From positions 1,417,001 through 1,481,000 of the forward strand of contig NZ_BLAW01000001.1 of assembly GCF_009617895.1 (NCBI RefSeq): 64,000 nt of DNA, read 5' to 3'. The stretch is from Prolixibacter sp. SD074 (GTDB lineage Bacteria > Bacteroidota > Bacteroidia > Bacteroidales > Prolixibacteraceae). The position numbers and the translations under genes were made by a program. Below, one piece after another: positions 1-64,000 of this stretch. Each line of letters opens with the position of its first letter. Positions within the stretch are counted from its first letter, which is position 1. The notes under the pieces were generated by a model. It was not told where the DNA came from. It made no database searches and saw nothing but the letters and a program-made list of their open reading frames with translations.

Positions 1-174
1 ATTTTACATAGACGGTTAAAAATATGAAAAAAATATTTTTTAATGAAAATTAACATTTTTTTTCTTTCGTTAAGAGTGAAATTGTGCGTAAATCCTTCCC
101 TTAAATTACAAATCAATGCTCTTTACAGCATCAGCCTACCATTCTTCACTACACTGATATACTGATACATACAT

Positions 175-202
175 AAAAATGGCTCTCTGAATCCAGAGAG
201 CC
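175..202 (-). terminator. hairpin, possible minus-strand terminator
   Basis: A perfect 9-bp stem (GGCTCTCTG / CAGAGAGCC, 181-202) with a 4-base loop is followed on the minus strand by ATTTTTATG. This fits an intrinsic terminator for leftward transcription, although no intact gene lies just upstream of it. Confidence 0.5.
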
Positions 203-215
203 CTTAAGCTTTACT

Positions 216-247
216 ATTGAAGATATGCTTATTAACATATCTTCAAT
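216..247. repeat. 12-bp perfect inverted repeat
   Basis: ATTGAAGATATG (216-227) and CATATCTTCAAT (236-247) pair perfectly around an 8-base loop. It lies just beside the hairpin at 181-202. It may be a second terminator-like structure or an operator; the sequence does not decide. Confidence 0.5.
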
Positions 248-731
248 AATTATGTGTTAAAATATGTTACCAAATGCCTCAATCATGAGTGATATAGAAA
301 TTATCCGTACCTGGTCTTTCCCCTTCAGGCTGATGTTTTCAAAACAATATGCTTGAAATTCCTCTCTAAAGCAACTAATAACTACCGATACCTCCAGGAA
401 AAACAAGTGTGGTTTTACCTAAAACCTAAGGTGATCTTGACTGAAACCTGCAGTGAAATCCCCCCAAACCACACATGATTTGACGCCAAACCACACGAGG
501 TTTCGGGTAAAACCTGCGTTGAAATCTGCGTATACCGCAAATTATTCCTCTTTGAAAAGAAAAAGCCTGAATACCGAAACAGGAATAACAATGAGAGTTT
601 CCGCGTATTTCAGGTTTTAGAAACAACCCTAAGTCTGTTTTCAGGTTTTGCTGTTAAAAGCGACGGGCCACGTAGGAAGATAAAAAGAAGTATATTTGGA
701 ATCCAGTTGTTACGAAATAACAAGCAACCGG

Positions 732-823
732 ACTCACCAATTAAGTATAAATCTGTCAAGCTATTTTAGGGGAGGTCACTCACCAATTAAGTATAAATCT
801 GCCAAGCTATTTTAGAGGAGGTC
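732..823. repeat. tandem duplication of a 46-bp unit
   Basis: Bases 732-777 and 778-823 are adjacent copies of one 46-bp unit beginning ACTCACCAATTAAG and ending GGAGGTC, with two mismatches between them. No gene reads through the repeat. Confidence 0.85.
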
Positions 824-857
824 GGCTGGGAACTTTTCAAGGTGCCCCGTTTCAAAA

Positions 858-984
858 TATATGTATCCAAAACATGTTTTGCGGTTTGCCGTGGAAAAAA
901 GTATGTATCCATAACATATTTCTGGGCGTGCAGTAGGGAAAAGTATGTATGCTTAACATGTTTTGGCCTGTGCTGCGAGGAAAA
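858..984. repeat. three tandem copies of a 42-bp degenerate repeat
   Basis: Units at about 858-900, 901-942 and 943-984 share a (T/G)ATGTATCC-like start, a central AACATGTTTTG-like block and an end in GGAAAA. Because 42 is a multiple of three, the minus-strand frame over the repeat (787-1005) reads as a 14-residue repeat with a KxVxxTYF core. There is no other sign that it is a gene. Confidence 0.75.
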
Positions 985-1286
985 GTGTGCTTGTTTTAGT
1001 TTCAAGGGAGTCTAGGAAGAGACAACAAAATATTTCAGTGAGCATCCGATTGCCAACCTAACACTAATATCCAGTCCACAAAGAAGATGTTGTATCAATA
1101 AAAACTGGCGTTTAGATAACATTCTAAAAATCTGATCGGTGCAAGTCATTTACAGCACCACCTATGTGTTTTCATTGTGTTATAAACCTACAAATTGAAG
1201 AGGTGACTTTTCGTTACCCACCACTTTAATCAACCTTAATAATTGTATAGTATGAAGACAAATCTCTTTTTCTGAGAATGGCATGT

Positions 1287-1319
1287 AATAAAAGAGCCAG
1301 TCTATTGCAGACTGGCTCC
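1287..1319 (-). terminator. terminator of the sus operon
   Basis: A perfect 10-bp stem (GAGCCAGTCT 1294-1303 / AGACTGGCTC 1309-1318) with a 5-base loop is followed on the minus strand by TTTTATTAC. It lies about 30 bases past the stop of the last gene of the susC-susD-lipoprotein operon. Confidence 0.85.
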
Positions 1320-1347
1320 TTATGGTCATAAATTATTGAAATGCTGT

Positions 1348-2148
1348 TTAATTCTTTGTTAAGACGAAATTATATGTTCCAAAATCTCCCTCATCAACAG
1401 AAATGGCAAAGCTCATTGCATAGGTGCCGTCACAAGTACTTAATTTACCACTACCTTCATAAGCAAGATTGTGATACCCCCATGCATCTGAAGCTAACAC
1501 AGTTTTAACTGCTGTTACAGAATAATCTAATGGATTCACAAGCATCTTTAATGGGCCCTGATCTTCATTAAGACCTTCAATTGCCTCTAAACCTGAAACA
1601 TATACAGTATACTGATCAGTTGGGTCGACTGTAATGGTCACATCACCTTCTGAGCCCCAGTCAGCACTTTTTGCATGATAGCTACCAGTAACCAGATCCG
1701 GGTTATAAGCGCAAACAACAGCAGCATCAATACTTGCATTTGAACGGTATGTCTTACCATTGCTGGTAGTTAGTACTTCAATGGTAAATACATCACCCAA
1801 CTTCACGTCGCTCAAACTCATTCCCAATTTTTCGGCTAAATCAGCCAATGAGATTTTCACCGTCGCAGGAAAGGAGTTCAAAGTGGTATAATCTACTCTC
1901 TCCTTTTGTCCATTATATGATACCTGAATCGAACCGCTACTTACGCTCTCACCATCAGGAATCTTGACAGTAAATTGAACGTAAGTATTTCCCATATCGT
2001 TGGAATCAAATACGGCCGGATTCAAATCTGTTATTTCAGGTACAACTGCCACTCCTCTTAAACCGGCTGGATCCTCATCGTTTGTACTACAGGAAGCGAA
2101 GACCATAACCATAGCAGCTATTAATCCTAATATATTTAAATTTTTCAT
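1348..2148 (-). CDS. SusCD-associated outer-membrane lipoprotein, function unknown
   Basis: This is a lipoprotein of about 266 residues encoded last in the susC-susD operon, 37 bases after the susD stop. The N-terminus has a lysine, a hydrophobic stretch and an ASC lipobox, with the lipidated cysteine at residue 20 if translation starts at the second ATG (2148). The ATG two codons upstream is an alternative. The mature part is acidic and rich in Ser, Thr and Asp, consistent with beta-sandwich domains. By position it could be a surface glycan- or peptide-binding partner like SusE/SusF, but no family motif was recognised, so the function is inferred from the neighbours only. A strong terminator follows. 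Confidence 0.8.
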   Translation of the reverse strand: MKNLNILGLIAAMVMVFASCSTNDEDPAGLRGVAVVPEITDLNPAVFDSNDMGNTYVQFTVKIPDGESVSSGSIQVSYNGQKERVDYTTLNSFPATVKISLADLAEKLGMSLSDVKLGDVFTIEVLTTSNGKTYRSNASIDAAVVCAYNPDLVTGSYHAKSADWGSEGDVTITVDPTDQYTVYVSGLEAIEGLNEDQGPLKMLVNPLDYSVTAVKTVLASDAWGYHNLAYEGSGKLSTCDGTYAMSFAISVDEGDFGTYNFVLTKN

Positions 2149-2185
2149 TTGCATAATTTTTTAAATGTTAAGAATGGCCTCTTGA

Positions 2186-3628
2186 TTATCGGGTTCCTCC
2201 TGCCCACCATACATTTTCAGAATAAACATATGTTCCATCGCCATAAGCCTCCCTCACATTGGCATTCGTCGTTACATCGTCTGCACCATAAGTATAGCGC
2301 AGAGGAAACTGTGTCGCATCTTTGGGATTATCTAGTTGGATTACATTATCTCCCATTGCCTTTAACCGGCGATAATCATTATATGCTTCCATTGCTTCCT
2401 CTTCATAGCTTGCTATATATTTCTGATTCATCACCTCTGACAACGGATTCGCATCAAATTTGGGTTTCACCTGATTTGTGTAATAATCATCCGCATCGGC
2501 AGCTGTCAGACCGATGTTTACCTTAGTGAATGAAGCGGTAATGGCTTTTTTCAATGCATCCTCAGCATTCGTCAAGTCATTCAACCGAACATAAGCCTCA
2601 GCTTTCAGAAACTCAAGTTCGTGATAACTCATTAGATAGGTCGGTGCCGTCGCACTACTAATTGCAGAAATACCATAAACTCCTTGTACCTGGTCGGGTG
2701 TTCCATTTGGAGCAAAAACTAAGTCGCTGGTTCCAGGATAAGCTTTAAAGAATATTGTATCCCGCGGATCATTTCGGGCCACAAGCTTATCATGTAAACT
2801 TTGACTCGCACCAAAATAATCCCTGTCTTTAAAAAACTGAAAGAATGGACTGATCGTTGTACTGCCATCGTAATTAAACTGACATTGCTCGCTGCTAGAC
2901 GTAAAAGATTCATCTGCAAACTTAATCACATCAGCATAGTCCGGATTCCTGAGTGACAAACGCATGGTATAACGAGCCTTCAGACCGTAAGCAAATTTTT
3001 TCCAAAGCGAAGCATCACCACCATAAATTAAATCCTGACTACCTAATGAAGGATAACTGCTCTCTTTACTAAGATTCGCAATTCCTTCATCCAGAAAATG
3101 AAAAATCGTATCATAGAGGTCTTTCTGACTATCTAATTTCGGCGTAAAGATGACACCTGGTTGTAAAGCTTCACTCCAGGGAACGTCTCCAAACATGTCA
3201 GTAAGGACAGCCAAATTGTATGCAGACAAAACCTGTGCAACTCCCAAAGTATGATAGTTACCTTCTTCAGAGCCTCCTGCCGAGCACTTGTCAATTACTG
3301 TTTTCAGATTATACAAGTTGTTATAAGTAGCTGACCATGAATTATTGTAAGTTGTAGAATTGGTCGGATCACCACTTCGTATCTCTGCATTGTACATTTG
3401 GTTATAAATACCAACATTCTGCTCGATATAACAAGATGCATAAAAGGCCAAATCACTCCCCGTTACGGTAAATGCAGAACTGGTCATTGCATCTGTTATA
3501 ATCAGATTGGACGAAACATCAGTGGGAGCATTGATGTTCTTGTTGATAGCATCCATCGTATCTTCGGAACAGGACCAGACCACAATTCCTATGATCATCG
3601 CCATGCTTATATTAAATATCTTTCTCAT
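2186..3628 (-). CDS. SusD/RagB-family nutrient-binding lipoprotein
   Basis: 480 residues. A signal peptide ends in a WSC lipobox (Cys20), so the protein should be lipid-anchored at the outer membrane. Residues around 85-165 match the SusD-like TPR core (NSWSATYNNLY, then AYNLAVLTDMFGDVPWSEAL). The C-terminal part carries YHELEFLKAEAYVR and a region like that in the SusD-like_2 subgroup. SusD proteins cap a SusC TonB-dependent channel and capture oligosaccharides or peptides; the ligand here cannot be told. The gene starts 23 bases after the susC stop, so it is co-transcribed with the broken susC and may suffer polarity from the IS insertion. Confidence 0.93.
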   Translation of the reverse strand: MRKIFNISMAMIIGIVVWSCSEDTMDAINKNINAPTDVSSNLIITDAMTSSAFTVTGSDLAFYASCYIEQNVGIYNQMYNAEIRSGDPTNSTTYNNSWSATYNNLYNLKTVIDKCSAGGSEEGNYHTLGVAQVLSAYNLAVLTDMFGDVPWSEALQPGVIFTPKLDSQKDLYDTIFHFLDEGIANLSKESSYPSLGSQDLIYGGDASLWKKFAYGLKARYTMRLSLRNPDYADVIKFADESFTSSSEQCQFNYDGSTTISPFFQFFKDRDYFGASQSLHDKLVARNDPRDTIFFKAYPGTSDLVFAPNGTPDQVQGVYGISAISSATAPTYLMSYHELEFLKAEAYVRLNDLTNAEDALKKAITASFTKVNIGLTAADADDYYTNQVKPKFDANPLSEVMNQKYIASYEEEAMEAYNDYRRLKAMGDNVIQLDNPKDATQFPLRYTYGADDVTTNANVREAYGDGTYVYSENVWWAGGTR

Positions 3629-3651
3629 AATTATCTCGATTTACACCATTA

Positions 3652-4711
3652 TTAGAACGTTATATTGACACCCAATCCATAGCTGGTTGTTTGCGGCAAA
3701 GAGAACCTTTCAAATGATCCACCCATGTTGGTGTTTCCTTGAGATGATTCAGGGTCAAAATTAGGCAAGGCAGTCCAAAGGAGAAGATTCCTTGCATACA
3801 GAGAAACATTAAATTTCAGCGTTTTGTATACGGGCTTTGGACAACTATATTTCAAAGAAACCTCGCGAAGTTTTACAAATGAATTGTCGTGAATGTAATA
3901 TTCATCGATATTGGACAACACATTCGTGTACAAATCCTGCAGCGCCTTCGGATCATTGGGACCTCCGCGAACGATATCATTCGGAGTTCCATCAGGTTTC
4001 ACCCCTTTAAATACAAACGTTGACGTCCGATCTTCTGTTCTTTTTGACATACCATAAAGATCCAATAACCCATTTGAACCAGAATACATCTGGCCGCCAC
4101 TCTTCCATTCTACAGAGGCAGTCAGCGAGAAGTCTTTATACGTGAAGGTATTGGATCCACTCAATATAAAGTCCGGCGACACATGACCAATTACACCCGG
4201 AGCTCCCTGCTCAGGCATACCGTAATTCGATGCCCCTGGAGTATCGTTAACTACAATATTCCCTTTATCGTCGCGAACAAATGTTGAGCCATAAATTACC
4301 GGATAAGTAGCTCCAATGCCCGCACGAACCTGTGGTGTGGTAAAACCTCCCAAGAAAATACTTTCAACACCTGGAGCCAATTCATCGACCACATTATGTA
4401 TTTTGGAAAAGTTCACATTCATATCCCACGTAAAATTGCGGGACTTAATAGGAGTCATATATAAAATAACCTCATGTGAAATGGTATGAATCTTTCCACC
4501 GTTCATTGTCAGCTGAACCATACCGGTTGAACCCGCCAACGGTACAGGAAAAATTTGATCGGTAACATTCTGTCTGGAATATGTATAATCAATTCCCAAC
4601 CGGTTATGCAGGAACTTCAAGTTGGCACCAAATTCGTAGGACTTAGTATTCTGAGGTTTCAAATTCGGATCAAATTGCTCATTATTGGGAATATAAGAGT
4701 TAATACCACCA
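3652..4711 (-). pseudogene. susC-like TonB-dependent receptor, 3' fragment
   Basis: This is the C-terminal third (about 350 codons) of a SusC/RagA-type TonB-dependent receptor. It reads from the inserted element into the beta-barrel part (FGANLKFLHNRLGIDYTYSR) and ends in a terminal aromatic strand (YGLGVNITF), as outer-membrane barrels do. Removing the IS element (4712-6145) and one 11-bp target copy joins it in frame to the fragment at 6146-8267, giving GGIN-SYIP across the junction and a receptor of about 1056 residues. The reading frame itself shows no other lesion, so the disruption looks recent. The open frame can start inside the IS at 4743, but that product would have no signal peptide or plug. 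Confidence 0.93.
4701..4711. repeat. left target-site duplication of the IS4 element
   Basis: TAATACCACCA at 4701-4711 abuts the left end of the element and is repeated exactly at 6146-6156 beyond the right end. An 11-bp duplication is within the range known for IS4-family elements. Confidence 0.92.
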
Positions 4712-6145
4712 ATTGACCATCTCCCGAAAAATGGATTGATCAAGCCCTACAATCCAGTCATATCAGGGGTTTAAAGATGTTTATATATGAGGAAAGCTGG
4801 TTTAAAAAGGTTATTTTTATTGTGCAAACAAAAGCAAATAATCTCTAAAAACCAGCTCATGTCAAAAGTATTAACAAAACAGGTACAGAACAAGATCAGT
4901 CGCTATTTTCTTAAGCTTGAGGGTCAATTAACAAAACCGGAAGCCCGATGTATCAGGGAAATGACCACCGGGATACTCAAGACAGGTACAGTATTGGTCA
5001 ATAAGATAGCCACAGGCATTTGCGATACGATCTCGTTGAGCCAGACGACCAAGCGCTTTAGGAACCATTATAACAAGAAAGATTTTTTCATGAAGTTATT
5101 CCGGGGACATATGAACAGTGTAAAAAGCAAAATCTGTCATGGGGACTACATCCTGTTCGATGGCTCTGATATCCAAAAGAAATATGCCAAGATGATGGAT
5201 GGGCTGGACTATGTGAAAGATGGCGATAAAGGAACCATTGGCCTTGGGTATTGGCTGATGAATGTTGTCCACTTTAGCAAAGACCAGGAAATGACTCCCC
5301 TGTACAATAAGCTTTACAGTTTTGACCATGGCGCAAAAAGTGAAAACAAGGAGGTTCTTGAAGCAATGGGCGAAGTAGGGGCAATCATTAACAAAGATGT
5401 CACAACAATATTCGACCGGGGAATGGACCGTCCCATTTGCAGGGATTTCATTATTGCCAATGAAGGCAACTTTAACCTGCGCCTGAAGAAAACCACAAAG
5501 CTGATGTACAAAGGCGAAGAAATGGCAGTGAACAAAATAAGCCAGAAAGTGCCGTTGTTCATGAAATTAACGGCTACAAGGATACAGAAAAGCAAGAAGC
5601 GCCAGTTGGTCTATGAATGCGGGGCGATAAAGGTCCAGTATCAAATCAAGGGCAAGATGCATGATCTTTGGCTTGTTGTAACCAAAAGGGCCAATGGCGG
5701 ATATTGCTGGCTACTGACACGTTCTCCAAAAGACAGTATTGTTGAAGTAATCAAAGAAGCATTTACAGCCTATGGTTTTAGGTGGAAAATAGAGGAGTAC
5801 CACCGACATATCAAGGAATGTTACAACCTGGAAGACATACAAATCAAAACATTCGAAGGCTTACAAAGCATGCTGGCAATACTGACAATAGCCATGAGCA
5901 TCATATACTCATCGCTTTCATCCCTGCACACAAGGCTGTTGCTTGAAAGTGGGGTAAAAACACTAAACAAAGAACGTATGTACGAACTACGCAATTTTAT
6001 CTATTACAAAATCAGCACGATAATAAAAGTATTGCTGGCCAATATGACACCAAGGGCTTTCCTTCCTCAATCAGATCCATCTCCTAATGACGGACAGTTA
6101 AGCCTTTTACTAAATTTTGAAAACTAAAAACGGGAGATGGTCAAT
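4712..6145 (+). mobile_element. complete IS4-family insertion sequence, 1434 bp
   Basis: The ends are matching inverted repeats: ATTGACCATCTCCCG at 4712-4726 and its exact complement at 6131-6145. The element holds one transposase gene in the plus direction, opposite to the susC gene it interrupts. The flanking 11-bp duplications are identical and the transposase is intact, so the copy may still be mobile. A decayed copy of the same element lies at about 17795-18158. Confidence 0.94.
4859..6127 (+). CDS. IS4-family DDE transposase
   Basis: 422 residues counted from ATG 4859; an in-frame ATG at 4787 would add 24 unconserved residues. It catalyses cut-and-paste transposition with an RNase H-like DDE fold. 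Visible acidic positions are the Asp in ILFDGSD (about residue 102), the Asp in TIFDRGMDR (about 183) and the Glu of the signature YGFRWKIEEYHRHIK, which matches the IS4 pattern Y-x2-R-x3-E-x6-K exactly. The gene fills the element, and its stop lies 18 bases before the right end. It appears intact. Close subgroup assignment within IS4 was not possible from reading alone. Confidence 0.95.
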   Translation: MSKVLTKQVQNKISRYFLKLEGQLTKPEARCIREMTTGILKTGTVLVNKIATGICDTISLSQTTKRFRNHYNKKDFFMKLFRGHMNSVKSKICHGDYILFDGSDIQKKYAKMMDGLDYVKDGDKGTIGLGYWLMNVVHFSKDQEMTPLYNKLYSFDHGAKSENKEVLEAMGEVGAIINKDVTTIFDRGMDRPICRDFIIANEGNFNLRLKKTTKLMYKGEEMAVNKISQKVPLFMKLTATRIQKSKKRQLVYECGAIKVQYQIKGKMHDLWLVVTKRANGGYCWLLTRSPKDSIVEVIKEAFTAYGFRWKIEEYHRHIKECYNLEDIQIKTFEGLQSMLAILTIAMSIIYSSLSSLHTRLLLESGVKTLNKERMYELRNFIYYKISTIIKVLLANMTPRAFLPQSDPSPNDGQLSLLLNFEN

Positions 6146-6156
6146 TAATACCACCA
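6146..6156. repeat. right target-site duplication of the IS4 element
   Basis: Exact copy of the 11-bp TAATACCACCA at 4701-4711, lying directly after the right inverted repeat. Confidence 0.92.
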
Positions 6157-8267
6157 ATAGGATATTGAACCGGAGCATTTGTCCAAAAACCTCCACCATA
6201 ATAGTAGCCCGGCTTAGCGTAATAATTCTGCATATAAGAACCGGCTTGTCCAACTTCTGCATACGAAGCCCGCAGCTTGGCAAAACTCAACCACGACAAA
6301 TTTTTTAGTCCCGAAAGCTCAGAAGCAACAAATCCTAAAGAGACTGACGGATAAAAGAATGAGCGGTTATCTCTCGGCATTGAAGATACAATATCCCGTC
6401 GTCCCGTAGCATTTAAAAACAACATCGATTTCCAGGATAATGACATGCTACCAAAAAATCCTACTGTCCGGTCTTTATTTTGTGATTCTGTAGCCGTTAC
6501 AATATTGGCATTATCAATATGATTCCAACCACCAAAATTAAAGTTAGTTCCAGTTTCGTCATAGTACTTCTTATTGGTCTGGTTGATTTCATTTCCAAGC
6601 AACATGGTGAAATCCAAATCATCGTTGATCGTCCAATTATAATTTGCTGTTAACAGTGAATTAACGGTCGCAGAAGTTACACCGTAATTGTCCATGTTAC
6701 CATCCTTGCCTTTACTGCCATAGCCGAAAATATCCTGATAATGGGTGGTATAAGAGTCTGTTCCAAGTTGATATTTAACATCCAGCCTCATATTGGAGGC
6801 TAAGTCAGCGTTAAAATCGACATATCCATTTCCAAAGAAACGCTCAGTTTTTTCATTGAACGTATTATTCTTTGCGATCCAGTAAGGATTGTCAAAAGTC
6901 ATCGAACGATAGTAAATCTGAGTATAAGGGTCTCCGGGCACATGGTATGGGTATCCCTTCAAATTGTAACTTGCCGGAGCTGAAAGTACACCCGCCAATG
7001 AAGCATCATTTGCGCCAGACAGTTTATCAATATTGTCTTTTGAATAGTTACCATTGAAGCCGACCTTAAAATTTTTATTCAATGTTCTGTCAGCACTAAG
7101 TTTGCCATTCCACCGGGTCATACCAGTATTCAACGCAATACCCGTTTGATCCGTTTGACTGAGCCCTATCGCAAAATGACCGCTTTTAGTGGCCTGACTT
7201 ACACTAACGTTGTTAGTTGTAGAGTAAGCCTTTTGGTAATAATCTTTCCAGTTATTATAGACCTTAGGGGCTACCCATGGATCCATATTAGCTGTATTCA
7301 ACTGAGGAACGTAAAATAAGCCGGGATGTCCATTACTATTTCCACCGTAAGTTGGATCATCCGGTAAGGCTGAAATCTTCGGCCCCCATGACATTGACTG
7401 ATTTGGCACATACTGACCATAACTACCCTGAGCATAGGTCGTTTGATAATCTGGATTACGGGATACAACCGAAATATTACTATTATGAGAAATATTCACC
7501 ACCGGCTTGCCAATTTTATTATCGGCGCCACTCTTGGTCGTAATAATTATGACACCGTTCGATGCGCGAATACCGTAAAGTGCAGCCGCCGCCTGACCTT
7601 TCAAAACGTTAATACTCGCAATATCAGCAGGGTTAATGTCAACTGCCCGGTTCGAAATGTCAGCACCCGTAACACCATTACCAGTTGAATAGTCCGCGGT
7701 TGATTCGATAGGCATACCGTCTACGACATAAAGAGGAGCGTTATTACCAGTAAATGAACGAGCCCCCCTAATTGTAATTTGCGAAGATGCTCCAGGCATA
7801 CCACTGGAAGGTTTAATATCGATCCCTGCCACTTTCCCTTGTAAGGCGGTAGCAAAATCTGAGTTCCCGGTACGATCAATATCATCTTTAGAAACAGCCT
7901 GCACGGAATACCCTAAAGCCTTTTTGTCTTTTTTAATACCCAGGGCCGTCACAACAACCTCTTTAACGCCAACAACATTGGGCTCCAATTTCACGTCAAT
8001 TTTCGAACCTGAAATTGCAATCTCCTGTGTTTTCATTCCTACGAAAGAAAAGATTAAAGCTTTCGCATCCTGAGGAACACGAAGAGTAAAATGGCCATCA
8101 ATATCGGTAATAGTACCCATCGTAGTACCCTTTACCGATACAGAAACGCCAGGAATTGAACTTCCATCATCTGCGGAAGTTACTGTTCCTGTAATTTCCC
8201 TGGTCTGCGCAAAAACTGACTGCAAACCAATCGCTAAAATTACAAGAAGCAAACCTAAGTTTTTCAT
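6146..8267 (-). pseudogene. susC-like TonB-dependent receptor, 5' fragment
   Basis: About 707 codons of a SusC/RagA-family outer-membrane transporter. The chosen start at 8267 begins a clean signal peptide (MKNLGLLLVILAIGLQSVFAQ); the open frame runs 23 codons further upstream without signal-like sequence. After the signal come a carboxypeptidase-like regulatory domain (EITGTVTSADDGSSIPGVSV, about 24-100), a plug domain with VKEVVVTALGIKK and the PLYVVDGMPI motif, and the first barrel strands. The frame runs into the IS and stops at TGA 6141-6143, three codons after the target site. A truncated product would lack the end of the barrel and should not function. Confidence 0.93.
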
Positions 8268-8444
8268 AGAATAAATTTTTAGATTAATAAAACAAATACC
8301 CATAGTGGCCTCACACCAAGCCACTATAAGATTCACTTAAAATTACATACAAACCCTAATAAAATTGGAAATAGGGCAACAATAACACACATTAAACTTA
8401 ATACAATAAATATCGTAATCCTATGCATTTCTTTACCAGAGGAG

Positions 8445-8452
8445 CAAAAATA
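8445..8452 (-). promoter_or_regulatory. putative -7 box of the sus operon
   Basis: The minus strand reads TATTTTTG, matching the Bacteroidota consensus TAnnTTTG, about 180 bases upstream of the susC start. No clear -33 TTG is seen at the usual distance, and the leader would be long, so this is tentative. Confidence 0.4.
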
Positions 8453-8561
8453 AAAAGAATTTATCACAAACCACGGACTTTCCGTGTAACACTTGTAACC
8501 ATAAAATTGAATTTATTGATAATCGCAAGTAGGTTCATATGACAAAACCCTAATTTAAGTA

Positions 8562-10250
8562 TTAATTCACCTTTTTCTCCACCAGCTGTACAATTTCCTG
8601 CTCCAACTCAACGGCTCGCCGGGCTACTTCTTCACCTTTGTTAAGTAGCTCCCGTTTTTTTACTTCATCCGTTAAGCCTGAAGCATTGATCCGCACATTC
8701 ATCCAGGCGCCAAGTACGGCGGTACGAGCACACAAAGCACCAACCCCGGCATCAGTAACTGAGTTCGGATTGCCTTTCTCTACCATGGCACGAATAACAT
8801 CAAACGATGCCAGCGAGGTTTCCATCACCGAAAGCGGAATTTCCATGGCGTTGAGCGTGGCAGCCTGAATGGCTTCCGAACGTGCCGCTTTTTCTTCATC
8901 CGAGCCTTTCGGCAACCCAAAGGCAACCATAATATTATTGAATGCCTGCGTATCTTCATCCACCAGTTTCAGTAGCCTTTCCTGAATTTCGATCCCGCGT
9001 TCGGCCCATTCGGAAAACTCTTCCCAACGCTCATCCCAGCCACGCTTGTGTGCTGACAAGTTAGCGACCATGGTTGCCAATGAAGCTCCCAAAGCACCAA
9101 CATATGCTGAAACGGAACCTCCTCCCGGAGCAATGCTTTCCGAAGCGGTTTCTTCTGCAAACCCACGGGCTGTTAAGTCAATCAGCTTCTTCTCTTCTTT
9201 ATCATCGAGCATATACTCAATGATCTTTTTCTCCGGATCAAAGGGTTGAAGCTCGTCCAAACCAAGTGACTTAACAGCTATCTTGATGATTTCCCTTTCG
9301 GGAATACCGGTGGACCGATTTTGCTTTCGCAGGAAATATTTACCGGCGTCAAGGATGTATTTCAATGGCATAATACCCACCAGTTCCGAACCGGTCACTC
9401 TGATGCCCCGCGATTCGGCACTGCGGCAAACCTTATCAAAAGCTACATGGACAGGTGTCACGGTCAAATCGGTCAGGTTCATCGATATCTGGGCAATTCC
9501 GTACTCTTCGATGTACCACCCGATGGCTCTCACCTTTTTCAGGGTTCCGGGAATACGTACCGGTTCACCATTTTCGTCTTTCGCGATTTTCCCGGTTACG
9601 GGATTTCCTTCCCGCTTAACACGCCCGGCTTCGCGCACATCAAATGCGATGGCATTGGCACGGCGCGTAGATGTCGTATTCAGGTTAATATTATAGGCAA
9701 CAAGGAAATTACGGGCGCCAATGGCAATTGCCCCGGTTTGGGGAACAAACTCCGCCGATCCAAAATCGGGTTTCCATTCGGGACGTTTCAGTTTATCAGG
9801 AAGGGCTTCATATTCGCCTGAGCGGCAAAAAGCCAAACTCTTGCGTTTTTCGGAAAAAGCAGCAAACTCATAAGCGTAAACCGGAATACCCAGCTCATCG
9901 CCTACTCTTTTTCCTAATTGACGGGCATATTCAACAGTCTCTTCCATCGATATACCCGAAACGGGGACCAACGGACAAACATCCGTAGCTCCAAAACGGG
10001 GATGTTCTCCGCTGTGTTTCGACATGTCGATTAGTTCGGCAGCTTTTTTAATCGCTTGAAAAGCGGCTTCTATTACCAGTTCGGGCTCTCCTACAAATGT
10101 AACAACGGTACGATTAGTGGCATGTCCCGGATCGACATCCAGTAATTTGACTCCCTTTACCAACTCAATTGTATCCGTAATTTTTTTTATGACAGACAAA
10201 TCGCGTCCCTCTGAAAAATTAGGAACGCATTCGATAATCCGTTTTGTCAT
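8562..10250 (-). CDS. ftcD: glutamate formimidoyltransferase / formimidoyltetrahydrofolate cyclodeaminase
   Basis: 562 residues, the length of the bifunctional enzyme. It moves the formimino group of N-formimino-glutamate to tetrahydrofolate and then releases ammonia to give methenyl-THF, the last steps of one histidine-degradation route. Residues 1-330 are the transferase: CVPNFSEG at the N-terminus and the catalytic His in HSGEHPRFGATD (His83). Residues from about 355 are the all-helical cyclodeaminase domain with the IAPGGGSVSAYVGALGASL folate-binding loop. It follows hutI by 80 bases on the same strand, so the two should form one operon; hutH and hutU are not in this window. Confidence 0.96.
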   Translation of the reverse strand: MTKRIIECVPNFSEGRDLSVIKKITDTIELVKGVKLLDVDPGHATNRTVVTFVGEPELVIEAAFQAIKKAAELIDMSKHSGEHPRFGATDVCPLVPVSGISMEETVEYARQLGKRVGDELGIPVYAYEFAAFSEKRKSLAFCRSGEYEALPDKLKRPEWKPDFGSAEFVPQTGAIAIGARNFLVAYNINLNTTSTRRANAIAFDVREAGRVKREGNPVTGKIAKDENGEPVRIPGTLKKVRAIGWYIEEYGIAQISMNLTDLTVTPVHVAFDKVCRSAESRGIRVTGSELVGIMPLKYILDAGKYFLRKQNRSTGIPEREIIKIAVKSLGLDELQPFDPEKKIIEYMLDDKEEKKLIDLTARGFAEETASESIAPGGGSVSAYVGALGASLATMVANLSAHKRGWDERWEEFSEWAERGIEIQERLLKLVDEDTQAFNNIMVAFGLPKGSDEEKAARSEAIQAATLNAMEIPLSVMETSLASFDVIRAMVEKGNPNSVTDAGVGALCARTAVLGAWMNVRINASGLTDEVKKRELLNKGEEVARRAVELEQEIVQLVEKKVN

Positions 10251-10330
10251 AGAACTTTCATTTTTTTAGACACTACAAAATAGAAGCGTTAAACTGATAA
10301 TACCATGATAAATCACATCTTTCTCATACA

Positions 10331-11581
10331 TCACTGAATCTCGCCCCTGAGGATTACTGTCGCGATAAGTTCGGAATTGTAGGCGTACGGAAAATACTGA
10401 TACGAAGGAATATCCCTGGTTATAAATACATTGGCTGCCTTACCCCGGGCAATACTTCCATAGCCATCACTAATGCCCATGGCATAGGCGGAATTGATTG
10501 TGGTAGCGTTAATTACCTCTTCCGGAAGCATCTTATACCGGATGCACCCCAGCGACTGCATGAATTTCATGTCGCCCGAAGGCGACGAACCCGGGTTGAA
10601 GTCGGTAGCCAATGCCACCGGAAGCCCCGAATCTATTAGCTTTCGGACTGGCGAAAGAGGCAAGTCGAGGAAAAAGGCGGCACCAGGTAAAATGGTGGGC
10701 ATGGTTTGCGAATGTTTAAGAACATTTATTTCATCATCACCTAAATATTCAAGGTGATCGACCGAAAGAGCCTTGTTTTTCACTCCCACCTGTACCCCAC
10801 CGGTGAGCCCTAATTCATTGGCGTGTATTTTTGCCCGAAGTCCATACGTTGTTCCAGCTTCGATAATTCTTTCCGTATCGGCAACCGAGAAAAAACCGGT
10901 ATCGCAAAATACATCGATGTAGTCAGCCAGCTCTTCTTCCGCTATGCGCGGCAACATTTCATTGATAACCTGGTCGACATACACCGAAGGATTATCCCGA
11001 TATTCCATCGGAATGGAATGTGCCCCAAGGAATGTGGATTTTATGGCCAGTGGTGTTGATTCTTTTAACCGGCGAATGACACGAAGCATTTTGATTTCAT
11101 CTTCCGGGTTCAAACCGTAACCGCTTTTAATTTCCACTGCTCCGGTACCTTTGTAAATGATCTCGGATATCCGCTCAAAGGCCGAAACATAAAGCTCCTC
11201 CTCACTCATTTCGTGCAAACGACGGGCCGAATTCAGGATACCTCCGCCTCTCCGGGCAATCTCTTCATAGGACAGCCCTTTGATTTTGTCGACAAACTCC
11301 TGTTCGCGGCTGTCCGGATAAACTAAATGTGTATGCGAATCGCAGAAGGATGGAAAAACCATTCGTCCCGTGCAATCTATTTCCATCAACACATCGTAAT
11401 TATCCAAATCGCTTCCGTTCAACTCCTCCATCGGACCAAAATCAACAATCATTTCGTCACGCAGCAAAAGAAATGCATCCTTAATCGTGTGGACTCTAGC
11501 CATATCTTTTCCGGCAACCCATAGTTTTGGTTCTTCTTCGACCTGCACCAGCTCTTTGATATTTACCAACAATATTTTCAT
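10331..11581 (-). CDS. hutI: imidazolonepropionase
   Basis: 416 residues. It opens the ring of imidazolone-5-propionate to N-formimino-L-glutamate, the substrate of the downstream ftcD product. The amidohydrolase fold is shown by the metal-binding FCDSHTHLVYP (residues 79-89, His83 and His85), the GGGILNSARR loop that binds substrate, KIHANELG, and the late ATDFNPGSSPSG with its metal-binding Asp. No signal peptide is present, so it is cytoplasmic. It is the first gene of a two-gene unit with ftcD. The substrate handed from one product to the next supports both assignments. Confidence 0.96.
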   Translation of the reverse strand: MKILLVNIKELVQVEEEPKLWVAGKDMARVHTIKDAFLLLRDEMIVDFGPMEELNGSDLDNYDVLMEIDCTGRMVFPSFCDSHTHLVYPDSREQEFVDKIKGLSYEEIARRGGGILNSARRLHEMSEEELYVSAFERISEIIYKGTGAVEIKSGYGLNPEDEIKMLRVIRRLKESTPLAIKSTFLGAHSIPMEYRDNPSVYVDQVINEMLPRIAEEELADYIDVFCDTGFFSVADTERIIEAGTTYGLRAKIHANELGLTGGVQVGVKNKALSVDHLEYLGDDEINVLKHSQTMPTILPGAAFFLDLPLSPVRKLIDSGLPVALATDFNPGSSPSGDMKFMQSLGCIRYKMLPEEVINATTINSAYAMGISDGYGSIARGKAANVFITRDIPSYQYFPYAYNSELIATVILRGEIQ

Positions 11582-11984
11582 CTGCTATTTTTTTTAAAGC
11601 GCCCCGAAAACTCATCCCGAATAACGGGTATCCAATCAGAAGCTTTTTTAAGACTTTTCGTACCCGGAGAATCAATGGATCGTTATTCGTTGTCAACAAA
11701 ATCCAGAATCAATCCGCGCATCTCAACAATCACTTATCAGTACCGACCTCTATTACTTATTTTTTGAAACGAATAGGAATTTCATCTCAAGTAGTAACAG
11801 ATTAAGCTTCGTCAGGCCAGGTAGTTTCATAAACTCCATACTCTTTATAAGTATGAAAGTTTAATAGTAATAAATAAATTTAAGGAAACGCAAATAAAAA
11901 TGAGACATATCAGGCATAAAACGCTAATTTTTTTGCCCTTTTAAATATTTAGTATGATTCCATTTCGGAAATGGTAAGTATCCG
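11582..11984. other. intergenic region upstream of hutI
   Basis: About 400 bases between hutI (minus) and the transporter remnant (plus). A minus-strand open frame (11496-11699) is a shadow of the hutI 5' end. No convincing promoter box, repeat or RNA was seen. The region probably contains the hutI promoter and the lost 5' part of the transporter gene. Confidence 0.5.
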
Positions 11985-12311
11985 ATGCCGGCTATTCCCG
12001 TTGCAACTTTCGTTTTCCTGCTAACAGGATTTCTGGCTTTACGAAAAACCGTTCATTATTTCATACTCACACTCCTCCTGTTCACCATCATATTCCTGAC
12101 TATCGGGGTGATGGGATACAACGGGTATGTGATGGAAATCGCCACGATTTTCCTGGGATTGAGAATTGCATCAGGATTGGCGACCGGGAAAAGCGGCAAT
12201 GAAATAACCAAACTTTTCATTGAAGGGGCGAAAGATATTCTATCGGCTGCCATGGTTGTCGGACTTGCCGGCGGAACCATCGTTATTCTGAACGATGGAC
12301 ATAGTCGATAA
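11985..12311 (+). pseudogene. fragment of a YfcC-like membrane transporter
   Basis: A 108-codon open frame reads as an internal piece of a polytopic transporter: hydrophobic segments, then GNEITKLFIEGAKDILSAAMVVGLAGG, which resembles the conserved centre of YfcC-family putative basic-amino-acid antiporters (normally about 450-500 residues). Both ends are missing: a stop lies a few codons before the ATG, and the frame ends six codons after the AGGTIVILNDG block, straight into a terminator. Its position beside hutI-ftcD suggests it once was a histidine or amino-acid transporter, but that is inference. Confidence 0.65.
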
Positions 12312-12347
12312 AAAAGCCTGCTCCGACAGGGGACAGGCTTTTTTTTA
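12311..12347. terminator. bidirectional terminator
   Basis: AAAAAGCCTG (12311-12320) pairs with CAGGCTTTTT, with T runs on both strands. It lies between the plus-strand transporter remnant and the minus-strand ferredoxin gene and can end both transcripts. Confidence 0.8.
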
Positions 12348-12361
12348 TGCTTTTCCTGAGA

Positions 12362-12532
12362 TTACTCTGCCGGAAAAATAGCTTCAACAGGACAAACCTC
12401 TGCACAAGAACCACAATCTGTGCAAAGTTCCGGATCAATTTTGTAGATATCACCTTCACTAATCGCTTCCACCGGGCATTCGTCAATGCAAGTTCCGCAA
12501 GCAATACATTCGTCATTAATAACGTAAGCCAT
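12362..12532 (-). CDS. 2[4Fe-4S] ferredoxin
   Basis: A 56-residue protein, short but complete. Two classic CxxCxxCxxxCP motifs bind two [4Fe-4S] clusters: Cys9, 12, 15, 19 and Cys37, 40, 43, 47. The length and the near-symmetric halves (each with CPVEAI) match clostridial-type bacterial ferredoxins, small soluble electron carriers of the cytoplasm. It is a single-gene unit: a good promoter lies 40-68 bases upstream and a shared terminator begins about 15 bases after the stop. Partners cannot be told from the neighbours. Confidence 0.95.
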   Translation of the reverse strand: MAYVINDECIACGTCIDECPVEAISEGDIYKIDPELCTDCGSCAEVCPVEAIFPAE

Positions 12533-12571
12533 AACTTAAATGGATTTTTGTTGATAACATTTTATTAGGAG

Positions 12572-12600
12572 CAAATGTACAAAGATTGACTAAAAAACAA
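12572..12600 (-). promoter_or_regulatory. promoter of the ferredoxin gene
   Basis: On the minus strand TTG (12598-12600) is followed after 18 bases by TACATTTG (12579-12572), a full match to the Bacteroidota -33 TTG / -7 TAnnTTTG pattern. It leaves a leader of about 30 bases. Confidence 0.7.
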
Positions 12601-12748
12601 ATTCTCTACATGTGTTAATAACATTTTTTTGAGAATTTTATAATCATTCCAAAAACGTCGGGAAACCGTTATTTTCAACAGCTTTTATTATTTTCGTCTT
12701 ATAATAAGGGAAAAACGGCCTGTAACCAACTTATGCTAGACCCATCAT

Positions 12749-13576
12749 ATGGAGATATCCGGGAATATTCTAACCGCGTTTCTGCTCACCCTTTTTGCCG
12801 GTTTGTCAACCGGAATAGGTAGTGCCATTGCCTTTTTCACCAAGCGAACCAATACCAAGTTACTGAGTTTGGCCCTTGGTTTTTCGGCGGGTGTAATGAT
12901 TTACATCTCGTTCATGGAAATTTTTCCGCATGCACAGCATATATTAATCGAAAAGTTAGGAAAGCTCCGTGGACACTGGTATTCATTAATCGCGTTCTTC
13001 GGGGGCATGTTGCTGATTACCTTAATCGACAAATTCATCCCGAATTTTGAAAACCCGCACGAAGTCAAGGCTGTAGAGGATATGGACGATAAGAGCAAAG
13101 CCATTGCGTTCCGGAAACTTTACCGCATGGGAATCATGACAGCAGTGGCTGTAGGTATTCACAATTTCCCGGAAGGATTGGCCACCTTTGCATCTACACT
13201 GCAAGATCCATCCATCGGAATTGCCATTGCTATCGCCATCGCTATTCACAACATCCCGGAAGGAATTGCCGTTTCGGTACCTATATATTATGCTACCGGA
13301 AACCGGAAAAAAGCCTTCTGGCTTTCGTTTCTATCAGGCGTTTCGGAACCAGTTGGCGCATTGCTTGGTTATTTGCTGATTCTTCCGTTCGTTACACCGG
13401 AAAACATGGACTTGATTTTCGCCTACATTTTGGCTGGTGTCGCCGGGATTATGATTTTCATCTCTTTCGACGAATTGCTACCGTCGGCCGAAGAATATGG
13501 TGAACATCACCTTTCCGTTTACGGCCTTATTGTCGGAATGGCTGTGATGGCGCTCAGCCTGATGGTGCTTTCCTGA
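12749..13576 (+). CDS. zupT: ZIP-family zinc transporter
   Basis: 275 residues with about eight hydrophobic segments, the size of bacterial ZupT. It imports zinc and other divalent metals across the inner membrane. The two metal-binding helices carry the family motifs: GIHNFPEGLA (His138-Asn139 and Pro-Glu-Gly) and AIHNIPEGIA (His167-Asn168 and Pro-Glu-Gly). A variable cytoplasmic loop of about 35 residues (about 100-135) is rich in acidic and basic residues. It is a single gene with a clear terminator 30 bases downstream. The symbol follows the bacterial family; metal specificity is not shown by the sequence. Confidence 0.92.
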   Translation: MEISGNILTAFLLTLFAGLSTGIGSAIAFFTKRTNTKLLSLALGFSAGVMIYISFMEIFPHAQHILIEKLGKLRGHWYSLIAFFGGMLLITLIDKFIPNFENPHEVKAVEDMDDKSKAIAFRKLYRMGIMTAVAVGIHNFPEGLATFASTLQDPSIGIAIAIAIAIHNIPEGIAVSVPIYYATGNRKKAFWLSFLSGVSEPVGALLGYLLILPFVTPENMDLIFAYILAGVAGIMIFISFDELLPSAEEYGEHHLSVYGLIVGMAVMALSLMVLS

Positions 13577-13606
13577 AAAGGAATTAAGAAACCGTTTAAA
13601 TTTCTC

Positions 13607-13650
13607 TGGAGAAAAGTTATGATACCCCTGTTTTCTCCATTTTTGTTTTG
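13607..13650 (+). terminator. terminator after zupT
   Basis: A 9-bp stem TGGAGAAAA / TTTTCTCCA (13607-13615, 13631-13639) is followed by a T-rich tract (TTTTTGTTTTG). Confidence 0.8.
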
Positions 13651-13735
13651 TCCCGACCCAAATGGGAGCCAAAAATGAAGAAGACCGGAGCTTTTTTACT
13701 TCGAAGCAAAACCCTGAATCAGTTTTTAACAGGTT

Positions 13736-14389
13736 CTAAGCTTCTTCTTTCGTCAACTTTTGCTGGTAATATTTGCAGTAAGGTGTTAGTCCGCATTTCT
13801 CACATTTCGGTTTTCGGGCCAGGCAAACGTACCGGCCATGCAGAATGAACCAGTGATGTGCCGTGGCGATCAAATCTTCCGGGATGTATTTTATCAGCTG
13901 CCTTTCGGTTTCCAGCGGCGTTTTGGCATTCGTACTTAAACCCAAACGGGCCGCCACACGGAAAACATGTGTATCGACTGCCATGGCCGGCTTATTAAAT
14001 ACCACCGATGCAATTACATTCGCAGTTTTCCTACCGACACCTGGTAACTTCACCAGCTCTTCCACCGTGCCCGGAATTTCGCTGTTGAAATCCGCCACCA
14101 ACATTCTGGCCATGCCCACCAGGTGTTTGGCTTTGTTATTCGGATACGAACATGAGCGGATGTATTCGAACACCTCCCCCGGCTCCACTTCGGCCAGTTT
14201 TTCCGGCGTAGGAAATCGCTGAAGCAGTTCAGGCGTTAGTTGGTTTACCCGTTTGTCGGTGCACTGAGCCGAAAGAATGACGGCAACCAGCAATTCATAC
14301 GGATTGGTATATTCAAGCTCTGTTTCAGCAACCGGCATCTCTTTCTTAAACCACTCGATAATACAGGCAAAGCGTTCTTTCTTCTGCAT
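13736..14389 (-). CDS. nth: endonuclease III (DNA glycosylase/AP lyase)
   Basis: 217 residues, close to the usual 211. It removes oxidised pyrimidines from DNA and cleaves the AP site. The helix-hairpin-helix ends in LPGVGRKTANVI, with the catalytic Lys121, and is followed by AVDTHVFRVAARLGL with the catalytic Asp139. The C-terminus has the [4Fe-4S] signature C-x6-C-x2-C-x5-C (CLARKPKCEKCGLTPYC). No signal peptide. It stands alone, converging on zupT and divergent from the ABC-F gene. Confidence 0.97.
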   Translation of the reverse strand: MQKKERFACIIEWFKKEMPVAETELEYTNPYELLVAVILSAQCTDKRVNQLTPELLQRFPTPEKLAEVEPGEVFEYIRSCSYPNNKAKHLVGMARMLVADFNSEIPGTVEELVKLPGVGRKTANVIASVVFNKPAMAVDTHVFRVAARLGLSTNAKTPLETERQLIKYIPEDLIATAHHWFILHGRYVCLARKPKCEKCGLTPYCKYYQQKLTKEEA

Positions 14390-14511
14390 CGGTTAATTCG
14401 TTTGTGGTAAAATTAATTTTTTCGCTGATGTAAATCACCAATCCAACTCAAAACAACCGGATTTTGTTCAGTCGTTCCCGATTTTTCCATCAATGTTATA
14501 ACAGGCGACAT

Positions 14512-14544
14512 TTGTAGTTTTTCATGTAATTCCTGCTAATTTTG
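14512..14544 (+). promoter_or_regulatory. promoter of the ABC-F gene
   Basis: TTG at 14512-14514 is followed after 22 bases by TAATTTTG at 14537-14544, matching the Bacteroidota -33/-7 pattern, 20 bases before the start codon. Confidence 0.6.
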
Positions 14545-14564
14545 AGGGCTAAAATAAGGATTGC

Positions 14565-16436
14565 ATGAAGCCATATCTCCAGGTTGAAAATCTGACAAAA
14601 TACTGGGGCGAACTTCCCCTCTTCGAAAATATCAACTTCACCATTTCGGAAGGTCAAAAAGTTGCCTTGATTGCCAAAAACGGCACGGGCAAATCGACGT
14701 TGATGGATCTGATTTACAATATCAACCCGCCCAGCGAAGGCAGCATTAGCATTGCCAGTGACATCCGTGTGGGATACCTGCGGCAAATGCCCGATTTGGA
14801 CCCAAACGATACGGTGATGCAGGCGGCTTTTAAATCATCGGACGAATTGTTGGAAACTATCCGGTTGTATGAGGTCGCTGTGGAAAATCAGGATCATGAT
14901 TTGCTGGCCGAAGCGATGGAAAAGATGAACCGGTTAAATGCCTGGGATTTCGAGGTGCGTATCAAACAGGTTTTGACCCGGCTGAAGATTACCAACTTCA
15001 ATCAACGCATCAGCGAGCTATCCGGCGGCCAGCAAAAGCGCGTCGCACTGGCCAACGTTCTGATTACCGAACCCGACTTCCTCATTCTGGACGAGCCGAC
15101 CAACCACCTCGATTTGGACATGATTGAATGGCTGGAAAAATACCTTGCCAAAGCTAAATCGACCCTGTTTATGGTGACCCACGACCGCTATTTTCTCGAC
15201 CGTGTATGCGACGAGATCCTGGAGCTGGATGACCAAACGATTTACCGTTACCGGGGAAATTACTCCTATTACGTCACCAAACGGGAAGAACGAATTCAAC
15301 AGCAAACCGCTGAAGTAGAGAAAGCCAAAAATCTGTATCGCACCGAACTGGAATGGCTTCGGCGAATGCCACAGGCCCGTGGGCATAAAGCTAAATACCG
15401 GGTGGAGAATGCATACAAACTTCAGGAAAAAGCCGCCCAGGGACGTTCGGACGAAGCGGTGGAACTGAATGTGCAAGGCGCCCGGTTGGGAAAGAAAATC
15501 CTGGAAGTGGAACACCTCTCCAAAAGCTTTGGTGACATCCGAATTTTGGAGGATTTCTCATATAAATTCAGTCGTTACGAAAAAGTGGGTATCGTGGGAG
15601 AAAACGGAACCGGGAAAAGCACCTTCCTGAACCTGGTTACCGGCGCTATTCCCGCTGACAGCGGAACGATTGACGTAGGTGAAACCATTAAATTTGGCTA
15701 CTACCGGCAGGATGGTATGCAGTTCAAACCGGAAGAGCGGGTGCTGGACGTTGTGAAAGAAATTGCCGAAGTAATCGATCTGGGGAACGGGCAGGTAATG
15801 ACTGCCGCACAATTTCTGAACATGTTCCTCTTTCCGCCGGAAGTGCAATATTCGTATGTAGAAAAACTGTCGGGCGGAGAACGAAGACGGTTGTATCTCT
15901 GTACGGTTTTGATTCGGAACCCCAACTTCCTTATTCTCGATGAGCCGACCAACGACCTCGACATCATGACGCTGAACGTCCTGGAGGATTACCTGAAAAG
16001 CTTCAGTGGATGCGTGATTATTGTATCGCACGACCGTTTCTTCATGGATAAAATTGTGGATCACCTGTTTGTGTTCCGGGGCGAAGGACAAGTCAAAGAT
16101 TTCCCTGGAAATTACAGCGACTACCGCGACTGGAAAGAGGGACAGGAAAAGCTGGAACGCAAGCAGGAAAAACAGGGGAAAGCGAAAAAAACAGAACTGG
16201 TTAAACCGGGAAAACCCAAACCGCGCAAACTCACCTACAAAGAGAAAATTGAACTGGAACAGCTGGAAACAGAAATTGCCGAATTGGAAAAAGAAAAAGC
16301 ATCCATCGAAGAGGCGATGAATGCTGGCCACTTATCGCCGGAAGAATTGGTCGAACAATCCAACCTTCACGGTAAAGTACAAGACTTACTCGACGAAAAA
16401 GAGATGCGCTGGCTGGAACTCAGCGAACTGGCTTAA
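14565..16436 (+). CDS. ABC-F family ATPase, Uup-like
   Basis: 623 residues with two ATP-binding cassettes and no membrane segments, the ABC-F layout of ribosome-acting proteins. Cassette one has Walker A AKNGTGKST (37-45), signature LSGGQQKR and LILDEPTNHLDL. Cassette two has GENGTGKST, LSGGERRRL and LILDEPTNDLDI. A charged linker sits between them. The C-terminal roughly 90 residues are a Lys/Glu-rich coiled coil after a KPKPRKLTYKEK stretch, which is typical of Uup-type members. Uup binds branched DNA and ribosomes; the exact role here is inferred from the family. No resistance role is suggested by context. Confidence 0.92.
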   Translation: MKPYLQVENLTKYWGELPLFENINFTISEGQKVALIAKNGTGKSTLMDLIYNINPPSEGSISIASDIRVGYLRQMPDLDPNDTVMQAAFKSSDELLETIRLYEVAVENQDHDLLAEAMEKMNRLNAWDFEVRIKQVLTRLKITNFNQRISELSGGQQKRVALANVLITEPDFLILDEPTNHLDLDMIEWLEKYLAKAKSTLFMVTHDRYFLDRVCDEILELDDQTIYRYRGNYSYYVTKREERIQQQTAEVEKAKNLYRTELEWLRRMPQARGHKAKYRVENAYKLQEKAAQGRSDEAVELNVQGARLGKKILEVEHLSKSFGDIRILEDFSYKFSRYEKVGIVGENGTGKSTFLNLVTGAIPADSGTIDVGETIKFGYYRQDGMQFKPEERVLDVVKEIAEVIDLGNGQVMTAAQFLNMFLFPPEVQYSYVEKLSGGERRRLYLCTVLIRNPNFLILDEPTNDLDIMTLNVLEDYLKSFSGCVIIVSHDRFFMDKIVDHLFVFRGEGQVKDFPGNYSDYRDWKEGQEKLERKQEKQGKAKKTELVKPGKPKPRKLTYKEKIELEQLETEIAELEKEKASIEEAMNAGHLSPEELVEQSNLHGKVQDLLDEKEMRWLELSELA

Positions 16437-16687
16437 TGCTCAAACGGAAAATGAATCCTTAACTTTTATATCCACGTTGTATTTTTCTCAAGTTCTGGAG
16501 CCAAGCTTGTTAAGTTCAATGTTGGCAGGTGAATTGGAGACATCCCCGATAAAGTTGTCAATGACGCTATATAAGCCCTAACGTAAGGAAATAATTATAA
16601 TTACCGTCAGTTTTCCGCTCGATCAATGACCGAACTATGTTGTATTTAATAAATTGAAATGCTGATTGGACTGTTTCGGACATACTA

Positions 16688-17104
16688 TCAGGCGGCTAAT
16701 GCATAATTATTCTCATCAAAAATATATTCCTTATTCTCAATCCCTCTGAACATATTGAACTCAAATATATCATTTCCATAAACCGAAACTGCAAACTCAA
16801 TTTCCTAAATTGACAAATTAAATTCGGTTCCGGTATGTTCAATAACAAAATCAGGTTCATCAACCTGAATCAATGACTCCTCATTCACAAAAACAAGGCT
16901 TTCAGGAAAGAAAAGATTGTCAAATTCAAAGGTCATATCACCCTCTGCATCTTTGTATTCTTGATTTGAAACATATTGCTCTATTGGAGTAACCTGAACA
17001 ATATGCAAATTCTCGATTTTGTCATATTCGTAAGAAAATGAAATCTGAGGAAATTTATTTACTATTCCTCTCAAATGCTCTTTAATGTACTCTTGGCTTT
17101 TCAT
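16688..17104 (-). pseudogene. small acidic partner of the HEPN-like gene, interrupted by an in-frame stop
   Basis: An open frame of 99 codons from ATG 17104 to TAG 16805-16807 is followed, in the same frame and with no gap, by 38 more codons of equally protein-like sequence (EIEFAVSVYGNDIFEFNMFRG and on) to TGA 16688-16690. The simplest reading is a protein of about 138 residues broken by one nonsense mutation. It is acidic and aromatic-rich, and no family was recognised. Its ATG overlaps the stop of the upstream HEPN-like frame as ATGA, so the two were translationally coupled. If only the 99-residue form is made, it may be a functional short version. Confidence 0.6.
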
Positions 17105-17502
17105 ACGTGACAGTTCTTTTTAAGCATTCCAACAATCTCTTCTGATAAACGATAAGCTCGTTCACTTTGTTCAGATGTGACATTTATATTAATATAGTCA
17201 GATTGATTTCGGAACGCTTTTAACTCTTTGATATTTCGGGTAAATGATAAGTACTCATTCTTCGATAAATCTCTTAACTTTCCACTGAATCTATTAATTA
17301 CATACTCATGAGAGCCGATACCCTTTGCCCCTTTACTTCGCTTAAGATCGTTTAGTTCACTCTCCTGCTCCTCATAGTCAATTCCAAAAAATGAATTTAA
17401 AGTATGCTTTGTAATCTGGAATGAGCTATAGTAGGAACAATGAACACTTGGAGCGTGTAAGCCCTCTTTAATAAGAAATTCAGCAGCAAAATGCTTAACT
17501 AA
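17101..17502 (-). pseudogene. HEPN-like helical protein lacking a start codon
   Basis: A 133-codon open frame that no ATG, GTG or TTG can start near its 5' end: it opens directly after a TGA at 17503-17505 that lies in the stop region of the SHOCT gene. The protein begins AAEFLIKEGLHAPSVHCSYYSSFQITKH, a helix with the Ala/Tyr-rich look of HEPN domains (a small helical fold common in RNases and toxins). It is followed by a charged helix and a GAKGIGSHEYVINRF block. It is coupled by ATGA to the next gene. The call as HEPN-like rests on pattern only; the catalytic RxxxxH motif was not found. A rare ATT start cannot be excluded. Confidence 0.5.
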
Positions 17503-17750
17503 TCACTCTCCAGCGTTTTCTTCCTTTCCAGGTATTCTTCACGTGAAATCTCGCCACGGGCATAACGCTCTTTGAGGATTGTCATGGCCGAATCGTGACC
17601 GGTATCGCGAGGCGGTTGCGAAACAGGTCCCCGTCCCCGTGTTAAACGCACGATAAACAAAACGACCAGAATAATAAATGCAAACCAAATGAGCCATCCA
17701 AAGGGCCAACCCCAGCCCCATCCAAACTGAAAGCAATCGTTCATAACCAT
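17499..17750 (-). CDS. small membrane protein with SHOCT domain
   Basis: 83 residues. A Trp/Gly-rich N-terminus leads into one transmembrane helix (about 18-36, LIWFAFIILVVLFIVRL). After a Pro/Gly linker come about 28 residues matching the SHOCT motif (ILKERYARGEISREEYLERKKTL). SHOCT is a short oligomerisation or anchoring module found at the C-terminus of many membrane proteins; small TM-SHOCT proteins are common, with no fixed function. Its stop overlaps the beginning of the open frame of the HEPN-like remnant. Confidence 0.85.
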   Translation of the reverse strand: MVMNDCFQFGWGWGWPFGWLIWFAFIILVVLFIVRLTRGRGPVSQPPRDTGHDSAMTILKERYARGEISREEYLERKKTLESD

Positions 17751-17794
17751 ATTATTTTAATTTCAATAAGTAAATTTAGCGTTTTTTACCCCGC

Positions 17795-18158
17795 TTTCAA
17801 GAACCTTCTTGTTCTCGCTTTTTGCGCCATGGCCAAAACTGTAAAGCTTATTTTATTGTACAGGGGCGTCATTTCCCGGCCTTTGCTAAAATGGGCAACA
17901 TTCATCAGCCAATAGCCAAGGCCAATGGTCCCTTTATCGCCATCTTCCACATAGTCCGGCCCATCCATCGTCCTGGCATATCTCTTTTAGATATCAGGGC
18001 CATCGAACAGGATGTAGTCCCCATGGCAGATTTTGCTTTTGTTTACACAATAAAAATAACCTTTTTAAACCAGCTTTCCTCATGTATAAAACATGTTTAA
18101 ACCCCGATATGACTGGATTGCAGAACTTGATCAATCCAATTTTCGGGAGATGGCCAAT
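17795..18158 (-). mobile_element. decayed, internally deleted copy of the IS4 element
   Basis: Read on the minus strand, this matches the first part of the element at 4712-6145: one terminal inverted repeat (complement of CGGGAGATGGCCAAT at 18144-18158, one mismatch), the leader, then the transposase codons for KICHGDYILFDG and on to HGAKSE. A segment of about 293 bases present in the intact copy is missing exactly between two AAAGCAAA repeats (4831-4838 and 5124-5131 in the intact copy). There is also a small insertion that shifts the frame. Homology stops near 17795, so the second half and right end are gone. Confidence 0.88.
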
Positions 18159-18335
18159 TGATACAAAGAATTATTCGTTTTCGTTTCTTCGTTAAAAACA
18201 AATGAAAGATTGTAATGGTCGCATAAAGCAAAAATAATAAACCCATTAGCCAATTAGCTGTTTTTCTCAGAAAGAAATCACGCAATTCGCTGTTTTTAAT
18301 TCTTTACATTTCAGTAAACCATAAAAATTAAACTT

Positions 18336-19280
18336 ATGCAGGAAATATTCAGCAGTGGCTTTTGGTCGAAAGCCTACACCACATTTGCGAACTGGTCAAT
18401 CAGTAATGTCCCTTCCATTCTTCTCATCATCATTTTGTTCGTGGTAACTCTCAGGTTACTTCACTTTCTGGTGAACAAGATGCATGCACTCATCCTCAGG
18501 AGAGCAACCCGGGGAAACGATCAAACCAATCTGGAAATGGAAAAGCGGACCAATACTCTGATGGGAATTGTCAGGGGCGCCGGTAAAATCATTATCTGGA
18601 TTATTTTTCTGATGATACTGCTGCGCAAGTTCGGTGTCGATATCGGCCCCATCATGGCCAGTGCCGGAATTGTCGGACTGGCTGTAGGTTTTGGCGCCCA
18701 GGAGTTAGTACGGGACTTCATTTCCGGTTTTTTCATTTTATTGGAAGACCAAATCCGCATCGGTGATGTAGCCATCATAAATGGAACCGGAGGGTCGGTG
18801 GAGAAGATTGAACTTCGAACCATCACGCTACGCGATTTTTCAGGCGTTGTGCACATTTTCCAGAATGGCAAAATCAACTCCCTTTCCAACATGACCAAAG
18901 AGTGGTCAGCCATGGTTTTCGATATTGGCGTTGCCTACAAAGAAGATGTGGACCAGGTGATGAATATCATGAAAGAAGTTGGCGCCGATATGCAGCAAGA
19001 TGATGATTTTAAGGACAAGATTCTGGAACCTGTCGAAGTGGTTGGGCTCGATCAGTTTGGTGACAGCGCTTTGGTTGTTAAAGCCCGGTTGAAGACGCAA
19101 CCCGTTCAACAATGGTCGGTTGGCCGGGAATACCGGCGCCGGCTAAAAATTGCTTTTGACAAGGCCAACATTGAGATCCCGTTCCCGCATACCACCATCT
19201 ATTGGGGCGAGAAAATCAATCCGTTGCAATTACAAGTCAATCCGGCCGAAAAGCGCTTAGCCGAGGATCCCAAAAATTGA
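18336..19280 (+). CDS. MscS-family mechanosensitive ion channel
   Basis: 314 residues. It opens under membrane tension to release solutes. The N-terminus gives two hydrophobic segments, then the pore helix region GPIMASAGIVGLAVGFGAQ with the alternating Gly/Ala pattern of TM3, followed by ELVRDFISGFFILLEDQIRIGD, the start of the beta domain typical of MscS. The C-terminal alpha/beta domain ends around IPFPHTTIYWGE. It resembles small YbdG/YnaI-type members without extra domains. A weak TACATTTC box (18305-18312) lies 24 bases upstream. The hairpin at 19372-19415 follows. Confidence 0.93.
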   Translation: MQEIFSSGFWSKAYTTFANWSISNVPSILLIIILFVVTLRLLHFLVNKMHALILRRATRGNDQTNLEMEKRTNTLMGIVRGAGKIIIWIIFLMILLRKFGVDIGPIMASAGIVGLAVGFGAQELVRDFISGFFILLEDQIRIGDVAIINGTGGSVEKIELRTITLRDFSGVVHIFQNGKINSLSNMTKEWSAMVFDIGVAYKEDVDQVMNIMKEVGADMQQDDDFKDKILEPVEVVGLDQFGDSALVVKARLKTQPVQQWSVGREYRRRLKIAFDKANIEIPFPHTTIYWGEKINPLQLQVNPAEKRLAEDPKN

Positions 19281-19327
19281 TTTTCGATCCGTCAGATAAC
19301 GAGTGTAAAAAACGATGCTTACAAAAT

Positions 19328-19415
19328 TAAATTTCATGCTTATGATTTCCCAATTTCATGCTTACGAAAAAAAATTTCATAGGCATGAAATTTTAAAATC
19401 ATGCCTATGAAATTT
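19328..19415. repeat. repeat cluster with a 17-bp perfect hairpin
   Basis: Arms AAATTTCATAGGCATGA (19372-19388) and TCATGCCTATGAAATTT (19399-19415) pair perfectly around a 10-base AT loop. Just before them stand two direct near-copies of the arm (AATTTCATGCTTAYGA, at about 19330 and 19352). The cluster lies between convergent genes, so it may end transcription from both sides, but the stem is AT-rich for a terminator. Confidence 0.75.
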
Positions 19416-19473
19416 GTTAACGCCAAACATCCTTTTTTTAAAGGGCTTTCGGGGATAAAGGGCGTGTTTGTTT

Positions 19474-20361
19474 TTAGTCACGAAAACGTTTCAGCAAATC
19501 GCCGTAAGCATCGATGCGGCGATCGCGTAAAAACGGCCACCAGCGACGAACATTTTCCGAACGTTCCAGATCAATATCGACCAACAGGTTGGCTTCCGAA
19601 TCGTTAGGAGCAGTTGCCAGTAGTTCTCCCTGTGGCCCGGCCACGAAACTATTTCCCCAGAACTGGATACCGTTGGTTTGTCCGGAATGATCGGGCTCAT
19701 GCCCCACCCGGTTGACGGAAATAACCGGAAGACCGTTTGCTACAGCATGTCCGCGCTGCGAAATCATCCAGGCATCGAGCTGCCGTTGTTGTTCATCTTT
19801 CGGGTCGGAAGATTCCCAACCAATGGCCGTTGGGTAAATCAGCACTTCGGCGCCAGCCAAAGCCATCAAACGGGCTGCTTCGGGGTACCATTGGTCCCAG
19901 CAGACCAAAACGCCCAACCGGCCTACCGAGGTATTAATTGGTTCGAACCCCGTATCGCCCGGCGTGAAATAGAACTTTTCGTAATAAGCCGGATCATCGG
20001 GGATATGCATTTTACGGTATTTCCCGGCAATCGAACCATCTTTCTCGAAAACCACCGCCGTGTTATGATACAAACCAGGCGCCCGCTTCTCAAACAACGA
20101 TGTGACAAGTACAATACCATGTTCGCGGGCAACCTGGCTGTAATATTCCGTAGACGGGCCTGGAACCGGTTCCGCCAAATCAAACTGACAAACCTCTTCC
20201 GTCTGGCAGAAATAGAGGCTGTTGTGCAACTCCTGCAACACGACCAATTCCGCACCACCATTCGCACAAATGGCAATGTTCCCGGTCACTTTATCAATGT
20301 TACCCTGAATGTTTTCTGAATTTGACTGCTGAATCAGTCCGGCTTTTATTGTTTTGCCCAT
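19474..20361 (-). CDS. aguB: N-carbamoylputrescine amidase
   Basis: 295 residues, the usual size. It hydrolyses N-carbamoylputrescine to putrescine, CO2 and ammonia, the second step of the agmatine route to polyamines. It is a nitrilase-fold enzyme with the Glu-Lys-Cys triad visible: Glu44 in VLQELHN, Lys117 in GKYRKMHIPDD and Cys154 in LVCWDQWYPE. The stretch YPTAIGWE and the end ERSENVRRWWPFLRDRRIDAY are typical of AguB. It lies 22 bases downstream of aguA on the same strand, so the two steps are co-transcribed. Confidence 0.96.
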   Translation of the reverse strand: MGKTIKAGLIQQSNSENIQGNIDKVTGNIAICANGGAELVVLQELHNSLYFCQTEEVCQFDLAEPVPGPSTEYYSQVAREHGIVLVTSLFEKRAPGLYHNTAVVFEKDGSIAGKYRKMHIPDDPAYYEKFYFTPGDTGFEPINTSVGRLGVLVCWDQWYPEAARLMALAGAEVLIYPTAIGWESSDPKDEQQRQLDAWMISQRGHAVANGLPVISVNRVGHEPDHSGQTNGIQFWGNSFVAGPQGELLATAPNDSEANLLVDIDLERSENVRRWWPFLRDRRIDAYGDLLKRFRD

Positions 20362-20383
20362 AATTCTCTTGATTTTTCAATTT

Positions 20384-21418
20384 CTACAACACGCCTTTGG
20401 GAAACTGCATGGTGACGCAATGCAACGAGCCGTGCTGTTTGATAAGGGGCAAACAGTTGATGCCAACGACTTCCCTGTCGGGGAAAGCTTCCTGAAGCAC
20501 TTTCCCGGCTTCTTCATCCTTCTCTGTTCCATAAAACGGCAGGAGAACGGCATTGTTCAGAATGAGGAAATTGGCATACGTAGCCGGTAACCTGTCTCCG
20601 TCATCGTATACAGCATCAGCCATTGGTAAGGCCAGCAAACGATAAGGTTTTCCCTCCAACGTTGTGAAAGACTTTAATTCATCTTCCATTCGTTGTAAAG
20701 CTTCAAAATTCTCATCTTCCGGGTCCGAACAGTTGACGTAGGCAATGGTTTCCGCATCGCAAAACCGGGCCAGCGTATCGACATGACTATCGGTATCGTC
20801 CCCTGCAAGGCGACCATTGTGCAGCCACAAAATCCGCTTCAAACCAAAAACATCCGTCAGCAGATGCTCAATTTCTTCCCTGTTCATGTGCTCATTCCGG
20901 TTGAGCGATAACATGCATTCCGTGGTGGTGAGTATTGTACCCTCGCCATCCGATTCAATAGCGCCACCTTCGAGCACAAACTGCAGAAAGTTAGCGTATC
21001 CGGCATTTGCCGAAAAAGCCTCTTTGTTGAAAAGGCGGCGGGTAATCTGATTATCGTGATTTGAAGGGAACTTCTGGCCCCAGCCATTAAACCGAAAGTC
21101 GAACAAAATCGGGGCGCCATTGCGGAACACCGTAATCGGGCCGTGATCGCGTGCCCAGGTATCGTTGGATCGAACTTCGTACAAATGCACATTCTCCAGG
21201 TTGGTTCCAGCCAGTTTCTTCTTCAATCCGGCTGCATCCGGACAGACAATCAGTAATTGTTCGCGCATTGCAATTTCTCTCGCTATCGCGATGAAAGTCT
21301 GCTCCACTTCGTCAAGCATTTCCGCCCAGTCCGTCCCGGCGTGAGGCCAGGTCAGCATCACGCCGCTTTGCGGATACCACTCGGCCGGAAGAAAGGTGTT
21401 TGCACTTACTTTTGTCAT
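20384..21418 (-). CDS. aguA: agmatine deiminase
   Basis: 344 residues. It converts agmatine to N-carbamoylputrescine and ammonia in the cytoplasm and feeds the aguB product. Family marks are the N-terminal PAEWYPQSGVMLTWPH, NDTWARDHGPI in the active site, the acidic-His stretch AGDDTDSHVD, and the catalytic Cys near the C-terminus in GSLHCVTMQFP (Cys334). A TACATTTG box sits only 5 bases upstream of the ATG (21423-21430). If used, the mRNA would be almost leaderless; the conserved N-terminus argues against a later start. Confidence 0.96.
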   Translation of the reverse strand: MTKVSANTFLPAEWYPQSGVMLTWPHAGTDWAEMLDEVEQTFIAIAREIAMREQLLIVCPDAAGLKKKLAGTNLENVHLYEVRSNDTWARDHGPITVFRNGAPILFDFRFNGWGQKFPSNHDNQITRRLFNKEAFSANAGYANFLQFVLEGGAIESDGEGTILTTTECMLSLNRNEHMNREEIEHLLTDVFGLKRILWLHNGRLAGDDTDSHVDTLARFCDAETIAYVNCSDPEDENFEALQRMEDELKSFTTLEGKPYRLLALPMADAVYDDGDRLPATYANFLILNNAVLLPFYGTEKDEEAGKVLQEAFPDREVVGINCLPLIKQHGSLHCVTMQFPKGVL

Positions 21419-21441
21419 GGCGCAAATGTAGAATTTTTCTG

Positions 21442-22806
21442 TTATTGCTTATCAGCCGGAAAGGCAGCTAATACTTCTTTAAGAAAACCATCCTGATTGA
21501 AATGTTCCTGGGAAAATCCCAACCGGACCACCACCAATTTCTTTGAGGGAATGATAAACACCCGCTGTCCGCGATGTCCATCGCAATAGAACATATCTTC
21601 CGGCGCATCGGGTATCGATTTATCGCGGTTCAGCCAGAACTGCGCACCATAATTGCCTTTTGATGCAGGAGCGGGAGTCCGGGTATATTTCACCCAATCG
21701 GGAGAAACAATGGTATCGCCCTGCCAGATTCCGTTGTCCAGGAACAAAAGTCCGAACCTCGCCCAGTCACGAGCCGTGGCATAACCGTACGATGAGCCAA
21801 CAAAGTTTCCGGCGGCATCGGTCTCCATCAGCATGCTGCGCATCCCGATTTTATTGAATATTTCCTTCCGGGGAAAATCGAGGTAGTCACTATCATTACC
21901 GATGATGTGCCGAATCATTCCGGAAAGAACATTCGTTGTACCCGAAGAGTAATACCACTGAGTTCCGGGCTTCACGCCGTAAGGCGCGTTCGCAGCTGCT
22001 TTGTAAACATCAGCCTTGCGGTACAGCATCACGGTTACATCGGATACATTACCGTAATCCTCGTTCCATTTCAACCCGCTACTCATGTGCATCAGGTTAT
22101 TAATGGTAATACTCTTTCGCTGATCATTTTGCCATTCAGGTATCGGCGCCGGTTCGTTGACATTCAGTTTTCCTTCCCGTTTTAAAACACCCAACATGGC
22201 ATTAATGATGCTTTTGTCCATCGACCATCCCCACAGCCGGGTTTCCGGTGTAATACCTCTTTGCACCCAATACTCCTCGCCTACCAACTGATTTTTATAC
22301 ACAACAACAACAGCGGCAGTCCTTTTCAGATCTTCGTCTGCATGGTCGAAGGCACCATCCATGGCTTTCTTCAACTTTGTATAATTAATCTCGGGAAATA
22401 TTGTATCCTTTAATTGGTCACCGGTAGGCCAGGCCACCTCAAACGGGTCGGCAGGTTGCGGCGCTAATTGTTTATGCGATTCAGAGCGAACTTCTTTCTC
22501 CGGCATATCACCAACCAGCGTGCAGCCAAGCCCTTCACGGTAAACGGCCGTTTGATGGGCCACTCCCAAAAAAGAAGTTGTTACGGTTTTCTTCTGATAA
22601 TCAATCTTGCTATGGGTATATTTTACAATGGAATAATCCAGATCCTGAGCAATTACCTGATTGGCATTCCGGTGAGCGACAAAAACTCCGGATGCCAAAC
22701 ATTTGGCACCATAGCCGGTAGCAATATAAAATCGGGGATATTGCCATGCAACCAATGCAACAACGATAAGAACCAATGAGAGAGGGATAATCCTTTTCAG
22801 CTTCAT
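21442..22806 (-). CDS. serine hydrolase of the beta-lactamase/NylB type, membrane-anchored
   Basis: 454 residues. An N-terminal hydrophobic segment (about 5-21) exports it to or anchors it in the periplasm. The catalytic domain has SMDKS (SxxK, Ser195 and Lys198), YYSSGTTN as the Tyr motif, and a late HRGQRVFIIPSKKLVVVRLG, as in class C-like esterases and 6-aminohexanoate-dimer hydrolases. Substrate is unknown; such proteins act as esterases, peptidases or amidases. It lies upstream of aguA on the same strand with a 23-base gap, so co-transcription is possible. A -7 box (22831-22838) precedes it. Confidence 0.88.
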   Translation of the reverse strand: MKLKRIIPLSLVLIVVALVAWQYPRFYIATGYGAKCLASGVFVAHRNANQVIAQDLDYSIVKYTHSKIDYQKKTVTTSFLGVAHQTAVYREGLGCTLVGDMPEKEVRSESHKQLAPQPADPFEVAWPTGDQLKDTIFPEINYTKLKKAMDGAFDHADEDLKRTAAVVVVYKNQLVGEEYWVQRGITPETRLWGWSMDKSIINAMLGVLKREGKLNVNEPAPIPEWQNDQRKSITINNLMHMSSGLKWNEDYGNVSDVTVMLYRKADVYKAAANAPYGVKPGTQWYYSSGTTNVLSGMIRHIIGNDSDYLDFPRKEIFNKIGMRSMLMETDAAGNFVGSSYGYATARDWARFGLLFLDNGIWQGDTIVSPDWVKYTRTPAPASKGNYGAQFWLNRDKSIPDAPEDMFYCDGHRGQRVFIIPSKKLVVVRLGFSQEHFNQDGFLKEVLAAFPADKQ

Positions 22807-22830
22807 TTGATGGAATTTTATGTTTCAAAC

Positions 22831-22838
22831 CAAAGATA
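22831..22838 (-). promoter_or_regulatory. -7 box upstream of the serine hydrolase gene
   Basis: The minus strand reads TATCTTTG, a full TAnnTTTG match, 25 bases before the start codon. No clear -33 TTG is seen. Confidence 0.5.
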
Positions 22839-22913
22839 ATGATAAATCTGTGACCATTAAATGTTGCTTAATTCCGTTAAATACACCCGTTATCCATGAT
22901 AGCAATTTTTTGT

Positions 22914-22921
22914 TACTTTTG
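22914..22921 (+). promoter_or_regulatory. -7 box upstream of the GNAT-like gene
   Basis: TACTTTTG matches TAnnTTTG, 32 bases before the ATG at 22954. Confidence 0.5.
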
Positions 22922-22953
22922 AACATTTAACCGCCAGGCAAACCACCGATTCC

Positions 22954-24180
22954 ATGAAGAACACACAGGCCTATCGTTTGATTGAAGTCATTGATGAGCA
23001 AACCCATAACGAGTTTTTCGATCTACCGGTACAACTTTACCGCAACGATAAGAACTGGTCACAACCGCTTGATAATGATATTCTTGCCATTCTCGATCCG
23101 GAACGCAACAAACTTTTAGCAGAAGGTGAAAGCCAGTGCTGGATTTTAAAAGACGAATCCGAAAGTACTGTTGGACGAATCGCCGCATTCTATGAAAAAG
23201 AATCAGCCGTTACGAACGAGCAGCCAACCGGAGGGGTAGGTTTTTTCGAATGCATCAATGATAAAGATGCTGCTTTCATGTTGTTCGATGCCGGAAAAGA
23301 GTGGTTGAAAGAGCGGGGTATGGAAGCCATGGACGGACCGGTAAGTTTAGGTATGCGGGATTCATTCTGGGGCTGTTTGGTTGATGGATTTCACGAGCCG
23401 GTGTATAACATGCCCTATAATTTCCCTTACTACCGTGAATTATTTGAGGCCTATGGCTTTCGTGATTACTTCAGACAACACACTTACCAGCGAAAATTTG
23501 AACCCGGAGGACTACATCCGGCCATCAGAAGGCGTGCCGATTACCTGCTCAGCCAACCCGAATATCATGTAAAAATGATAGAAAAGGGCAACAAGCAATT
23601 TGCCTACGATTTCAAGGAGGTTTATAATAAAGCGTGGGCTGAATTTAACGGGATTAAAGGACTGAGCGAGCAAGAAGCGATGGAATTGCTGAAAACCATG
23701 GAACCCATTATGGACGAACGCCTGGTTTACTTTGCCTACCACAAGGACCAACCCATTGGCTTTTTCGTGATGATGCCGGATCTTGGGCAAATTTCCCGCC
23801 GTTTCAGGGGCAAATGGAATTGGCTGACCCGGTTGAGATTCTTCTATCACCTGAAAATATCCCAATCTGTCGATCGTGTCATTGGACGAATATTCGGCGT
23901 GATACCGGAATTTCAGGGGAAAGGTGTGGAAGGTGCCATGGTGATGGCCTTCGAGAAAGAAGCGATGAAACCATCATTCCCCTACAAAACGCTCGAATTA
24001 AACTGGATTGGCGACTTTAATCCGGTAATGATGAAAGTGGCCGAATTTATCGGCGGCAAAATCTACAAAACGCATATCACCTACCGTTATCTCTTCGACC
24101 GGAATAAGGAATTTAAGCGGGCTCCGAAAGTCAACATGTCGAAGAAAAAGCCGGCCAGTACTCCTTCAGTCAAATTTTAA
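22954..24180 (+). CDS. GNAT-like protein, function unknown
   Basis: 408 residues, no signal peptide. The middle and C-terminal parts suggest an acyltransferase of the GNAT type: a strand with VGRIAAFYE at about 70, then IGRIFGVIPEFQGKGVEGAMV (about 308-328), which resembles the acetyl-CoA loop motif (Q/R-x-x-G-x-G/A), and then TLELNWIGDFNPVMMKVAEF. Similar long proteins are common in Bacteroidota and are usually left as hypothetical. The acceptor is not known. It is a single gene between a divergent serine hydrolase and the sensor kinase. Confidence 0.75.
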   Translation: MKNTQAYRLIEVIDEQTHNEFFDLPVQLYRNDKNWSQPLDNDILAILDPERNKLLAEGESQCWILKDESESTVGRIAAFYEKESAVTNEQPTGGVGFFECINDKDAAFMLFDAGKEWLKERGMEAMDGPVSLGMRDSFWGCLVDGFHEPVYNMPYNFPYYRELFEAYGFRDYFRQHTYQRKFEPGGLHPAIRRRADYLLSQPEYHVKMIEKGNKQFAYDFKEVYNKAWAEFNGIKGLSEQEAMELLKTMEPIMDERLVYFAYHKDQPIGFFVMMPDLGQISRRFRGKWNWLTRLRFFYHLKISQSVDRVIGRIFGVIPEFQGKGVEGAMVMAFEKEAMKPSFPYKTLELNWIGDFNPVMMKVAEFIGGKIYKTHITYRYLFDRNKEFKRAPKVNMSKKKPASTPSVKF

Positions 24181-24315
24181 AGGCTTGAGTGTAGCCACAA
24201 CAGAATCATTCGCATTAAAAACGAAAGTAAGGGTTATACCTCATTTTTTATTCTACTTTCTTTCAGTTGGTGTAGATAATTGGCATATTGCATTTTGTAA
24301 TATAACGATTTGTGC

Positions 24316-26787
24316 ATGAAGAAGAACGCCCCGGAAAAATGGATAAAAGCCAAGTTGACGGCAGGCTTCCTGATTGTGTTTGTCATTGCCCTTCTATTCT
24401 TCGGGATTAGTTACGTGAGTGTGGTTCGGGTTATTAAAAACCAATCGTACAACGATAACTTCCCCAAAAAGATGGTCCTCCTCAACAGGGCGCTTTCACA
24501 GATGATTGAAGCAGAAGGATATGGCCGGATTTATGGTATTACTGAAGATCCGAAATTTAAGGAACTGTATCACAACAAACGAGACTCTATAGAGATATTG
24601 GTCAATAATCTGCACCAATATTTTTCCGACACGCTGGCTTTAAACCAAATCGACACCATCCAGAGCTTGTTCAGCGAAAAAGAACAATTGATGGAAAGCC
24701 TCATACAAATCAACATCATCAATAAATACCGGAAACAGTACGGTGAATTGATTAGCATTATCCCCGATAGCCTGGAATTTGAAATTACCTACACCAAATA
24801 CACGTCGACTTTTACTGATTCCATTGAAAAAAAGGGTACTCCATTAAAACGTAATACCCTGCAAAAGCTTTCTGATTTCCTTACCGGGAAAAAGCAAGAA
24901 CCGACAAATTACAAGGTTCCCGTGATTGAACAACGGATCGATTCCTCAAAAGTAAGTCATATCCGGAAGGATTCAACCTTAATTCAGGTTAAACGTGAAC
25001 TATCACAGTTTCAGGCACAACAGGCCAGGTTTGCCCGGGCCCTCAGCACGCAGGAACAACAACTGGTTAAGTTGGATAACCAGATTATGAATAAGATTCG
25101 GGAAGTTGTTCAATCACTTGAAGATGAAGCTTTCCGAATGTCTGCAGTGAAGAGCCGGGAAATGGAATCGATGCGTGGAAAGACGTTCAATCAACTAATT
25201 TACCTGGGAATTTCAGCGTTGATCATCTTTGCATTATTCATTCTTTGGGTTAACCGTGACATCCTACGTAGCCGCCGCCTGAATGACCAGCTACGCTCAT
25301 CCAAGGATAAGGTGGACGAACTACTAAAAGTGAAGGAAAAATTCCTGGCCAACATGAGCCACGAAATCCGTACGCCATTAACATCAGTCATCGGTTTTGC
25401 CGAATTACTTTCGGAAGGATTGGCCGATAAACCTCAAGCCGACATGGCTAAAACGCTGCTAAGCTCAGCGCGTCATCTTCACCGAATGGTCAACGAGATT
25501 CTTGATTTTTCAAGGATTGAAGCAAACATGGTCAACCTGAGTGAAGATGAAATTAAGGCTGATGAGTTGATGAAAGAGGTCTTTGAAGAGATGAAACTGG
25601 CCGCTCAAAACAAAAAAATTGGCTTCAGCTTTGAAGTCGAAGAGGGGCTTATTGATTTCAGCGCCGACCGGATGCGGTTAAAGCAGGTGCTTATTAACCT
25701 GGTTGGAAACGCAATTAAATTCACACAGGAAGGGTACGTCAAGTTCTCAGTAAAACGGGAAGATCACAAACTTGCTTTCGCGGTAACCGATACAGGTATC
25801 GGCATTCCGGAAGATCAGAAGGAGAAAATTTTTGAAGAATTTTCACAAGTAGACAATTCGAAAACGAAACAGACCGGAGGTACTGGCCTTGGCCTTTCCA
25901 TCAGCAAAAGATTGATTAAACTGATGGAAGGCGCAATATGGCTGGAAAGCGAAGAAGGAAGCGGAAGTACATTCCACTTTACCATTCCGATGAAAGAGGC
26001 GACCGGAAATCAACTAAGTAATGAAATAATTGCACCTGATTTTCTTACCGGGAAAAAAATACTTTGTATCGATGACGATCCATTGGTACACCAGTTGCTG
26101 GAAGCACTCATTCATGATATGAACGGCGAAAAGATTTCAGCTTATACACCCGTCGAAGCGCTGAATTACCTCAAAAAAGACACTTTCGACCTGATTATTT
26201 CCGACGTGCAGATGCCCAACACTGATGGGATTTCATTGGCCAAAACCATCAGGGAGAAATTTAGTTCCTACACGCCGGTATTAATTTTGACCGCAAACCT
26301 GAGTGAAAGCAGGTTAGAAGAGATTTCGCTTATTGAAAATGTGTGGGCGATGCCCAAACCATTTACCCGAAAATCGCTTGCGGAGAAATTTCATGCCATC
26401 CTTAACGGGAAAGATATCGAGGACTTCCAGCGAAAAGAAAGAACGCAGGCAAGTTTCAGCCTGGACGAGATTAAAACTTTTTCGGGCGAAGATGATGAAT
26501 TACTCCGCACCGTTACCGAAACCTTCATCCTGAATGCTGATGAGAGTATTTCGTTGCTAAAAATGATGGAGAAGGACAATGACATTCCCGGAATCAGGAA
26601 AACCGCTCATAAAATGCTGACTGGCTTCCGTCAATTTGCTATTTCGGATGGCGTAGTAATTCTGAAACAACTGGAATCCGCAGATGATAATCCATCCACA
26701 CGGGATATAATCCGGGCCTCCATTATTGCATTAAGCCAGTTATGGAATGATGTCAGAGCACTTATTATTGAAGACGTAATATCTTAA
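24316..26787 (+). CDS. hybrid sensor histidine kinase
   Basis: About 823 residues from ATG 24316; a TTG two codons upstream is less likely. Order of parts: TM1 (about 14-38), a periplasmic sensor of about 250 residues of no recognised family, TM2 (about 295-313), HisKA with SHEIRTP (His349), HATPase with the N box LINLVGNAIKFT and G boxes DTGIGIP and GTGLGLSI, a receiver domain with the phospho-Asp in LIISDVQMP (about 631), and an HPt domain with HKM (His about 764). The complete relay in one protein suggests output through a separate regulator. It is convergent with the sigma54 response regulator, and the two stop codons overlap by 4 bases (26784-26787). Confidence 0.95.
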   Translation: MKKNAPEKWIKAKLTAGFLIVFVIALLFFGISYVSVVRVIKNQSYNDNFPKKMVLLNRALSQMIEAEGYGRIYGITEDPKFKELYHNKRDSIEILVNNLHQYFSDTLALNQIDTIQSLFSEKEQLMESLIQINIINKYRKQYGELISIIPDSLEFEITYTKYTSTFTDSIEKKGTPLKRNTLQKLSDFLTGKKQEPTNYKVPVIEQRIDSSKVSHIRKDSTLIQVKRELSQFQAQQARFARALSTQEQQLVKLDNQIMNKIREVVQSLEDEAFRMSAVKSREMESMRGKTFNQLIYLGISALIIFALFILWVNRDILRSRRLNDQLRSSKDKVDELLKVKEKFLANMSHEIRTPLTSVIGFAELLSEGLADKPQADMAKTLLSSARHLHRMVNEILDFSRIEANMVNLSEDEIKADELMKEVFEEMKLAAQNKKIGFSFEVEEGLIDFSADRMRLKQVLINLVGNAIKFTQEGYVKFSVKREDHKLAFAVTDTGIGIPEDQKEKIFEEFSQVDNSKTKQTGGTGLGLSISKRLIKLMEGAIWLESEEGSGSTFHFTIPMKEATGNQLSNEIIAPDFLTGKKILCIDDDPLVHQLLEALIHDMNGEKISAYTPVEALNYLKKDTFDLIISDVQMPNTDGISLAKTIREKFSSYTPVLILTANLSESRLEEISLIENVWAMPKPFTRKSLAEKFHAILNGKDIEDFQRKERTQASFSLDEIKTFSGEDDELLRTVTETFILNADESISLLKMMEKDNDIPGIRKTAHKMLTGFRQFAISDGVVILKQLESADDNPSTRDIIRASIIALSQLWNDVRALIIEDVIS

Positions 26788-28142
26788 AGTTCAATATTAT
26801 ACAAATGTAATTTATTGTACAGTGTCTTTCTGTCAATCCCAAGTAATTTGGCTGTCTTCGTCTTGTTATAGCGGGTTTTTTCAAGCGCCTGTAAAATGGC
26901 TTCCCTCTCAGAAAGACTTTTGACTTCTTTTAAGTCATTGGCCGATTGTTGATCGCCCTGATGATTGTTGCTTTCTGAATTATTCCTGTAGATTTCTTCC
27001 GGCAGTACCTCCCGGTGAATTTCATCTGATTTACTAAGCAAAACAGCGCGGCGAATAATGTTCCGCATCTCCCTGAGATTACCGGGCCATTCATACCTCA
27101 TAAATATGCGCTGTACTTCTTCGTCAAATCCCAAAATGAGTTTATCAAATTCAGCGACCGCATCTTCCAGAAAAAACTCAGCAAACATCATCAGGTCGGC
27201 TTCGCGCTCACGCAAAGGAGCAAGCACCATATTGAATTCGTTCAAACGGTGGTACAAGTCTTCCCTGAACCGTCCCTCGTCGACAGCCCTTTTCAAATTT
27301 TCATTCGTTGCAGCAATAATTCGTGCCTTGATAGGAAATTCGTTATTCCCTCCTACTTTCCGTCCCATTCGTTCATGAATGGCCCGTAAAAGCTTTATTT
27401 GCACATCATAGGAAAGGTTGCCAATTTCATCCAGGAAAATGGTCCCCTCGCCTACAGCTTCAAAATGACCTGTCTTATCATTCACTGCCCCGGTGAACGA
27501 GCCTTTTACGTGACCAAACAATTCGCTGGCAGCAATATCGGGATGCAGGGCGCCACAGTCAACCGCAACAAACGGTTCCTTTTTACGCTTACTCAGCTCA
27601 TGAATCCGACGGGCTACGTACTCTTTCCCGGTGCCGCTGTCTCCGATAATTAAAACAGAAATATCGGTTGGGGCAACTATGCGAATATGTTCTTCTATTT
27701 TCCGGGCTTCCGCACTGGTTCCCACCAAAAATTTCCGGCGGTTCCGCGGTCCCTTTTTTTTCTTTTCCGAAGTTTCCCGCTTTTTCAACCCCTCTTTGAT
27801 AACATGAAACAGTTCATCGGAATTGACAGGCTTGGTAACATATTCAAATGCCCCTAATTTGACAGCTTCGACAGCTACACGAATATCGGAATAGGCAGTA
27901 ATCAGAATAACAACAGTGGCAGGCGCCAACTTCTTACTCTCCTTTAACACATCAATACCGGTACCATCAGGCAAACGGTAATCAGTTAAAACTAAATCAT
28001 AGGTATTCTTTGCCAATGACTGACTGGCCTTTTGATAATCATGAGCAGTATCGGCTTCAAAGCCTTTTCGTTTTAAAAACCCCTGCAATAGCATGCAGAA
28101 GGAGGTATCATCATCAACAATCAGTAATCGGGGCATGTCCAT
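26784..28142 (-). CDS. sigma54-dependent response regulator, NtrC family
   Basis: 452 residues. The receiver domain carries phospho-Asp54 in LVLTDYRLPDG. The AAA+ domain has Walker A GDSGTGKE, the sigma54-contact loop written GSFTGA (consensus GAFTGA), GTIFLDEIGNL as Walker B, and the R-finger region WPGNLREMRNIIRRA. A Fis-type HTH (NKTKTAKLLGIDRKTLYNKL) ends the protein. It should activate sigma54 promoters when phosphorylated. Its 3' end overlaps the end of the hybrid kinase gene, and the pair is a plausible signalling partnership, although the genes are convergent and not an operon. Confidence 0.95.
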   Translation of the reverse strand: MDMPRLLIVDDDTSFCMLLQGFLKRKGFEADTAHDYQKASQSLAKNTYDLVLTDYRLPDGTGIDVLKESKKLAPATVVILITAYSDIRVAVEAVKLGAFEYVTKPVNSDELFHVIKEGLKKRETSEKKKKGPRNRRKFLVGTSAEARKIEEHIRIVAPTDISVLIIGDSGTGKEYVARRIHELSKRKKEPFVAVDCGALHPDIAASELFGHVKGSFTGAVNDKTGHFEAVGEGTIFLDEIGNLSYDVQIKLLRAIHERMGRKVGGNNEFPIKARIIAATNENLKRAVDEGRFREDLYHRLNEFNMVLAPLREREADLMMFAEFFLEDAVAEFDKLILGFDEEVQRIFMRYEWPGNLREMRNIIRRAVLLSKSDEIHREVLPEEIYRNNSESNNHQGDQQSANDLKEVKSLSEREAILQALEKTRYNKTKTAKLLGIDRKTLYNKLHLYNIEL

Positions 28143-28791
28143 TAATTATCAGGCAAAGATTATCGGTAAATAAATCGGTTCGCGAATAAAGATAAGATTT
28201 TTAGGTTGAAACCCTTTTATTCAACGCATAAAAGGTAAATGATATTATACAGTAAAAAATAAAAAAGCGGATTGTTCAAACAACCCGCTTTTATGTAAAA
28301 AACTTTAAATCGGTAGGATTCCCAACCTACCTTAGTGAATTCTCTCAAAACCTAATTTATAAGAACGCCTGACATTACTCTATTAAAACGATGGGAGCAG
28401 AATCAGCAGCCATCCCCCTTTTTTATGGCTGCCTTCATCTTTTCCCGGTCTTTCATGAGTAGTCAATAAACATTTTGTGCCGTCTGTACCAGGTCAACCC
28501 CCCGGGTAATATCCCACCATTACACCGAAAGGTTTGGTTCCTGTCATTTCCGGCACATCTTGCGATAATAAACCTAAACCTAAATTCTGAATGTGTCGTC
28601 GATAGGCCGCCCCATTGTGGCCAACCGTGCCAGGAAAACCACACGAGAGCAGCCTTGACTAAACAATACAAGTATGAACGGTATTTAGAAATCAACGATT
28701 TAAAGTTTATTCGTGAACAGTAAATGTCCTGGTGTCTTCACAATTGGTTTTCTAATTTTCGTTGGAATTTACTGCCCAATTAATCACCCGA
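28143..28791. other. 650-bp region without a convincing gene
   Basis: Between the response regulator and the PepSY-like genes. It holds a minus-strand terminator (28259-28293), a hairpin at about 28408-28433 (GCAGCCAT / ATGGCTGC), and two short overlapping open frames (28475-28723 plus, 28453-28695 minus) whose composition does not look coding. On the minus strand an ATG at about 28456 begins 17 codons (MKDREKMKAAIKKGDGC) before a TGA. This may be a relic. Confidence 0.5.
28259..28293 (-). terminator. intrinsic terminator
   Basis: AAAAGCGGATTGTT pairs with AACAACCCGCTTTT (one mismatch), followed on the minus strand by a T run. It would end leftward transcription from the PepSY-like genes, which lie about 500 bases away. 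Confidence 0.7.
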
Positions 28792-29124
28792 TTATGATTC
28801 AGGCTCATATTTACTGCCATCCTCATTATAAGTAACAGTCATGCTTTGTCCATTCAGTTGGAGTACAACCTGATATACTTTTGATCCATCTTCAGTAGTC
28901 GCAACTGAAGCCTGACTGATTGTGGCATCTTTGTAGTCATTGCTCACAGCCGTTGTTACAGCTTCGGGCAAATCAGCCACATCAACCGAAACAAATTTCA
29001 GATCCGATTGCATCTGTAAAACAGAAGATGTCTTCATGTTTTTTGAAACTGAATTTGCTGCATTCGATACATAACCAGTGCCTAATGCAAAAACTAATAC
29101 CAATGGAATAATTACTTTTTTCAT
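28792..29124 (-). CDS. small secreted PepSY-like protein
   Basis: 110 residues. A signal peptide (about 1-23, ending SNAANS) is followed by one PepSY-like beta-lactamase-inhibitor-type domain: VDVADLPEAVTTAVSNDYKDATISQASVA, then strands ending MTVTYNEDGSKY. Such proteins are periplasmic and of unknown role in Bacteroidota, often in strings of paralogues. Two relatives, one truncated, lie upstream on the same strand (29186-29335 and 29380-29703), suggesting tandem duplication. Confidence 0.8.
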   Translation of the reverse strand: MKKVIIPLVLVFALGTGYVSNAANSVSKNMKTSSVLQMQSDLKFVSVDVADLPEAVTTAVSNDYKDATISQASVATTEDGSKVYQVVLQLNGQSMTVTYNEDGSKYEPES

Positions 29125-29185
29125 AACTAACTTGTTTTAAATTGTTTGTTAATATTTAGAAATTTGCTGGTGATCTGTTTTTCTC

Positions 29186-29335
29186 TTAACTCATTTGGTA
29201 CCGTGAACCATCTTCATTGTACATGACAGACTCTTCCTTTCCCTCAACATTCAACATCACTTTGTACAATTTAGTACCATCATCCAGTTTTGCCACATAT
29301 GCTTCGGTAATGGTTGCATCCTTGAATTCGTTCAT
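29186..29335 (-). pseudogene. truncated PepSY-like paralogue, 49 codons
   Basis: The frame reads MNEFKDATITEAYVAKLDDG through SVMYNEDGSRYQMS and a stop. It aligns with the second half of the protein at 28792-29124 (KDATISQASVA, YNEDGSKY) but has no signal peptide and no first strand. A stop codon lies three codons before the ATG. It therefore looks like a gene that lost its 5' half, though a short cytoplasmic product cannot be excluded. Confidence 0.65.
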
Positions 29336-29379
29336 TTTTTATACCAGGGAAATATTTACTTCAATCTTCTAATCTTCCT

Positions 29380-29703
29380 TTAATTTTGTAACTGAGCAAC
29401 ATACCTTTCACCATCAGCTTTGTACAAAACATTGTTTATTCCTGATGGAGACCGAAAGGTTAAGCGGTAAACCGGCTTTCCACTGATAGTACCGGTAATC
29501 ACCTGGTTCGATAAACGGCATCCGGTCAATTCTTCGGCAACCGATTCCTTTACGGCCATGGGTAAATCACTCAACTGAATAACGCTAAAAACCACCTTTT
29601 CCACAGAAGAGCTATTCTTTGAGTGCCCACCTTCTATTTGTCCGGTTATATCGGCTGATGAAACCGGGAACAAAAGAAACGCTATGGACGAGTGATTTTT
29701 CAT
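29380..29703 (-). CDS. small secreted PepSY-like protein, second copy
   Basis: 107 residues, more divergent than the copy at 28792. The N-terminus (MKNHSSIAFLLFPVSSA) is a short, weak signal-like stretch. The body keeps the family pattern: VFSVIQLSDLPMAVKESVAEELTGCRLS, KPVYRLTF, and a last strand NNVLYKADGERYVAQ. It is first in order of transcription, 44 bases before the truncated copy. Function unknown. Confidence 0.65.
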   Translation of the reverse strand: MKNHSSIAFLLFPVSSADITGQIEGGHSKNSSSVEKVVFSVIQLSDLPMAVKESVAEELTGCRLSNQVITGTISGKPVYRLTFRSPSGINNVLYKADGERYVAQLQN

Positions 29704-30294
29704 GTTAATTCATTTATTTATTCAAGTATCTGCTTGTCTTCGGCAGATAATATAGAAAAGGTCGTGCCAAACTCAGAACACCAAATGGAGATTACAAGAC
29801 AACACATACAATATTTGACACTTACACTTCTTTCATTTTTCGTTTACATTATTATGATAACATGATTTTATATCAACATGTAGAAACAATTCCACATTTT
29901 GAGTACACAGCTTGTGGATGACAATATAATTTGTGGAAGATGAGTGGAAAGGATATAGTCAAAACAACAGTAAGTAGATATAAAACAAGCGAATATCATG
30001 ATTTTAATCACGTTTATATTCTGCCGTAAAGCAGAAATGTTAAAAAACATCTATGGCATTCACTTATAAACAGTTAAACACATATCGTTTTGAAAAACTG
30101 TTATTTGAGGGTACTGAATCGGAAGTGGCACTCATGGCATCAACATATATTGATAATTATAGTCATATGCTGTATAACCTGTTTCCTTTTTTCTGTTCAC
30201 GGTAAGATGTAAATTGGCAGAACAGAACACGAAACAACATGATGATGTTACAGTTTAAGTAAACCACCAAACAAGAAATTCAAACCCAACTGAA
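29704..30294. other. AT-rich intergenic region with one small ORF
   Basis: About 590 bases between the PepSY-like genes (minus) and the 90-residue protein (plus). Apart from the 50-codon frame at 30053-30205 (listed separately), no repeat, RNA or clear promoter box is seen. The bases around 29860-29960 are very AT-rich and may hold divergent promoters. Confidence 0.5.
30053..30205 (+). CDS. small protein of 50 residues, uncertain
   Basis: An ATG-started frame of 50 codons reads MAFTYKQLNTYRFEKLLFEG, then an acidic helix and a hydrophobic end (MLYNLFPFFCSR). Its amino-acid make-up is protein-like, with balanced charges and little low complexity, but it is too short for certainty and has no recognised relatives. 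It precedes the 90-residue gene by 89 bases on the same strand and might share its transcript. Confidence 0.35.
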   Translation: MAFTYKQLNTYRFEKLLFEGTESEVALMASTYIDNYSHMLYNLFPFFCSR

Positions 30295-30567
30295 ATGAGC
30301 AGAACATCAGAATTACAAACAGTTAAATCTTTTCAGGAACAAAAGAGAAGATTTAAGAACAGGATTGTAAAAGAGATCATCAGTAAAGATGAAAGATTGA
30401 CGGAAATAAGAGATTTTTGGGGAAAGAGCCCGAAGAAGTTAACAGACATTCTGATCGTCCATGAACTGGATGAGGGAATAACTTTCGACTACACGGATCA
30501 TTACAAGATCCCGCCGTCAGTCGACGCTGAAATCGAGATGATTTTCAAAGAAATTTTTTTATCATAG
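30295..30567 (+). CDS. conserved-looking hypothetical protein, 90 residues
   Basis: A highly charged, soluble, helix-rich small protein without signal peptide or membrane segment. N-terminal half: basic helix (KSFQEQKRRFKNRIVKEIISKDERL). C-terminal half: acidic, with HELDEGITFDYTDHYKIPPS. No family recognised. It has its own terminator directly after the stop (30568-30590), which supports a real transcription unit. It lies just outside the nitrosative-stress genes but on the other strand. Confidence 0.65.
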   Translation: MSRTSELQTVKSFQEQKRRFKNRIVKEIISKDERLTEIRDFWGKSPKKLTDILIVHELDEGITFDYTDHYKIPPSVDAEIEMIFKEIFLS

Positions 30568-30592
30568 GCCGGAGTTTATCCGGCTTTTTCTT
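30568..30592 (+). terminator. terminator after the 90-residue gene
   Basis: GCCGGA / TCCGGC stem with a 5-base loop and a TTTTTC tract, beginning at the end of the stop codon. Confidence 0.85.
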
Positions 30593-30690
30593 CGTAAAGA
30601 ATACTGAATATATCTCAGTCGCGGGGAAATATGCGCTTATTCAATTCCGAAGGTTCCTGGGAATAGCTATCAACCTGACAGATTAAAATA

Positions 30691-31011
30691 CTAAGTTTTC
30701 ATTCGCTTTTGTAAAGGTTTCGACAACATGTGGCGTACAGCTGCTCCCGGACGATAGAGTATCATTCTCGGTCCGGCCCAACGCATTACTTCACGAATTC
30801 TTTCCCGCATTGCTGGTTTATAGCAATGAACCGGGCAATGTTTGCAAGCAGGCTTTTCATCACCAAACACACAATTGTCCAATCGTTTCGCTGCATAGTC
30901 AATTAACTCCTCACAGTCAAAACAGATTATTTCCCGCCTATGATTCTTCCGACAATACAATTCGATCATGAGTGTAACGATTTGCTTTTCTTCTGAACGT
31001 TTTCCAGTCAT
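30691..31011 (-). CDS. YgbA-family protein (nitrous-oxide-stimulated promoter family)
   Basis: 106 residues, rich in Cys: MIELYCRKNH, EIICFDCEELIDYAAKRLDNC, then KPACKHCPVHCYKPAMRERIREVMRWAGPRM. This pattern is that of the YgbA/NO-stimulated family, whose enterobacterial member is induced by nitric oxide and helps recovery from it. The cysteines suggest metal or Fe-S binding. It is third in a unit with the ferredoxin-domain protein and hcp (66-base gap to hcp), a context that strongly fits a role under nitrosative stress. Confidence 0.88.
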   Translation of the reverse strand: MTGKRSEEKQIVTLMIELYCRKNHRREIICFDCEELIDYAAKRLDNCVFGDEKPACKHCPVHCYKPAMRERIREVMRWAGPRMILYRPGAAVRHMLSKPLQKRMKT

Positions 31012-31077
31012 TGCTCAAAATAAATGAAAATCCCACCGAACAAGATCCAGTGGGAATAAAAACGAATCAACCTAAAC

Positions 31078-32721
31078 TTAACCCATGAAAACCTCAATGT
31101 CTTCATCTACGGTTTTAATTCCGGCAATTCCGAAATTTTCTACCAGAACGTTGGCCACGTTTGGAGAAAGGAATGCAGGAAGTGTCGGTCCAAGATGAAT
31201 ATTCTTTACTCCGAGATAGAGCAACGCCAGCAATACAATCACTGCTTTCTGTTCGTACCAGGCAATGTTATATGCAATCGGCAGCTCGTTAATGTCATTC
31301 AATTCGAATACCTCTTTCAGCTTCAGGGCAATTACTGCTAACGAATAAGAGTCGTTACACTGCCCCGCATCCAACACGCGGGGGATGCCACCAATATCAC
31401 CCAGTGAAAGTTTATTGTAACGATATTTAGCACAACCGGCCGTCAAAATTACCGTACCTTCGGGAAGTTTATCTGCAAATTCAGTATAGTAATCGCGGCT
31501 CTTCATGCGTCCATCGCAACCTGCCATTACAAAAAACTTCTTGATAGCTCCGGTTTTTACAGCATCAACAATTTTATCGGCCAATTGTATTACCTGGTTG
31601 TGTGCGAAGCCACCTACAATCGTTCCGGTTTCCAATTCCGTCGGTGCAGCACATTTTTTTGCATGCTCAATGATGACTGAGAAATCTTTAGGTTGACCAT
31701 CTTTCCGGGGTGCAATGTGTGTTACACCTTCAAATCCTGCAGCGCCAGTGGTATATACGCGATCTTTATAGGAAGCGGCTGGAGGTACAAGACAATTAGT
31801 CGTCAGCAATACCGGACCGTTAAACGCTTCAAACTCTTCTTTCTGCTTCCACCATGCGTTACCATAGTTCCCAACAAAATGTTTATACTTCTTGAAAGCC
31901 GGATAATAATTGGCCGGTAACATTTCGCTGTGCGTGTAAATATCCACACCAGTTCCTTCGGTTTGCTTCAACAATTCTTCAAAGTCTTTTAAATCGTGAC
32001 CACTAACCAGGATACCAGGATTCTTCTGTACACCCAGGTTCACTTCCGTGATTTCCGGATTACCGTAACTTTCGGTATTGGCCTGGTCGAGCAATGCCAT
32101 CACATCCACACCATATTTTCCGGTTTCCATGGTTAAAGCAACCAGCTCATCAACCGTAAGATTATCGTCAGTAGTAGCAGCCATTGCTTTCTGCATGAAT
32201 GCATACAACTCTTTCTTTTCGTAACCGAGATTAAAAGCGTGCTCAGCATAAGCAGCCATTCCTTTCACACCATAAACAATCAACTCACGCAAAGAACGAA
32301 CATCAGGATTCGCAGTAGAGAGAACTCCCACGTTAGCAGCTTTTTCTTCGAATGCTTCCAGTGTATCAGCTTCCCAGGTAACCGATTCATGCGTATGGGT
32401 CAGTTTGCCACCTTCCGCTTCAAAACGGTTTTTCAATTCAGCACGAAGCTTCAGTCCTTCACGAATTTTTTCTTCGATTTTTGTTTTATCGAAATTGGCA
32501 TTGGTAATGGTCATGAAAAGAGCGTCAAACACAAAGCGGTTTACAGGCTCCCATTCGATTCCCATTTGACGGGCTTCCTGCGCGTATATCGATATTCCTT
32601 TGGTAACAAAAACCAGTAAGTCCTGTAAATTGGCTACATCATCGGTCTTACCACAAACACCTTTGACGGTGCAGCCTTCGCCTTTCTTGGTTTCCTGACA
32701 TTGAAAACAAAACATACTCAT
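31078..32721 (-). CDS. hcp: hybrid-cluster protein (hydroxylamine reductase)
   Basis: 547 residues, full length. It holds a [4Fe-4S] cluster and an Fe-S-O hybrid cluster; it reduces hydroxylamine in vitro and NO to N2O in vivo in E. coli. The N-terminal Cys motif is Cys5, 8, 17, 23 (CFQC-x8-C-x5-C, the class with the short C-x2-C spacing and an extended helical domain). Hybrid-cluster ligands are seen in [40 protein letters not shown] and the Lys/Glu-rich end. It is the second gene of the unit, 53 bases after the ferredoxin-domain gene. Confidence 0.97.
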
Positions 32722-32774
32722 AATTATTCGTTTTAAAGATTAAGTTTTATGATTAACTATTTATATAATGGCAC

Positions 32775-33656
32775 TTATACCCACTCTTCTTCAAGTACTT
32801 CACCACGAATGCTGACAGTGATGGCTTTTACCGGAACTTTTCGGCTAGCCCGTTGTGTGGCCATTTGAACTATTTGATGCAAACCACCGCAACAAGGAAC
32901 TTCCATCATAAGCACCGTAATCGTGTTCACCTTTGCTTCGTTGATCAGTGTGATTAACTTTTCGAGGTAAACCTCTTTGCCGGAATCCAGTTTCGGACAA
33001 GCAATAACTAACGATTTATCCTTCAGGTAATTTTGATGAAAATCACCCATGGCAAAAGCAGTACAATCGGCTGCAACCAACAAGTCTGCACCTCGAAAAT
33101 AAGGCGCTACCGGATTAATGAGATGCATCTGCACTGGCCACTGTCGAAGCTGTGATGCCAATGAACCATTTTCACCCTTAGGCAGCAGCTTCAACTCCTC
33201 CGGGTTAAAAACTACGGTTTGAGAGCTTGGGCATCCACCACCACAACTGCTTCCATTCACCGGCTTCGGCCCAGCATGAACAGCATCCTTAACCGACTGA
33301 ACAGAGAAGGGCAAAGTCTTTGCATTTTCCACCAAATATCCCATTCCCTGCTTCAAAAATCCTGTCTCATTGTGCCCACGCAGATGCTTCAAATGTGCCA
33401 CTACCGTATTAAATCCTTTACTCACCATGATCTCTATCACCTTCACTTCATCGTATGGCTCCGCTTCACGGTTTTCAATGGTAATGGCCCCTTCCGGACA
33501 GTGCCCGATACAAGCTCCCAAACCATCGCACATCAAATCGCTGATTAGAACGGCCTTCCCGTCAATAATCTGCAATGCACCTTCGTGGCAGTTTGGCACG
33601 CAAAGACCGCAACCGGTACATTTCTCGTCGTCTATATGGATGATGTCACGTTGCAT
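32775..33656 (-). CDS. ferredoxin-domain protein, probable electron donor to Hcp
   Basis: 293 residues. The N-terminal 60 residues are a two-cluster ferredoxin: Cys13, 16, 19, 23 form a full CxxCxxCxxxC motif, while the second reads C-DGLGA-C-IGH-CPEG (Cys43, 49, 53), with the middle cysteine of the usual motif replaced by Leu. Beyond about residue 130 come a GGGCPSSQT motif, VAADCTAF, and PCCGGLHQIV, suggesting more metal or redox ligation. It is first in the hcp operon, so it likely passes electrons to Hcp. The whole family is usually annotated only as 4Fe-4S binding. Confidence 0.88.
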   Translation of the reverse strand: MQRDIIHIDDEKCTGCGLCVPNCHEGALQIIDGKAVLISDLMCDGLGACIGHCPEGAITIENREAEPYDEVKVIEIMVSKGFNTVVAHLKHLRGHNETGFLKQGMGYLVENAKTLPFSVQSVKDAVHAGPKPVNGSSCGGGCPSSQTVVFNPEELKLLPKGENGSLASQLRQWPVQMHLINPVAPYFRGADLLVAADCTAFAMGDFHQNYLKDKSLVIACPKLDSGKEVYLEKLITLINEAKVNTITVLMMEVPCCGGLHQIVQMATQRASRKVPVKAITVSIRGEVLEEEWV

Positions 33657-33695
33657 GTTCCGTTTTGTTTGTTCTGTTGTCTAAGTTTTACATCA

Positions 33696-33703
33696 TAAAT
33701 GTA
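33696..33703 (-). promoter_or_regulatory. -7 box of the hcp operon
   Basis: The minus strand reads TACATTTA (one mismatch to TAnnTTTG). It would start transcription near 33689, placing the centre of the palindrome at 33725-33740 at about -42, the usual activator position for Crp/Fnr proteins. Confidence 0.5.
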
Positions 33704-33724
33704 GAGCGGATGCTACCAGGAAAG

Positions 33725-33740
33725 TGTAACAGCTGTTACA
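33725..33740. promoter_or_regulatory. perfect 16-bp palindrome, probable Crp/Fnr-family operator
   Basis: TGTAACAGCTGTTACA is an exact palindrome in the 115-base gap between the divergent hcp operon and the Crp/Fnr gene. Its size and symmetry suit a dimeric Crp/Fnr regulator. It sits about 42 bases upstream of the predicted hcp start and within the -33 region of the regulator's own promoter. Confidence 0.75.
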
Positions 33741-33746
33741 ATTCGG

Positions 33747-33754
33747 TATATTTG
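33747..33754 (+). promoter_or_regulatory. -7 box of the Crp/Fnr gene
   Basis: TATATTTG is a full TAnnTTTG match 17 bases before the ATG at 33772 and 6 bases after the palindrome. Confidence 0.6.
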
Positions 33755-33771
33755 CATAAAAACCTTCAGAG

Positions 33772-34437
33772 ATGAATACGGTTCTTGCCCAATCGCCCAT
33801 ATTCAAAGAACTTCAACCACTAGAAGTTGAAAATCTACTGGTTCAGGTCCCACATCAGATTCGACACTTCCACAAAGATGATTTGCTGGCCGTAGCCGGG
33901 GAAGAAGTGAATGCAGCGATGATTATCATGGAAGGAAAGCTTCAGGGTGAAATGGTTGACTTTGGCGGGAACAGTTTGAAAATAGAGGAATTAACTCCAC
34001 CACAGATGGTTGCTGCCGGTTTCCTTTTTGGACGAAACAGCCGTTTCCCAGTGAATCTTTCGGCTATGGCTGATGGCAAAATGCTAATCATTTTAAAGCC
34101 CAATTTTACGCGGCTGTTGAGTCTCGACAATCGTGTTCTAAATAACTTTCTGAACATCATTAGCGATAAAGCACAATTCCTTTCCCGGAAAATCAGCTTT
34201 CTGAATTTTAAAACCATCCGCGAAAAAATTGCCTTTTTTCTGCTGCAATATTACAAACCAGGATTCCGGAATATTCCACTACCACAGAATCAGCAAAGTC
34301 TGGCAGAAATGTTTGGTGTGGCACGACCTTCTCTGGCGCGCACCATTGGCGAATTACAGCGTGAAGGTATTTTGGAATGGCGCCGTAGCGAAGTAGAAAT
34401 CAGGAATGCCGAAGCGCTAAAAAGTATATTACAGTAA
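33772..34437 (+). CDS. Crp/Fnr-family transcriptional regulator
   Basis: 221 residues: a cyclic-nucleotide-binding-like beta-barrel (about 15-120), a long dimerisation helix (LDNRVLNNFLNIISDKAQFL) and a winged HTH with recognition helix SLAEMFGVARPSLARTIGELQREGIL. There is no Fnr-type N-terminal Cys cluster, so an Fe-S oxygen sensor is unlikely; the class with haem or NO sensing (HcpR/Dnr-like) fits the context. It is divergent from the ferredoxin-hcp-ygbA unit with a perfect palindrome between, so it most likely controls that unit and itself. The effector is not shown by the sequence. Confidence 0.92.
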   Translation: MNTVLAQSPIFKELQPLEVENLLVQVPHQIRHFHKDDLLAVAGEEVNAAMIIMEGKLQGEMVDFGGNSLKIEELTPPQMVAAGFLFGRNSRFPVNLSAMADGKMLIILKPNFTRLLSLDNRVLNNFLNIISDKAQFLSRKISFLNFKTIREKIAFFLLQYYKPGFRNIPLPQNQQSLAEMFGVARPSLARTIGELQREGILEWRRSEVEIRNAEALKSILQ

Positions 34438-34449
34438 GACCCCGTTTCA

Positions 34450-34558
34450 TTATTGGTATATTTACCGATAAACATCATTTATTAGTATTTATACCGATAA
34501 AATAAATTTATTGGTATACTTACCGATATTGCATGTTTATTGTTATATTTACCAATAA
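34450..34558. promoter_or_regulatory. array of four operator-like dyads at 29-bp period
   Basis: Four 22-bp imperfect palindromes of the form TTATtGGTA-N4-TACCgATAA begin at 34450, 34479, 34508 and 34537, exactly 29 bases apart, each separated by a 7-base linker of unrelated sequence. Copies 1-4 vary at one to three positions. Copies 1 and 4 also contain TATATTTA, close to a -7 box. The array ends 34 bases before the ATG of the SatD-like gene, which has a C-terminal HTH, so autoregulation is the simplest idea. Confidence 0.85.
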
Positions 34559-34592
34559 ATTGATTACATAGAACGGACGAAGGCAATAATGA

Positions 34593-35285
34593 ATGATGAA
34601 AAACAGGGCAACCATTTCATGCGATATCATCTCTTCAACGGCTTTGTCTGCCGCAAATCGAGATATGTTGTCAGAAAAGCTGAAAGAGTTGATGACTAAA
34701 CTTACGCGGCACTTTGCCAATCAGGGATTTTACGGCCGAGTGCTGAAAGGTGATTACATCGAATGCGCCTTGGATACTCCGGAAACGGCCCTGCGTGTGG
34801 CCCTACTTATTAAAACGTTTGTACGGGCAATCGAGTTGCCAACATCTAAAGAAGAAAACAAACGCATAAAATACTTCAAGGAGCATGGCGTGCGCGTGGC
34901 CATCGCGGTAGCTCCGCTGGAAAACTACCAGCCCCGGAAAGGAGTTATGGACGGAGAAGCCATATATCTTTCAGGAAGAGCACTAAACCGGAACAACACA
35001 CACGACAAGCAAAAAATCGTCATCAAACGAACATTGTATTTTCTTTCAAACGATCTGGCTGTTCAACGTTTATATGAAACCATGCTCGAAATGCTGGATG
35101 TAATACTGGTACGTTGTTCGGCCAAACAATGTGAGGTCGTATTTTATAAATTGCTAAACAAATCGGAAGTGGAAATCTCCAAAATTCTACAAAAGAACCA
35201 GTCGACCATCAACCAGCATTCGACAGCTGCCGGCTGGAATGCCATAGACCGGGCGGTTTCGTACTTCGAAGAAAACATACACTGA
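34593..35285 (+). CDS. SatD-like regulator: cyclase-fold domain plus helix-turn-helix
   Basis: 230 residues. Residues 1-140 resemble a class III nucleotide-cyclase homology domain: ISCDIISSTAL (metal-binding Asp position), GRVLKGDYIECAL (second Asp position), and RVAIAVAPLEN before DGEAIYLSGRALN, which parallels the Gly-rich and Asn/Arg end of cyclases. Residues about 175-225 (NKSEVEISKILQKNQSTINQHSTAAGW) form an HTH like sigma region 4. The layout matches what I recall as the SatD family. It may sense a nucleotide and bind DNA; whether it has cyclase activity is unknown. It is followed after one base by the DUF3307 gene and preceded by the four-dyad array. Confidence 0.8.
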   Translation: MMKNRATISCDIISSTALSAANRDMLSEKLKELMTKLTRHFANQGFYGRVLKGDYIECALDTPETALRVALLIKTFVRAIELPTSKEENKRIKYFKEHGVRVAIAVAPLENYQPRKGVMDGEAIYLSGRALNRNNTHDKQKIVIKRTLYFLSNDLAVQRLYETMLEMLDVILVRCSAKQCEVVFYKLLNKSEVEISKILQKNQSTINQHSTAAGWNAIDRAVSYFEENIH

Positions 35286-35286
35286 C

Positions 35287-35985
35287 ATGATACTAACCCT
35301 CTTGTTCCTGCAGCTTACGGCCCATCTGGCAGCCGATTTCCTTCTTCAAAGCGAACGCTGGAGTTTACAGAAAGAGAAAAAAATAGTCAGCAAGATTCAC
35401 ATCTGGCATATCCTCATCGTTTTTGCTTCGGCATGGCTTTTTTCATTGCAATGGGCTTTCTGGTCAGCCGCATTTGCCATTGCAATATTGCATTTTCTTA
35501 CAGATATGGCGAAGAGCTTTATCAGGGTAAAGTGGAACAAAGATTGGTTTTTCATCGACCAATTTATTCATGTAGTGATTATCATCGCCATTGTGTGGCT
35601 GTATGCACAATCCGGTGTGAATCAAATCCCGGCATTCATCAATACCCAAACAGCTGCCATCATATTTGCTTACACCCTCTGTGTGAAACCATCGAACATC
35701 ATCATCCGGTATATTTTTCGCTACTTCTCAATTCCGGCACCAGTAGAAACAAATAACGAAAATGGCGGTGGATTGCCCAATGCCGGCAAACTGATTGGCA
35801 TTACCGAACGGTTATTGGTTCTGACGTTGGTACTATTGCAGCAATATTCAGTCGTGGGTTTCATCATTGCAGCCAAATCTATCTTGCGCTTTAGCGATGC
35901 GCAGAAAACCGAATATGTTCTTGTAGGAACCTTGCTGAGCTTTGGAATAGCCATTTTGATGGGCGTTATAGTAGGCTATTTCTAG
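35287..35985 (+). CDS. DUF3307 integral membrane protein
   Basis: 232 residues with about six transmembrane segments. The N-terminus (LTAHLAADFLLQSERWSLQKEKK) and the next block (HIWHILIVFASAWLF, then AILHFLTDMAKSF) carry the His/Asp pattern of DUF3307: HLAADF, HI-H and H-x3-D, which could bind a metal inside the membrane. The gene ATG comes one base after the stop of the SatD-like gene, so the two are co-transcribed and probably translationally coupled. Function unknown; the coupling implies the regulator controls, or answers to, this membrane protein. Confidence 0.88.
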   Translation: MILTLLFLQLTAHLAADFLLQSERWSLQKEKKIVSKIHIWHILIVFASAWLFSLQWAFWSAAFAIAILHFLTDMAKSFIRVKWNKDWFFIDQFIHVVIIIAIVWLYAQSGVNQIPAFINTQTAAIIFAYTLCVKPSNIIIRYIFRYFSIPAPVETNNENGGGLPNAGKLIGITERLLVLTLVLLQQYSVVGFIIAAKSILRFSDAQKTEYVLVGTLLSFGIAILMGVIVGYF

Positions 35986-35996
35986 CATTAGCGCCT

Positions 35997-36566
35997 CTAC
36001 AGTCCGCTCAACCAATTCTCGATCATTTTCCTCCCATCCGGTGTCATGATTGATTCAGGATGAAACTGAATTCCCCTAACAGGCCAGGTACGGTGTCGCA
36101 AGGCCATAATGTTTCCGGTTTCGCCACGGGCCGTTATTTCCAGTTCTTCCGGGAAACCGGCATCGTCCACCGCCCAGGAATGATAAAGACCTGTATCAAA
36201 AACAGCAGGAATATTCTCAAAAAGCAAATCATGAACCAGTGCTTTGGTTTGAATGACGGTGCCGTGATAAATGGCATCCAGGTGTTTCAGTTTACCGCCA
36301 AAAGCTTCGGCAACAGCCTGATGCCCGAGACAAACGCCCAACATAGGAATTGACGATCCCAATTGGCGAATAATTTCCCCCATCAATGGTACATCTTCAG
36401 GCAAACCTGGTCCGGGCGAAAAGATGATGCGATCGAAACCCGCCACTTCGTCTAGCGTTACTTCATCGTTCTTCCGAACAACCACTTCATCTCCGCCCCA
36501 CTGCTCTACAAGCTGCACCAGGTTGTAAGTAAACGAATCGTAGTTATCGAAAATCAGCACCCGCAT
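35997..36566 (-). CDS. pabA: aminodeoxychorismate/anthranilate synthase, glutaminase subunit
   Basis: 189 residues, class I glutamine amidotransferase. It supplies ammonia from glutamine to the synthase subunit. The triad is visible: Cys79 in GVCLGHQAV, and His and Glu in GIQFHPESIM. PGPGLPED near residue 51 is the usual oxyanion loop. With pabB beside it, the main product is most likely aminodeoxychorismate (folate), although such subunits can also serve anthranilate synthase. It is divergent from pabB, with only 50 bases between start codons. Confidence 0.92.
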   Translation of the reverse strand: MRVLIFDNYDSFTYNLVQLVEQWGGDEVVVRKNDEVTLDEVAGFDRIIFSPGPGLPEDVPLMGEIIRQLGSSIPMLGVCLGHQAVAEAFGGKLKHLDAIYHGTVIQTKALVHDLLFENIPAVFDTGLYHSWAVDDAGFPEELEITARGETGNIMALRHRTWPVRGIQFHPESIMTPDGRKMIENWLSGL

Positions 36567-36581
36567 CGGTGGAAAAAGTAT

Positions 36582-36589
36582 TAATTTTG
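36582..36589 (+). promoter_or_regulatory. -7 box of pabB
   Basis: TAATTTTG, a full TAnnTTTG match, lies between the two divergent genes. A transcript from here would begin near 36596, which rules out the upstream GTG (36569) and ATG (36590) as pabB starts and favours ATG 36617. Confidence 0.5.
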
Positions 36590-36616
36590 ATGCGCAAAAC
36601 TACACCATTCTTTGGC

Positions 36617-37585
36617 ATGAGTGAACATTTCGCGGAAAAAATGAACCGGCTGGCCGCACAACATCAACCGTTTCTGTTCGTGCTTGATTTCAAACTTAAG
36701 GCACCGTTGGTGCTGGAATTATCTGAAGCAACTGCCCAGGGCATTTTGTTCGACGTGGACGGCCAACGAAATTTCAGACCGGCCGCTTTCCCGAAAAAAG
36801 CTGTACAGTTCCGGAAACATCCGGTATCATATGACACCTACCGGGAAGGCTTCGACAATGTAATGCGGCATATTCGGCACGGCAACTCGTTCCTCACCAA
36901 TCTCACATTTCCCACTCCTGTGGAAACCAATTTATCATCTGAAGAGATTTTCCATCGCAGCACTGCACCCTATAAGTTGCTGGTTCCTGGCAAATGCGTT
37001 GTTTTTTCTCCGGAAATTTTCGTCAAAATCACCGATGGGAAAATAGCATCATACCCGATGAAAGGCACCATCGATGCAGCTATTCCCAATGCTGCCGACC
37101 AGATTCTAAACGATCGGAAAGAAACAGCTGAACACAACACAATTGTCGACCTGATTCGAAACGATTTGTCGATGGTGGCGAAAAATGTGCACGTTTCCCG
37201 ATTCCGGTACATCGACGAAGTGCAAACGCATGAAAAAACGCTGCTGCAGGTTAGTTCTGAGATTTCCGGTGACCTGCCTTCAGGCTATCATTTCAACATT
37301 GGAAGCATAATGGCTGCGTTGCTTCCGGCGGGTTCCATTTCCGGGGCACCGAAACAAAAAACGGTGGAAATCATCAGCGAATCAGAAATTGATAAACGTG
37401 GATATTACACCGGCGTATTTGGCCTTTTTGATGGTCATAATCTCGATTCAGCCGTGATGATTCGGTATATTGCACAGGAAAACGGACGAATGGTGTTTCG
37501 CAGTGGCGGAGGCATCACCGTATTCAGCGAACCGGAAAAAGAATATCAGGAAATGATTGACAAAGTGTATGTGCCAATTCATTGA
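36617..37585 (+). CDS. pabB: aminodeoxychorismate synthase, component I
   Basis: 322 residues from ATG 36617 (the frame is open to 36569). Chosen because a -7 box lies at 36582-36589 and because short Bacteroidota PabB proteins begin near here. It adds ammonia to chorismate to give 4-amino-4-deoxychorismate. The chorismate-binding fold shows ETAEHNTIVDLIRNDL, QVSSEISG, PAGSISGAPKQKTVEII and RSGGGITVFSEPEKEYQEM. The N-terminal extension of large PabB/TrpE is absent. It overlaps the start of pabC by 17 bases. Confidence 0.93.
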   Translation: MSEHFAEKMNRLAAQHQPFLFVLDFKLKAPLVLELSEATAQGILFDVDGQRNFRPAAFPKKAVQFRKHPVSYDTYREGFDNVMRHIRHGNSFLTNLTFPTPVETNLSSEEIFHRSTAPYKLLVPGKCVVFSPEIFVKITDGKIASYPMKGTIDAAIPNAADQILNDRKETAEHNTIVDLIRNDLSMVAKNVHVSRFRYIDEVQTHEKTLLQVSSEISGDLPSGYHFNIGSIMAALLPAGSISGAPKQKTVEIISESEIDKRGYYTGVFGLFDGHNLDSAVMIRYIAQENGRMVFRSGGGITVFSEPEKEYQEMIDKVYVPIH

Positions 37586-38168
37586 AACCATCTGTATCCG
37601 AAATGGAGAGCCGGAACGACTTATATGGCATAACGAACGCCTGAACCGAACACGGCAGGAAGTCGTTGCCCATGTCGACAGAATCGATTTAATCGATTAC
37701 TTAAGTATTCCGGTGAAAGCGAAAAATGGCCTTTTTAAATGCCGTGTTACCTACCGGGAAAAGATTGAGAAGGTTGAATTTGAGCCTTATTCCATGCGGC
37801 CGGTGCATTCGCTTCGTTTGGTGAATGCCAATGATGTTGATTACCAATATAAATATGCCAACCGGGAAAAACTGCAAGATTTGTTTGCTCAACGTGGCGA
37901 TGCCGATGATGTGCTATTGGTCAAAAACGGGTTCATCACCGATACATCGTATGCAAATATTGTTTTCAGGAAAGGAAAAAAATGGTATACGCCGGATACA
38001 CCTTTGTTACCTGGTACCCGCCGGGCCTGTTACCTCAACCAAAGCAAAATTAAACTTCTCCCCATTCGTCCGGAAATGTTGCCGGAATTCGACGAAGCAC
38101 GCCTCATCAATGCGATGGTTTCATTGGAAGAATCACCGGTAATTCCAATTAAAAATATAAAATGGTAG
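37569..38168 (+). CDS. pabC: aminodeoxychorismate lyase-like aminotransferase class IV
   Basis: 199 residues from ATG 37569, overlapping the pabB end by 17 bases; an in-frame ATG at 37557 is possible. It is a PLP enzyme of fold IV that splits aminodeoxychorismate to p-aminobenzoate and pyruvate. Seen: FKCRVTYREKIEKVEF near the middle, KNGFITDTSYANIVF (the strand-loop holding the cofactor phosphate) and TPLLPGTRRACYLNQ. It is shorter than enterobacterial PabC (about 270), as is usual in Bacteroidota. pabA, pabB and pabC side by side complete p-aminobenzoate synthesis. Confidence 0.88.
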   Translation: MCQFIETICIRNGEPERLIWHNERLNRTRQEVVAHVDRIDLIDYLSIPVKAKNGLFKCRVTYREKIEKVEFEPYSMRPVHSLRLVNANDVDYQYKYANREKLQDLFAQRGDADDVLLVKNGFITDTSYANIVFRKGKKWYTPDTPLLPGTRRACYLNQSKIKLLPIRPEMLPEFDEARLINAMVSLEESPVIPIKNIKW

Positions 38169-38171
38169 GTT

Positions 38172-38462
38172 TTAACGGAGAACAATTTCGCGAATGACCT
38201 GACGCCCAACGTGGTTGTTCATCGCATCAACTATCTGATGACGCATCATGAAGAGCTCATTGCGCACAATGGAAGAACGGAGATGTACATACAACACGCC
38301 ATTTTTGATGTAAATGTTGGTGGTGGCCCGGGCAATGGTTTTCCCAATAATGGCCTCCCATGAATTGATCGCTTCCACTTCGGCCAGTTTCCCGTCCATC
38401 CGCGATTCTTTCAGGTATTCCTTAATCACACTACCCAATGACTGTGTTTCGCTTCTTCGCAT
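38172..38462 (-). CDS. DUF721 (DciA-like) protein
   Basis: 96 residues: MRRSETQSLGSVIKEYLKE, then VEAINSWEAIIGKTIARAT and VLYVHLRSSIVRNELFMMRHQIV. This is the short form of DUF721, a family that includes DciA, the ancestral helicase-operating protein that loads DnaB in many bacteria. It lies downstream of recF on the same strand, as is common in Bacteroidota. The C-terminal K-homology-like part is all that is present, so a DciA role is inferred. Confidence 0.88.
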   Translation of the reverse strand: MRRSETQSLGSVIKEYLKESRMDGKLAEVEAINSWEAIIGKTIARATTNIYIKNGVLYVHLRSSIVRNELFMMRHQIVDAMNNHVGRQVIREIVLR

Positions 38463-38687
38463 TCCTGTTGCCTGTTTTCTTGCATAAATTCCTTACCACA
38501 AATGTAAAGATGCTTACCGGGAAAAGAACGCATCCCTTCGATTTATTATGAACATCTTTCTTTGAACACCTGTTTTGTTCGGGTTACCGTGAAATAATAA
38601 ACAGGCATGCATGTTCTGGTTTTAATCTAACCCGAAAATGGTTGAGCAAAAGTGTTTCAGCGTTATTCTTATAAAAATGGTCCAAAA

Positions 38688-39815
38688 TCACACTTCGTGC
38701 TTCCCATTATTTCCATTCTCAACGACCGCCCCATCGGTTACCCGGAAAATGCGGTAGTCGGCACCCACACGGGGAATAATCCGATCGAGATGCTCCCGGT
38801 TGGTATCGGTAATGAAAATCTGCCCGAACGTATTTTCTGAAACGAGTTTGACGATCTTTTCCACTCGTTCGCCATCCAGCTTGTCAAAAATATCATCAAG
38901 GAGAAGCATGGGCATGGCCTCGTTCACCGAACGGATAAAATCGAATTGAGCAAGCTTCAGGGCCACCAGGTAAGTTTTCTTCTGCCCCTGCGATCCCATT
39001 TTCTTCATCGGAAAATCACCAAGTTTCAAATCTAAATCGTCTTTATGAATTCCCACCGAAGTAAATTGCAAAACCCGGTCACGCGGAAGCGCTTCCGTTA
39101 ATTGTCCGGCAAAATCGCCATCATTCAGCTGCGACTGATATTCCAATGTAACCTGTTCATGGCCATCCGAAATAAAGTCGTAATATTTCTGGAAAATAGG
39201 TTGTAGCTCCCCAAGAAACTCCTGCCGGCGCTTATGAATTTTTTCGCCCAGCATAACCAGTTGAGCATCCCAAACTTCCAGACTGTCGGGTTCGAAAACG
39301 CGATTGGCAGCAAAGTATTTCAGTAGATTATTACGCTGAAGAAGTGCCCGGTTGTACCGAATCAGATGTTCGAGATATTGCCGGTCGTTTTGCGAAATCA
39401 CACTATCCATGAACTTACGGCGCTCATCGCCCCCCCCCATTATCAAACGTGTGTCTGAAGGGGAAATCATTACTAATGGTAAAAGGCCGATATGTTCCGA
39501 CAGTCGCTTATACTCTTTCTTATTACGACGGAATTTCTTTTTCTGCCCTTTCTGGAACCCACAATAAATGTTCTCATCCTCATCCAGGCGGCTATATTGT
39601 CCCTGCAACACAAAAAACTCATCTTCGTGGCGGATATTCTGTGAATCGACCGAATTAAAATAGCTTTTGCAGAAAGAAAGATAATAGATACCATCCAATA
39701 GGTTGGTTTTCCCTACTCCGTTGTTTCCAATGAAACAATTTAATTTGGGCGAAAATTCCAATTCAACCTGTTGCAGGTTCTTAAAATTAATGACAGATAA
39801 TTCCTTAATGTACAT
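38688..39815 (-). CDS. recF: DNA replication and repair protein RecF
   Basis: 375 residues, SMC-like ATPase. It helps load RecA at single-strand gaps. Seen: N-terminal KELSVINFKNLQQVELEF, Walker A GNNGVGKTNLLDGIYYL, signature GSQGQKKTYLVALKLAQ, and Walker B MPMLLLDDIFDKLD. The usual RecF length is about 360-370. A minus-strand TAGTTTTG box (39850-39857) stands 35 bases upstream. The gene has a poly-C run (39430-39437) that may be prone to slippage. Confidence 0.96.
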   Translation of the reverse strand: MYIKELSVINFKNLQQVELEFSPKLNCFIGNNGVGKTNLLDGIYYLSFCKSYFNSVDSQNIRHEDEFFVLQGQYSRLDEDENIYCGFQKGQKKKFRRNKKEYKRLSEHIGLLPLVMISPSDTRLIMGGGDERRKFMDSVISQNDRQYLEHLIRYNRALLQRNNLLKYFAANRVFEPDSLEVWDAQLVMLGEKIHKRRQEFLGELQPIFQKYYDFISDGHEQVTLEYQSQLNDGDFAGQLTEALPRDRVLQFTSVGIHKDDLDLKLGDFPMKKMGSQGQKKTYLVALKLAQFDFIRSVNEAMPMLLLDDIFDKLDGERVEKIVKLVSENTFGQIFITDTNREHLDRIIPRVGADYRIFRVTDGAVVENGNNGKHEV

Positions 39816-40009
39816 GAATGAGATATAATTGAGGGAAATAATCCAAATACAAAACTAATAAATAATCGCCCCGAACAGTCGTTTGGAGAATCTGAATTAA
39901 CATTCAAGCTGTTTATCAAACACTTAATATGAAATATCTTTAAAAATTTTCTTTTGTCGCCGCCTTTTATTTTTATGATTAAAAATACCATTGATTCCTG
40001 AAAAAAATT

Positions 40010-40017
40010 TATTTTTG
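40010..40017 (+). promoter_or_regulatory. -7 box of the TPR gene
   Basis: TATTTTTG, preceded by TTG at 39991-39993 (16-base gap). A start near 40024 fits ATG 40063 and rules out the upstream ATG at 39991. Confidence 0.55.
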
Positions 40018-40062
40018 CCTTCACGTTTACACGACCTGAAAATTAAAGAGATAAAAAATACG

Positions 40063-40755
40063 ATGAGTAAAGGAAAAAACAAACACACCAATGAAAACCT
40101 ACAGGAAGTTGAACACGCGCTGACGTCAAGTGAACAGTTTTTTGAAAAGAATCAAAAGATCATCACTTACATTTTTGTAGTTGGCGTTATCATAGCCATC
40201 GCTTTCCTGGCCTTCCACAGGTATTACAAAATTCCGCGGGAGAAAAAAGCACAGTCTCAAATGTTTGTTGCCGAAGAATATTTCCAGAAAGATTCATTCA
40301 ACCTGGCTCTTAACGGCGATGGTAACTATCCTGGTTTCCTCGATATTTTGGATGAGTACGGAAGCACAACATCTGGTCACCTGGCACGTTATTATACCGG
40401 AATCGCTTATCTGCATCTTGGCCAGTACGAACAGGCTATTGAATACCTTGACGATTTCAGTACCGATGACCCGCTGCTCGGACCAATTGCCAAAGGCGCT
40501 ACCGGTGATGCATATGCCGAACTGGGGAATAACGACAAAGCAGTAAGCCGATATATGGATGCTGCCAACATGAACGACAACGATTTTTCAACTCCTATTT
40601 ACCTAATGAAAGCAGGAAACCTATATGGAACCATGGGTAATTATGACGGTGCGCTGAACGTCTACAAAACGATTAAGGAAAAGTACCCGGAAAGCAACGA
40701 GGGAAGGCAGATTGATAAATACATCGCCCGCATTAAAATCCTGGCGAAAAAATAA
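40063..40755 (+). CDS. membrane-anchored tetratricopeptide-repeat protein
   Basis: 230 residues from ATG 40063 (see promoter). A charged N-terminus precedes one transmembrane helix (about 35-55, IITYIFVVGVIIAIAFLAF), after which about three TPR units follow: YYTGIAYLHLGQYEQAIEYL, GDAYAELGNNDKAVSRYMDAA and AGNLYGTMGNYDGALNVYKTI. It resembles YfgM-like TPR proteins that act at the inner membrane or with BamD-type assembly; a specific role is not shown. It is followed by a terminator and then ribH. Confidence 0.88.
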   Translation: MSKGKNKHTNENLQEVEHALTSSEQFFEKNQKIITYIFVVGVIIAIAFLAFHRYYKIPREKKAQSQMFVAEEYFQKDSFNLALNGDGNYPGFLDILDEYGSTTSGHLARYYTGIAYLHLGQYEQAIEYLDDFSTDDPLLGPIAKGATGDAYAELGNNDKAVSRYMDAANMNDNDFSTPIYLMKAGNLYGTMGNYDGALNVYKTIKEKYPESNEGRQIDKYIARIKILAKK

Positions 40756-40778
40756 AAGAATTAGTTTTCGATAACTCA

Positions 40779-40810
40779 ATCCCCTTCGTTCGAAACGGAG
40801 GGGATTTTTT
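40779..40810 (+). terminator. terminator between the TPR gene and ribH
   Basis: AATCCCCTTCGTT pairs with AACGGAGGGGATT (one mismatch) around a 3-base loop and runs into TTTTTT, whose last T begins the ribH -7 box. Confidence 0.8.
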
Positions 40811-40817
40811 ATCTTTG
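40810..40817 (+). promoter_or_regulatory. -7 box of ribH
   Basis: TATCTTTG, full TAnnTTTG match, 16 bases before the ribH ATG, directly joined to the T run of the preceding terminator. Confidence 0.6.
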
Positions 40818-40833
40818 CAAAAATCCTAAAAAA

Positions 40834-41328
40834 ATGGCTACAAAAGATTTATCTGCATACGATATGGAAAAGGTTCCATCGTCCGAAAACATGAAATTCG
40901 GTATCGTGGTATCGGAATGGAACGATGAAGTAACCGGAGCGCTGGTGCGCGGCGCTGTTGAAACACTGAAAAAGCACGGAACAAAAGACGAAAACATTCG
41001 GGTAAAACACGTACCCGGAAGTTTTGAATTAACCCTGGGCGGTCAGCTTTTCGCTGAAAATACCGACGTAGATGCTGTTCTGTTGCTTGGTTGTGTTATA
41101 CAGGGAGAAACCCGGCACTTCGACTTTATTTGTGAAGGTGTTTCTCAGGGAGCGACTCATTTGAACATAAAATTCAATTTGCCGGTAATTTTCGGTGTTT
41201 TAACCACCGATAATCAGCAACAGGCCCTCGACCGTGCCGGCGGCAAACATGGCAATAAAGGCGATGAAGCAGCCATTACTGCCATTAAGATGGTTGCCCT
41301 TCAACGTGATTTGGAAAATGGTGAGTAA
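40834..41328 (+). CDS. ribH: 6,7-dimethyl-8-ribityllumazine synthase
   Basis: 164 residues. It condenses 5-amino-6-ribitylaminouracil with dihydroxybutanone phosphate, the step before riboflavin. Seen: [32 protein letters not shown], the loop [20 protein letters not shown] with the catalytic His in TRHFDF, and [21 protein letters not shown]. No riboswitch is evident upstream. Single gene between two terminators. Confidence 0.97.
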
Positions 41329-41358
41329 CGAGAAATCATAAACGATACAGTTATCATT

Positions 41359-41389
41359 AAAGCTGCCCAGGATTAGGCAGCTTTTTCTA
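41359..41389 (+). terminator. terminator after ribH
   Basis: AAAGCTGCC (41359-41367) / GGCAGCTTT (41376-41384), followed by TTTCT. Confidence 0.85.
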
Positions 41390-41409
41390 TGATGATTTTC
41401 AGCGAAAGC

Positions 41410-41450
41410 TAAAAAAAGAGCGGCCCAAAATTGGACTCCCTCTTTCTATT
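41410..41450 (-). terminator. likely terminator of pyrG-yidC
   Basis: An imperfect stem (AAAGAG...CTCTTT with inner GG/CC pairs) is followed on the minus strand by TTTTTTTAG, starting about 20 bases past the yidC stop. Confidence 0.5.
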
Positions 41451-41469
41451 TTATAGAGAATATCTCCGA

Positions 41470-43398
41470 TTATTTCTTCGGTGCTTCCATGCCACGCTGG
41501 CGGGCCATATCTTCCAAACGTTTCTGGAATTTCGACTTCTTCGCCGGTTTTTTCTGCTTAGCTGTAATCTGCTTCCGAATCTTATCTTCATCAATAGCTT
41601 TCTTGAAAATGAACATCTGCAGGAAGGTCAGCAACAACGACAGGAAGTAATACAAACTTAATCCCGCAGAGTAGTTGTTAAAGATGAACAGGAACATCAC
41701 CGGCATCAGGTACATCATCGTCTTCATTCCCGGCATCTGTTGTGTTCCGCCCGCATTCATTTCGTTATTCATTTTAATGTAGAAGACGTTGGTAACAGTC
41801 ATCAACAGACAGAACAAACTAACGTGATCGCCATAGAAGGGGATGGTAAACGGCAAGTGGTACACGGAATCGTACGATGAAAGGTCATGTGCCCACAAGA
41901 AACTCTGCTGACGCAACTCGATGGATACCGGGAAGAACCGGAACATCGCAATCAGAATCGGGAACTGAAATAGCATGGGCAAACAACCTCCCATGGGATT
42001 CACCCCGGCTTTCTTGTAAAGTGCCATGGTAGCCTGCTGAGATTCCATCGCCTTATCTTTGCCATACTTCGCCTTGATCTCGTCAATTTCCGGTTTCAAC
42101 GCGCGCATCTTCGCCTGCGACAAGTACGACTTGTAAGTAAACGGAGAAATGATGAGCTTGATGTAAATGGTCAGCAACAGGATGATGATTCCAAAATTGT
42201 TGATGTACCTGCGAAGGAAATCAAACGCCGGAATCACAATATATTTGTTCACCCAGCCAATAACTGTCCATCCCAGATTCAACTCCTGATCAAGCTGAAG
42301 CTTGTACTGCTTCAATACATTGTATTGGTTCGGGCCAAAAAACATTTTCATCGGAACTTCCTGGGCCTGTGTATTGTCAACCGGAATCGATACATCGGCT
42401 GAGAAGTGCCCCAGGTAGTTAGGATTGTCTTCGGTCTTATCGTTTTTGATTTTTGCGCTGGTAAAACTATTATCAGCTATCAAAATTGAAGAGAAAAACA
42501 ACTGCTTGAAACCAATCCATTTCACAGCGGTCGTCAAATCTTTACTATCCGACTTAGACGAGCTCAGGCTGTTAACTTCATCCTGATGGTATTTATAATA
42601 AATGGTGGTGTACCGGTCTTCACCGTATTTCGATTTCTTTTCCTGACGGGGAACATCGATGGCCCAATTAAAGCTCATGTAGGCATTCTGTCCCGTCAAC
42701 TGACTTAGTCCCTGAGAACGAATATTGAAATCCATCATATATGAATTATACTTCAAGGTATAAACATATTCGATGAATTTGCCATTTCCGGCATCTACAC
42801 GCATCGTCAGCGTTTTCGAGTCGCCCGGATGCTCTTCATTAAATCCAATACGTCCCTGTTTTCCTTTCGGGACCTTTGGCCCGGTAACAACCAAACTATC
42901 TTCGTCCAAAGAAGGTGTGAAATACAAATTATCCGTTTCGATGCTACGATTCTGTGAGAAAAAGTTCAATCCGAACCGGTTACTATCACCTTTAAAGAGA
43001 ATCAACGGCTTATCGTCGTATGTTTTATAATCCTTAAGTTCTACAGAATAAACCCGTCCCCCTTTTGTCGAAATTTTCACCTTTATCAGGTTATTTTCCA
43101 GGGTAATAAACTTTTCTGTTCCAACAGCGGCATGGCCAAATGCACCATACTCATCTTTCCGATTTCCAACGGAAGTTGAAGTTGCAACGGTAGAATCCGG
43201 TTTTTCCTGTTCTTTTGGAGCGGTAACTTCCTTTGCCTTCTGTTCGGCTATTCGTTGTTGTTCGGCCTGGACCTGTTCAATTGAGTCACGCTTACGCTTT
43301 GCTGCATCAACCTCTTCCCTGGAAGGTTTATTAAAATAACTGAATCCAATCAGTATGACAAAAATGAGAACAAGTCCGCGAATGGTATTTCTATCCAT
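41470..43398 (-). CDS. yidC: membrane protein insertase YidC
   Basis: 642 residues. It inserts and folds proteins in the inner membrane with or without SecYEG. TM1 is at the N-terminus (IRGLVLIFVILIGFSYF). A large periplasmic beta-sandwich domain follows (about 80-360). The conserved core has about five TM segments: ILLLTIYIKLIISPFTYKSYL, the loop MRALKPEIDEIKAKYG, and GGCLPMLFQFPILIAMFRFF. The C-terminus is Lys/Arg-rich, as in Bacteroidota homologues that contact the ribosome. It lies 27 bases downstream of pyrG in one operon. Confidence 0.96.
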   Translation of the reverse strand: MDRNTIRGLVLIFVILIGFSYFNKPSREEVDAAKRKRDSIEQVQAEQQRIAEQKAKEVTAPKEQEKPDSTVATSTSVGNRKDEYGAFGHAAVGTEKFITLENNLIKVKISTKGGRVYSVELKDYKTYDDKPLILFKGDSNRFGLNFFSQNRSIETDNLYFTPSLDEDSLVVTGPKVPKGKQGRIGFNEEHPGDSKTLTMRVDAGNGKFIEYVYTLKYNSYMMDFNIRSQGLSQLTGQNAYMSFNWAIDVPRQEKKSKYGEDRYTTIYYKYHQDEVNSLSSSKSDSKDLTTAVKWIGFKQLFFSSILIADNSFTSAKIKNDKTEDNPNYLGHFSADVSIPVDNTQAQEVPMKMFFGPNQYNVLKQYKLQLDQELNLGWTVIGWVNKYIVIPAFDFLRRYINNFGIIILLLTIYIKLIISPFTYKSYLSQAKMRALKPEIDEIKAKYGKDKAMESQQATMALYKKAGVNPMGGCLPMLFQFPILIAMFRFFPVSIELRQQSFLWAHDLSSYDSVYHLPFTIPFYGDHVSLFCLLMTVTNVFYIKMNNEMNAGGTQQMPGMKTMMYLMPVMFLFIFNNYSAGLSLYYFLSLLLTFLQMFIFKKAIDEDKIRKQITAKQKKPAKKSKFQKRLEDMARQRGMEAPKK

Positions 43399-43425
43399 AG
43401 GAGTCTTTTACAACTATTTAATGAT

Positions 43426-45177
<1,752 letters not shown>

Positions 45178-45182
45178 TCAAT

Positions 45183-47297
45183 CTACCGGGATTCTTCTCC
45201 CAGTTCATCGATTATCTCAATTTTCGATTTCAGGTAATCGATTTGTGAGGTTATCCGATCAATCTTCGATTGAACATTTTCGGCCAGCGACTGGGCTCCT
45301 TTCGAATCACCAAAAAAACCAATGTTGTTTTGCAGCGTTCCCAAATCACTCTCAAGCTGCTTAATACGCAACACATTGCGATCCCGCTCACTGTTGATGC
45401 GTCCCCAGCCGCGTGGAATAGTCATCCAATGAACCATTTTGTTTCTGAACTTATGCAGGTTACGTTCCTGTTCGTCCATTTCAATCTGATCGAATTTATC
45501 ATTAATGGCATCCCTGAATTTAGACTCCACATCATCTTTTCTCCGAAAAGGTACGCGTCCGGTACTCTTCCAGCGTTCCTGGAATTCAGATAAAATGGCA
45601 ACGTCTGCTTCAACATCTCCGGAAGGTTTAAAATTTCCAACTTCCTTAATTATCGCTTTTTTGGCTTTGAGGTTGCCTTCCTGCTCCTCTGTCATACCGG
45701 AGAAATGAGAACCTTTTCGGTTGAAAAATTCATCGCAGGCTGCCCGGAAACGTTTCCAAACAAGGTCACTTTGTTTCCGAGGTACGGGGCCGATTGCTTT
45801 CCATTTCGTCTGCAAAGCAATCAGCTTATCGGTCGTTCCCTTCCAATCGGTACTTTCCTTCAACTCCTCAGCCTGTTCACATATTTCAATTTTCTGTGCC
45901 AGATTATCATGAAGCTTTTCTTTGCTCTTGGCCCAGAAATCACGTTTCTTCCTGAAAAAAGTATCATTAGCAGCACGAAAACGCTCCCACACAAGCGTAT
46001 TATCTTTTCTTGGTGCAAAGCCAATCGTCTTCCATTTTTTCTGTAAAGCAATAATTTTCTCAGTCATTTCATTCCACTCACGCGGATTGGTCGAATCGAA
46101 ATTGGCAAATTCCTCCGCCCGCTCACATAATTCAACCTTCTTTTCAAGATTTTCTTTTTGCTTTGCTCTCTCCTCCTCAAAATACTGCTGATATCTCTTA
46201 TTGATAACTGTTGTTGCCGCCTTAAAACGCTCCCACAATTCCTGCTTGTTCTCTCGCGGAATAGGGCCTATTTCGCGCCAATTTTCATGCAGCTTTTGCA
46301 GCTGCCTGAACGTTCTTACCGGATTGGATTCGTCTTCAGCTAACGCCTCTGCCCTATCACACAGTCCAACCTTTTTATCCATGTTCTTCTTCAGATCGAG
46401 ATCCCGAAGTTCACGGTTTATCTTGATATAGTCATAAAAATTCTCGACATGGTGATGGTAATTTTCCCACAGGTCTTTCACTTTTCCCTGGGGAACCTGC
46501 CCCAATTCACGCCAGCGGGACTGGAGTGCATTGAATTCCTGAAAAGTAGCATTTATCGATTCTTCTTTATTGATCAATGCTTTCAGTTCATCAATTATTT
46601 CTAATTTCTTCTGATAATTTTCTTCTTTCTGAACTTCCTGTCTTCGGTGATATTCCGTTCTTAGATTTTTAAATTCCTTCAGCAGGTCCTTTAAATCATT
46701 CTCATACGGATCGGGGGTGGGCTGAAAATCTTCTTCTGCTCCACCCTCTGCCATAAACGCTTTCTTCTGTTCCTCCAGCTCTGCATTGTGTATTTTATAG
46801 AAGTTTGCCTTAATGGCTTCTATTTGAGGACGAATATCCTCGCCAATACCTTTAGGCAATATTTTTCGAAAGGTATTTATTAACTGATCTTTGTTATATC
46901 CCGAATAATCCAGCGAAGCTTCACCAACAGCCTCATCGTCGGTTTCTTCTTCCTCTCCTTCTTCATCTACATCATCCGGATCTTTTTCCAACTCAATGGA
47001 TTCATCGGCTGGACCACTTGCTTGCTTTTTGGACACTTCCCCTTCGTCTGAAGCAGTTTCTTCCGAGGAATATGGAGTGTCCCCCTCGTTTGCTGATTTT
47101 CCTTCAGCTTCATCCGAAGCAGAAGCAACTTCTTCTCCCGCAAGTTGCCCTTCAGGATCGTCTACTTGCTGAGCTTGTTCAGGTTCCTGTTCATTTGCTT
47201 GTTGCTCATTGTCAACCGGCGTTTGTCTCTCCTGCGAGACTTCTTCATTTTCTACCCTCTCGTTAAGGTTACGAGATTCGTCGTTGTGCTCTGGCAT
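45183..47297 (-). CDS. DUF349 repeat protein
   Basis: 704 residues. The first about 150 residues are extremely acidic and of low complexity (Glu, Asp, Ser, Ala, Gln), surely disordered. After that come five DUF349 repeats with the shared pattern W-x-x-(L/I)-G-x-(V/A)-P and (L/V)W-x-(R/N)F: LQSRWRELGQVP, LHENWREIGPIP, LQKKWKTIGFAP, LQTKWKAIGPVP and FQERWKSTGRVP. A coiled coil ends the protein. No catalytic domain, no signal peptide. DUF349 proteins are widespread in Bacteroidota and Actinobacteria, with no settled function. Confidence 0.92.
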   Translation of the reverse strand: MPEHNDESRNLNERVENEEVSQERQTPVDNEQQANEQEPEQAQQVDDPEGQLAGEEVASASDEAEGKSANEGDTPYSSEETASDEGEVSKKQASGPADESIELEKDPDDVDEEGEEEETDDEAVGEASLDYSGYNKDQLINTFRKILPKGIGEDIRPQIEAIKANFYKIHNAELEEQKKAFMAEGGAEEDFQPTPDPYENDLKDLLKEFKNLRTEYHRRQEVQKEENYQKKLEIIDELKALINKEESINATFQEFNALQSRWRELGQVPQGKVKDLWENYHHHVENFYDYIKINRELRDLDLKKNMDKKVGLCDRAEALAEDESNPVRTFRQLQKLHENWREIGPIPRENKQELWERFKAATTVINKRYQQYFEEERAKQKENLEKKVELCERAEEFANFDSTNPREWNEMTEKIIALQKKWKTIGFAPRKDNTLVWERFRAANDTFFRKKRDFWAKSKEKLHDNLAQKIEICEQAEELKESTDWKGTTDKLIALQTKWKAIGPVPRKQSDLVWKRFRAACDEFFNRKGSHFSGMTEEQEGNLKAKKAIIKEVGNFKPSGDVEADVAILSEFQERWKSTGRVPFRRKDDVESKFRDAINDKFDQIEMDEQERNLHKFRNKMVHWMTIPRGWGRINSERDRNVLRIKQLESDLGTLQNNIGFFGDSKGAQSLAENVQSKIDRITSQIDYLKSKIEIIDELGEESR

Positions 47298-47448
47298 AGC
47301 CGAGTTTTTTTGTTCGTTGGACTCTATCAGTTAATCGAATTTGACCCAAAATACAAAAGCGTTAAACCTTTGTAATTCTTACGAAAATATAGAATTGAGG
47401 GTTAATCCTCAAAGAAAATAAACATATATTTTGAATTTAGCAAAAAGA

Positions 47449-47480
47449 AGGGGACTGCGTGAGTATTTTCCAGCCCCCCT
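47449..47480 (-). terminator. terminator of hsp20
   Basis: GGGGACTG (47450-47457) pairs with CAGCCCCC (47471-47478), with one G-U pair; on the minus strand it is followed by TTCTTTTTGC. Confidence 0.7.
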
Positions 47481-47511
47481 AATTCAAAAAATCCAACTTC
47501 CGATATTGCTG

Positions 47512-47952
47512 TTAACCAATCTTAATCCTTCGGGGCCCTTTGTCAATATTTTCTTCCCGTTTCGGTAATCTGATTTCGAGTATTCCGTTGTTAAACCCCG
47601 CCGTGATGTTTTCTGTGTCAACAGAATCAGGCATAGAGAACCGACGGCTAAAATCGCCTGCTACAAACTCGCGGGTAGTGTAGTTTACCTTTTCCTTTTC
47701 CTGCTCAATTTGTACCGACTCGCCTTTAATGGTCAGGATTTCATTCTCAAGATGTATATTGATTTGTTCTTTGGTGAAACCAGGGGCCACCAGTTCGATG
47801 ACAAACTGATCCTTTTCTTCCTTTACATTCGCTTTTGGACGACTTGAAGCAGAGCTGTCGTTCCATACTGAGTCGTTAAATAATTTATCCAGTAAATCAT
47901 TGTTTGATTTCACTTTCGGATATGCGTTCGAGTAAGTCATTAAGTTCAACAT
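47512..47952 (-). CDS. Hsp20/alpha-crystallin small heat-shock protein
   Basis: 146 residues from ATG 47952. The start is decided by an AAGGAGG Shine-Dalgarno-like stretch 8-14 bases upstream, which is unusual in this phylum; the frame stays open for 27 more codons without matching the family. It is an ATP-independent holdase chaperone. The alpha-crystallin domain runs from PKANVKEEKDQFVIELVAPGF to GILEIRLPKRE, with the usual GNLTI-like strand (NEILTIKGE), and a short C-terminal tail (RRIKIG) for oligomer contacts. Single gene with its own terminator. Confidence 0.94.
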   Translation of the reverse strand: MLNLMTYSNAYPKVKSNNDLLDKLFNDSVWNDSSASSRPKANVKEEKDQFVIELVAPGFTKEQINIHLENEILTIKGESVQIEQEKEKVNYTTREFVAGDFSRRFSMPDSVDTENITAGFNNGILEIRLPKREENIDKGPRRIKIG

Positions 47953-47972
47953 GATATTTTCCTCCTTAATTA
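47953..47972 (-). promoter_or_regulatory. strong Shine-Dalgarno upstream of hsp20
   Basis: The minus strand reads AATTAAGGAGGAAAATATC just before the ATG. A core GGAGG at this distance is rare among genes of this window, where starts generally have no such motif. Confidence 0.7.
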
Positions 47973-48179
47973 CGTTAATTTCTTCAATGTTAATTTTCAA
48001 TTTCTGACGGACTTTATTCAAACGATATACCAATTAAAAAATCCTACATTTTCACAAAACTAATGCGTCACATTGTCTGTCTTGTCTATTTATATGCGCC
48101 AATATGTCACTTTCACACAAAGTCAACCAGACAAAACAGGTAATTAAAGTGAGAATTGAAATACTCAAAAGGGAAATTT

Positions 48180-48187
48180 TACTTTTG
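48180..48187 (+). promoter_or_regulatory. -7 box of trmD
   Basis: TACTTTTG matches TAnnTTTG, 16 bases before ATG 48204. It supports that start over the ATG at 48156. Confidence 0.55.
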
Positions 48188-48203
48188 TAAAAACTTTGAC
48201 ACA

Positions 48204-48893
48204 ATGCGAATAGATATACTTACCGTTTTACCCGAATTATTAGAGAGCCCGTTTAATTATTCGATTCTCAAACGAGCGCAGGACAAAGGTCTGGCTGAGA
48301 TTCACGTCCACAATCTGAGAGATTGGTCGACAGACAAACACAAGCGGGTAGATGATTATGCGTTTAGTAAAGGTGCGGGCATGGTCATGATGATTGAGCC
48401 CATCGAAAAGGCGGTTAACGAATTGAAAAGCCAGCGTGAATATGATGAGATAATTTTCACTTCGCCCGATGGCAAACGGTTCGAACAAAACGACGCCAAC
48501 CAGCTTTCACTGAAAAAGAACATCATTATTCTTTGCGGACACTACAAAGGCGTTGACCAGCGAGTACGCGACAACCTTATTTCCCGTGAAATATCGGTCG
48601 GCGATTTTGTCCTGACGGGAGGTGAACTGGCTGCCGCTATTATCTCTGACGCAGTGGTCCGGCTGATTCCCGGCGTACTTTCCGACGAAACATCTGCATT
48701 GACGGATTCTTTCCAGGACGGGCTTCTTAGCCCACCGGTTTATACGCGACCGGCTGATTATAACGGTTGGAAAGTCCCGGATGTGCTCTTATCAGGAAAT
48801 GACCAGTTGATAGAAGACTGGAAAATGGAACAGGCCTACCAACGAACAAAAGAGCTGCGGCCTGATTTGCTCAAGAAGCACAATGACGAATAA
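48204..48893 (+). CDS. trmD: tRNA (guanine-37-N1)-methyltransferase
   Basis: 229 residues from ATG 48204. It methylates G37 next to the anticodon with S-adenosylmethionine, preventing frameshifts. The trefoil-knot SPOUT region is seen as [12 protein letters not shown], then [29 protein letters not shown], followed by [16 protein letters not shown], which is characteristic of TrmD. The frame extends upstream to 48156, but the -7 box and the conserved [11 protein letters not shown] start argue for 48204. Single gene with terminator. Confidence 0.96.
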
Positions 48894-48908
48894 AAAATTC
48901 AATATTTC

Positions 48909-48943
48909 ATCCCGGGTCGATTTGCACTCGCCGGGATTTTTTA
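48909..48943. terminator. terminator between trmD and the nuclease gene
   Basis: ATCCCGG (48909-48915) / CCGGGAT (48931-48937) followed by TTTTTT. It serves trmD; it reaches into the final codons of the convergent gene. Confidence 0.75.
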
Positions 48944-51814
48944 TCCCCTCCGGCAAATATTCTTATAGGCGCAGTAGCGGCATGTCTCTTCCTTTTCCGT
49001 TTGGAAAAAAGGTACATTGGTATCAAAAATTTCTTCCAGGAGGCGAACCAAGTTTTTATTGAATGCCTCCTGATGTTCCACGTAATTGACCGGCTGATTT
49101 CCCAATTCCTTGCTCGTCACAGTCGGTTGGAAATCTTTTTCGAATATTCTGCGCAAAGCATAAATACCAGTCTGAATAATTCCCTCCGATTTCCGGTTAG
49201 CATAGACAACAGCTGCATAAATCAACGTCTGAAGAGCTGCCTTATTTCGGTTCATTTTTTCGCGATCGAACAAATCATCCAGCATTGTAAAGCTTAAATC
49301 GGCCTTACCTGTTTTGTAATCCAAAATTTCCAGAACGCCATCCCGCTTATCAATACGGTCAACTTTTCCACCAACCAGCACGGTCCTTTCTCCGTCGCTT
49401 AAAGGAAAATCGGCCTTGAATTTGTTTTCGAGCCCTTCGATGGTAATTGGCGCACGTTTTTTATCCACCTCAAGTACCTGCCGCACATATTTCTTCACAA
49501 TTTCTCCAACCAGCCAATTGCGCCCGCGAAGGACAACCTGTTCAGAACCGGTTCCTCCCTTGAAATAATTATCGCGGAATGACTGCAGCACTAAATTCTG
49601 AATCTTCTCTACGTCGTCCATCAATCCCTGAATATCACCGGCACCCAATTCTTTACAAAGAAAAGGTGTATACAACGCCTCCATGGTGTCGTGAAACAAA
49701 TTTCCAAAGATACGGGCGTCAACCTCTTCGGTTACTTCATCCGGCTCTTCCAAGCCGGCGCTGTACCGGAAATAAAATTGTAACGGACAGGTCAAATACT
49801 TATCGATAGCGCTGGGCGAAAGTGCCCGTTTGCCATTAAGATACGGCAACAGAGGAGCCATCACCTCTTCTGTTTTCTGAACAACTATTGGAACCGGGGA
49901 AAGCGTGGAAACCTCCATTGAAACACTTGTTTCCTTAATATCCAACGGCGTTTCCATTTGCAACTGGTATAAATAACGGCTCTTCTCGCCGACAAAAAGC
50001 CCCTCGGTACCCGAATGATAGACAAATGTTACATTCTCGGCCCGCTGAAGCAGCCGGTAAAAATAGTAGGCGTACATGGCGTTCATCTCTTCGACTGAAG
50101 GCAAACCAAAGCCACGCCGCAAATTATAAGGAATGAAAGAGGCTTTCGCCGAAGTTTTTGGCATCACACCATCGTTCATCGAGAGAATAACCAGGTTGCG
50201 GAAATCAAGCGCCCGGGTTTCCAGAATACCCATCACCTGTAAGCCCTGAAGCGGTTCTCCTTCGAAAGGCACGGTGATACCTCCCAGATATTGGCCCAGA
50301 AAACGGAAATAGGTCTCTCTTGTCAGGAAATCCTTGTTTCCAAAAATCTTCTTACCACTGGTTTGCAACACATCTTTCAGCCGGTTTACAGCCAGGTACA
50401 ACTGAAACAGATACTCCTTGTGCAATTGATGCCGGATTTCATTTTCATCAGAAGGCAGCCGGGTAAATACCGAGCGAAGGATATCCAGGAAATAACCGGA
50501 ATAGGCATCAATGGATCGCGGCAATTGAAAAATCAGGCTCAGGAATGGCGTTTCCTGCAATTTTCTCACCGGAAGGTACACTATGTTTTGAGAAATAATC
50601 TCTTCCGTCAACTTCCGGCTTACTTCCGGCTCAATAACCGAAACCAACTGGTGCCCCAAAAGCGCCAGTACATTTTTATAGTAAAAAACAGGTTCCCCAT
50701 GCGTGCGGATATTTCGCTGCAACTCGATCAGTTGATTTACCAAACTATAGGCAGGACTGGCGTTCACCGGAAATCCCATCGTCACATTCACCTTTCCAAT
50801 TTGCTGCGGCAAAGTTCCTAAAACCGGTAAAAGTAAACCTTCGTCACACAAAACGACAGCCGCATCATCAAACTGCCGGTCGGGAACCGGTATTTTCATC
50901 AACTGATTGGAAGCAACCTGTGCCTGTCCTACCTGCGAAGGCACATTAATGATTTCAACCTGCGGAGGATGTTGCATAAAACCAGATTCACCACCCAAAG
51001 AAGCTGACTGCGGAAATTTTTTCAGGTTCTTCCGCATAAACAAACCTGCTTCCTGCTGCGGGTCATCCAAATAATAGCGGTCATAATCCCAATAAAACCG
51101 GGCTTTTTCGGTTTCCATGAAGAACGAAAACAATATCTCTTCACACCGGTTCAGGGCATTAAAACCCGCCAGTATAATATCGCCGTCATGCTTTAGTTGC
51201 AGCTTTTTCTCCTTAATTCGTTGTGCGGTTTCCCGATAAATCATCCCTTCAAAAGCCACGCCTTCGTTTTGCAGGCGCTGTCTGAATTTTTCGTATATAG
51301 GAAAGAGCGATTGCCAGATACGTAAAAATTCATTCTGGTTCGGCGTTTTGTCGCGGTTATTCAGGCTACGCCAAAAACCAGTCATATGCTCCCGGCTTTC
51401 ATCATCGTAATCCTGAAAAAGTAAATCAATCTCTTTTAAATCGGAAATATTTTGGAAGAGGGCGGCCGCATCAACATTGTATTTATCGATATCATCGAAA
51501 TCGTTGACCAACATTTCGCCCCAGAAATAAAAATCATCAAATGATTCTTCCGAGCCGGTAACTTCGCGATAGATTTCATACAAATAAAAAACGAGCGTGA
51601 GTGGATCGGCAACATGTAAATCGGTCTGACGGGCAAAAAAATCGCTGATGGTAACGATTTCCGGACTGAAAATCGGTTGAGAAACCTTTCGGTTGAGATA
51701 ATTAATGAAAAAAATTCCCGCCCTCCGGTTCGGAAAAATGATCATTTGCCCCGAGATATTGTCTCCGTAAACCTCGTATAAATGGTCGGCCAGCCGTGCT
51801 AAAAATCCTTGCAT
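48941..51814 (-). CDS. AddB-like helicase/PD-(D/E)XK nuclease protein
   Basis: 957 residues. The N-terminus (GQMIIFPNRRAGIFFINYL) aligns with the position of a helicase-like domain that lacks a true Walker A, as in AddB. The C-terminal 280 residues are a RecB-type nuclease: SPSAIDKYLTCPLQFYFRYSAGL, the metal-binding GKVDRIDKRDGVLEILDYKTG (Asp and QxxxY-like Lys), and CRYCAYKNICRRG. The Cys in LTCPLQF plus the three in the last motif could hold the [4Fe-4S] cluster known from AddB. An AddA partner is not in this window, and the 3' neighbour is on the other strand. Confidence 0.85.
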   Translation of the reverse strand: MQGFLARLADHLYEVYGDNISGQMIIFPNRRAGIFFINYLNRKVSQPIFSPEIVTISDFFARQTDLHVADPLTLVFYLYEIYREVTGSEESFDDFYFWGEMLVNDFDDIDKYNVDAAALFQNISDLKEIDLLFQDYDDESREHMTGFWRSLNNRDKTPNQNEFLRIWQSLFPIYEKFRQRLQNEGVAFEGMIYRETAQRIKEKKLQLKHDGDIILAGFNALNRCEEILFSFFMETEKARFYWDYDRYYLDDPQQEAGLFMRKNLKKFPQSASLGGESGFMQHPPQVEIINVPSQVGQAQVASNQLMKIPVPDRQFDDAAVVLCDEGLLLPVLGTLPQQIGKVNVTMGFPVNASPAYSLVNQLIELQRNIRTHGEPVFYYKNVLALLGHQLVSVIEPEVSRKLTEEIISQNIVYLPVRKLQETPFLSLIFQLPRSIDAYSGYFLDILRSVFTRLPSDENEIRHQLHKEYLFQLYLAVNRLKDVLQTSGKKIFGNKDFLTRETYFRFLGQYLGGITVPFEGEPLQGLQVMGILETRALDFRNLVILSMNDGVMPKTSAKASFIPYNLRRGFGLPSVEEMNAMYAYYFYRLLQRAENVTFVYHSGTEGLFVGEKSRYLYQLQMETPLDIKETSVSMEVSTLSPVPIVVQKTEEVMAPLLPYLNGKRALSPSAIDKYLTCPLQFYFRYSAGLEEPDEVTEEVDARIFGNLFHDTMEALYTPFLCKELGAGDIQGLMDDVEKIQNLVLQSFRDNYFKGGTGSEQVVLRGRNWLVGEIVKKYVRQVLEVDKKRAPITIEGLENKFKADFPLSDGERTVLVGGKVDRIDKRDGVLEILDYKTGKADLSFTMLDDLFDREKMNRNKAALQTLIYAAVVYANRKSEGIIQTGIYALRRIFEKDFQPTVTSKELGNQPVNYVEHQEAFNKNLVRLLEEIFDTNVPFFQTEKEETCRYCAYKNICRRG

Positions 51815-52003
51815 AAAATTATTTATCTGTTTATTCAGAACTATTTAAACCTTTATTGGTTTTCACTGGGAAAAATGAAGCAGAAGTGTAAAGTTGATAC
51901 TTTTTTATCAATCATCACACTTCTTTGAAAAATCATCAACGAAAGTTTAAAATTTTACTGAACATATGTCGGTACATCTTTGTATTGTTTTTATCATCAA
52001 CTT

Positions 52004-54733
52004 ATGAATAACACTAACATGGACAAATTCTCACAGGTTGGCAACCAAGAGATTGGGGCGATAGAGGATCTATACAAAACGTACCTTGAGGATCCGGAGA
52101 ATGTGGATGCAAGCTGGAAAGCATTTTTCAAAGGCTTCGAATTCGCCCGTCAGTCGTGGGCCGACGCCGAAACACCTGAGGATTGCAAACACCTGGACAA
52201 AGAGTTTAAAATTCTGAATCTCATTCACGGTTACCGACAACGAGGTCACCTGTTCACCCGGACCAACCCGGTGCGAACACGCCGGGCTTACTCACCGACA
52301 CTTGATATCGAAAACTTTGGTTTAAGTGACACGCATCTGAATACCGTTTTCCAGGCGGGAAACGAAATTGGCATCGGTCCGGCATCGCTGCGTGATATTG
52401 TCGCGCACCTTGAAACAACGTACTGCGAATCAATCGGTGTGGAGTATCTTTACATGCGGGACCCCGAAGTGATTAACTGGCTTCGCGAACGCATGGAGAG
52501 TACCAAAAACCAGCAGGAGTTCACCGACGAAAACCGGAAGCACATCTTCTATCACCTGAAACTGGCGGTAGGATTTGAAAACTTCATCCATAAGAAGTTT
52601 GTGGGACAAAAGCGTTTTTCCCTGGAGGGAACGGAAACTCTGATTCCGGCGATGGACGCTATCATCGAACGTGGTGCAGAACTGGGAATCGAGGAATTTG
52701 TGATTGGAATGTCACATCGGGGCCGATTAAACGTACTGGCCAATATCCTGGAAAAACCATACAGGAATATTTTCAAGGAATTTTACGGAACTGAATTTGA
52801 AGAAGGAATTGCCCTTGGCGATGTAAAATATCACCTGGGCTATGAAAACGAGGTGACCACCGATCAGGGCCATAAAGTAAAACTGAACCTTCTTCCCAAC
52901 CCATCGCACCTGGAAGCGGTGGCACCGCTAGTAGAAGGGGTAGCCAGGGCCAAGCTGGACCACGAATATGGTAAAGAATTCAAGAAACTGGCCCCTATCG
53001 TCATCCACGGCGATGCCGCTATTGCCGGTCAGGGAGTCGTTTATGAAACGGTTCAAATGTCGCAGTTGAAGGGGTATAAAACCGGAGGTACCATTCACCT
53101 GGTAGTGAATAACCAGGTTGGTTTTACCACCAACTACCTCGATGCCCGTTCCAGTACGTACAGCACCGACGTTGCAAAGGTTACCCGCTCTCCTGTATTT
53201 CATGTCAATGGCGACGACGTGGAAGCCCTCATCTTTACGATAAAATTGGCGATGGAGTTCCGGCAGCAATTCGAATCCGATATATTCATTGATATTCTTT
53301 CCTACCGGAAATACGGACACAACGAAGGTGACGAACCGCGTTTTACACAGCCTACGCTGTATAAAGCAATCGCCAGTCATCCCAATCCGCGCGATCTCTA
53401 CGCTGAAAAACTGATACAAAAAGGTATCATGACCAAGGAGGAGATCCAAAAAGAAATTGATGATTTCAACCAAGCGCTCGAAGTAAATTACGAAGAGAGC
53501 CAGCACATTCAAAAGCTTCGTATCCAACGGTTTTTGCTTGATGAATACAAAAATTACCGGTTACCGGAGCCAACTGAATCGGACCATGATACCGATACTG
53601 GTTACGATATCGGACAACTGAAGGCTATTGCCGAAAAAATGAACACGCTTCCGGATGATAAGAGCTTTTTCCGGAAAATTGTCAAGCTCCTCAACGATCG
53701 GAAAAAAGCAGCATCCGACAACCGGCTCGACTGGGCGATGGGCGAATTACTTGCCTATGCCGCATTGTTATTGGAAGGTCATCCGGTCCGCATAGGCGGC
53801 CAGGACAGCGAACGTGGTACATTTGCCCACCGGCACGCGGCATTGGTAATGGAAGCTACGGATGAAAAGTACTTCCCGCTCAAACATCTTAGCGAAAGCC
53901 AGGCGCCTTTTCATATTTACAATTCGCCGTTGAATGAATATGCGGCCATGGGATTCGAATATGGTTATGCCCTCGCGTGCCCGAAAGGATTAACCATCTG
54001 GGAAGCTCAGTTTGGTGATTTTAGCAACGTTGCCCAGGTAATTATCGACCAATATATCAGTTCTGCCGGTGAAAAATGGGGCATGATGAACGGTCTGGTA
54101 CTGATGCTTCCGCATGGATACGAAGGCCAGGGACCGGAGCACTCCAGCGGCCGCATCGAGCGTATGCTTTCGCAAGTTGCCGGCAACAACATGCAAGTAA
54201 TGCTGCCAACTACTCCGGCCAGCCTGTTTCATATGCTGCGCCGTCATGTCAAATGGGATTTCCGGATTCCAATGATCATTTTCACACCGAAGAGCCTCTT
54301 GCGCCATCCGAAAGCTATTTCCAGCTTTGAAGATTTGGCTCATGGTAAATTCCAGCCGCTGATTCCGGATAACACCGTTAAAACGGGAAAAGCCTCCAAA
54401 CTGGTATTTACTACCGGAAAAATTTATTACGAGTTGATAGAACGGCGCGATGAATTGAAACAGAATGATGTGGCCATTATCCGCATCGAACAATTATATC
54501 CGTTCCCGGTAGAAACCGTCAGAAATATTATCTACGAAAATAAAAATGCCAAATGCAAACTCTGGGTTCAGGACGAACCGGAAAACATGGGAGCCTGGCC
54601 ATACATTGCCCGCAAGTATCCGGGCTTGAACCTTGACGTAATTTCCCGGCCCGAAAGTGCCAGTCCGGCCGGCGGATTGATGGAACAACATAAACGACGC
54701 CTCGAACGAATCATGGAAGCTGTTTTTAAATAA
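52004..54733 (+). CDS. sucA: 2-oxoglutarate dehydrogenase E1 component
   Basis: 909 residues from ATG 52004; the ATG at 51980 is unlikely. It decarboxylates 2-oxoglutarate using thiamine diphosphate and passes the succinyl group to SucB. Seen: [20 protein letters not shown] at the N-terminus, [39 protein letters not shown] (ThDP region), NNQVGFTTN, and the late [13 protein letters not shown]. It is followed 38 bases on by sucB, forming the TCA-cycle complex operon; the shared E3 gene is not here. Confidence 0.96.
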
Positions 54734-54771
54734 ACCAAAGCAATCACAATTCATCAAAAAAGTATCATAAG

Positions 54772-56055
54772 ATGATCATCGAAATAAAAGTACCCAGTCC
54801 CGGTGAATCTATCACCGAAGTAGAGATAGGAAGATGGCTCGTTTCTGACGGTGATATAGTGGAAAAGGACCAGGAAATAGCAGAAGTTGAATCAGATAAA
54901 GCCACCCTGGCCCTGGTGGCTACCGAAGCCGGAGCAGTAAGTTTTAAAGCGGAGGAAGGTGATTCCATTAAGGTAGGCGGTGTTGCCTGCACCATTGACA
55001 CGGACAAAGCCGGAGAAGCTCCTGCAGCACCAAAGGAGGAACCTAAAGCTGAAGAGAAAAAGGAAGCTACGGAAGAAAAGAAACCAGAAGCTGAATCGAA
55101 AAAACCTGAACCACCCAAGGCGGAGAAAAAGATAGAAACGACCAAACCACCAGGTGAGGATGTATCTCATGTAAAAACGACTCCTGCAGCCAAAGCAGTA
55201 ATGGAAGCCGAAGGTTTATCTGTAGAAGAAGTGCTCGAAGGATTACGGCGACTTTCCCGCAAGGATGTCGAAACAGCTGCAGGTGCACTGAGAAATCATC
55301 CGTCGCTTCAGAAGCTGGAAGCCAGTCGCGAAGAGGATCGGCAAACAATGACCTCGTTGCGGAAAAAGTTGAGTCAACGCCTGGTTTCCGTGAAGAATGA
55401 AACGGCCATGTTGACGACATTCAACGAGCTGGACATGAGCAGGGTTATGCAATTACGCAAAACTTACCAGGAAAAATTCGTTGAAAAACACGGATTCAAA
55501 CTGGGATTCATGTCTTTCTTCACTAAAGCAGTCAGCGAAGCCCTGAAACTACATACTGGAATCAATTCCATGATTGAAGGCGATGAGATTGTTACACCTC
55601 GTTACCATGACGTGGGTATTGCCGTAATGACTCCAAAAGGACTGATGGTCCCGATTGTACGCAATGTGGAGGCCAAATCGATTCCGGAAATTGAACTGGA
55701 AATTAAAGAGCTGGCAGCTAAAGCCCGTAACCGGAGGCTGACCATCGAAGAAATGACCGGCGGAACCTTTACCATTACCAACGGTGGTGTGTTTGGCTCA
55801 CTGATGTCTACCCCCATTATCAATCCGCCGCAAAGCGGAATTCTGGGAATGCACAGCATCAAAGAACGCCCCATTGCCGTAAACGGTAAAGTGGAAATTC
55901 GTCCGATGATGTATACTGCCCTCTCCTATGACCATCGTGTTATCGATGGAAAAGATTCGGTCGGTTTCCTTGTCGACTTAAAGGAATTTATTGAAAATCC
56001 TGAGAAGCTGCTTTTCGGCGGAAGCTCTCCCGATGAGTTACTACTGGATTTATAA
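54772..56055 (+). CDS. sucB: dihydrolipoyllysine-residue succinyltransferase (E2)
   Basis: 427 residues. Domains in order: lipoyl domain (1-80) with the lipoylated Lys in [11 protein letters not shown], an Ala/Glu/Lys/Pro-rich linker (about 83-132), an E3-binding peripheral domain ([19 protein letters not shown]), and the acyltransferase core with the active-site [14 protein letters not shown]. The linker is longer and more acidic than in E. coli. It is the downstream gene of sucA, and a terminator follows at 56081-56114. Confidence 0.97.
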
Positions 56056-56080
56056 TATTTCAGCCAAAACATTTGGCATA

Positions 56081-56114
56081 AAAAAGCGGGGCCATTTTCC
56101 AGGTTCCGCTTTTT
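56081..56114. terminator. terminator of sucA-sucB
   Basis: AAAAAGCGGggCC / GGttCCGCTTTTT, about 25 bases past the sucB stop. The T-rich flanks on both strands make it usable from both sides. Confidence 0.75.
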
Positions 56115-56133
56115 CACCTTGATATATTGTCTT

Positions 56134-56630
56134 TTACCGGGTAATTGTAATGGGGACACATTTTTCGAATACCTTCTCATCCGTTGTCACAGAAGTCAAC
56201 CAAATTTCAAAATCGCCAGCTTCATCCCCTGTATCAAATGCAACATGAACCTGATTATTTTTATCAGCAACTGCATCCGGGTTCCGGTACAAAGTATTTC
56301 CCGGCATCAATGGCGTATCGACTTTATCGGCATAAAACAGCGGCGGGTCCTCGATGTAGCGCCATGGTTTGTCCCATAAGGTTCCACCCAGCCTGCTTTG
56401 TGTATGCTTGCACTGAAACATCCGGCTCAAACCACTTCCCCAGCGAATGCCACCATAGGCACTGGTCATATTGCTAACCGGAGCGCGGGCCATAGCTGCA
56501 GCAAACAGATTGTTTTGCGTCACCAGGTAGGCGGTTTAAAATTGTCAAAGGTTAGTGGTTTCTTCTCCTGCTGAGCAGATACGCCCGCAGCAAACCAGAC
56601 AAGAAACATTGAAAGGAATATTTTTTTCAC
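56134..56630 (-). pseudogene. chimeric remnant of an S9 prolyl-oligopeptidase gene
   Basis: Three pieces are joined. 56630-56540: a GTG-started signal peptide (VKKIFLSMFLVWFAAGVSAQ) and about 12 codons of mature protein. 56535-56310: a different frame, reading AYLVTQNNLFAAAMARAPVSNMTSAYGG and on to PLFYADKVDTPL, matching the region just after the catalytic Ser of S9 family peptidases. 56310-56134: about 57 codons (NPDAVADKNNQVHVAFDTGDEAGD) of unrecognised origin. The first join deletes most of the peptidase and shifts the frame. The second cuts off the part with the catalytic Asp and His. No functional peptidase can result. Confidence 0.75.
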
Positions 56631-57061
56631 TTGGAAAGAATTTATTAGGTTATCAGTTTTCAAACTCGAATATTGAGTCTGCTCCGAAAAGTCTGAGTTC
56701 ATTGATTTTCAACTTCTTTACCCCTGATCCCTAAAGGGGAACTCGCTGAAAATCAATGAACTCTTCAAGGTCCCCTTCAGGGTTCCGATACTTCGGAATA
56801 GGGGTTTTTGACTTTTCGGAGTGGACTCAATACTCACACCTTTCATCCCTGAAAAGAAAACAATAAAAATGTAGATAATAAAGAGCATTATGTGACTTAA
56901 CCCACTTCTAAGTTTATTTAATTCTGTGTATCTTGAAAAGAAAAAGGCCGCTGCTCTACTGTTTTTGAATCATAAAGTATGAGCAAGTATCTCAAAAGAA
57001 TGTAAACAAAAACCGATATCCACATTAAAGTCTTATTTCCGAACGCTTAATCTGACACAAC
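56631..57061. other. intergenic region with a MITE-like structure
   Basis: About 430 bases between the S9 remnant and the ArsF-like gene. Most is taken up by the nested inverted repeat at 56672-56831. The rest is AT-rich with no coding frame. Confidence 0.6.
56672..56831. repeat. 160-bp nested inverted repeat, MITE-like
   Basis: Outer arms ATTGAGTCTGCTCCGAAAAG (from 56672) and its partner ending at 56831 match over 22 bases with two mismatches. Inside, GAGTTCATTGATTTTCA (56695-56711) and TGAAAATCAATGAACTC (56747-56763) pair perfectly over 17 bases. Further short GC-rich hairpins sit in between. There is no coding capacity. The length, the terminal repeats and the placement beside a wrecked gene suggest a miniature inverted-repeat transposable element. 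Confidence 0.7.
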
Positions 57062-57508
57062 ATGAAAAACTACTTCCTTATATCCATCATAGCGCTGGCT
57101 GTATTTACAGCCTGCAAACCAGGGCATCAAAAGGAAGCGCAGCGAAAAGCAGCCATGGAGACCGACACAATCATTTCGATTCCGCCCCACACGGTGAATG
57201 TATATTATTTTCACGGCGATAAACCCTGCACCACATGCCAGGCCGTGGGTAATGTAGCGAAAGAAACGGTGATGAAATACTTTGCCGATTCGATGAATGT
57301 TCACTTTATCGACATCAATATTAACCGGAAGCCTAACCGTAAACTGACCCGCTACTACCATGTTACCAATACATCCATCGTAGTTGCCGGACGCGAAGGG
57401 TACGATAACCTGACCAAAGAGGCGTTTGATTATGCTGTTAAAAAGCCTGATAAACTGGAAATAATAATAAAGGAAACTATTATGCAACGGGAAGAGTATA
57501 ACAGATAA
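57062..57508 (+). CDS. ArsF-like thioredoxin-fold lipoprotein
   Basis: 148 residues. A signal peptide ends in FTAC (lipobox Cys18). The mature part starts with a spacer, then VNVYYFHGDKPCTTCQAVGNVAKE, in which CTTC is a CxxC redox motif on a thioredoxin-like fold, followed by HFIDININRKPNRKLTRYYHVTNTSIVVAG. This matches the family commonly labelled nitroreductase subunit ArsF, although the true function is not settled. It is likely a periplasmic or membrane-anchored thiol protein. Single gene with terminator at 57530-57569; no arsenic genes are nearby. Confidence 0.85.
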   Translation: MKNYFLISIIALAVFTACKPGHQKEAQRKAAMETDTIISIPPHTVNVYYFHGDKPCTTCQAVGNVAKETVMKYFADSMNVHFIDININRKPNRKLTRYYHVTNTSIVVAGREGYDNLTKEAFDYAVKKPDKLEIIIKETIMQREEYNR

Positions 57509-57529
57509 TATTCGTAACCATACCCATTC

Positions 57530-57572
57530 ATTCCCCTGTTATTTGTTGCAAAAGAAACGGCAGGGGAATTTT
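57530..57572. terminator. terminator after the ArsF-like gene
   Basis: ATTCCCCTG (57530-57538) / CAGGGGAAT (57561-57569) followed by TTTTAATTT. Confidence 0.7.
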
Positions 57573-57916
57573 AATTTAATGTGAGATATTACAACCAGCC
57601 CTTGCGGTGAAAATACCAAAGCGTCAGTACCGAGGAAGCCAGCATCAGTAAAGGTGTCCTGTAAAAATTCCAGACGTTCGAAGCTGAACGCCGTATGCCC
57701 CAGCAGCGAACCCACATCTTTCAGCATAATGTGCAAATGTCCCTCCTTCTTGTTATGAAAACGTTCACTTTTCAGGTTGGACGACATGACCCGCTGCTTG
57801 TCCACGATGTTCTCGCGCAGCAACATGGTGGCCTCCTGCAAGTGAGTAATTACGATTTCACAGCAGGCCCGAAACGGGCCGTACAAAATTAATAAATTCG
57901 GTGGGGCAAACACCAC
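57539..57916 (-). CDS. uncertain open frame downstream of nfo
   Basis: 125 codons on the strand of nfo, starting 33 bases after the nfo stop. It reads through FHNKKEGHLHIMLKDVGSLLGHTAFSFERLEFLQDTF, which looks more protein-like than random, but has no recognised family. Its 3' end lies in a terminator stem, and its N-terminal part is unusually rich in Cys/Leu. It may be a real small gene, the relic of one, or chance. Confidence 0.35.
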   Translation of the reverse strand: MVFAPPNLLILYGPFRACCEIVITHLQEATMLLRENIVDKQRVMSSNLKSERFHNKKEGHLHIMLKDVGSLLGHTAFSFERLEFLQDTFTDAGFLGTDALVFSPQGLVVISHIKLKFPCRFFCNK

Positions 57917-57949
57917 CCCGCCAATTCTTTTTCCGTAACCGGAAAAGGC

Positions 57950-58795
57950 CTACTCGTTGGCAAACCCGTACAACATAGCAATTTCTTCGGGCCAGGCTTC
58001 CGTGTCCGGCGTCTCCAGAATAATGGGAATGTCATCGAAACGGCTATCCTGCGCCATCCGGCGGAATGCCTCCTTCCCGATGAAACCTTTGCCAATGCTA
58101 TCGTGCCGATCGACGTGACTGCCCAACTCCTTTTTCGAATCGTTCAGATGAATACCCTTCAGGTAATGCAGCCCGATAATTTCCTCAAAGTTCCCGAACG
58201 TTTCCGCATATCCTTCATCAGTTACCAAATCGTAGCCGGATGTAAACGCATGGCAGGTATCGATGCATACCCCCACCCGCGGCTTGTCTTCCACCTGGTC
58301 GATGATTTCCGCCAGCTGTTCGAACGAAAAGCCCAGGTTGGTTCCCTGTCCGGCTGTATTTTCAATAACAGCCGTCACGCCCCTGGTTTTCTCCAGAGCC
58401 AGATTGATGGAACCGGCAATCCTGGTCAGGCATTCCTTTTCCGAAATTTTATTCAGGTGACTTCCCGGATGGAAGTTGAGTAACGATAACCCCAACTGTT
58501 CACAACGCTGCATCTCGTCTAGAAACGCATCCCGCGATTTTTGCAGGCCTTCCTTTTCGGGATGCCCCAGGTTAATAAGGTAACTATCGTGCGGCAAAAT
58601 GTGCTTCGGGTTGTAACCGTATTTTTCGCAGTTGCCCTTGAAACCGTCAATACTTTCCTGCGAGAGCGGTTTGGCTGCCCACTGCCTTTGGTTCTTCGTA
58701 AAAAGGGCAAAAGCTTTCGCCCCGATGGCATGGGCATTCGCCGGCGCGTTTTCCACACCTCCGGCTGCACTCACGTGTGCTCCTATGTATTTCAT
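57950..58795 (-). CDS. nfo: endonuclease IV
   Basis: 281 residues from ATG 58795 (seven codons of open frame lie upstream). It cleaves DNA at abasic sites using three Zn ions. Family marks: [16 protein letters not shown] at the N-terminus, [69 protein letters not shown] and [12 protein letters not shown]. Length matches E. coli Nfo (285). Cytoplasmic. Confidence 0.96.
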
Positions 58796-58816
58796 CTGTT
58801 TATCATTTATTTTCAA

Positions 58817-59133
58817 TTGTCAGATGGAACTCGTCCCGACGTTTCGGGACTCGTTTCATGTTCTTTAAATTACCAGACTTAAATTTCATCCGATTATTTT
58901 ACCCCACCCAACCTCTCTTGAAGGAGCGGCTTTGAAGTCCCTTCCAGTGGATTTAGGGGTGACGTCTTCCGGATAAAGGATTAACAAAATAAAAAGTTCG
59001 TACGTACGGAACAAAATAATTCACACTCACGCGACTTCTCATCTTCAAGTAGCCTTAGCGTACTTTTCCGTTTTGTAAATAAAAAGGAAAACGCCATCTT
59101 GCCGCCGTCATCTGGCAATTTGAAAAACCTGAA
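58817..59133. other. intergenic region between nfo and the porin gene
   Basis: About 316 bases. It has a short hairpin GTCCCGA / TTCGGGAC at about 58832-58849 and, near 58895-58965, a stretch with CTTCCAGTGGATTTAGGGG of the sort seen as a scattered intergenic repeat in this phylum. No gene is seen; the minus-strand frame at 58981-59358 is a shadow of the porin gene. Confidence 0.5.
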
Positions 59134-60486
59134 ATGAAAAAGATTCTTTTCCTGTCCGCTTTGCTTGCATTTGTTCCGTTTTGGGGCATAGCGCAGCAAG
59201 ACAATCAAAAAAATACTGAGAAAAAAGAGATAAAAACCGGATGGAACATGGGCGCGCTGCCTGCCATTTCGTTCGACAGCGACCTGGGTTTTCAGTACGG
59301 CGCGGCCGTGAACTTCTTCAACTACGGCGACGGCAGTAATTATCCCGGCTACAACCATTCGCTGTATTTCGAAGTTTCGCGTTACACCAAAGGCAGTGGA
59401 ACTTACCGATTTTACTACGATTCGGAAGCGCTGATTCCCGGCATCGAGATCACCACGGACTTAAGTTATTTGCCCGATGAAGCTTACGATTTTTTTGGCT
59501 TCAACGGTTACGAGGCGGCCTACAACAAAAACTGGATTGACGATACCTCCCCGGATTACCGTACCCGGATGTTTTACAAGTTTCATCAAAAGCTCTTCCG
59601 GTTTAAAACCGATATTCAGGGCGATTTGGGCAACTCGAATTTCCGCTGGCTGGTTGGTTTCAACCTGCTGAATTTTAATATCAGCTCCGTTGATGTCGAC
59701 AAAATGAACAAAGGAAAGAAAGAAACCGACAAACTGCCACCGGTAAGCGAACAACCCGGACTGTACGAAAAATACCAGCAATGGGGCATCCTTTCGGCGA
59801 AAGAAGCGAATGGCGGTTTTGTCCCCATTGTGAAAGCCGGGATGGTGTACGACACCCGCGACAACAAACCCAACCCGATGCACGGTACCTGGGCAGAAGC
59901 GGAACTGGCCACCGCTCAAAAATTTATGGGCGCCGAAAGCAGTTTTGCCAAGCTGTCCATCACCCAACGACAGTATTTCACCCTGATTAAAAACGACCTG
60001 TCGTTTGCTTATCGTGTTCAGTGGCAGCAAACCATTGGCGGTCACGCACCGTTTTATTACCAGCCACAAATCATTTCATCGGCACTGCGCGGCTCATCGT
60101 CGTCGGGATTGGGAGGCGCTAAAACCTTGCGGGGAATACTCCGTAACCGGATTGTCGGCGACGGAATTGTGATGGGGAACACCGAACTGCGCTGGAAATT
60201 TGCCCGCATTGAAAAGTGGAACCAGCATTTTTACTGCGGACTGAACGGTTTTCTCGATTTCGGACGTGTGGTGAAGAAACTGGATATACAGAATAAGATT
60301 ACCAACATGGCCGAGCCCATGAACCAGTATTTCAATTTTGGCGCCGAAAAGATGCACTACAGCATCGGTGCCGGACTTCGCCTGGCCATGAACCAAAACT
60401 TCATTGCAGCGCTCGACTATGGTATTGCGCTCAATAAACAGGATGGTGATTCGGGTATCTATATCGGGTTGAATTACCTGTTCTAA
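59134..60486 (+). CDS. BamA/TamA-type outer-membrane barrel protein
   Basis: 450 residues. The signal peptide (MKKILFLSALLAFVPFWGIAQ) is followed by a beta-barrel without a large POTRA region: repeated aromatic strands (FQYGAAVNFFNYGDGSNYPG, LYFEVSRYTKGSGTYRFYYD), then SALRGSSSSGLGGAKTLRGILRNRIVGDGIVMGNTELRWKF, in which TLRG and GNTELR resemble the surface-antigen barrel motif. The last strand ends YIGLNYLF. This is a surface-antigen (PF01103-like) family porin or translocator; substrate unknown. Confidence 0.85.
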   Translation: MKKILFLSALLAFVPFWGIAQQDNQKNTEKKEIKTGWNMGALPAISFDSDLGFQYGAAVNFFNYGDGSNYPGYNHSLYFEVSRYTKGSGTYRFYYDSEALIPGIEITTDLSYLPDEAYDFFGFNGYEAAYNKNWIDDTSPDYRTRMFYKFHQKLFRFKTDIQGDLGNSNFRWLVGFNLLNFNISSVDVDKMNKGKKETDKLPPVSEQPGLYEKYQQWGILSAKEANGGFVPIVKAGMVYDTRDNKPNPMHGTWAEAELATAQKFMGAESSFAKLSITQRQYFTLIKNDLSFAYRVQWQQTIGGHAPFYYQPQIISSALRGSSSSGLGGAKTLRGILRNRIVGDGIVMGNTELRWKFARIEKWNQHFYCGLNGFLDFGRVVKKLDIQNKITNMAEPMNQYFNFGAEKMHYSIGAGLRLAMNQNFIAALDYGIALNKQDGDSGIYIGLNYLF

Positions 60487-61162
60487 GAAAAACGTATTTC
60501 TAATCAGGCATGCAATGATTGGATTCGATAACGGCAAAATAACCTTGAGCATTCGTATATCAAGATGGTTGCCCGCCTCACACACAACGTTCAGAAGCAT
60601 TTTACCGTGCCGCCCTGTACATTTTCCCCACGCAAATGCCGAAGTATACTTCATCGTTGTATAGCAGGGAGCTCACCTGGCTTTGAAAGTCTACTCATTA
60701 AGAGTTCTTCAATAACTGAATCACTACATCCAAACCATCGAGATAGTAAATAATAAAATATTTTTTTATATCTTCCCCTTCCCAAAGGAACAGCAGTTTC
60801 AGTACAGATAAAATAATCAGTTTACAAATTAAGAACATGAACGTCATGTTTGTATGTATTGCCTGAAAAACAGGCCAAAGAGAAGACAAGATTAACCTAA
60901 ATCCAGGCGATGCCTATGTAAAAGTCAAAGCAACACACATCACAAATGCACCGGCTTGTATCCAATAGCACATGTCGGAGTATTATCCAATCCACTAGTT
61001 GACATTACGATAAAAACGAACCAGACTAAAACGCGATTAATTTTTGGGGAACGGATAAGGAGTGTACCTGAGATTACGAAAACGATATAGCTAATCTCTA
61101 TTGGAATGGTATGCCCCGATCTCCAACCTACGCAGAGGTTCATTAACTAAAACTAGTTTTCT
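60487..61162. other. 676-bp region upstream of the amylase gene
   Basis: No gene is supported. A palindrome AACATGA-ACG-TCATGTT lies at 60834-60850 and a 12-bp one, AAAACTAGTTTT, at 61149-61160 directly before the amylase ATG. Either may be an operator. The short minus frame at 60940-61143 has no supporting feature. Confidence 0.5.
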
Positions 61163-63511
61163 ATGAAAAAGAAAAAGTTTCTTTTCCACATTTTGATTGT
61201 GGGTTTAATCGTACTGTCATTTACCGGAAAAACCAGAGCACAAAACGATGCCATGATGCAAGCCTTTTACTGGAATGTACCGGTTGACGAAGCAAACAAA
61301 AACGGTACTTGGTGGGACAACCTGGCATCAAAAGCCAGCGAACTAAAAAATGCCGGAATTACCGGAATCTGGATTCCTGCCCCATCCAAAGGGAACTGGG
61401 GAATTACCGATATGGGCTATGGAATTTACGACCATTACGACTTGGGGAATTACAATCAAAAAAACACGGTCGAAACGCGCTTTGGTTCACGTGCCGAATT
61501 GGAGAACATGATTGCCACCATGCATAATACAGCCGGAGGCGCACCCTACCTGAATGTTTATGCTGATGCCGTGCTAAACCATGTTTATTCCGGCGACGAA
61601 AACGATGAAGCCAATCCGGCCGTAAAAGGATATGTGTTCGACGAAGCTTTCCGGAACAGTACTCAATACGTGCCCTACCCCACCAATGAAATTAAATGGG
61701 TCATTCCCAATGCTGCTGCAGGTAGTTATTACATCAAAATAAAGGGTTACTATCTTGATTACTCCCTCAACTACACCGATCGGGGCTATGACTGCGAAAT
61801 TGACTGGACCGGTGCCGGATTTAGTAGCGCTTATAACTGGGAGGCCGAACCCAATAACGGAAACGGTGAAACCAATGATTTCGGAATATCAGGTTCTACC
61901 ATGCGTGGATTTATCGGTTACGACGGTGACATTGATGAGTACGAAGTTACCTTGACTTCAACTCATGACATCGTCATCAAACTCACTGCCCGTAGCCAGG
62001 GAACTGACGGAAGCTGGAACTGGGCCGATCAAACACATGGTTACTATCCATTTGAGATTTGGTATAACGGAACCAATCTGGCAACTTCTACATTGGAAGC
62101 CCATACGAATACTCATATCACCTATGTGAATCACACCGGAACGGATGAAGCAAATTATGCCTGGACCTATACCGATTTCCACCCGGTAGATGCCAATGAC
62201 TTTTTAACCGGTTGGAACTGGAACGGACAAGATGCCTTAATCCCCAATACCAAAGGATTTGGAAACGATTTCAACACCTATAGTACTACACTACAAAGCC
62301 GCTTGAATGCCTGGGGCTACTGGATGGCCAATCAAATTGGGTTCGATGGATTCCGCCTTGATTTTGTGCGTGGATACCAGATTGATTTTATCTCCTCCTG
62401 GATTAACAACCTACCATTGGAAGGTGGTGCCCAGCGTTTTATCGTCGGTGAATATTGGGGTGTCGACTACCAGATTAAAAACTGGGTGGAAGGATTGGCC
62501 GCACAGGGTGCCGACGCCGATGCTTTTGACTTTCCGCTGAAAAGCTCATTAACCAGTATGTGTAATGGCGATGCCAGTTTTGATATGCGTTGGCTGAATC
62601 ATGCCGGAATGGTGCGTAACGACCAAGGAAATACATTACCGGGAACTTCGGTAGTTACCTGGCTCGAGAACCACGATACCGGGAAAGAACATGACAAATG
62701 GGTAACAAAGGACTGGGAAATGGGGTACGCATATATCCTTACGCATGAAGGCCGCCCCTGTATTTTCTATCCTCACTATTTTGGAGTTACACTGGTTGAT
62801 AATAGCAACTCAACTCTTACTGTTTCTATACCATCTAGTCTGAAGGACGATATCAACAAGCTGCTTTTTGTCCGTAAAACCTATTTGAATGGCGGATTAA
62901 CGGTGCTGACCGAAACCGGAGATCCTTACCCTGCAGGTAACGCAGCCAACGTATATGTGGCCCGTCGTGATGGCAATGGTACAAAAGACGGTGCGATTGT
63001 CGTGATAAACAATAACTCTTCTACCGAAGGTGTATGGGTAACCGCTAATGCTACCGGTTTTTCAAACTGGTCGAACACTACACTAAAGGATGCATTTACC
63101 GGGGCAACGACCGATGTTTATGCCGACGGCCGTGTCTGGGTTGAAGCGCCCGCCCGCGGTTACGCCATCTACGTACAATCGAACGATTATGAAGCCTATA
63201 CTGCCCCGTTAAAAGCAGCTACTATACCCCAGTTAGACAAAAGTAAAGTAAGCGCCGAAGGCATGGTGGTATACCCCAATCCGGTGAATGAGATGGCAAC
63301 CATTTCTTTCACCTCCGGCGAAGACGGAATGGCCAATATTCAAATCTTTGATGCGGGCGGACGTGTGGTTAGATCATGGAATCAATCGGTTTCAGAGGGG
63401 AGAGAAACCAGCATCCAGTGGAGTGCACAGAGAGAACAGTCCGGGTTGTATTTCTGCACAATTTCCCTCAACGGGAAAGTGACCAGTCAAAAAATTATTG
63501 TCAGACACTAA
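61163..63511 (+). CDS. secreted GH13 alpha-amylase with PPC-like insert and T9SS sorting tail
   Basis: 782 residues. Signal peptide (1-27, ends TRAQ). A GH13 barrel follows: QAFYWNVPVD (beta1), TDMGYGIYDHYDLG, DAVLNHVYSG (region I), GFRLDFVRGY (nucleophile Asp), VGEYWGV (acid Glu) and WLENHDTG (His and Asp). Between about residue 168 and 345 the barrel is interrupted by a beta-rich domain with AEPNNGNGETNDFGISGSTM and GYDGDIDEYEVTLTST, matching bacterial pre-peptidase (PPC) domains. The last about 70 residues (VVYPNPVNEMATISFTSGED to KIIVRH) form a type IX secretion sorting domain, so it is exported to the surface or medium. It is likely a starch or maltodextrin degrader. Confidence 0.92.
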   Translation: MKKKKFLFHILIVGLIVLSFTGKTRAQNDAMMQAFYWNVPVDEANKNGTWWDNLASKASELKNAGITGIWIPAPSKGNWGITDMGYGIYDHYDLGNYNQKNTVETRFGSRAELENMIATMHNTAGGAPYLNVYADAVLNHVYSGDENDEANPAVKGYVFDEAFRNSTQYVPYPTNEIKWVIPNAAAGSYYIKIKGYYLDYSLNYTDRGYDCEIDWTGAGFSSAYNWEAEPNNGNGETNDFGISGSTMRGFIGYDGDIDEYEVTLTSTHDIVIKLTARSQGTDGSWNWADQTHGYYPFEIWYNGTNLATSTLEAHTNTHITYVNHTGTDEANYAWTYTDFHPVDANDFLTGWNWNGQDALIPNTKGFGNDFNTYSTTLQSRLNAWGYWMANQIGFDGFRLDFVRGYQIDFISSWINNLPLEGGAQRFIVGEYWGVDYQIKNWVEGLAAQGADADAFDFPLKSSLTSMCNGDASFDMRWLNHAGMVRNDQGNTLPGTSVVTWLENHDTGKEHDKWVTKDWEMGYAYILTHEGRPCIFYPHYFGVTLVDNSNSTLTVSIPSSLKDDINKLLFVRKTYLNGGLTVLTETGDPYPAGNAANVYVARRDGNGTKDGAIVVINNNSSTEGVWVTANATGFSNWSNTTLKDAFTGATTDVYADGRVWVEAPARGYAIYVQSNDYEAYTAPLKAATIPQLDKSKVSAEGMVVYPNPVNEMATISFTSGEDGMANIQIFDAGGRVVRSWNQSVSEGRETSIQWSAQREQSGLYFCTISLNGKVTSQKIIVRH

Positions 63512-63678
63512 AACCTTGAAATCCCGGTGATCACAAACCCTGACAGGCCCGTACCGATAGGGATAAACCTGTGAACATTATCATTGCAGGCAGCAATGTT
63601 GAAATTCTTAAATTGTTCCATTTTCTAATTTTACTTTTAAATTAAACAATATTTATTAAAATTTAAAAGATAAACCAG

Positions 63679-64000
63679 ATGTTGAAAATCGCTTTGCTTC
63701 TCTCAATGCTTTTTCAAGTTGTTGCTACAATTCTCGCAATCAGCCTAATACGTCGAACAAGATTTAATATATCATGGATATTAATTTCCTGCGCTTTTAT
63801 TTTAATGGCTTTACGGAGATTATTTGAGTTTTCAGAATTTTTCTGGGAATCGAAATTATTTCTTAAAGAAGAAATAAATGGCTGGATTGGAGTTTTGATT
63901 TCGGTGTCTGTTTTTGTAGGGGTGATTTTTATAAAAAAGATTTTTAATCTGCAGGATGAGATTGAGAAGTTAAGAAAAGAAAATGAAAAAAAAATCTTGT
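63679..64000 (+). CDS. membrane protein, 5' end only, possible sensor kinase
   Basis: The frame starts at ATG 63679 and is open to the window edge (107 codons). It has three transmembrane segments (about 3-24, 32-48 and 68-87), then a charged coiled coil (LQDEIEKLRKENEKK). Three helices leading to a coiled coil are usual for the start of membrane sensor histidine kinases or PAS proteins, but the part that would decide this lies outside the window. Confidence 0.7.
   Translation, partial: MLKIALLLSMLFQVVATILAISLIRRTRFNISWILISCAFILMALRRLFEFSEFFWESKLFLKEEINGWIGVLISVSVFVGVIFIKKIFNLQDEIEKLRKENEKKIL

Follow-up and report, generated by a model that had tools for sequence, protein, structure and literature searches.

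A dyad array of fixed spacing as the probable operator of a SatD-like regulator and its DUF3307 membrane partner

In Prolixibacter sp. SD074, four operator dyads and the two genes behind them are proposed to form a self-contained module, in which dimers of a SatD-like protein on the array would repress the gene of a DUF3307 membrane protein, with a nucleotide as the likely signal; taken as a whole, we regard this reading as probable. Two of its elements stand on firmer ground. That the SatD-like protein binds the array is very likely, judging from the way in which its recognition helix and the operator bases vary together, and that it controls DUF3307 is nearly as likely, judging from where the arrays are placed. 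Since the regulator and its sites have evolved in step in many bacteria, this unstudied pair of genes can now be put to the test.

The window, i.e. the whole stretch of 64,000 nucleotides analysed here, carries the 22-bp dyads between a Crp/Fnr gene and the SatD-like/DUF3307 unit (Table 1). An earlier sequence-only reading had described them as equally spaced, which recomputation bore out (29, 29 and 29 bp). Its two-gene unit stands as well, a single base separating the two frames, and the SCDII, KGDY and SGRALN motifs were found again in the SatD-like frame, which has a second ATG at 34596. Allowing up to three mismatches, TTATNGGTAN4TACCNATAA has five matches in the whole window versus 0.31 expected. 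Upstream of the array (31078-34437) lie a gene of the prismane (hybrid-cluster) family, a 4Fe-4S protein gene and the divergent Crp/Fnr regulator, which together resemble a nitrosative-stress unit. The closest named relative is Prolixibacter bellariivorans, whose SatD-like protein is 96% identical.

Table 1. Features of the dyad array and of the genes around it, in window coordinates
Feature	Position	Strand	Basis
Operator dyad 1	34450..34471	.	0 mismatches to TTATNGGTAN4TACCNATAA
Operator dyad 2	34479..34500	.	1 mismatch to TTATNGGTAN4TACCNATAA
Operator dyad 3	34508..34529	.	1 mismatch to TTATNGGTAN4TACCNATAA
Operator dyad 4	34537..34558	.	1 mismatch to TTATNGGTAN4TACCNATAA
SatD-like regulator, 230 aa, predicted class III cyclase fold and C-terminal HTH	34593..35285	+	ORF, model, profile match
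Codon of D11, first predicted metal Asp	34623..34625	+	conservation, alignment with Ma1120
Codon of D54, second predicted metal Asp	34752..34754	+	conservation, alignment with Ma1120
Predicted recognition helix, residues 203-212	35199..35228	+	helix in model; covariation of 203, 205 and 208
DUF3307 membrane protein, 232 aa, proposed regulated partner	35287..35985	+	PF11750 match; model
N-terminal DUF3307 domain	35299..35640	+	PF11750 match; conserved residues
C-terminal part of DUF3307 protein with all ten invariant residues	35773..35952	+	alignment
Crp/Fnr gene	33772-34437	upstream of array, divergent	family match

That such arrays precede homologous pairs in other genomes, as the sequence-only reading would have it, holds for many of them. 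After removal of repeats, our set of homologues comprised 184 distinct loci, two of which have less than 200 bp of upstream DNA and were left out of the array scan. We counted as an array at least two dyads within the 200 bp before the regulator, with a score of at least 8. By this definition, arrays of period 28 or 29 precede the regulator in 146 of the 182 scored loci, versus 2 of 182 dinucleotide shuffles. Taken singly at the same threshold, period 28 was found in 47 loci and period 29 in 105, while the periods 24-27 and 30-34 accounted for 0-4 loci each; at a score of at least 10, the periods left are 28 and 29 only. Most of the 146 arrays have three copies (87), followed by two (30) and four (26), with five copies in two arrays and thirteen in one. 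In genome G359, 13 near-identical 29-bp units lie within 400 bp before one SatD-like gene (locus L034), with N further upstream. Among the records listed as plasmids, period 28 was the best of 20-40 in Vibrio lentus (three dyads, score 11) and in two Pseudoalteromonas records (scores 8 and 9), two Salinivibrio records have period 28 below threshold (scores 5 and 6), and for Segatella copri no array of period 20-40 was seen before the pair. By the scoring used, 32 of the 184 loci have no array before either the regulator or DUF3307; two of these have too little upstream DNA, and four lack DUF3307 in the stretch examined. As to the conservation of the dyads, period and outer bases are kept, whereas the dyad sequence itself varies between species. 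The choice of period is linked to an insertion of 1-3 residues between residues 178 and 203 of the regulator, which is present in 37 of 42 cases with period 28 versus 11 of 104 with period 29 (Fisher p 2e-19, descent ignored); array spacing apparently follows the regulator protein.

The outer operator bases are mostly WTAT and bases 5-7 vary between species. For each of 190 protein columns, we correlated its differences with those of the operator, with N-domain distance as a control variable and a lower weight for near copies; this took in 135 of the 146 arrays, the remaining 11 having other outer bases or another register. The best column for every operator base falls within residues 202-208: N202 for base 5 (0.16, followed by T205 with 0.14), T205 for base 6 (0.34, followed by I8 with 0.15), Q208 for base 7 (0.44) and Q203 for the outer bases (0.41, followed by T136 with 0.17). 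K74 (0.30) and W215 (0.29), second and third for base 7, stand outside the recognition helix. In the predicted model, residues 203-212 are helical and thus hold positions 203, 205 and 208, residue 202 being placed just before the helix. In every test, the observed maxima were reached by none of 200 global and none of 200 within-clade permutations, the latter being a coarse control because most members fall into two clusters of 77 and 42. Base 6 is G in 47 of 59 cases where residue 205 is T or S, and A in 46 of 52 where it is A; base 7 is G in 75 of 82 cases where residue 208 is Q, C in 8 of 10 where it is K, and T in 4 of 4 where it is G. Such pairings of residue and base read like a code. A sister-pair test (66 pairs) gave a weaker picture: T205 and Q208 rank third for their own bases behind columns outside the HTH (L60, A70, R129 and L18, the last for the core bases), N202 comes second for base 5 behind L18, and only Q203 is first. 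Because recognition-helix residues covary with operator bases, we consider it most likely that the SatD-like protein reads the array, in line with the earlier suggestion that the regulator acts on it.

DUF3307 adjoins the regulator on the same strand in 177 of the 184 loci. Among the seven loci without it, L151 stops 49 bases past the regulator, and 857 to 1479 bases follow it in the other six. In a smaller set of 13 loci found in relatives, the SatD-like frame adjoins DUF3307 in all 12 examined, the window's own included. The partner frame beside the regulator seems short or interrupted in L007, L018, L020 and L196; the SatD-like frame of L196 is only a fragment, and both of its genes look fragmentary.

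The -7 box of Bacteroidota has the form TAnnTTTG. This motif is present in 78 of the 146 array-bearing upstream regions versus 16.2 expected, although the stretch upstream of the window's own pair lacks it. Its distance after the last dyad centre is 20-21 bp in 35 of the 78 regions, which would put the last dyad between -33 and -7. Among the 38 loci whose regulator has no array in front of it, 14 have the two genes at least 85 bp apart. Six of the 14 have a period-29 array directly before DUF3307 (L015, L018, L023, L062, L095 and L114, with scores of 17, 18, 15, 13, 10 and 8, respectively, but only 3 to 7 before the regulator). No array of score 8 was seen before DUF3307 in the other eight, of which L092 (score 7) and L111 (score 5) have the same half-site as L095, and none of the rest of the 38 loci reaches score 8 there. 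In L066, also with separated genes, the array stands before the regulator. Because six separated-gene loci carry the array at this site, it tends to go with the DUF3307 promoter; its position at the unit promoter and, in these six, before DUF3307 suggests that control runs from the regulator to the membrane protein. The sequence-only reading had left open which of the two controls the other, and the array positions point to the first of its options. In silico, the pair looks like an operon under its own operator, as in toxin-antitoxin systems. A second cluster of the searched dyad patterns was seen neither in the window's own genome nor in the genomes G359, G007, G491 and G492. Nor did a wider regulon emerge: at up to three mismatches, the own genome has 44 dyad matches versus 50 in the reversed control; G359 has 17 versus 22, with 11 of the 17 inside the one array. 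The genome G493 has no dyad match at all and is thus uninformative on a second cluster.

The N-terminal domain of the regulator had been taken for a cyclase-like domain, and structure prediction concurs. The model (mean pLDDT 94.7) returned class III cyclases as all 50 among the Foldseek matches listed for the PDB (best E 6e-4, probability 1.00), with modest TM-scores of 0.32 to 0.43 of the query and up to 0.57 of the target. The family profile matches the cyclase Ma1120 (E 2e-4) with both Asp residues aligned. In the regulator alignment (99 rows of 142 picked), all rows keep D54 and all but one (98 of 99) keep D11. According to the model, the N-terminal domain is thus a class III cyclase fold with both predicted metal Asp residues. 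Positions 125 and 129, presumed by motif to be the transition-state Asn and Arg of cyclases, are variable and Arg in 53 of 99 rows, respectively; on this presumed assignment, cyclase activity looks unlikely, and nucleotide binding is a plausible prediction.

The label "SatD-like" holds in part only. The PF16264 SatD family, which takes its name from S. mutans genes for secretion and acid tolerance, is matched by 12 of 21 relatives at E<=1 (best E 4.4e-14), but no family model fits the window's own protein: Pfam and NCBIfam gave no match at E<=1, a single-sequence search of the PDB gave none, and PF16264 has no match in the own genome at E<=0.001. In the satD literature at hand, mostly open-access texts in their accessible parts, no molecular function or operator is given; earlier work may exist. 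Two loci, L026 and L028, encode SatD-like proteins without a GDI motif, without an array and without DUF3307 in the stretch examined. Here, a glycoside hydrolase family 2 gene comes after the SatD-like gene, and the protein is perhaps a re-used regulator.

PF11750 (DUF3307) matches the N-terminal half of the membrane protein with 73 bits, above the curated cut-off of 23. The earlier count of six helices differs from the model (mean pLDDT 93.5), which has ten helices of at least four residues, counting helices rather than membrane spans. In the N-terminal domain, ten positions with His, Asp, Gln or Lys are conserved (H13, D17, Q21, H41, H69, D73, K76, D91, Q92 and H95), in or beside four N-terminal helices. 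The ten invariant residues of the DUF3307 alignment (87 rows of 117 picked) are all C-terminal and comprise G..IG..ER, G, K..R, Y and S. Searches by fold and by sequence found no solved relative of DUF3307 and none with known activity. The weak match 5guf, a lipid enzyme from archaea (rank 35, E 9.1), was dropped as a candidate, since its motif order did not seem to fit DUF3307. Two DUF3307-annotated phage proteins (119 and 131 aa) cover about half of the DUF3307 model, with probabilities of 0.97 and 0.63 and E-values of 2.0 and 3.6.

Our proposal for the mechanism is as follows. The SatD-like protein would be a dimeric transcription factor that uses its C-terminal HTH to read one half-site per dyad. 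At their fixed distance of 28 or 29 bp, adjacent dimers would align on the DNA and block the DUF3307 promoter and, in the usual operon order, the promoter of the regulator as well; we think that the SatD-like protein likely represses DUF3307. At 10.5 bp per turn, sites 29 bp apart are about a quarter turn from each other, and the dimers would thus spiral around the DNA. Such constant spacing points to contact between neighbouring dimers, and from it we expect, with reasonable confidence, a cooperative assembly on the array. With its metal Asp residues kept and the usual transition-state residues absent by the presumed mapping, the N-terminal fold would most likely bind a nucleotide rather than act as a cyclase. 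A change of ligand would free the DNA and lead to more DUF3307 in the membrane. On balance, we favour a nucleotide as the gate of the regulator, although its ligand could be another compound.

What DUF3307 does in the membrane is where other explanations come closest. Quite possibly, it is a transporter or a membrane enzyme acting on a nucleotide, a metal or a lipid, and the regulator is an ordinary local switch that responds to a metabolite. The conserved His, Asp, Gln and Lys positions at the N-terminus together with the invariant C-terminal residues would suit such a function, and YdjM is matched by one of the 87 DUF3307 members (E 9e-5). Many loci are located among housekeeping genes; neighbours are mixed and mostly housekeeping-like among the groups listed, the first 25 of each list. 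A chorismate-binding (pabB-like) neighbour recurs in 10 loci outside Aequorivita, Prolixibacter included, but this looks like synteny, and no metabolic neighbour recurring across distant genera was found among the groups listed. This, and the absence of any relative of known activity from the fold and sequence searches, speaks against a transporter or enzyme.

A defence role of the module is possible. In its specific form, as a toxin-antitoxin-like or abortive-infection pair in which derepressed DUF3307 harms the membrane and the regulator silences it until phage or stress shifts the nucleotide pool, we find this explanation doubtful. The spread of the module is patchy: counting the own genome, a protein search of 198 genomes from the order found the regulator in 22, and an alignment search of a phylum sample of 296 genomes found it in 87. 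The genome-contig scan covered 80 loci, the best 80 of 152 relatives, and the follow-up of the phylum sample left out 7 of 63 further matches. Records listed as plasmids also carry the pair; they come from Vibrio, Salinivibrio, Pseudoalteromonas and Segatella, and some are second replicons of megabase size. By matches to type I restriction-modification models, the pair lies between hsdR-like and hsdM/hsdS-like genes in L118 and L119, and in the other order, between hsdM/hsdS-like and hsdR-like genes, in L126. In a 60-kb IMG/VR contig (L215, 8683-11583), the gene next to the pair (966 aa) matches the TOTE conflict-system primase PF22548 (E 9e-98), which suggests that this pair is carried by a mobile element. 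As an indirect hint, satD of Streptococcus pyogenes is reported to be essential where present yet accessory, occurring in 178 of 249 genomes (PMC11323703), which is what one would expect if it were an antidote gene. Against these points stand the mostly housekeeping-like neighbours and the outcome of the defence and phage searches. Of eight module proteins compared with PADLOC, seven, the window proteins among them, had no match at E<=0.01, and the eighth matched at E 0.007 over an HTH stretch. A tblastn search of phages with the window and Vibrio proteins found no match, and a search of viral contigs returned none for the regulator and two for DUF3307. In the phages and viral contigs searched, carriage of the pair is thus nearly absent, though short DUF3307-annotated phage proteins exist.

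A wider version of the module reading is speculative, and we think it rather unlikely: a mobile, self-contained sensor-effector module of Bacteroidota and Gammaproteobacteria, in which a catalytically retired class III cyclase serves as the nucleotide sensor of a repressor that coils regularly around an operator array of its own, and a nucleotide signal, raised by phage infection or stress, frees a membrane effector with two domains. In this case, the regulator would drift along with the operator core, giving each lineage its own code.

As to the sign of control, the SatD-like protein might be an activator that bends the DNA between the -33 and -7 boxes, which we consider unlikely. The distance of about 20 bp from the last dyad to TAnnTTTG in the 35 regions mentioned above would place a dyad where it could suit a MerR-like activator. 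In 13 of the 78 regions, however, the last dyad centre is 10-12 bp from the box, in 7 it lies on the box, and the 13-copy array fits occlusion better.

We reject two further explanations of the dyads. A partition or replication site is very improbable: one array of 13 near-identical copies would fit, but 143 of the 146 arrays have 2-4 copies, and the arrays stand at the promoter of the pair or, in the six separated-gene loci, before DUF3307. Crp/Fnr proteins bind dyads and the Crp/Fnr gene adjoins the array, yet sites for its product are more improbable still, as arrays are kept in Gammaproteobacteria without an annotated Crp/Fnr neighbour and it is the SatD-like helix with which the core bases covary.

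With the SatD-like protein as the probable repressor of DUF3307, two families of unassigned role can be tested as a single system whose promoter and operator are named and whose recognition code can be read. The natural series in which helices and operators match offers ready data on protein-DNA specificity and on how an operator can change while its spacing is kept. For DUF3307, there is now a lead on a family whose regulator was found in 87 of the 296 genomes of the phylum sample. We also suggest, going by the model, that a small repressor can use a class III cyclase fold as its sensor.

Among known systems, the class III adenylyl and guanylyl cyclases (Ma1120, 4wp8; 5mbb) share with the SatD-like protein the predicted fold and both metal Asp residues. 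The SatD-like protein differs from them by its presumed Arg, found in 53 of 99 rows, by a variable presumed Asn (both positions again assigned by motif) and by the C-terminal HTH. With respect to the family models, PF16264 covers the 12 of 21 relatives but not the window's protein, and the DUF3307 protein of the regulator-linked pair has a second, more conserved half beyond PF11750, whereas the short phage proteins align with about half. A cyclase homology domain joined to an HTH is likewise found in the CHD+LuxR regulators of Actinobacteria (PMC3466318); these are described as generators of cAMP, and the accessible part of that source mentions neither a DUF3307 partner nor an operator array. 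Local repressors of defence operons of the CapS/CapK type differ in protein family and in signal (phosphorylation, single-stranded DNA), but in the accessible part of their description they are, like the SatD-like protein in our proposal, repressors encoded with the single adjacent operon that they control (PMC13373217).
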